Virus record (IMG/VR): IMGVR_UViG_3300032006_000095
Coordinates: 1-22,565 of that record
Source of the DNA: a virus
Length of the DNA: 22,565 nucleotides
Direction: 5' to 3' (one strand)
A program made the position numbers and the translations under genes. Shown piece by piece: positions 1 to 22,565 of the stretch. The notes below the pieces were generated by a model, which was given only the letters and a program-made list of their open reading frames with translations, made no database searches and was not told the DNA's origin. The stretch's first letter is position 1. Each line of letters opens with the position of its first letter.

Positions 1-59
1 ATCAATCGCCGGGGTAATATTATATATAATTTTTGTAGCAACAATATTTATTTTAACTT

Positions 60-434
60 ATGTCTAACAAACCTTTAGTTATAGTAGAGTGGCGTGACAT
101 CATAGCAACATCAGGGTGGGAGCAGGAGATTTCTTGCCCCACCCTTTTTACTGTTGGGTGGTTAGTTAATCAAGATGATGATACCACCACGATTGCTAAC
201 ACGTTAGACCCTGATGACTTCACGGGAGAGAATCGTCCACCTGTGTATTACGGGCTTCATGCTTTTCCTTCTGGCGCTGTCGTAGAAGTTCACCATATTC
301 AGAAAGGCTCATACCCCATTTCTTTAGAAAGACGTTGGGCCAAAGCGCCCCGCTCGGAGCCTTTTCATAACGATGCTTATGACAGTAGTGAGCAAAGTGA
401 TAACGCAATCCTTCCTGATCTTGGTTCAGAGTAA
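60..434 (+). CDS. Small conserved-type phage protein, overlapping an opposing gene
   Basis: A 124-aa product. Its first ~80 residues (VEWRDI near the start, TVGWLV around 31-36, then a run of acidic residues) resemble a widespread family of short phage proteins that begin with VEW.D, carry a TVG(W/F)LV segment and end at a short Pro/Gly turn. Its function is unknown. That resemblance ends near residue 80. The last ~45 residues lie opposite the coding part of the convergent minus-strand gene and look like readthrough. No Shine-Dalgarno sequence precedes the ATG; the upstream 59 bases are AT-rich and include TATAAT at 25-30 without a good -35. It is the only plus-strand gene in the left 7 kb. 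The reading frame is probably real, but the functional C-terminus is uncertain. Confidence 0.6.
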   Translation: MSNKPLVIVEWRDIIATSGWEQEISCPTLFTVGWLVNQDDDTTTIANTLDPDDFTGENRPPVYYGLHAFPSGAVVEVHHIQKGSYPISLERRWAKAPRSEPFHNDAYDSSEQSDNAILPDLGSE

Positions 435-528
435 TGGGTGACGATATCTTTTCTGCTTGTTTGATCTGGCTATATATTTTTTTCTCCTTCATAGCCTTGC
501 TATCTGATGGCTTTTTCCACTTAGACAT
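220..528 (-). CDS. Small hypothetical phage protein
   Basis: A 102-aa, basic, hydrophilic product of unknown function and the last gene of the leftward operon in this window. The central part (GLRYHFAHYCHKHRYEKAPS, then LWPNVFLKKWGMSLSEY) looks folded. The WP...LKKWG..L.EY pattern is seen in small phage proteins of unknown role, and the tail is Lys/Glu/Arg-rich. The start is well placed: the preceding gene stops two bases upstream, and a GAGGTAG ribosome binding site overlaps that stop codon, so translation is probably coupled. The last ~215 bases are antisense to the plus-strand gene at 60-434. No transmembrane segment or signal peptide is visible. Confidence 0.7.
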   Translation of the reverse strand: MSKWKKPSDSKAMKEKKIYSQIKQAEKISSPITLNQDQEGLRYHFAHYCHKHRYEKAPSGALWPNVFLKKWGMSLSEYGELLRQRQKEKHEARNTQVDDSLP

Positions 529-530
529 AA

Positions 531-1304
531 CTACCTCATTAGTTTCCTTTGTGTAATAGCGTGGATAGAGTCATAGTACCCCTCTCCATCTAGTCCTTCA
601 AGCACAATAACACCTCGCCACCACTGGTATTCCGTGTCTCGACACCAGTTCTCTGAGTAATGAGGGTGAGAAAAGCATCCCCCACTTAATCCAAATATCT
701 TTTGCCCATCTGGTCTGGTATGTTCAGCATGATTGTACAAATGTGAGTGACCTTGGACAGAAGAGCAGTGTAATTTAGACACAAGCGCATGACCTACATG
801 AGTTGAGGAGATAGGGCGACCCGATACTCCGGTGGTAAAGTAATGACTGAAGGTGATTCCCTTGATAGTCAGGCTACGTTTGAATGGTGTAGTTTTCCAA
901 CCAAACTTCTTGTATTGAAGGTCATCAATAGAGATAGCGCCGTCCAATTCTGGGTTGGAATTAGTAGCACGATTGATTCTATCTTCGTGATTCCCTAATG
1001 TCATGTACCACTTGGGCTTGTATCTTTTCTGATGGAGCCTAGCCTTTGCCTTGTTATGTTCCTTGATGGGGGCAAACAGTTTCTCTTGTGCATCTATAAC
1101 TGCGGCCACATCCTTCTTGTACCTACGTCCCTCAAACCCCTTGGTTCCCTTGTCGTATGACGAGAGCGATGGCATATCAGCCATGTCGCCAAGACATACT
1201 ATATACTCAGGCTTAGTCCTGACTATGTACTTACCTAACGCAGTAAACCTGTCGTTGTCATAGTCCGGGTGAGCATGAGGATCACCGATGATTAGTAGAT
1301 TCAT
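531..1304 (-). CDS. Calcineurin-like metallophosphoesterase
   Basis: A 257-aa two-metal phosphoesterase. All the family's metal-binding blocks are visible in order: GDPHAH (D8, H10), GDMAD (D40), GNHED (N105, H106), a lone H154 after a beta strand, and GHSH (185-188). These proteins hydrolyse phosphomono- or diesters using a dinuclear metal centre. The phage substrate cannot be read from sequence; cleavage of nucleic acid ends or cyclic phosphates are both possible. There is no signal peptide, so it should be cytoplasmic. The start ATG overlaps the end of the upstream 79-aa gene, and GAGGT lies about 11 bases before it. Class assignment is secure, substrate is not. Confidence 0.9.
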   Translation of the reverse strand: MNLLIIGDPHAHPDYDNDRFTALGKYIVRTKPEYIVCLGDMADMPSLSSYDKGTKGFEGRRYKKDVAAVIDAQEKLFAPIKEHNKAKARLHQKRYKPKWYMTLGNHEDRINRATNSNPELDGAISIDDLQYKKFGWKTTPFKRSLTIKGITFSHYFTTGVSGRPISSTHVGHALVSKLHCSSVQGHSHLYNHAEHTRPDGQKIFGLSGGCFSHPHYSENWCRDTEYQWWRGVIVLEGLDGEGYYDSIHAITQRKLMR

Positions 1305-1521
1305 GTCGTTTTTCTACCTCTTTAATGATATGTTTATCCCGCTCTTCTGTTGTAGAGAACGGCCCTTTAGCACACAAGTATGTTAGGTGGTTATCGGCAA
1401 GCATATACCAGTACTCCTTGTTGTCCTTATCACCTATTGCATACCTCTCACATCTATAGTCTGTTCCTTCTACCCTTCCGTGATTAAAACTTCCTCCCTT
1501 ACCCCAGTTTATCTTTGTCAT
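1282..1521 (-). CDS. Small hypothetical protein
   Basis: A 79-aa hydrophilic product with no recognised domain. It has a Gly-rich N-terminus, an aromatic stretch (EYWYMLADNH) and a charged helical C-terminus. It sits between the RecB/Cas4-type nuclease and the metallophosphoesterase, overlapping each by about 23 bases, which is typical of coupled phage genes. A doubled purine-rich ribosome binding site (AAGGATAAGGA) directly precedes the ATG. The opposite-strand frame here is a shadow. Function unknown. Confidence 0.65.
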   Translation of the reverse strand: MTKINWGKGGSFNHGRVEGTDYRCERYAIGDKDNKEYWYMLADNHLTYLCAKGPFSTTEERDKHIIKEVEKRHESTNHR

Positions 1522-2182
1522 TCCTTATCCTTAGTGAACTCCACTGCCTTAACTCAAGGCACTTCTTGAACATATCGAAGTGATCCTTTGGTTCAAATAC
1601 TTTCTGCTCGTATTCTCCTGTTTCTTTGTCAAGTCTTAGTATCATCCCCAAAGGCCACTGTCTCAACCCATCAATCCTCTTGATTGCTTGGGCGTATGCC
1701 GTAACCTGTAGGTGGTATGGCTTGTAGATTTTCTTGGACGTTTTAAAATCTATTACACAAACACGACCATTAATCTTTGCCACTGCATCTACAGTCCCAG
1801 CATATTTAAATCTATCACAATATATCTTACGCTCTGCACCTATCCATTCAGGTTTAAATTTTGTTTCCCATTTAAGAAATGAAGAAACAGGATTAAAAAA
1901 CTTATCATCTCTTTTTGGCCTTTGCCACTCAGAAAACCACCAGTTCTGTATATAGAATTCAATCCATTTGTGAGCGTCATTGCCTATCTCCAGAGCCTCG
2001 TCAATTATCTTATGGTATTCCTCCTCGCCTATACTTAGCGCCCAGTCAGTTAAGTTCTTGGGAAAACAGCCGTCAACCACACGCGTGACTGACGGCACTT
2101 TAATCCCATCGACCTTGTACGAATGAGCCTTGTCATCGTAGTCGAGGTCATACTCCCTACCATTTTTATATGTGATAATCAT
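1499..2182 (-). CDS. PD-(D/E)XK nuclease, RecB/Cas4/lambda-exonuclease type
   Basis: A 227-aa nuclease. H71 lies in the helix that normally carries the first conserved residue. GTVD (129-132) supplies a metal-binding Asp. VIDFKTSK (143-150) gives the D145...K147 core. Q159 and Y163 in LQVTAYAQA form the QxxxY motif typical of RecB, Cas4 and phage exonucleases. In a phage this enzyme would resect double-stranded ends to feed single-strand annealing recombination. The neighbours fit: an SSB-like gene is immediately upstream (TAATG overlap, no separate ribosome binding site, so probably coupled translation) and a possible annealing protein is in the same operon. A Cas4-like role is less likely since there is no Cys cluster. 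Confidence 0.85.
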   Translation of the reverse strand: MIITYKNGREYDLDYDDKAHSYKVDGIKVPSVTRVVDGCFPKNLTDWALSIGEEEYHKIIDEALEIGNDAHKWIEFYIQNWWFSEWQRPKRDDKFFNPVSSFLKWETKFKPEWIGAERKIYCDRFKYAGTVDAVAKINGRVCVIDFKTSKKIYKPYHLQVTAYAQAIKRIDGLRQWPLGMILRLDKETGEYEQKVFEPKDHFDMFKKCLELRQWSSLRIRNDKDKLG

Positions 2183-2628
2183 TAGAAAGGTATATCGCTG
2201 TCGATCTCCTTGTCGTTACGAACACGCTCAGACCCCGGCTTACTCCACATCTCCTTGGCCTGCTCTTTGGTTAGCACTTGGATGTCAGCACAATACTTAT
2301 CTACTGAGTCACGATCCAATGCGCGAAGGTTGACCTTCATATCAGGGGCATTAGCGTTTCCATTCTTGGCGTTCTCCTTAATGCCAACCCAATGCCAACC
2401 GGGTTTCTCTACATATATCTTACCCTTGAAGTCATCCATCCACTCTTCACGCTTGTTATCGTTAGTCCAAACACCGGTTTGATTTTCAACTACTGACTTA
2501 TCAGCCACTTTATTTCTCCATTTGTCTACGGTTTTATCCCAATCGGATTTCTCATAGAACCAATCAGGCTCGTCTAAGGTTTGCCTGTTCAGTTCTCCAC
2601 GTTTCCCAGATGACTTGTGCCGTTCCAC
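2182..2628 (-). CDS. Putative single-stranded DNA-binding protein
   Basis: A 148-aa protein with a very acidic C-terminus ending DSDIPF, closely matching the DDDIPF tip through which bacterial SSB recruits repair proteins. The middle (about 65-110) is rich in beta-type residues and aromatics, as expected for an OB-fold, and contains KIYVEKPGWHW. The fold itself cannot be proven by eye. It starts with GTG at 2628, with GAGGG seven bases upstream, and overlaps the preceding gene by 65 bases. A later ATG around residue 64 is an alternative but would remove half the protein. Its position directly before the nuclease supports a role in recombination or replication. Confidence 0.55.
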   Translation of the reverse strand: MERHKSSGKRGELNRQTLDEPDWFYEKSDWDKTVDKWRNKVADKSVVENQTGVWTNDNKREEWMDDFKGKIYVEKPGWHWVGIKENAKNGNANAPDMKVNLRALDRDSVDKYCADIQVLTKEQAKEMWSKPGSERVRNDKEIDSDIPF

Positions 2629-2890
2629 GGTTAGCCCTCATGGTTTCGTAGTCTGCTACTGCGTTCTCGTAATCTTCCCTCCATTTCCTATACTCCTTGC
2701 TTCTCCTTACTTCATTCTCTGCATCGGCTACAGTCTTTTGAAAGCGACGAGCCTCAAGCATACCAGTTGCTATGACAATCTTCTCGTCCTTCTCTAATCC
2801 CTTCACCCTTGCAGACAGTTTACCATAGTCATCATCTGACTCGGCAAGATAATTAAGTATACCCTCTACCTTTTCTTCACTCACTAACAT
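2564..2890 (-). CDS. Conserved-type helical phage protein, unknown function
   Basis: A 108-aa, almost entirely helical and highly charged product with a probable coiled coil at residues ~50-90 (many E, K, R). The C-terminal segment VIWETWRTEQANLRR is recognisable from short proteins found next to SSB and exonuclease genes in many phages, where the pattern AWRS/TEQAN.R recurs. I know of no assigned function; an accessory role in recombination is only an inference from neighbours. The ATG lies 14 bases inside the downstream end of the HNH-like gene, with AAGGAGGG further upstream than usual (~12 bases). Confidence 0.7.
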   Translation of the reverse strand: MLVSEEKVEGILNYLAESDDDYGKLSARVKGLEKDEKIVIATGMLEARRFQKTVADAENEVRRSKEYRKWREDYENAVADYETMRANRGTAQVIWETWRTEQANLRRA

Positions 2891-3215
2891 ACTGTAGTTT
2901 GCCCTCCTTGAAAGCCTTGTCTTGTGTCTTCCATATCAGCAGCATCTGGAAGTCTAGTATATCTGGATCACCATTGTGTGCCTTTGTATGACAGGTATGA
3001 CACAGCGCCATTGTCAACCAGTCGTGTGCCTTTAACCCTGTACCTCCACCACCCCAAGGAAAGAACCTATGCTTGAGATGGTGAGCAACCACAGTGCCAT
3101 CATCAGCACTGCAGTTAGTACAAGGAAGTGTCGCCACCCAATCGGTGTACTGTTTTGATTTCCAACGAACATCTTTTGCTAGTTGCATTAGATTCCACAC
3201 ACTCCACTTAGACAT
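2877..3215 (-). CDS. Putative HNH/Ref-like zinc-binding nuclease
   Basis: A 112-aa protein with two Cys pairs, CTNC (32-35) and CHTCH (~92-96), and an intervening AHHLKHR block followed by a Gly-rich loop. Together these resemble the beta-beta-alpha metal fold of HNH nucleases. The order WVATLPC.NC...AHH...H.WL...LCH.CH resembles phage recombination-associated HNH proteins such as P1 Ref and DUF968. Such proteins nick or cut DNA at recombination intermediates. It overlaps the end of the reductase gene by 28 bases, with GAGG before its ATG. Family level is moderately certain, activity is inferred. Confidence 0.7.
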   Translation of the reverse strand: MSKWSVWNLMQLAKDVRWKSKQYTDWVATLPCTNCSADDGTVVAHHLKHRFFPWGGGGTGLKAHDWLTMALCHTCHTKAHNGDPDILDFQMLLIWKTQDKAFKEGKLQYVSE

Positions 3216-4909
3216 TGTTCCTCAGTGTTATCCTCATAGACAACACCACGTTTAGACATCGCCTCCTCCCATGAGCAAGGAGTCAAAGGCTGACCACCTC
3301 TTGATCCATCAGGATAGAACGTCAAGCCCCTCAATCCGGGGGCATACCTCTTGATTATATCGCTGAACCAAGGAACCAAGCCCTCATTATTTTCTTCTGA
3401 TCCCCACGCCGGTAGGTTTACAGTAGAACTAATTGCATGATCCACATATTTTTGCAGTTCATACTGGAATGCAATCCTTTTCTCTGGATATTTTGCAAGA
3501 GTGATAGAGGACTCAATGGTATCCATCTTATCATTGCTTAGTCCGTATCTTTCTTGGAGTTCAACGGCGATAGTTTCAACGTTATACTGATTGAGCCATC
3601 GCTTGCTTCCTGATAGGTAACGTCTGCGGTATGCGACTGCATAAATCGGCTCCACTCCAGAAGTCGTCCCGGCGAGGATACTAATTGTCCCTGTCGGAGC
3701 AATTGCTCTATACCCTTTAGGTGGGGCAAGAAAAAGTCTTGCACAGTGTTCATCAGCAGATCGTTCTGATTCATGTCTATATACCTTTAGCCATTGCTTC
3801 AGTTCATCAACCATCTCATACTTGTATCCACGTTTTAACAACCACTCGTGCATACCCATGAGACCCAAGCCTAGTCTACTGTTTCTTCGTCTGGTTTCGT
3901 AGACTTTTTCGTATGGTAACTGAGCGCGGTGAAGTCCACAAACAAGGAATTTACTGGCGACATTAACGACTTCCCGAAACCTTTCAATCGTATCAATGTT
4001 TGCCATATTAATGCTACCAAGATTGCATACATCGCTATCATCTTCACTTGTAATCTCAGTACAAGCATTTCGTAACGTTTCATTCTGCTTTTCTCCAAAG
4101 TTAAACGAGAACCCCGGCTCACCAGTCATCATAGCCTGACGCACGTTAGCCTCAAACAACGGATGATCTTTGTTGTTTAACCAAGCATCATCGTAGTTAA
4201 TACTAATGTTCATCTGGTCAAGCGGAGCCTTGTAGTTAAAGTCATTCATCTTGGCATCAGCCACGGTGAACGGACTGCCATCCTCCTTGAACGCTCCCTG
4301 TATGGGGATGTCATGCCAGTTCTTCATTGTCATGAAGTCCCAGATGTCCTCATGTTGCCAGTTCATACTGCCATACAGTGCTGACCTACGGCTACCACCC
4401 TGCATAACCTCACGACCAATGGCATTGACAGCCTCAAGCCACGGCAGAGGGCCAGAGGATACACCTCCTGTCCTAGTCAATGGCCTGCCAGATGGACGAA
4501 ACTTGCTTACATCAATACCGATCCCTCCTCCTGTCATAAGGCAAGAGCCTGCTCGTTTCCACAGATCAGCCCACTCCTCTCTGGTATCTTCTTCAGCCCT
4601 GAGTAGGTAGCAGTTATTGTAGAACCTTGCATCCCTCCCGGCATACCATAGGTATCTACCACCGGGAAAGAACTCTTGATTGTTGATAATGTTATACGCC
4701 TCATCAAGATCGTCCTGCTCCATGATGCGGTTCATCTTGTTATCTGATGTCCCGCATACACTGTTGACAATAGAGTGAGCCTTGTCACTCCATGTCTCGT
4801 ACTGATTACTGGCGTACTTCTGTCGGAATATGTTGCTTCCTAGTTCTGTTTTAAATGTCACGGTATCTATACGCTCCACATACTTTGTTTTCCCAATCCC
4901 AAGTGTCAC
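3188..4909 (-). CDS. nrdJ: Class II (B12-dependent) ribonucleoside reductase
   Basis: A 573-aa reductase that turns ribonucleotides into deoxyribonucleotides. Visible active-site elements are C100 (NNCYL) and C295 (VCNLGSIN) as the redox pair; N281, C283 and E285 in RNACTEI, with C283 the thiyl radical site; the APTGT loop (404-408); and a C-terminal Cys pair (C566, C571) that would accept electrons from thioredoxin or glutaredoxin. It is short compared with bacterial enzymes and has no obvious ATP-cone. With no small radical-generating subunit beside it, an adenosylcobalamin-dependent class II enzyme is the best reading. It starts with GTG (AAGG just upstream) and overlaps the previous gene by 59 bases; a second in-frame GTG at residue 11 is possible. 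Confidence 0.9.
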   Translation of the reverse strand: MTLGIGKTKYVERIDTVTFKTELGSNIFRQKYASNQYETWSDKAHSIVNSVCGTSDNKMNRIMEQDDLDEAYNIINNQEFFPGGRYLWYAGRDARFYNNCYLLRAEEDTREEWADLWKRAGSCLMTGGGIGIDVSKFRPSGRPLTRTGGVSSGPLPWLEAVNAIGREVMQGGSRRSALYGSMNWQHEDIWDFMTMKNWHDIPIQGAFKEDGSPFTVADAKMNDFNYKAPLDQMNISINYDDAWLNNKDHPLFEANVRQAMMTGEPGFSFNFGEKQNETLRNACTEITSEDDSDVCNLGSINMANIDTIERFREVVNVASKFLVCGLHRAQLPYEKVYETRRRNSRLGLGLMGMHEWLLKRGYKYEMVDELKQWLKVYRHESERSADEHCARLFLAPPKGYRAIAPTGTISILAGTTSGVEPIYAVAYRRRYLSGSKRWLNQYNVETIAVELQERYGLSNDKMDTIESSITLAKYPEKRIAFQYELQKYVDHAISSTVNLPAWGSEENNEGLVPWFSDIIKRYAPGLRGLTFYPDGSRGGQPLTPCSWEEAMSKRGVVYEDNTEEQCLSGVCGI

Positions 4910-5120
4910 CTACCTTGGGCATTGCACTGTTTTCTTTTTCTCTTTCGTACTCCCACGCTTTGTTTGAGAACTCCCTGTAAGTAGAGTAGAACACATCCCC
5001 CTCGCACTCAGCAAATTCATTAGCAAACTTAACAGCCTGTTCAGCCAATTCACGTCTTGCTTTTATCATCAATGTCTGATCGTATTCTTTTTCCTTTGCG
5101 TTCTTTTTTCTTACGTTCAT
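4851..5120 (-). CDS. Small hypothetical protein upstream of the reductase
   Basis: An 89-aa charged, helical product of unknown function. Residues 1-60 are rich in K, E and A and suggest helices; the C-terminus is aromatic (WDWENKVCGAYRYRD). It has a strong ribosome binding site (AAGGAGG) and an ATGA overlap with the stop of the preceding gene, both signs of a real coupled gene. Its last 59 bases overlap the GTG start of the reductase gene, so reductase translation may depend on ribosomes finishing this one. Confidence 0.65.
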   Translation of the reverse strand: MNVRKKNAKEKEYDQTLMIKARRELAEQAVKFANEFAECEGDVFYSTYREFSNKAWEYEREKENSAMPKVGDTWDWENKVCGAYRYRDI

Positions 5121-5524
5121 GCGGCCTCCTTAGCCTTACGTTTAAAGTCATCTGATTCATCTTCACCAAACACACCGTACTTATAGAACCCCGCAATCTT
5201 TAGCACCACTCTAGCCAGCGCACGTTTCTCTGCCATTGCTACTGGATAGGACTGCTTGGTATTGTTAGCCGATGCTTCGCCAAAGGATTCCATTACAACG
5301 TCACCCTTCCTAGCGATAGCCTTCATTACTACGAAGTCAGGCGGTACGATAGACTCAACATAATACTTTACCTCAATGTTATTATGGAACTGAATCTTCT
5401 CAATACCACTGCGGGTTATGATTGTCATACCACGGCCACCGAACTTCAACTCATGGGTGTCCTCACCCTTGACTAATCCGTTAGCCACGAACAACTCACG
5501 CAACATATCATTCTTAGTTGTCAT
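5117..5524 (-). CDS. Conserved-type phage protein, possible single-strand annealing protein
   Basis: A 135-aa product. The core is MESFGEASANN, then SYPVAMAEKRALARVVLKIAG (about residues 92-112), then GVFGEDESDDF. The same layout (a Gly-Glu-Ala loop, a helix of the MAEKRAL.R type, and an acidic GxxxEDE motif) occurs in phage proteins beside exonucleases and recalls the helix region of Rad52/ERF-type annealing proteins. I infer an annealing or DNA-binding role from that and from the nuclease and SSB-like genes in the operon; a profile search would be needed to settle it. Its start has a GAGAGG ribosome binding site. Confidence 0.5.
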   Translation of the reverse strand: MTTKNDMLRELFVANGLVKGEDTHELKFGGRGMTIITRSGIEKIQFHNNIEVKYYVESIVPPDFVVMKAIARKGDVVMESFGEASANNTKQSYPVAMAEKRALARVVLKIAGFYKYGVFGEDESDDFKRKAKEAA

Positions 5525-5723
5525 TCTTGCCTCTCTTTCCGTCAGGTTTAAGTGTTATCGTCCTATCAACAGGGTTATATTTTTTAATAAACTCGTCACG
5601 ATCTATCTTTGGTGGAACCCAAGACCTAGCATCAGCCTTTTCTACTTCGTTCCAGAACTCATTCCAGATATCCTTAAGTAATTCTTTTGCATTCTCTTTC
5701 ATGTTTAACTCATGTTCAGTCAT
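5514..5723 (-). CDS. Small hypothetical protein
   Basis: A 69-aa hydrophilic protein: an acidic helical N-terminal half (Glu/Asn/Lys/Trp-rich) and a basic C-terminal tail (KPDGKRGKN). No domain recognised. A strong GGAGG ribosome binding site lies before the ATG, the start overlaps the preceding stop by four bases, and the end overlaps the next gene by eleven. A plus-strand frame of equal length over the same bases is hydrophobic and serine-rich and is treated as a shadow. Confidence 0.6.
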   Translation of the reverse strand: MTEHELNMKENAKELLKDIWNEFWNEVEKADARSWVPPKIDRDEFIKKYNPVDRTITLKPDGKRGKNDN

Positions 5724-5962
5724 TTAGAACCTCCATAAGATTCATCTTCTTTAGGTTCATCTGTCACCTTAATCCATGAGTAGGATACACCATCATCAGG
5801 ATCAGGGTACACACACTTAACCTTAACTGCCTTGGTTTCCTGCATCACTCTGGTTGCTCCTTCCTCTGGACGCATGGCCTCGTTCATTGCATCACCCCAT
5901 CCACCGAGGATGCTGTTAGCAAACTGTACCATATCAGTCGATGGTCTGTACATTCTTGGCAT
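5720..5962 (-). CDS. Small hypothetical protein
   Basis: An 80-aa product with no recognised domain. A tryptophan/glycine turn (LGGWGD) is followed by a conserved-looking beta segment (VKVKCVYPDPDDGVSYSWIKV) and an acidic tail. AAGGA precedes the ATG. It overlaps the resolvase-like gene upstream by 29 bases and the next gene downstream by four. Function unknown. Confidence 0.6.
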   Translation of the reverse strand: MPRMYRPSTDMVQFANSILGGWGDAMNEAMRPEEGATRVMQETKAVKVKCVYPDPDDGVSYSWIKVTDEPKEDESYGGSK

Positions 5963-6299
5963 GATTTAATTCCTTTATAAAGTAGTCAGCACTCACGATT
6001 ACCAACGGTTCCTTACGGTTTTTACTAATGATAAGCAGAGGTTCGTGACCCCCTGCGTTAGCCATAGCCTGCTCGTATGATTTCCATACGTTGACACGCT
6101 CTTGGTTCTTACATTCTATTGAGTATGGGAACACCTCTCTACCCTTGGGTGACAGCAATACATCCTCACCACTGGCTCCCATTGAGGTACTGCGTACATC
6201 ATCAGCCTCCAGAGTTGGGTTGGCTTCCAGTATCAGGGCTACTACCTTCTGCTGTAGCCTTCGCCCCTTTGCTTTTGATGACTGAGTTTCCATATCCAT
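5934..6299 (-). CDS. Holliday-junction-resolvase-like PD-(D/E)XK nuclease
   Basis: A 121-aa nuclease. It begins with a basic helix (KAKGRRLQQKVV) and then shows the catalytic core: D46 in GASGEDV, E62 and K64 in IECKN, and Q77 in the following helix (YEQA). This is the D...ExK arrangement of small archaeal/phage resolvase-type and restriction-type nucleases. It would be expected to cut branched DNA before packaging or during recombination; that is family knowledge plus inference. Two ATGs six bases apart (6299, 6293) could start it; AGGATGG favours the second. It overlaps the gene upstream by 98 bases, and the N-terminal basic helix lies within that overlap. Confidence 0.75.
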   Translation of the reverse strand: MDMETQSSKAKGRRLQQKVVALILEANPTLEADDVRSTSMGASGEDVLLSPKGREVFPYSIECKNQERVNVWKSYEQAMANAGGHEPLLIISKNRKEPLVIVSADYFIKELNHAKNVQTID

Positions 6300-6516
6300 C
6301 CTGAGTTACATGATTCTGACACCTAGCAAACCATTCCTCTCTAGTCTCATCGGCTTGCTTACCCATAACACCTATAGTTTGCTTAAAGAGTTCAGCATAG
6401 GGAATCTCTTCGCCATTGTACCACTGTTTAGAATACTTCTGAACCCAACACCTATCACATAGGTTATGCTCTGCTTGAGTAGCAGGACGCCTACAGTTGT
6501 TGCATAAATGATACAC
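6202..6516 (-). CDS. Small zinc-finger-like hypothetical protein
   Basis: A 104-aa protein with an N-terminal Cys4 motif: CNNC (5-8) and CDRC (20-23), likely binding one zinc ion. The middle (ETREEWFARCQNH) is helical. The C-terminal ~30 residues are low-complexity Gly/Ser/Lys and lie in the 98-base overlap with the resolvase-like gene. It starts with GTG, whose GTG overlaps the preceding TAG (TAGTG), with an excellent AAGGAG ribosome binding site. Function unknown; a DNA-binding or regulatory role is possible. Confidence 0.7.
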   Translation of the reverse strand: MYHLCNNCRRPATQAEHNLCDRCWVQKYSKQWYNGEEIPYAELFKQTIGVMGKQADETREEWFARCQNHVTQDGYGNSVIKSKGAKATAEGSSPDTGSQPNSGG

Positions 6517-7022
6517 TATTTCTCCTTGTTCTTCAGGTAATCAGCGTAAGCCTGAGCCTTTTCCTCTCCTTCAAGGGTGCGTACAGGGCCAGCCTTTAAC
6601 TTGCGGTTATAAGGATCAGCACGTTTACCCCTATATGCTGTGCCTATATCCTGTGACCTTACACTAGCGTAGCCTAGACCACCAGTTCCGATACCGCTAT
6701 CAGCAATGGATGTTTCGACCGCTTGATCTTCTGAGTATGTCACTCTATTTCCTCCTAATATTTGTGGAATCATGGTAGTATCATCAAGCCTACCCTGTTG
6801 TACAGCCAGATAACAATCCCATATACGCTTGGTATAAGGTGCTTTCTTTTCCTTGCTTCCCGGCAATCTGTCAAGCCAAGATACACAAGCAAGTATATCA
6901 TTTAAAGAACCATCCTTCAAGGTTACATCTTTTGTTGCAGTATATCCTAATTTTTCTTGAGGTTTTCGTGCCTCTTTAGCATATTCCTCTGCTCTTCTTG
7001 CTATGATTTCATAGGGTTTCAT
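6516..7022 (-). CDS. Hypothetical protein, first gene of the leftward replication operon
   Basis: A 168-aa protein of unknown function. Residues ~1-75 form a charged helical domain with a conserved-looking LNDILACVSWLDRLPGS stretch; residues ~105-135 are Gly/Ser/Ala-rich and probably flexible; the C-terminus is a charged helix. It heads the operon: the divergent control region lies directly upstream, and AGGAGGTG sits seven bases before the ATG, among the strongest ribosome binding sites here. Being first and strongly translated, it may act early in infection. Confidence 0.7.
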   Translation of the reverse strand: MKPYEIIARRAEEYAKEARKPQEKLGYTATKDVTLKDGSLNDILACVSWLDRLPGSKEKKAPYTKRIWDCYLAVQQGRLDDTTMIPQILGGNRVTYSEDQAVETSIADSGIGTGGLGYASVRSQDIGTAYRGKRADPYNRKLKAGPVRTLEGEEKAQAYADYLKNKEK

Positions 7023-7060
7023 AGTAACACCTCCTATATAAGAAGTATTCTACCATATAT

Positions 7061-7088
7061 TTGACATATCATTTAACTCTAATATAAT
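7061..7088 (+). promoter_or_regulatory. Sigma-70-type promoter, exact consensus hexamers
   Basis: TTGACA (7061-7066), a 16-bp spacer and TATAAT (7083-7088). Both hexamers match the bacterial housekeeping consensus exactly; the spacer is one base short of optimum. Transcription would start near 7095 and run rightward into the 47-aa gene, leaving a leader of about 128 bases. Confidence 0.75.
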
Positions 7089-7113
7089 AGTGTTCTTATA
7101 CACAGGCTCCGTT

Positions 7114-7134
7114 AAAAGTGGTAAAAAAGTGGTA
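7114..7134 (+). repeat. Two 10-bp direct repeats, one helical turn apart
   Basis: AAAAGTGGTA at 7114-7123 and again at 7125-7134, with an 11-bp period. Same-face spacing suggests binding of two protein copies. The second overlaps the right arm of the inverted repeat and its -10 element. Confidence 0.55.
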
Positions 7135-7222
7135 GAATACTTATTAGGTAGAAGACTATCTCTCTATTACTAGGATCACCTTTACATATATACTATACTA
7201 ATACTTATTATAAGTTATACTT

Positions 7223-7366
7223 ATGTCTAATCCAGAGGACAGAGAACGCAACAGACTTAAACGTCAGCGTAATCTGGTAGCCAAGCACAACAAGTACAAA
7301 CCTAAAGTCTTGTCAAACAAAAAGGTATACAAGCGTACTAAGTTTGATCCTCAACAAGATAGTTAA
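7223..7366 (+). CDS. 47-aa basic phage protein (short DRERNRLKRQRN type)
   Basis: A short, strongly basic protein encoded by ATG 7223 to TAA 7364-7366. It starts MSNPEDRERNRLKRQRNLVAKHN, and Arg, Lys, Asn and His dominate throughout. I recognise this pattern (D/H-R-RN..RR...AKH...N) from tiny proteins present in very many phages with no known role; some databases group them as DUF7230. A nucleic-acid-binding role would fit the charge. It has no Shine-Dalgarno sequence; an AT-rich TATAAG ends eight bases before the ATG, so a leaderless mRNA is possible. It is the only plus-strand gene between 435 and 10960 that I support, and its last 29 bases overlap the end of the ArdC-like gene. Confidence 0.75.
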   Translation: MSNPEDRERNRLKRQRNLVAKHNKYKPKVLSNKKVYKRTKFDPQQDS

Positions 7367-8246
7367 ATGCTCTGCCTGCATCAGCGGCGGCATTAAACAG
7401 GAACTTCTTATCACTCTTTAATCGCTTCAACCAACCGTGAATATACTGTGTATGCTGTAGTCTTTCAAGCGGAATTCCCACATGGGAACATAACATAGCC
7501 GCTCCTAACTCAGCAACCAGTTCTTCATAGGCATACGCTTCATCGCCAAACCTCTTGCCTTTAGTTCTATCCAACCTGTGTTTAGCACCAGTAGCATGGA
7601 TAGTTTCATGGCCTTTGGTAGCCTCAAACTCCTGCCAAGATTCAAAGGCGGACTCTTGAGGACAGCCAACAGCATCATCTGATGGACGGTAGAACGCACG
7701 ATCACCACCATAATGGATGCCACCCTTTAGATTAATCTTCTTAATATAAGAATCAATCTCAGACCTGACATCAAACTCTTCAGGCTTAACATCAGGTACA
7801 GGATCAGGTAGTCCCGGTATCTCCTCACGGTTCCAGACTCTATAAGTCTTAGCCAAAGGGAAGTTGACCTCATCACCTGTCTGCTTGTCAGTAAACTTGT
7901 TCATCTTAAAGAACATTATCTGTTCGCTAGTATCCCAAGCATCTTCAGGAATAGGCCGATCATTACCTGTTAGTTTCTTTAACTGATTCAAAGTAAACCA
8001 GTCAACAGATTTATACTCAGATAATAGACCCAGTATCACCCAGTTAATACCGCTATATGCTCGCTTGCTTACTCCATTACGAGCAGAGATAGGCTCCAAT
8101 GCACAGTGAGTACCATCATTCTTCCACCTCTTTACCCACGGAGAGAACGGAGCATCCAATCCCTGTTTAATACAGTGATCGTACTCCTCCAGTCTGCTGA
8201 TAAGAGAAGGAACAACGGCATCATACACCTTGTCTAACGCTTTCAT
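7338..8246 (-). CDS. ArdC-like antirestriction protein with zincin peptidase domain
   Basis: A 302-aa protein of the ArdC type. The N-terminal ~130 residues carry the ssDNA-binding part (RNGVSKRAYSGINWVILGL at 56-74, matching the NaxTGRxYRGxN..lL pattern). The C-terminal domain holds the metallopeptidase motif HETIH (213-217) followed by HRLDR and YAYEELVAELGAA (238-250), whose Glu is the usual third metal ligand. Plasmid ArdC protects incoming DNA from host restriction; phage copies are presumed to do the same early in infection. The frame is open further upstream to 8363, but the ATG at 8246 is preferred: it follows the previous stop with one base between and has AGGGA upstream. Confidence 0.85.
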   Translation of the reverse strand: MKALDKVYDAVVPSLISRLEEYDHCIKQGLDAPFSPWVKRWKNDGTHCALEPISARNGVSKRAYSGINWVILGLLSEYKSVDWFTLNQLKKLTGNDRPIPEDAWDTSEQIMFFKMNKFTDKQTGDEVNFPLAKTYRVWNREEIPGLPDPVPDVKPEEFDVRSEIDSYIKKINLKGGIHYGGDRAFYRPSDDAVGCPQESAFESWQEFEATKGHETIHATGAKHRLDRTKGKRFGDEAYAYEELVAELGAAMLCSHVGIPLERLQHTQYIHGWLKRLKSDKKFLFNAAADAGRAFNYLVEDQT

Positions 8247-8247
8247 A

Positions 8248-8511
8248 TTAGTCCCTGTTTTTAGTAAAGAAGAAGCCCGTATCAAACACCTCATTAAACT
8301 TCTTAGCATAGAATGGAATCCAGTTGTTCTGTATCTTAAACTGGCCACCTGAATCCAGATCACTGTGCCATCTTAATACCTCAAAGATAGTACGCGCAGA
8401 GTAATGTTTAAAGCCTTTGTCCATCATAACTCTGGCTCTATAATTAAACTCTCCCCAGAATTCAGGATGCTCACGGTCAAACTTATCAAACGCCTCTTGT
8501 CTAGTCATCAT
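8248..8511 (-). CDS. Small conserved-type phage protein
   Basis: An 87-aa product. The pattern HPEFWGEFNYRA...KGFKHYSARTIFEVLRWHSD, then FKIQNNWIPFYAKKF, then GFFFTKNR is familiar from small proteins in many phages and prophages (F..nP.iw..F...a...i..G..hysa..I...iRw). No function is known. It is rich in aromatics. AGGAGAT precedes two adjacent ATGs (8511 and 8508); either could be used. It lies directly upstream of the ArdC-like gene. Confidence 0.75.
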   Translation of the reverse strand: MMTRQEAFDKFDREHPEFWGEFNYRARVMMDKGFKHYSARTIFEVLRWHSDLDSGGQFKIQNNWIPFYAKKFNEVFDTGFFFTKNRD

Positions 8512-8520
8512 AATTATCTC

Positions 8521-8787
8521 CTAGTGTAAGTGGAAGTAAGCCTTAAACTCAGACTCGCACAACTCCATATCATTATTAAGATCAGGATCATTCAACCAGA
8601 ACACAGGCTCTAGTTTAGTCTCCATTGGGTCACCAGTCACAGGCTCCAGTGTAATCTCATTCAGATAAAACCAAGACAACACCATCTCGTCATCATCAAA
8701 GAAGGAATCACCTACATATACTGTACCATATCCTTCAATGTCCCACGACTCAGGTGAATAGGGATCGTATCGTACTGGGTGTGGCAT
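8521..8787 (-). CDS. Highly acidic small protein
   Basis: An 88-aa protein with about 20 Asp/Glu against three Arg/Lys (estimated net charge near -17) and many aromatics. It includes a DDDE run in GDSFFDDDEMVLSWF. No domain recognised. Strong acidity and small size are typical of phage DNA-mimic inhibitors of restriction or other DNA-binding enzymes, but also of ordinary early phage proteins, so that is only a suggestion. The frame extends to 8865, but the ATG at 8787 has an ideal AAAAGGAG ribosome binding site, whereas upstream ATGs lie inside the preceding gene. Confidence 0.65.
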   Translation of the reverse strand: MPHPVRYDPYSPESWDIEGYGTVYVGDSFFDDDEMVLSWFYLNEITLEPVTGDPMETKLEPVFWLNDPDLNNDMELCESEFKAYFHLH

Positions 8788-8803
8788 AATTGCTCCTTTT
8801 CTT

Positions 8804-8992
8804 TTAGCCATAATATTCATCCGCTCGTTCAAAGTCCTCATGTTCTTGGAGTTCATCGACATCATCTCTCGGATAGGCTAACTCATACAAGTCAACCTCA
8901 AGAATACGAATAAGAGATTCAATCTCAACAGGATCAAGAAACCGTCGAGCCATCTTAACAAGCAACGTTACATTACTGTCATCCATCTGCAT
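8804..8992 (-). CDS. Very small acidic protein
   Basis: A 62-aa protein with about 18 acidic and 6 basic residues. Residues 10-40 are probably two amphipathic helices (VEIESLIRILEVDLYEL); the tail is almost entirely acidic (DDVDELQEHEDFERADE). No domain recognised. GGAG lies seven bases before the ATG and overlaps the end of the preceding gene, which stops one base before. Coupled translation with its neighbours is likely. Confidence 0.65.
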   Translation of the reverse strand: MQMDDSNVTLLVKMARRFLDPVEIESLIRILEVDLYELAYPRDDVDELQEHEDFERADEYYG

Positions 8993-8993
8993 T

Positions 8994-9209
8994 TTATTGC
9001 TCCATTTCTGCTAACTTATTAAACTCTTCATGCCATCCACCCGGATCAAACAGTATATCATGAAGAGCATCCGCTAGGCTAATCATATCTCTATGATTAA
9101 AGTAACCATCTGGTTTCTTATAAAGAACGCCTAACTTTTTACCCAAAGCCTCTAACTCTCTTAATGTATAAGAGTCAAGCAAGTTATCAACCATCTCTGT
9201 TCTAAGCAT
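8994..9209 (-). CDS. Small hypothetical protein
   Basis: A 71-aa, moderately acidic, helical product: LLDSYTLRELEALGKKLGVLYKK followed by FNHRDMISLADALHDILFDPGGW. The first part resembles a small helix-extended-helix (SAP or HeH-like) module, which often binds nucleic acid, but this is a weak resemblance. The ATG at 9209 is chosen because AGGAGA precedes it by six bases and it begins just after the previous stop; the frame continues to 9311 only within the neighbouring gene. Confidence 0.65.
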   Translation of the reverse strand: MLRTEMVDNLLDSYTLRELEALGKKLGVLYKKPDGYFNHRDMISLADALHDILFDPGGWHEEFNKLAEMEQ

Positions 9210-9219
9210 TACGTTTCTC

Positions 9220-9414
9220 CTAACCGTTGAATTGTTTGCTACCAAACTCATGTTCAAGAGCAGATCGTATCGGCCCTGACAAATCATCATATAGTTTGTC
9301 GAATTCTTCATCGCCTACTTCTGGATTGATATCGTAGGCATGGATAGCAATATAGTCTACGATTTTCTGCATCAAAAGATACTGCTTTTCTTCATTCATA
9401 TTTACATACGACAT
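9220..9414 (-). CDS. Very small acidic protein, first in the leftward early cluster
   Basis: A 64-aa acidic, helical protein (about 13 acidic, 5 basic residues) of unknown function, with DINPEVGDEEFDKLYDDL in the middle. The ATG at 9414 follows an AAGGAGA ribosome binding site with a six-base spacer; the frame runs further to 9477 only in AT-rich non-coding sequence. The leader GGTTAAGGAGAAACGTG is nearly identical to that of the next gene. It is the first gene after a 320-bp gap, so a promoter should lie between 9415 and 9736. Confidence 0.6.
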   Translation of the reverse strand: MSYVNMNEEKQYLLMQKIVDYIAIHAYDINPEVGDEEFDKLYDDLSGPIRSALEHEFGSKQFNG

Positions 9415-9437
9415 CACGTTTCTCCTTAACCTATTAA

Positions 9438-9459
9438 GTTTATTTGTTATTAAATAAAC
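9438..9459. repeat. 22-bp palindrome upstream of the acidic gene cluster
   Basis: GTTTATTT (9438-9445), six bases, then AAATAAAC (9452-9459): exact 8-bp arms. It lies between the first gene of the leftward early cluster (start 9414) and a weak leftward -10 (TATGAT, 9469-9474), where a repressor site would block transcription. All bases are A/T except the ends, so chance is possible. Confidence 0.45.
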
Positions 9460-9537
9460 ATTAATAAAATCATACACTTACACTACCTTAGTCCAGGCAT
9501 TACTCCTAAACATTTCTGCCTCGCTAATGTATTGCGT

Positions 9538-9660
9538 TCATGGGGATAGGCGCCTCCAAAAAATACAAAGCACCGCTCGATCAACTCCTCGACCAACATA
9601 CAGCATAGGCTCGCTACCGCAGGGTAAAGTTAGTAACCATAACAAGCAATTACTCTGCAT
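9538..9660 (-). CDS. Possible 40-aa small protein
   Basis: A short frame, ATG 9660 to TGA 9538, preceded by a strong ribosome binding site (GTGGAGGTG, 9670-9678). The spacing is nine bases to ATG, or six to a TTG at 9663. The product starts MQSNCLLWLLTLPCGSE, has three Cys and a hydrophobic start, and ends CIFWRRLSP. No family assigned. It lies downstream of a terminator, so its promoter is unclear. The ribosome binding site is the main argument; chance is possible. Confidence 0.35.
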   Translation of the reverse strand: MQSNCLLWLLTLPCGSEPMLYVGRGVDRAVLCIFWRRLSP

Positions 9661-9736
9661 CAACCGATTCACCTCCACTGTTAACGACAAGCAACCAATA
9701 AAAGAAGAAACAAAGTTTCTCCATTAGTTTCGAAGC

Positions 9737-9771
9737 AAAAAAAGGGAGCCGAGGCCGAAGCCCCGACTCCC
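9737..9771 (-). terminator. Strong rho-independent terminator with UUCG loop
   Basis: Read on the minus strand: a 12-bp stem (5' arm GGGAGTCGGGGC) closed by a TTCG tetraloop, then seven Ts (9743-9737). Two G-U pairs make the stem perfect only in the minus-strand RNA; in the plus-strand RNA they become A-C mismatches. It therefore ends leftward transcription from the 220-aa gene. Confidence 0.9.
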
Positions 9772-9779
9772 AACCTACC

Positions 9780-10442
9780 TTAGCAGTAGGCTTTCTTGAT
9801 TGAGGCGAGATAATCAAGCCCCATCACCGCTTTGTTTTGCCACTCATCAGTCTCATCTTCAAAGCGTTTGTCAATCTTGGCAGTCGCATCGTCGAGTATC
9901 TTATCAATGCTCCGACGAATGTAGGTTCCGACATACTCAGGTTCCTCTGCGATATCCAGTACATCGTTCTCGACACGCTCAATGATATGCGTCACGGCAT
10001 CATCTCCGGCCATTTGCCACTGCTGATTCTCCAGAGCCTTACGCTGATGCGCTTTGTCCAGAGATGGCGAAGGCTGTGACAATCTGGCCTTCAACGATTT
10101 GGTTCCACCTTTAACAACGGTGCTCTCCTCAAGGAAGCCGCGACTGCTAATAACCTGAGCCTTAAACTCCTCAGCCTTCTCAGACTCTGGGGTGCAGACC
10201 CGGACAATATGCAGTACCTCACGGAGCAGATCATCCGTCTCATTAGGCACACCATCTTCATCAGCCAGAACGAAGGTCTCAGACTCGGTATCAAACGATG
10301 TCACCAGTAGCGACAAAGCCTTGCTCATCGCAGACTTACGAAGCCTAGCCCTCAGCATCGCCAACCCCGGGACATACAGATAATCCTCTTCAGAGATAAC
10401 GGTCAAAGCGAAGTTTCCTTTTGTTTCGATCTTGTTTTGCAT
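9780..10442 (-). CDS. 220-aa protein of unknown function, own transcription unit
   Basis: A soluble 220-aa product with no recognised domain. Residues ~8-60 form a mixed alpha/beta start (FALTVISEEDYLYVPGLAML); residues ~60-100 are acidic; the C-terminal half is long charged helices ending in LASIKKAYC. The ATG at 10442 is preferred over the frame's upstream limit (10502) because AAGGAGA sits five bases before it. Unlike the surrounding overlapping genes it stands alone, with its own promoter (10493-10521) and a strong terminator eight bases after the stop. Such a cassette is typical of independently regulated or recently acquired genes (morons), or of an abundant early protein. Confidence 0.75.
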   Translation of the reverse strand: MQNKIETKGNFALTVISEEDYLYVPGLAMLRARLRKSAMSKALSLLVTSFDTESETFVLADEDGVPNETDDLLREVLHIVRVCTPESEKAEEFKAQVISSRGFLEESTVVKGGTKSLKARLSQPSPSLDKAHQRKALENQQWQMAGDDAVTHIIERVENDVLDIAEEPEYVGTYIRRSIDKILDDATAKIDKRFEDETDEWQNKAVMGLDYLASIKKAYC

Positions 10443-10492
10443 TACAGTCTCCTTAGACTTGATATGTTGTAGACACGATTGCCTACACTCCG

Positions 10493-10521
10493 ATTCTCCC
10501 ACACGGAAGCGCAGGAGTCAA
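10493..10521 (-). promoter_or_regulatory. Sigma-70-like promoter for the 220-aa gene
   Basis: On the minus strand: TTGACT (10521-10516), a 17-bp spacer, GAGAAT (10498-10493). The -35 matches 5 of 6 and the -10 matches 4 of 6. The start would be near 10486, giving a ~45-base leader that includes AAGGAGA. Confidence 0.55.
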
Positions 10522-10537
10522 CCCCGAAACCGCTGTA

Positions 10538-10561
10538 CCGTTTCGCCGGTTTACCGGTTCA
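10538..10561 (+). repeat. Three tandem 8-bp repeats next to the -35 element
   Basis: CCGTTTCG, CCGGTTTA and CCGGTTCA follow each other without gaps, and GAAACCG at 10526-10532 is an inverted partner. They lie directly upstream of the -35 at 10516-10521, the usual place for an activator array. Confidence 0.5.
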
Positions 10562-10646
10562 GGGTTTACTCTGAGAACCGTGTGATACTCTACTAGGAGT
10601 CAGGCAAGAGATAGACAACCCAACACCTACTACCGCTAACACTTTA

Positions 10647-10662
10647 TGTTCCACGTGGAACC
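10647..10662 (+). promoter_or_regulatory. parS-type ParB binding site
   Basis: TGTTCCACGTGGAACC: a 16-bp near-perfect palindrome (only the last base breaks symmetry) matching the bacterial chromosomal parS consensus TGTTNCACGTGNAACA at 15 of 16 positions, including the invariant CACGTG core. Pseudomonas-type parS sites have this TTCC...GGAA form. A parA or parB gene is not in the window. Confidence 0.75.
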
Positions 10663-10753
10663 TCGGAGAAAGATATCTACCCCGCACACACACACGGCAA
10701 TGTGGGGCATCGTACCTCGCCCCTCGTTTCAACGGCAACAACGCTTCGATAAG

Positions 10754-10783
10754 CCCCCCGGTATCCTACCCTACCCCACCCCC
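10754..10783 (-). other. Possible G-quadruplex / C-rich tract
   Basis: Four C-runs on the plus strand (10754-10759, 10769-10771, 10774-10777, 10779-10783) give four G-runs on the minus strand with loops of 1, 2 and 9 bases. The long loop makes stability uncertain. Confidence 0.4.
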
Positions 10784-10882
10784 TCTTGCTTTTATAATAT
10801 ATATATATATCCTCCCCACTCACCGGAGGGTAAAAATACCTTTTATAAGAATTTACTAATATTGGGTGTATATGGTACTATA

Positions 10883-10901
10883 TACCCTACCCAGTAGGGT
10901 A
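10883..10901. repeat. Palindrome TACCCTAC-cca-GTAGGGTA
   Basis: Exact 8-bp arms (10883-10890 and 10894-10901) around three bases, 60 bp before the first late gene. It could be an operator, or a hairpin in the leader of the late transcript. Confidence 0.55.
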
Positions 10902-10960
10902 GCCTACCTTAAACCCTTAAAACTCCATAGAGAGCCTTACAGAGCGTCTGAGAGCATATT

Positions 10961-13672
10961 ATGTCCATGTTTTACCGTCTACTACAGAATATGTCCAGTG
11001 ATGCTGATCTGTATGACCAGTTAAAAGATATTCGGATTGAGACCCCTCAAGAATATCAGGATTTTGTGTCAGGCAGGATAGAACCTGTATATCCTGTTGC
11101 TTCTGTTTACGGCCCATATAAGGCCGGTAAATATCTTGTAGACCTTCTCAGGAAGAATCTTTTCAAGAAAGGTGCAAAACCCACTCCTCCTACTACGGCT
11201 ATTACTACGGTAGCCAAGGAGATTGAGTCTCGCGAGACCCCGCTTCTTGAAGACTTTTCAATGCTTGATGACTTCTATTATCCCCCGCTTCTGGATCATC
11301 CTTTTGCTTTTGACAGTTATGAAGATGACAAAGCCACTATGGGCTTTCAGGATGAATCTGATCTGGCTAAAGAAGCAAAGGCTAAAAGGATCGCGGATCA
11401 AGAAAAGTTATCTAAGGCGGCTTTTAGGAGGTTAAAGACAAAATATCAGGATGAGAGAGGGTTTACCACAACAGCACCCAGAGAAGCGGCGTGGGGCGAA
11501 CCTAGCGTTTTCTGGGACAGCCTTATAGATGCTTACGCAAAAAGACTTGAAGAAGGTACAACATTTGATTGGGAACCTGCTTTAAGCGACCTTGAAGATG
11601 AATTTGAAATCGAAACGTATGGTGCAAATCCCACTCCCGGAATAATTGACGACCTCTCTTTTAGAGAGTTAGCGGAGAGACACTTTCTTGGCGATTCTTT
11701 TTTGTCGCAGGCTCCCAGACCGGCTGTATATGAAGGAAGAGGTAATCCCTTTGGCCTTGACCCTGATTTTGGCGTTGATGTAGGTGAGCCTATACCGCAA
11801 TTTGGGCAAAATCCTTCATCGTGGATGAGGGTATATGGGGAGGATCGAATCCTTCCGGGAAGCATAGGTGTTCCTACAGGATGGGCTGCTAATGCAGGAG
11901 GTGGTGAAGGTGTTTTTCTTGGGAGAGATTCAGATTGGTCACGCAACCCTTCGGAACATGTTAATCCTGCTCTTTGGGGTGAAGGTCATCAACCTGTTGT
12001 ATATTTAGGTGACCAAGCAAATCCCACAAGGTTTCCGGGAACTACAGCGGGTGGAGGAGTAACTTCTTCGATTTCCGATGATGAGGCATCCGGGTGGGCG
12101 AGGTTCAACAGACCCGATCCAGAAGAGTTAGACAAGCCTACTGACTTTGCTTTTGAAGATGTTGGCAGGGAAATGGAAGGCGATATCTACAGGGAAGAAG
12201 GAGAACCTTTCCCAGAGTTTGGAATGGGCGAGGTTCCCGCTTCTTTCTATGCCAAAGATGTTGTTAAAAGGGAAAGATTTAATCCTAAAGTAAGCCCCGG
12301 ATACGATGTTCCTGAAGGATATTATTCTTTGGCCGCTGAATTGGCTAGTGGCGACAAAGAGTTTAAAGACTATTCCAAATCAGAGCAGAAGGCTATCAAA
12401 AAGGAAATAGAATTTAGATCACTTCAATACCCTTATGTAGAAGAGGTTCTTGTTGACGAGGGTAGAGATTCAAAGATGCAGATGCTTTCTGCATCCGATC
12501 AAGGTGTAGACGTAGAAGATAAAAGGTCATTACGAGACTTTCTTAATGAAACCCCTCTCGACTTTACAGTAATAACCCAAGAGGATCGTTATGCTGATGT
12601 TCATGCGGATTATGGCGAACATGAAGAAAATGCTTTTGTTTCGCTAATTTATACAGGTCTGGGGCCGGGGGATCGCGGTTATATTCATTATGCGCCATTT
12701 AAAGAAGCATCTCCTAATAAATTAGCAAGAGGATTAGAATATCCTGCGGCATTTGTTCGATATTTTCCTAATTGGAGTGCTAATACTTTAACTGTCAATG
12801 AAGCCCAGATAGACACCAGAAACTCAAGCGAACCATTTTTAGATAAAGCGAGAGGTGGATATAACAGACTGCATGAAAAACTTGCTCAACAAACTCTTAT
12901 AGATTGGGCGAAGTCTGACAAAGAACAATTAATGATACCTCTTGGGGAATATCATTTTACAAAAAATCATGACGATAGAAGATTTCGTAGATCAATAGGC
13001 GCTTATATTCAAAATGTTGTAGGAGATATTGAGGCAAGCGAGCACTCTGAACTTATTGATTCCTTTAATGCGACTGGTTCTGATATTGTAAAAAACATGA
13101 CGGATGAGTTTTACGACATTTTAAACATTCGTGATAAACCGTCAAGCGATGGGCCAATGGATAGAAGCAAGTTCATAAAGGCTTATGAAAAATATTCTGC
13201 AAAGTGGAAGGATATACTGGGAGAAAGTATTGATGAAAGAGGTGATTCAAACGGAAGGAGGTTTTCTTGGCAACAACATTTTAGACCAAGTGACTTTTTC
13301 AAAAGTTTAGCAGGAACAAAAGAAAAATACACCACAGAAGATTACGAACGAATTAAGGATTCATACAATGGTCATCCTGCCGCTGATTTTCATTCATCAA
13401 GGGTTGAGTATCAAGGAAAAACAAATCATTACGATAGATACCTAAAAGCCTTAAAACATGAATTAAAGAAAAAAGGTTGGGAAGGTGAATTAATACCTGT
13501 CAATGAGTTTGAATACCATGAACAAGAGAATCCTGCGGAATACGAAGGAACCGTAAAAAGACCTACACACTTCTTGCTAAAAGCAACTCCAGAACTTAAA
13601 GACAAAATTCTAGAGAAAGGTTTTTCTATTACACAAATTCTTGATAGTATTAAGAAGCGGCAATACGCATGA
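10961..13672 (+). CDS. Large phage protein of unknown role at the head of the late operon
   Basis: A 903-aa soluble, acidic protein with no signal peptide or transmembrane segment. Residues ~1-450 are low in recognisable structure, with many short Pro/Gly/Asp-rich stretches. The second half has features I associate with large polyvalent phage proteins: VNEAQID at 612-618 (others have I.E.QSD), followed by a helical segment with LIDWAKSDKEQLMIPLGE, and near the end TPELKDKILEKG (876-887), like the common TPEM...il..G ending. That link is from memory and tentative. Its weak ribosome binding site (GAGAG) and ATGA overlap with the small terminase place it first in the packaging/head operon. It could be a virion or ejected protein. 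Confidence 0.55.
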   Translation: MSMFYRLLQNMSSDADLYDQLKDIRIETPQEYQDFVSGRIEPVYPVASVYGPYKAGKYLVDLLRKNLFKKGAKPTPPTTAITTVAKEIESRETPLLEDFSMLDDFYYPPLLDHPFAFDSYEDDKATMGFQDESDLAKEAKAKRIADQEKLSKAAFRRLKTKYQDERGFTTTAPREAAWGEPSVFWDSLIDAYAKRLEEGTTFDWEPALSDLEDEFEIETYGANPTPGIIDDLSFRELAERHFLGDSFLSQAPRPAVYEGRGNPFGLDPDFGVDVGEPIPQFGQNPSSWMRVYGEDRILPGSIGVPTGWAANAGGGEGVFLGRDSDWSRNPSEHVNPALWGEGHQPVVYLGDQANPTRFPGTTAGGGVTSSISDDEASGWARFNRPDPEELDKPTDFAFEDVGREMEGDIYREEGEPFPEFGMGEVPASFYAKDVVKRERFNPKVSPGYDVPEGYYSLAAELASGDKEFKDYSKSEQKAIKKEIEFRSLQYPYVEEVLVDEGRDSKMQMLSASDQGVDVEDKRSLRDFLNETPLDFTVITQEDRYADVHADYGEHEENAFVSLIYTGLGPGDRGYIHYAPFKEASPNKLARGLEYPAAFVRYFPNWSANTLTVNEAQIDTRNSSEPFLDKARGGYNRLHEKLAQQTLIDWAKSDKEQLMIPLGEYHFTKNHDDRRFRRSIGAYIQNVVGDIEASEHSELIDSFNATGSDIVKNMTDEFYDILNIRDKPSSDGPMDRSKFIKAYEKYSAKWKDILGESIDERGDSNGRRFSWQQHFRPSDFFKSLAGTKEKYTTEDYERIKDSYNGHPAADFHSSRVEYQGKTNHYDRYLKALKHELKKKGWEGELIPVNEFEYHEQENPAEYEGTVKRPTHFLLKATPELKDKILEKGFSITQILDSIKKRQYA

Positions 13673-14034
13673 CAGATAAACAAGATAAATTCATAGAAGA
13701 GTATATCCGCACTGGTAATGCTACCCAAAGTGCTATCTATGCCGGATACTCTGAAAAGAGCGCCAAGGTGCAAGGCCATCAACTCAAAAACAGGTTGAGG
13801 AATGAAATTGAAGATGCCACTTATAAAGCCTTGCAGGATAAGATACCACAAGCATTGTCATGGGTAACTGAGTTAGCAGAGAAGGCAGAGAGTGAATCTG
13901 TCAGATTGGGGGCTATTAAAGATATTCTTGATAGGGCCGGTATGAAACCAGTGGAAAAAATAGAAACCACTAACATCGAAACTATGTCAGATGAGGAAAT
14001 ACAAAGGCAAATAGATGCCCTCACAAAACACTGA
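13669..14034 (+). CDS. terS: Terminase small subunit
   Basis: A 121-aa protein of the Terminase_2 type: an N-terminal helix-turn-helix (KQDKFIEEYIRTGNATQSAIYAGYSEKSA, residues 4-32) that binds phage DNA, then long helices for ring assembly. The KQ..FI.eYl..gNat.AA..AGYs signature is clear. It recognises the packaging site and regulates the large subunit. It overlaps the 903-aa gene by four bases (ATGA) and the large terminase by 20. Confidence 0.92.
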   Translation: MTDKQDKFIEEYIRTGNATQSAIYAGYSEKSAKVQGHQLKNRLRNEIEDATYKALQDKIPQALSWVTELAEKAESESVRLGAIKDILDRAGMKPVEKIETTNIETMSDEEIQRQIDALTKH

Positions 14035-15466
14035 ATTGCTACAACTCCTGCAAGAGCAGAAGCAGAGACAGCGATTTAACAAAATAAACTACTACGATCC
14101 CTATCCGTACCAGTTAGACTTCCACAAAACAGGCAAGGATAACTCTCAGCGCCTCCTGATGGCCGCTAACCGTATCGGTAAATCTTACTGTGGGGCGGCT
14201 GAAATGTCCTACCATCTTACCGGATTGTACCCTGATTGGTGGGAGGGGAAGAGATACGACCAACCGATTACAGCGTGGGCGGGTGGTGTATCCAACGAAA
14301 CTACCAGAGATATCGTACAAGCAGAACTATTGGGTTCCCCCGACGATCCTGAAGCCTTTGGCTCCGGCTCCATTCCTCAAAAATATATAATAAAAACAGA
14401 ACGTAAGCCCGGAGTACCAAACGCCAAGTCCGTAGCCCTCATACGGCACATTACAGGCGGGAACTCGTCTTTACACTTCAAAGCCTATGAAATGGGGGTG
14501 GATAAGTGGCAGGGTAGGTCAGTAGATTGTGTATGGTTGGACGAAGAACCATCCAGAGAACTCTACTCACAGGCTGTCACACGAACCCTAGACAGGAAAG
14601 GAATGGTCTATATGACCTTTACCCCGGAACAGGGCATGACTGAAACTGTTGCCAGTTTTATGAACCGTATCCAACCGGGACAATCCCTGTCAAACGCCAC
14701 ATGGGATGATGCCAGTGAAAGCATAACCTCCATGAAAGGGGAAAAGGGACACCTTTCAGAGCCGGTGATGCAACAGATTCTCAGCGCATACTCCCCTCAT
14801 GAGAGGGAAATGAGAAGGTACGGCAGACCTTCTATCGGTTCCGGTCTGATATTCCCTGTCAGCGAAGAAGATTTGATGATTGATCCTATATCAATTGAAG
14901 AGCATTGGCCCAGAATTGCGGCTATTGACTTCGGTTGGGATCACCCTACAGCAGTAGTATGGTGCGCTGTAGATAATGAAACCGATACCTTTTATGTATA
15001 TGATTGTTATAGAGCGTCAAAGGCTAGTCCGGCTGTTCACGCTGAAATGATAAAACAAAGGCCGCACTTCATCCCGATTGCCTACCCACATGACGGAAAC
15101 CGCAGGGATAGCATGGGGAATCCGGGTCTAGCCGACCAGTATAGATCACTTGGTTGTAACTTTTTGCTTGAGCATTTTACCAATCCTCCGGCATTAGGGC
15201 AGACTAAAGGTTCTAATTCTATTGAAGAAGGCTTAATGGCTATGATTCAATATATGGAAGATGGTAGGTTTAAGGTATTCAACACCTTGGGCGACTGGTT
15301 TGAAGAGTTTAGGATGTACCATAGAAAACAGGGAAAGGTGGTAGCCATAAGGGATGACCTTATGAGTGCCACCCGATACGCATTTCAATCGCAAAGACAC
15401 GCTATATCTGGCTCTGATCCAGAATGGACTAATGAAATAACTTACAGGAACTACGGAATTGTCTGA
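14015..15466 (+). CDS. terL: Terminase large subunit
   Basis: A 483-aa packaging motor. ATPase: Walker A AANRIGKS (50-57, K56) and Walker B VWLDEE (173-178). Nuclease: IDFGWDHP with D305, PHDG with D360, and IRDD with D447/D448, the usual RNase H-like Asp set. The length is normal. It packages DNA into the prohead and cuts the concatemer. Only a weak AAGG precedes the ATG, and the start lies inside the small terminase gene, consistent with coupled translation. Confidence 0.96.
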   Translation: MPSQNTELLQLLQEQKQRQRFNKINYYDPYPYQLDFHKTGKDNSQRLLMAANRIGKSYCGAAEMSYHLTGLYPDWWEGKRYDQPITAWAGGVSNETTRDIVQAELLGSPDDPEAFGSGSIPQKYIIKTERKPGVPNAKSVALIRHITGGNSSLHFKAYEMGVDKWQGRSVDCVWLDEEPSRELYSQAVTRTLDRKGMVYMTFTPEQGMTETVASFMNRIQPGQSLSNATWDDASESITSMKGEKGHLSEPVMQQILSAYSPHEREMRRYGRPSIGSGLIFPVSEEDLMIDPISIEEHWPRIAAIDFGWDHPTAVVWCAVDNETDTFYVYDCYRASKASPAVHAEMIKQRPHFIPIAYPHDGNRRDSMGNPGLADQYRSLGCNFLLEHFTNPPALGQTKGSNSIEEGLMAMIQYMEDGRFKVFNTLGDWFEEFRMYHRKQGKVVAIRDDLMSATRYAFQSQRHAISGSDPEWTNEITYRNYGIV

Positions 15467-17390
15467 TACAGAACAAGAATTACTATCAAGAATCCACTCT
15501 GAAATAACCGATTCTTTGGGTTATGGCGGTGAAATCTCGGATCAAAGGGAAGAGGCTATCAAGTATTACTATGCCCTCCCTTTTGGTAATGAAGTGGATG
15601 GTCGTAGTCAATACGTTGATTCTACGGTACAAGATACAATCGAATGGATTAAACCCTCTTTAATGAGGGTGTTTGCGTCTGGTGATGAGATGGTGAAGTT
15701 CACCCCTCATGGCCCGGAAGATGTTGCCGCCGCAGAGCAAGCCACTGATTACGTTAATTACGTTTTCACAAAAGATAATCCCGGTTGGGAAATTTTATAT
15801 TCGTGGTTCCATGATGCTCTGCTCCAGAAAAACGGTATTGTAAAAGTATGGTGGGATGAATATCCAGAGACACAGCGTGAAGAGTATCGTGGTCTTACGG
15901 ATATGGAGTTTGAAGTTCTGTCCGCCAATAAAGATATAGAAGTTATTGAGCATGAGGAATACTACGAAGAAGTAACTTACCATAATATAGTTATTCACAG
16001 GAAAGACTATAATGGAAAAATTAAAATTGAGAATGTTCCTCCTGATGAATTTCTAATTTCACGGGAAGCCAAAGGAATTCAAAACGCTAGATTTGTCTGT
16101 CACAGAGTTAGAAAAACTTTATCTGAATTAAGGGTTATGTATCCTGATGAAGATTTTGGCCCGGAAGACTTGGGTGGCGGGTATTCAGAAGAGTCATATA
16201 ATGCAGAAAGATTAGCAAGATATGAGTTTGATAACTCTTCAGATATTGCTGATGGTTGGGGAGGTAATGAAGAAGAAGCCCTTAGAGAATACTGGCTACA
16301 TGAATCTTTTATCAGAACAGATTATGATGAGGATGGGATAGCCGAACTTAGAAAAGTATGTAGTGTAGGAAATTATATTTTCTCTAATGACGAAATTGAT
16401 AAGGTTCCTCTTGTCTCAATTACACCATTAAAGATTCCTCATAAGTTCTTTGGTATGTCTGTTGCAGACCTTGTAATGGACTTGCAGTTAATCAAGAGTA
16501 CGCTTATGCGTAATCTTATGGATAATGCCTACAACCAAAACTTTGGTAGATATGCTGTGCTTGAAGGTCAAGCGAATCTGGATGATTTGCTAACCCAGCG
16601 CCCGGGCGGTGTGGTACGAGTTAAATCTCCCAATGCAGTTATGCCTTTGGCTACACCTCCGCTACAGCCTGAGTCCTTCCAGATGCTAGGCTATCTTGAT
16701 GACGTAAGGGAGTCAAGAACCGGAGTAAACAAAAATACTCAAGGGCTTAATGCAGATGCCCTGACAAGCCATACAACGGCCACAGCGGTTAATGCGGTAA
16801 TGAGCAATGCTCAGAGCAGGGTAGAATTGATTGCTCGACAGTTTGCAGAGACAGGCGTTAAAGAGTTAATGTACTGCATCTATGAACTACTCCTGAAAAA
16901 TCAGGACAAGGAAAGAGTTGTCATGCTAAGGAATCAGTGGGTTCCTGTACGTCCTGATATGTGGAATGACAAGATGGATTGTACTGTATCTGTTGCTCTT
17001 GGAAATGGCTCAAAGGATCAGCAGATGGCTCACTTGTCACAAATGTTACAGTTTGCGGCACAGGCTATGCAGGGCGGGTTGCCTATCGTAACTCCTCAGA
17101 ATATGTACAATCTTGGAGCAGCATTGGTGAAGGCTATGGGTTATCAAAATGTTGATGACTACTTGACTCCTCCGCCTCCTCCACAGTCTCAACAGCCATC
17201 TCCAGAACAACAACTTGCACAAATGGAAATGCAAGTTAAGCAGAAAGAGTTGGAAATAAAGACAGCAGACATACAACTTAAAGCCGCCAAGATTCAGCAA
17301 GAGGCACAAAAGGATGCAGTTGACGCGCAACTTAAAGCAGAAGAATTGGCCCTTGAACGCGAACAGAATAGAGCCGTAGCAATAGGATAA
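15459..17390 (+). CDS. Portal protein (P22-like type)
   Basis: A 643-aa portal, the dodecameric ring through which DNA enters and leaves. The N-terminal GRSQYVDSTVQDTIEWIKPS (~49-68), the middle GMSVADLVMDLQLIKSTLMR and VNKNTQGL (~424) are typical of P22-like portals. The C-terminus has a PPPPPQSQQPSPEQQ linker (~570-585) then a Gln/Lys/Glu-rich coiled coil to residue ~640, like the barrel region. The start appears to be TTG at 15459, eight bases inside the large terminase, with AGGA about ten bases upstream; no nearby ATG suits. Confidence 0.9.
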   Translation: MSDTEQELLSRIHSEITDSLGYGGEISDQREEAIKYYYALPFGNEVDGRSQYVDSTVQDTIEWIKPSLMRVFASGDEMVKFTPHGPEDVAAAEQATDYVNYVFTKDNPGWEILYSWFHDALLQKNGIVKVWWDEYPETQREEYRGLTDMEFEVLSANKDIEVIEHEEYYEEVTYHNIVIHRKDYNGKIKIENVPPDEFLISREAKGIQNARFVCHRVRKTLSELRVMYPDEDFGPEDLGGGYSEESYNAERLARYEFDNSSDIADGWGGNEEEALREYWLHESFIRTDYDEDGIAELRKVCSVGNYIFSNDEIDKVPLVSITPLKIPHKFFGMSVADLVMDLQLIKSTLMRNLMDNAYNQNFGRYAVLEGQANLDDLLTQRPGGVVRVKSPNAVMPLATPPLQPESFQMLGYLDDVRESRTGVNKNTQGLNADALTSHTTATAVNAVMSNAQSRVELIARQFAETGVKELMYCIYELLLKNQDKERVVMLRNQWVPVRPDMWNDKMDCTVSVALGNGSKDQQMAHLSQMLQFAAQAMQGGLPIVTPQNMYNLGAALVKAMGYQNVDDYLTPPPPPQSQQPSPEQQLAQMEMQVKQKELEIKTADIQLKAAKIQQEAQKDAVDAQLKAEELALEREQNRAVAIG

Positions 17391-17394
17391 TATT

Positions 17395-17592
17395 ATGGCA
17401 GGTAAACTAAGAGATTGGCAGGTTCCTCAAGCAGGGTTAGGTGGTAAAATTGCTCCGAGACCGCGCTACCCCGGAAAACCAAAAGGTAAATTTTGGAACC
17501 CACCTAGTAAACCAAGCCCTGTAAGAGAACTTAATCTTATAATGATGAATCTTGACAAAGGAACAACTAACCATAAAAGAAGAAAGGTATAA
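17395..17592 (+). CDS. Small basic proline-rich protein
   Basis: A 65-aa, Lys/Arg/Pro/Gly-rich product (GKIAPRPRYPGKPKGKFWNPP) of unknown function, between portal and scaffold. AGGATAATATT precedes the ATG, four bases after the portal stop. Likely unstructured; a head-assembly accessory role is only a guess from position. The minus-strand frame over the same bases is a shadow. Confidence 0.55.
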   Translation: MAGKLRDWQVPQAGLGGKIAPRPRYPGKPKGKFWNPPSKPSPVRELNLIMMNLDKGTTNHKRRKV

Positions 17593-17621
17593 CGTACCAC
17601 CACGATCAAGATAGGATAAAT

Positions 17622-17864
17622 ATGACTGACCAATTACGAGAGGAACAAGCACACCGCCTCCTCAATGACCCGATGTACAACGAAGCATTTGATACACTAT
17701 CAGAAAATTTATTTAACACTTGGGCAAACTCAAGTGTGAACGATGTCGAAAGCCGAGAGCAATGTTGGCTTTCATTACGACTCCTTGAGCGACTACGCCT
17801 TCATCTAACCAGTATTGTTGAAACTGGAGAGATGGCGAAGAAGATTAAGGAATACCACATATAA
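17622..17864 (+). CDS. Conserved-type small helical protein between portal and scaffold
   Basis: An 80-aa helical, acidic protein. The pattern AHRLLNDPMYNEAFDTLSENLFNTWANS, then SREQCWLSLRLLERLR..L, recurs in a small family located at this spot in many phages (RL..Dp...ea...l...l...W..s...D.e.Re.lw..l..l..l...L). Function unknown. AGGATAAAT is the ribosome binding site. Position suggests a head-assembly helper. Confidence 0.75.
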   Translation: MTDQLREEQAHRLLNDPMYNEAFDTLSENLFNTWANSSVNDVESREQCWLSLRLLERLRLHLTSIVETGEMAKKIKEYHI

Positions 17865-17875
17865 GGAGAATTTAA

Positions 17876-18973
17876 ATGGCGGACACGCAAGAAGCCCCGC
17901 ATCCGGCTACACAGCCGATCCCTGCGCCTAGCGGAAGCATTGGTGAAGCGCAATCAGCATTACTTGGTATAATGGACTCTTATGGAGATATTCCAGAAGA
18001 TAAACCAAAAACCGAGGAAGCGCAACCTGAAGAAGTTGAAGAGTCTACTGATGAATATCAAGACGAATCATCTGAAGAGGATTCTGAGGAGGAATTAGAA
18101 GAGGAGTCTGATGACGAATCTGAAGAGGAATCCGAAGAAGAGTCAGACGAAGAAGAGGACGAAGAGGAACCCGATGAAGAGACTACTTACTCTGTTAGAG
18201 TGGATGGTCAAGACATTGAGGTAAGCCTTGACGAACTTAAAAGCGGTTATAGCCGTCAGTCTGACTATACAAAGAAAACTCAAGAAATTGCAGAATACCG
18301 TAAACAGGCTGAAGCCGCGATGCAACAGGCACAGCAAGAGATACACCAGACTCAGCAATTTCGTCAGCAGTACATTGATGCCGCCTCTGCTGTAGTACAA
18401 CAGCAGTATGGTAAATTAAATGAACTGGTCAATAATACAGATTGGGAACGACTTAAGATAGAAGATAGAGAAGAATATCTTACTAAAAAGTCTGAGGTTG
18501 CCGATCTTCAATCTGCAATGCAACAGGAAGAGCAACGCCTTCAGTATGCCAATGAAGAGGCTATGGCTGAAGTGCGTCAAACTCAACAGCGTATTGCACA
18601 TGAAGAACGACAGAAGTTAGAGTCTATCCTGCCCGAATGGAAGAATAAAGAGTTCCGACAGAAAGCGGGAAAACAACTAACTGAGTTTGCAATTTCTCAG
18701 GGATTCACTCAACAGGAGTTAAACCAACTTACTGACCATAGATCATTACTCGTTCTTATGCAAGCCAAAGCGTTTCAAGAAATGCAGAATGCTCAGAGTG
18801 CAACTAAATCCAAGAAACTTAAGAAAAAGCCTAAGATGGCTAGTTCGGGTACTGGATCAAAAAGTAAGAATGAAAAAACAAAAGCGCAACGTACTGCAAA
18901 GATGAAGCGCCTTGGGCAGACAGGCCACGTTAATGACGCGGTTTCTCTGCTAGAGGATTTTGTTGACATTTAA
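17876..18973 (+). CDS. Capsid scaffolding protein
   Basis: A 365-aa protein with typical scaffold layout: a Pro-rich start, a long Glu/Asp/Ser block (about 46-102), a short folded segment with VRVDGQDIEVSLDELKSGYS (107-126), a long Gln/Glu-rich coiled coil (~135-250) and a Lys-rich C-terminus (~313-347) that would contact the capsid protein. It lies directly before the major capsid gene and has a strong AAGGAG site. It would guide capsid assembly inside the prohead and then leave. Confidence 0.85.
   Translation: MADTQEAPHPATQPIPAPSGSIGEAQSALLGIMDSYGDIPEDKPKTEEAQPEEVEESTDEYQDESSEEDSEEELEEESDDESEEESEEESDEEEDEEEPDEETTYSVRVDGQDIEVSLDELKSGYSRQSDYTKKTQEIAEYRKQAEAAMQQAQQEIHQTQQFRQQYIDAASAVVQQQYGKLNELVNNTDWERLKIEDREEYLTKKSEVADLQSAMQQEEQRLQYANEEAMAEVRQTQQRIAHEERQKLESILPEWKNKEFRQKAGKQLTEFAISQGFTQQELNQLTDHRSLLVLMQAKAFQEMQNAQSATKSKKLKKKPKMASSGTGSKSKNEKTKAQRTAKMKRLGQTGHVNDAVSLLEDFVDI
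18052..18180 (+). repeat. Imperfect GAA/GAG/TCT codon repeats encoding the acidic block
   Basis: Repeated runs such as TCTGAAGAGGA and TCCGAAGAAGAG encode Ser/Asp/Glu-rich residues of the scaffold. Slippage-prone and probably variable in length between relatives. Confidence 0.6.
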
Positions 18974-18991
18974 CTAAGGGAGGGAAATGCT

Positions 18992-19987
18992 ATGGCAGTC
19001 CCCACAAATACTAGGGAAACCTATGGTGCTGTTGGCATCAGGGAAGACCTATCAAACATTATATATAATATCAGCCCAATGGACACTCCGTTCATTAGTG
19101 GTGTTGGTCGCGGCACTTGCGACAATACGACCTTTGAATGGCAGACTGATGAGTTGAAAACACCTGCGGCTAACCGCCAGATCGAAGGTAATGATTACGC
19201 TTCGACTGCGGCTACTGAGCCACGGCGTTTGAGCAACTACACCCAGATTTCTGCAACTCAGGTTCAGACTTCGGGTACGGCGGAAGCAGTTGACTTTGCG
19301 GGAAGAAAGTCAAGCCAAGCCTATCAGTTGGCTAAACGGGCAAAAGAAATGAAGCGTGATATGGAAACTATGCTTCTGGACGGCACTGCTAAAGTGGCCG
19401 GTTCTTCGGGTACGGCCCGAGAATCTGCTTCTTTCGCAACTTGGGTTGGCACGAATGATGCGGCAACTACGCCTATCATTGCGGCCTCCACAGGTAATGG
19501 CCTAGTCAATAACGGTGCGTCAGGCTATCCAGATGGAACGACAAGTTCCGCTACGGGTGGCGCAACCACGACTACCACTCTTGCTATGATTAACGAAGTT
19601 GTTTCTCGCGTATGGGATTTGGGCGGAACGCCTGATGTTATCCTCTGCCCGAGTACCGTTAAGCAGACCATCAGTGGAAGTGGTATTGGCGGTTCAGTTG
19701 TTGCTGACCTTCAGAAGAATGTAGGCGACAAAGCGGCTACGGCTGTGAACGCTGTTGATGTTCTGGTTACTGACTTTGGTACTTTCAAAGTTGTGCCGGA
19801 TCGTTTCATGCCCGCTACTAACTGTGACTTCATTGATTATGATCTTTGGGAGATTAGTTATCTTCGTCCCTTTAAGACCGAAACTCTTGCCAAATCTGGC
19901 GATAGCGTTAAGCAACTTTTGATTGCTGAGTACGGACTTAAAGCGAAGAACGGTCTTGGCAATGGTATGATCAAGAGCGCGAAGTAG
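18992..19987 (+). CDS. Major capsid protein (DUF5309 / SU10-like)
   Basis: A 331-aa HK97-fold capsid protein. The N-terminus (SNIIYNISPMDTPFISGVGRG, near residues 21-41) is diagnostic of the DUF5309 capsid family, as in the short-tailed phage SU10. Residues ~135-200 are Gly/Ser/Thr/Ala-rich and probably form a surface loop. GGGAGGG precedes the ATG, fitting high expression. A hairpin immediately follows the gene. Confidence 0.92.
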   Translation: MAVPTNTRETYGAVGIREDLSNIIYNISPMDTPFISGVGRGTCDNTTFEWQTDELKTPAANRQIEGNDYASTAATEPRRLSNYTQISATQVQTSGTAEAVDFAGRKSSQAYQLAKRAKEMKRDMETMLLDGTAKVAGSSGTARESASFATWVGTNDAATTPIIAASTGNGLVNNGASGYPDGTTSSATGGATTTTTLAMINEVVSRVWDLGGTPDVILCPSTVKQTISGSGIGGSVVADLQKNVGDKAATAVNAVDVLVTDFGTFKVVPDRFMPATNCDFIDYDLWEISYLRPFKTETLAKSGDSVKQLLIAEYGLKAKNGLGNGMIKSAK

Positions 19988-19996
19988 TATTGGTCT

Positions 19997-20014
19997 AGCC
20001 CCCTTCGGGGGGCT
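19997..20014 (+). terminator. Terminator-like hairpin after the major capsid gene
   Basis: A 7-bp stem AGCCCCC / GGGGGCT closed by TTCG, ten bases after the capsid stop, followed by TTACCTTTT. The T tract is interrupted, so partial termination or 3'-end protection is likely; downstream genes would be transcribed less than the capsid. Confidence 0.75.
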
Positions 20015-20035
20015 TTACCTTTTATAAGGATAAAC

Positions 20036-20185
20036 ATGGCTTCTAAACAATCATTTAAGAAAGCGGTAAAAGATTTAGAAAAGGGCGGGGCAAGTCCTGT
20101 CAAAACTGTTAGCAAAAAACAACCATCTTTAAAAGACCGGATGGAAAAAATTGTAAAGGGAGAAGACCCAAGGTATCATCTATGA
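20036..20185 (+). CDS. 49-aa basic small protein
   Basis: A small frame, ATG 20036 to TGA 20183-20185, with an AAGGATAAAC ribosome binding site. The product is Lys-rich (MASKQSFKKAVKDLEKGGAS start; ends EDPRYHL). No family recognised. The stop overlaps the next ATG (ATGA), which supports real coupled translation. Confidence 0.6.
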   Translation: MASKQSFKKAVKDLEKGGASPVKTVSKKQPSLKDRMEKIVKGEDPRYHL

Positions 20186-20496
20186 ATAAGGTAGAACAAA
20201 ACTCACTCATCACTACGTTTCATTCAAGTGCTGATGAAAAAGAGTTTACTATTAATACATATCAGGATGCAAGCCCAATCCTAGAAGAAAATAAAAAAGC
20301 CTTCAACCACTACGGAGATAAACTTACTCCGGGCAAAGCGGGTGAAGGTGTTAGAGTTGCGTCGATCCCTTTAAATGTGTGGACGCAGTGGATGAAAGAA
20401 ACTAATGGGGCTATTGAAAAAGACCCTAAACTAATGAAAAAGTATTTGAATGATCCAGACAACAAATACTTCCGAACTACTCCTACGAGGGTATAA
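20182..20496 (+). CDS. Conserved-type phage protein downstream of capsid
   Basis: A 104-aa product. The C-terminal half (VRVASIPLNVWTQWMKETNG, then YLNDPDNKYFRTTPTRV) is a pattern I know from small proteins placed between capsid and adaptor genes in podovirus-like phages (.HvAsIP..v...w........fLND..n..fRt.pgrv). Function unknown; a head-completion role is an inference. It starts within the previous stop (ATGA). Confidence 0.75.
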   Translation: MNKVEQNSLITTFHSSADEKEFTINTYQDASPILEENKKAFNHYGDKLTPGKAGEGVRVASIPLNVWTQWMKETNGAIEKDPKLMKKYLNDPDNKYFRTTPTRV

Positions 20497-20498
20497 CT

Positions 20499-20594
20499 AT
20501 GTGGCTATACGGAAAAGGCGTCTTAGGGCGTATACAGAGAAACTACAGCATTTTAAACCAAAACGTATTCTTTGCTAAACGTAATGTACCCTAA
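20499..20594 (+). CDS. Possible 31-aa protein filling the gap before the adaptor
   Basis: ATG 20499 to TAA 20592-20594; the stop overlaps the adaptor ATG (TAATG). The product starts MWLYGKGVLGRIQRNYSILN. GAGGG lies about nine bases upstream. Its neat fit between genes suggests either a coupled micro-gene or a leader that brings ribosomes to the adaptor start. Confidence 0.45.
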   Translation: MWLYGKGVLGRIQRNYSILNQNVFFAKRNVP

Positions 20595-21223
20595 TGGCTA
20601 TAAGTAATTACACCGAGTTAACCACGGCTGTCGCTAACTGGTTGGACAGGGATGACCTGACTGACCGGATACCGGAGTTTATTGCTCTGTGCGAGACCAG
20701 ATTTAATCGGGTCTTGCGTATTAGGGCTATGGAAACTTTGGATACTTCTGTATCTACTGTTGCCGGAACCAAGACAATAGCGTTGCCAACTGGATATGTC
20801 CAGATGAGGGATATTCATTTAAATACCAGTCCTATTGTGCAGTTACAGTATGTAAGCCCTGAAATAATGAACAGGATTCACGCTGGTAGTGATTCTGGAA
20901 AACCGGATGTGTACACTATCATCGGTAATAATATTTCACTGGGGCCAACCCCTTCAGCAGTATACGAAGTAAGTATGCTATATTATAAAACATTTGATGC
21001 TATTACTGGTCTATCCCCAACGAATTGGGTGATAACTAATGCACCAGATATTTACCTTTATGGAACTCTGCTAGAGGCGGAGCCATTTCTAATGAATGAT
21101 GCTAGGGTGCAACTATGGGCTACAGCATTAACTCAATCTATTAACAATTTGCAGGAACAGGATAACAAAGATAGACATTCTGGCTCTGCTCTTAGGGTTA
21201 TGAACACAGGCGGGTATTACTAA
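20594..21223 (+). CDS. Head-tail adaptor protein (SU10 adaptor-like)
   Basis: A 209-aa protein of the short-tailed phage adaptor type. It begins with NYTELTTAVANWLDRDDLTDRIPEFIALCETRFNRVLRIR, the helical start of this family, followed by a beta-rich middle (VPL-type loop PTGYVQMRDIHLN) and helices near the C-terminus. It should form a ring beneath the portal and join it to the tail. It overlaps the fibre gene by one base (TAATG). Confidence 0.85.
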   Translation: MAISNYTELTTAVANWLDRDDLTDRIPEFIALCETRFNRVLRIRAMETLDTSVSTVAGTKTIALPTGYVQMRDIHLNTSPIVQLQYVSPEIMNRIHAGSDSGKPDVYTIIGNNISLGPTPSAVYEVSMLYYKTFDAITGLSPTNWVITNAPDIYLYGTLLEAEPFLMNDARVQLWATALTQSINNLQEQDNKDRHSGSALRVMNTGGYY

Positions 21224-22565
21224 TGGGCTTAGAAAGTGCGAATTATATAAGTGGTCTGGTAGATACAAATCCCGGCGCTACAGACAACGTATCGCAAGGC
21301 GACGATCATCTTCGTTTAATCAAAAAGGTTTTAACGGATTCTTTCCCGTCTATAGATGCGGCGGTAAATGCAATCCACACCAGCGCATCAGCGCCATCAA
21401 CCGCTATATCTGCGGGGTTGTTATGGTTTGATACGAGTAATAATCTTTTAAAATTAAGAAACGAGGCAAACGATGCTTGGATTACTCTTTCTATATCTCC
21501 GGTAACATCCAATACTGTAGATATTGATGGCGGGGCTATTGACGGTACAGTTATAGGTGGCGGCACTCCAGCGGCTATTACAGGAACAACCTTAACGGGT
21601 AGCACTAGCCTAGCATTAGCAACAGGCGCTACTGTAACTGGGATAGATAATGGAGCGTTAGGCTCCAGCGCCACACTATTAGCCACGCAAGGGGCGATTA
21701 AAACTTATGTAGATGCCCAAGTTACGGCGCAAGATTTAGATGTAACGACAGATTCAGGAACGATAGATATTGATCTTGATTCTGATACTCTTACGGTTGC
21801 TGGTGGGGCGGCATTAGACACTTCCGCAACTGGAACTACTGTTACAGTCAATGTTACAGATGAGGGAATAACCAATGCAAAGTTAGCGCACATGGCGGCT
21901 AACACGGTTAAGGTAAGAGATGCTAACTCTACAGGCGATCCATCTGACAAGGCGGTAGCAAATACTGAAATCTTAATTGGTGACGGTACTGGATTTACTG
22001 CCGCCGCTTTATCTGGCGATGCCACCATGACAAACGCCGGGGTGGTAAGCGTAGTTAAAATCCAAGGGGAAGCGGTTAGTTCAACAGCCGCAACTAACGA
22101 TCAATACCTTAAATATTCCAGTTCATCTAACGAATGGCAGAAGGTGGACGTTCTTGCTCCTGATAGACTGACCACTAAGGGTGATCTTCTTGTTTACAAT
22201 ACAGTAGACTCTGAAACTAGGTTGCCTGTTGGTACTAATGATTACTCCCTGCTTGCTGATTCCTCTGCTACTAACGGTGTAGCGTGGAAACAAGTTCCCA
22301 CAGCGGGTATTGCTGACGATGCTGTTACCTATGGAAAGATGCAGGACTTGGGAACTGCTAATAGAGTTATTGGCGGCACATCAACTGGCACTCTTGCAGA
22401 GGTTCAGATTGTTGACGCAATGGTTAATGCAAGCGCGGCTATAGATGCTACCAAGATTGCTAATGGCTCTGTAACTAGCACAGAATTTCAGTACATTTAC
22501 TCTCTTAGTTCCAACGCCCAAACCCAGATTGATGCTAAAGCCGCAGTCGGCACTGCTAACACCTG
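21223..22565 (+). CDS. Tail-fibre-like structural protein, 3' end outside the window
   Basis: The frame is open from ATG 21223 to the window end (447 codons, no stop). The N-terminus (YISGLVDTNPGATDNVSQGDDHLRLIKKVLTDSFP) is a recognisable phage fibre N-terminal signature (GDDHLRLIK). The rest is Gly/Thr/Ser/Ala/Asp-rich low-charge repeats of the type seen in beta-structured fibres (for example GITNAKLAHMAANTVKVRD and GIADDAVTYGKMQDLGT). It would bind host surface receptors. Two long minus-strand frames inside it are shadows. Confidence 0.8.
   Translation, partial: MGLESANYISGLVDTNPGATDNVSQGDDHLRLIKKVLTDSFPSIDAAVNAIHTSASAPSTAISAGLLWFDTSNNLLKLRNEANDAWITLSISPVTSNTVDIDGGAIDGTVIGGGTPAAITGTTLTGSTSLALATGATVTGIDNGALGSSATLLATQGAIKTYVDAQVTAQDLDVTTDSGTIDIDLDSDTLTVAGGAALDTSATGTTVTVNVTDEGITNAKLAHMAANTVKVRDANSTGDPSDKAVANTEILIGDGTGFTAAALSGDATMTNAGVVSVVKIQGEAVSSTAATNDQYLKYSSSSNEWQKVDVLAPDRLTTKGDLLVYNTVDSETRLPVGTNDYSLLADSSATNGVAWKQVPTAGIADDAVTYGKMQDLGTANRVIGGTSTGTLAEVQIVDAMVNASAAIDATKIANGSVTSTEFQYIYSLSSNAQTQIDAKAAVGTANT

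Follow-up and report, generated by a model that had tools for sequence, protein, structure and literature searches.

The minus strand of the window (the whole linear virus record analysed, 22,565 bases) carries six genes between positions 7338 and 9414, in the order g6, g5, g4, g3, g2 and ardC, and on balance we lean towards reading this stretch as an early, modular island that encodes small host-takeover or counter-defence proteins, most of them acidic, and ends in a genuine ArdC gene. We favor this reading because the genes lie at the head of the non-structural arm, are small, acidic and subject to turnover, and are accompanied by a confirmed member of an anti-restriction family.

Gene order and genomic setting

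The window comes from a podovirus-like phage. Its rightward arm, from position 13,669, holds terminase, portal, scaffold-like and capsid genes, while a leftward non-structural arm starts at about 10,440, runs down and diverges from the packaging operon; the leftward arm contains genes that on inspection look ribonucleotide-reductase-like and HNH-like, a gene for a Cas4/PD-(D/E)XK-like nuclease, and others. In its large terminase the phage shares 51-54% identity with VPp1 and other Vibrio phages; the annotated map of VPp1 is likewise divergent, with small genes leading its non-structural arm. A megablast comparison of the window with phage records gave no match. A gene for a 903-aa protein (10961-13672, plus strand) lies before the small terminase gene, and distant relatives have other genes there, differing in number and length. 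A contig from an Actinomycetota metagenome bin (L040, 1-9987 of PBPX01000013.1), which belongs to the same phage lineage and counts among the 12 contigs compared below, consists of phage DNA in close synteny with the window; its binning may be a weak hint at the host, or the contig may have been mis-binned.

The first-pass annotation had described an ArdC-like gene preceded by five small genes in one operon, and all six are found (Table 1), as one unit that behaves like an exchangeable accessory island. Net charges (K+R-D-E, computed from the starts best supported by a Shine-Dalgarno sequence) were recomputed as -17, -12, -8 and -6 for the proteins that it had put at about -17, -12 and -8 with a fourth moderately acidic. 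Values of pN are far below pS in ardC, g2, g3 and g4, and g5 follows the same trend more weakly; the frames are therefore regarded as real genes. For g3, the best start is at 8787 (MPHPV...), where AAAAGGAGCAATT stands ahead of the ATG and AAAAGGAG serves as the Shine-Dalgarno sequence. A longer start (MAKRKG) would bring the net charge to -14, and its N-terminal extension occurs in no relative.

Table 1. Features of the six-gene stretch and its upstream flank
Feature	Position	Strand	Description
ardC-like gene	7338..8246	-	302 aa, net -5
g2	8248..8511	-	87 aa, net +1; phrog_13625
g3	8521..8787	-	88 aa, net -17; constant island member
g4	8804..8992	-	62 aa, net -12; only in some relatives
g5	8994..9209	-	71 aa, net -6; helical (predicted); nearly constant
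g6	9220..9414	-	64 aa, net -8; cassette
Leader/promoter-region candidate	9411..9530	-	Upstream of first small gene; conserved where g6 is missing
Intrinsic terminator	9744..9771	-	12-bp stem, T run; downstream of 220-aa gene
220-aa gene	9780..10442	-	Net -12; hypervariable first-gene slot

The putative leader region is 90-92% identical over 91-121 bp in the related contigs L003 and L007 and 80% identical over 61 bp in L006, and no strong sigma-70 promoter match was found ahead of the small-gene operon. The intrinsic terminator separates the gene for the 220-aa protein from this operon, and the 39 bp around it are 97-100% identical in distant relatives. The first-gene slot itself is filled in relatives by other proteins of 143-277 aa with no detected similarity, and a search for relatives of the 220-aa protein in phages gave none.

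On the plus strand, a perfect TTGACA-16-TATAAT match (7061-7088) is located about 134 bp upstream of a 47-aa ORF (7223-7366) that is conserved, basic (net +10) and convergent into the 3' end of ardC; the match is also perfect in L003 and L006 and is weaker or absent in others. Repeats of a GTGGTA / TACCAC motif, possibly an operator, occur in intergenic DNA downstream of ardC, at about 7090-7150 in the window and also in L003, L006, L010 and L021.

The ArdC-family protein

The 302-aa protein is, judged by its sequence, a genuine member of the ArdC family, for which anti-restriction activity is predicted. The original ArdC-like call is upheld by the agreement of Pfam domains, PHROG assignment, solved-structure match and active-site residues. 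An ArdC-N domain (PF08401, E = 2e-7, 31.5 bits against a cutoff of 22.6) spans residues 32-138 and is followed by a zincin-like metallopeptidase domain (PF18818, E = 4e-39, 134 bits) at residues 176-288. The protein matches the anti-restriction family phrog_7245 with an E-value of 2e-55, and its residues 25-299 align with the crystal structures of plasmid ArdC (6i89/6sna) with an E-value of 4e-42. Residues H213-E214-x-x-H217, E241/E242 and Y268, invariant in all eight aligned copies, line up with the HExxH motif, EE pair and tyrosine of the solved ArdC, where they coordinate the metal or act in catalysis (PMC7213743).

Plasmid ArdC binds single-stranded DNA and has an anti-restriction role in conjugation, for which phenotype the protease residue E229 of the R388 protein is dispensable (PMC7213743). 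The window copy resembles the ArdC of IncW plasmids (R388/pSa; 6i89, 6sna) in its two-domain architecture, length and metal-site residues, but it is borne by a phage and shares less than 40% identity with the best-matching copies from plasmids and named phages. Its relatives were found in 48 phage records and 2,927 plasmid records, and a published account has the ArdC-N domain as frequent in conjugative elements but seldom present in phage-type polyvalent proteins (PMC5512222).

Acidity and cassette exchange before ardC

The acidity of the small proteins, pointed out in the first-pass annotation, is real, statistically clear and conserved. A charge of -8 per 100 aa is not attained by any of the window's 16 other small genes. 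The five-gene set is more acidic than these (Mann-Whitney p = 0.006), and the same test also finds it more acidic than the small genes annotated in T7 (p = 0.004) and in VPp1 (p = 0.0006). Across eight related contigs, acidity of at least -8 per 100 aa is found in 57% of the small genes before ardC versus 4% of those after it, with median charges per 100 aa of -8.7 and -1.0, respectively. The p-value of this last comparison (about 1e-6, for genes called with a simple in-house ORF script) overstates the independent evidence because many of the compared genes are homologous. Acidity is a property of the stretch before ardC, and the other small genes of the arm do not share it. It is by itself not diagnostic, since the region also holds acidic zinc-ribbon-like cassettes and neutral HTH-like ones.

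Comparison with relatives reveals a cassette island, located next to the divergent packaging operon, in which the neighbors of g3 and ardC are swapped. In 12 other contigs of the same lineage, g3 is followed by ardC after zero, one or (in L013) a few genes. These two genes are constant and g5 is nearly so, whereas g4, g6 and g2 are variable; the replacement cassettes encode cysteine-rich zinc-ribbon-like proteins, an HTH-like protein and a winged-helix-like protein (profile matches below curated cutoffs). Cassette edges around the constant g3 and ardC are sharp in DNA comparisons. At the DNA level, the part of g3 from 8769 to 8593 can be aligned nearly everywhere, but the remainder of the gene cannot be aligned with the more distant relatives, and only the final 62 bp of g4 can be aligned with L010 (93.5% identity). 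In relatives g2 is missing or has other small genes in its place, and one relative carries g5 in duplicate. Exchangeable accessory islands are the usual setting of counter-defence genes. The stretch is also comparable to the anti-defence islands in plasmid leading regions (PMC11541004), in that an anti-restriction gene is accompanied by small uncharacterized genes in a region likely to be expressed early; it differs from them in being a phage operon next to packaging genes, with small genes that have no informative family match.

A second phage group also carries g3 (L022-L028, L033 and L035, 57-66% identity), and in L033 and L035 it is adjoined by g6 at 95-97% amino-acid identity. An ArdC profile found no match in seven records of this group (up to 56 kb, possibly fragments), and the positive record did match. 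A PF18818 search of the group was equally empty, but it also missed all 14 of its control genomes, so that the absence of ArdC rests mainly on the seven-record profile search. The terminase of the window was undetectable in all four second-group records examined. The occurrence of g3 and g6 without detectable ArdC or window terminase suggests that the two genes move between phage groups and that the link to ArdC is not obligatory. Co-occurrence with ArdC, on which the first-pass annotation had built, thus stood in 12 of 12 other lineage contigs but not in this second group. Downstream of g3 or g6 in the latter lies a gene for a very acidic protein of 123-131 aa (net -18 to -20; L022 7323-7694, L035 665-1051, L033 555-950) with no family match. 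A protein of 147-150 aa is also encoded downstream of g3 (L035 2063-2515, with an HExxH motif, HELSHH; L022 8706-9149), and its L022 copy gave no Pfam peptidase match.

These observations bear on a plainer explanation, namely that the acidic genes are accessory genes of the ordinary kind, serving phage replication or regulation in various ways, and that their adjacency to ardC is a coincidence of synteny among close relatives. The contigs with ArdC belong to one phage lineage, and the co-occurrence within it is therefore a matter of shared descent; g3 and g6 occur elsewhere without detectable ArdC, and HTH-like and zinc-ribbon-like proteins are among the cassettes. On the other hand, the acidity is concentrated in the island as compared with the other small genes of the arm, and fast cassette turnover with exchange between groups would be typical of arms-race genes. 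We consider this explanation possible but somewhat unlikely.

Predicted folds and possible targets of the small proteins

Under the host-takeover and counter-defence reading, the stretch would open the leftward, non-structural arm, and its small proteins would be made soon after DNA entry, a timing that we infer from gene order. They would attach to, and so block, the host enzymes that work on this DNA, either restriction enzymes and other nucleases or polymerase, while ArdC, with its expected single-stranded DNA binding and its metallopeptidase domain, would protect the DNA from restriction. The best candidate for an inhibitor would be g3, which is constant and strongly acidic, and which may act on a protein partner through a charged β-barrel surface.

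The g3 homologues examined have net charges of -13 to -18, with 15 conserved acidic columns and almost no conserved basic column, and substitution patterns indicate that the gene is under purifying selection. An AF2 model of g3 (pLDDT 81, pTM 0.72; 10 sequences stand behind each of the structure models) shows a small β-rich fold with one helix, predicted to be an SH3/Tudor-like β-barrel without significant structural match. All structural matches are weak and include PWWP, CarD RID, Tudor and BAH domains, with a best Foldseek E-value of 0.026; the best VIA-align match is CarD of T. thermophilus (4l5g, Z = 6.2, rmsd of 2.0 over 56 residues), which is within the common or noise range of that tool. 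The predicted barrel is thus similar to the RNA-polymerase-interacting domain of CarD/CdnL/Mfd and to Tudor/PWWP/SH3-like barrels, but there is no sequence similarity to them and the scores are of a size that common arrangements also reach. Searches of Pfam, PHROG and NCBIfam families gave no match for g3, and neither the annotated phage collection nor plasmids yielded relatives of it.

The resemblance to CarD raises the question of whether the small genes are general takeover factors directed against host transcription, with a CarD-like g3 that binds the β lobe of RNA polymerase. Besides 4l5g, VIA-align returned several CarD/Mfd/CdnL RID domains, and RNA polymerase is a frequent target of early phage genes (T7 gp2, Ocr). 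Since a Z-score near 6 falls within the noise of the tool, Foldseek E-values exceed 0.02, BAH and Tudor domains score equally, and neither Pfam nor sequence searches of solved structures link g3 to CarD, we regard this explanation as very unlikely.

The remaining small proteins are less informative. Residues 1-74 of the 87 in g2 match phrog_13625 (E = 1.3e-13), which is the unassigned phage pattern that had been noticed in one of the small genes. This family is widespread in marine and other phages of diverse kinds (16 phage records, with cyanophages, a Roseobacter phage and a pelagiphage among them), and elsewhere stands in other contexts, for example adjoining the primase/polymerase in CRP-901. 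It was the sole match when the small genes were compared with Pfam, PHROGs, PADLOC and NCBIfam, and no defence or anti-defence family was among the results. In g4 the charge sits mainly in the C-terminal tail, DDVDELQEHEDFERADEYYG, which hardly varies. The AF2 model of g5 is helical (pLDDT 79), with weak structural matches to residues 66-125 of 1zbh (Z = 6.3) and to a SAP domain (2rno, Z = 4.1) and a weak Rho_N match (E = 0.036, in 2 of 10 members); it seems to be a small protein of helices with a weak SAP/Rho-N-like character, a likeness that would point to nucleic-acid binding. The annotated phage collection contained no relatives of g5, the search for relatives of g6 gave chance-level matches only, and sequence searches of solved structures with g3, g5 and g2 gave chance-level matches or none. 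A recurring C-terminal YGG of the small proteins was considered as a tag and rejected; in L007 and L022 its coding bases include GGAGG just before the next start, and it is probably a ribosome-binding-site overlap.

The first-pass annotation had proposed that these proteins are DNA-mimic inhibitors clustered with ArdC. In its specific form, this means that g3, and possibly g4 and g6, would act like Ocr and gp5.9 and fill the DNA-binding clefts of nucleases such as restriction enzymes; it is a special case of the host-takeover and counter-defence reading and overlaps with it. The homologues of g3 are strongly negative with hardly any conserved basic residues, and g3 (-17 over 88 aa), g4 (-12 over 62) and g6 (-8 over 64) are similar in size and charge to known mimics (of the Ocr, ArdA, gp5.9 and UGI type), with ArdC adjoining. 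T7 offers a precedent, if a tiny one: only 2 of its 24 small genes are comparably acidic, namely gene 0.3 (Ocr, -28), which inhibits restriction enzymes, BREX and the host RNA polymerase, and gp5.9 (-8), an inhibitor of RecBCD and MukBEF that is regarded as a DNA mimic. The analogy with these likewise small and strongly acidic phage proteins is helpful but does not extend to any sequence or detected structural resemblance, and the window has a row of unrelated acidic cassettes. Structure prediction, which had been suggested as a check for mimic surfaces, gave the idea no support: g3 is modeled as a compact SH3/Tudor-like barrel and g5 as helical, and no known DNA-mimic fold is among the matches listed for either, all of which are weak. 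Among the other members, g5 (-6 over 71) is borderline and only moderately acidic, and g2 (+1 over 87) is neutral. The acidity, the neighboring ArdC and the island context agree with the proposal, whereas no structural or family match to any DNA mimic was found and g2 is not acidic. We hold DNA mimicry as such to be plausible for g3 but unlikely.

A bolder version of the host-takeover and counter-defence reading, which we put forward as a speculation with a low chance of being correct, is that g3 is the founding member of a new family of phage inhibitors, acidic and SH3/Tudor-like, directed against a host DNA-acting enzyme or RNA polymerase, and that it forms the exchangeable core of an early island whose neighboring slots are reshuffled between distinct phage groups. 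A literature search on acidic hypervariable early phage gene regions returned nothing. The libraries searched carry no annotation for the g3 family, which persists in phage groups whose packaging genes differ. If the reading is true, the slots before ardC in this lineage would make a ready list of candidate counter-defence genes from uncultured phages, picked out by their location, acidity and turnover and not by homology.
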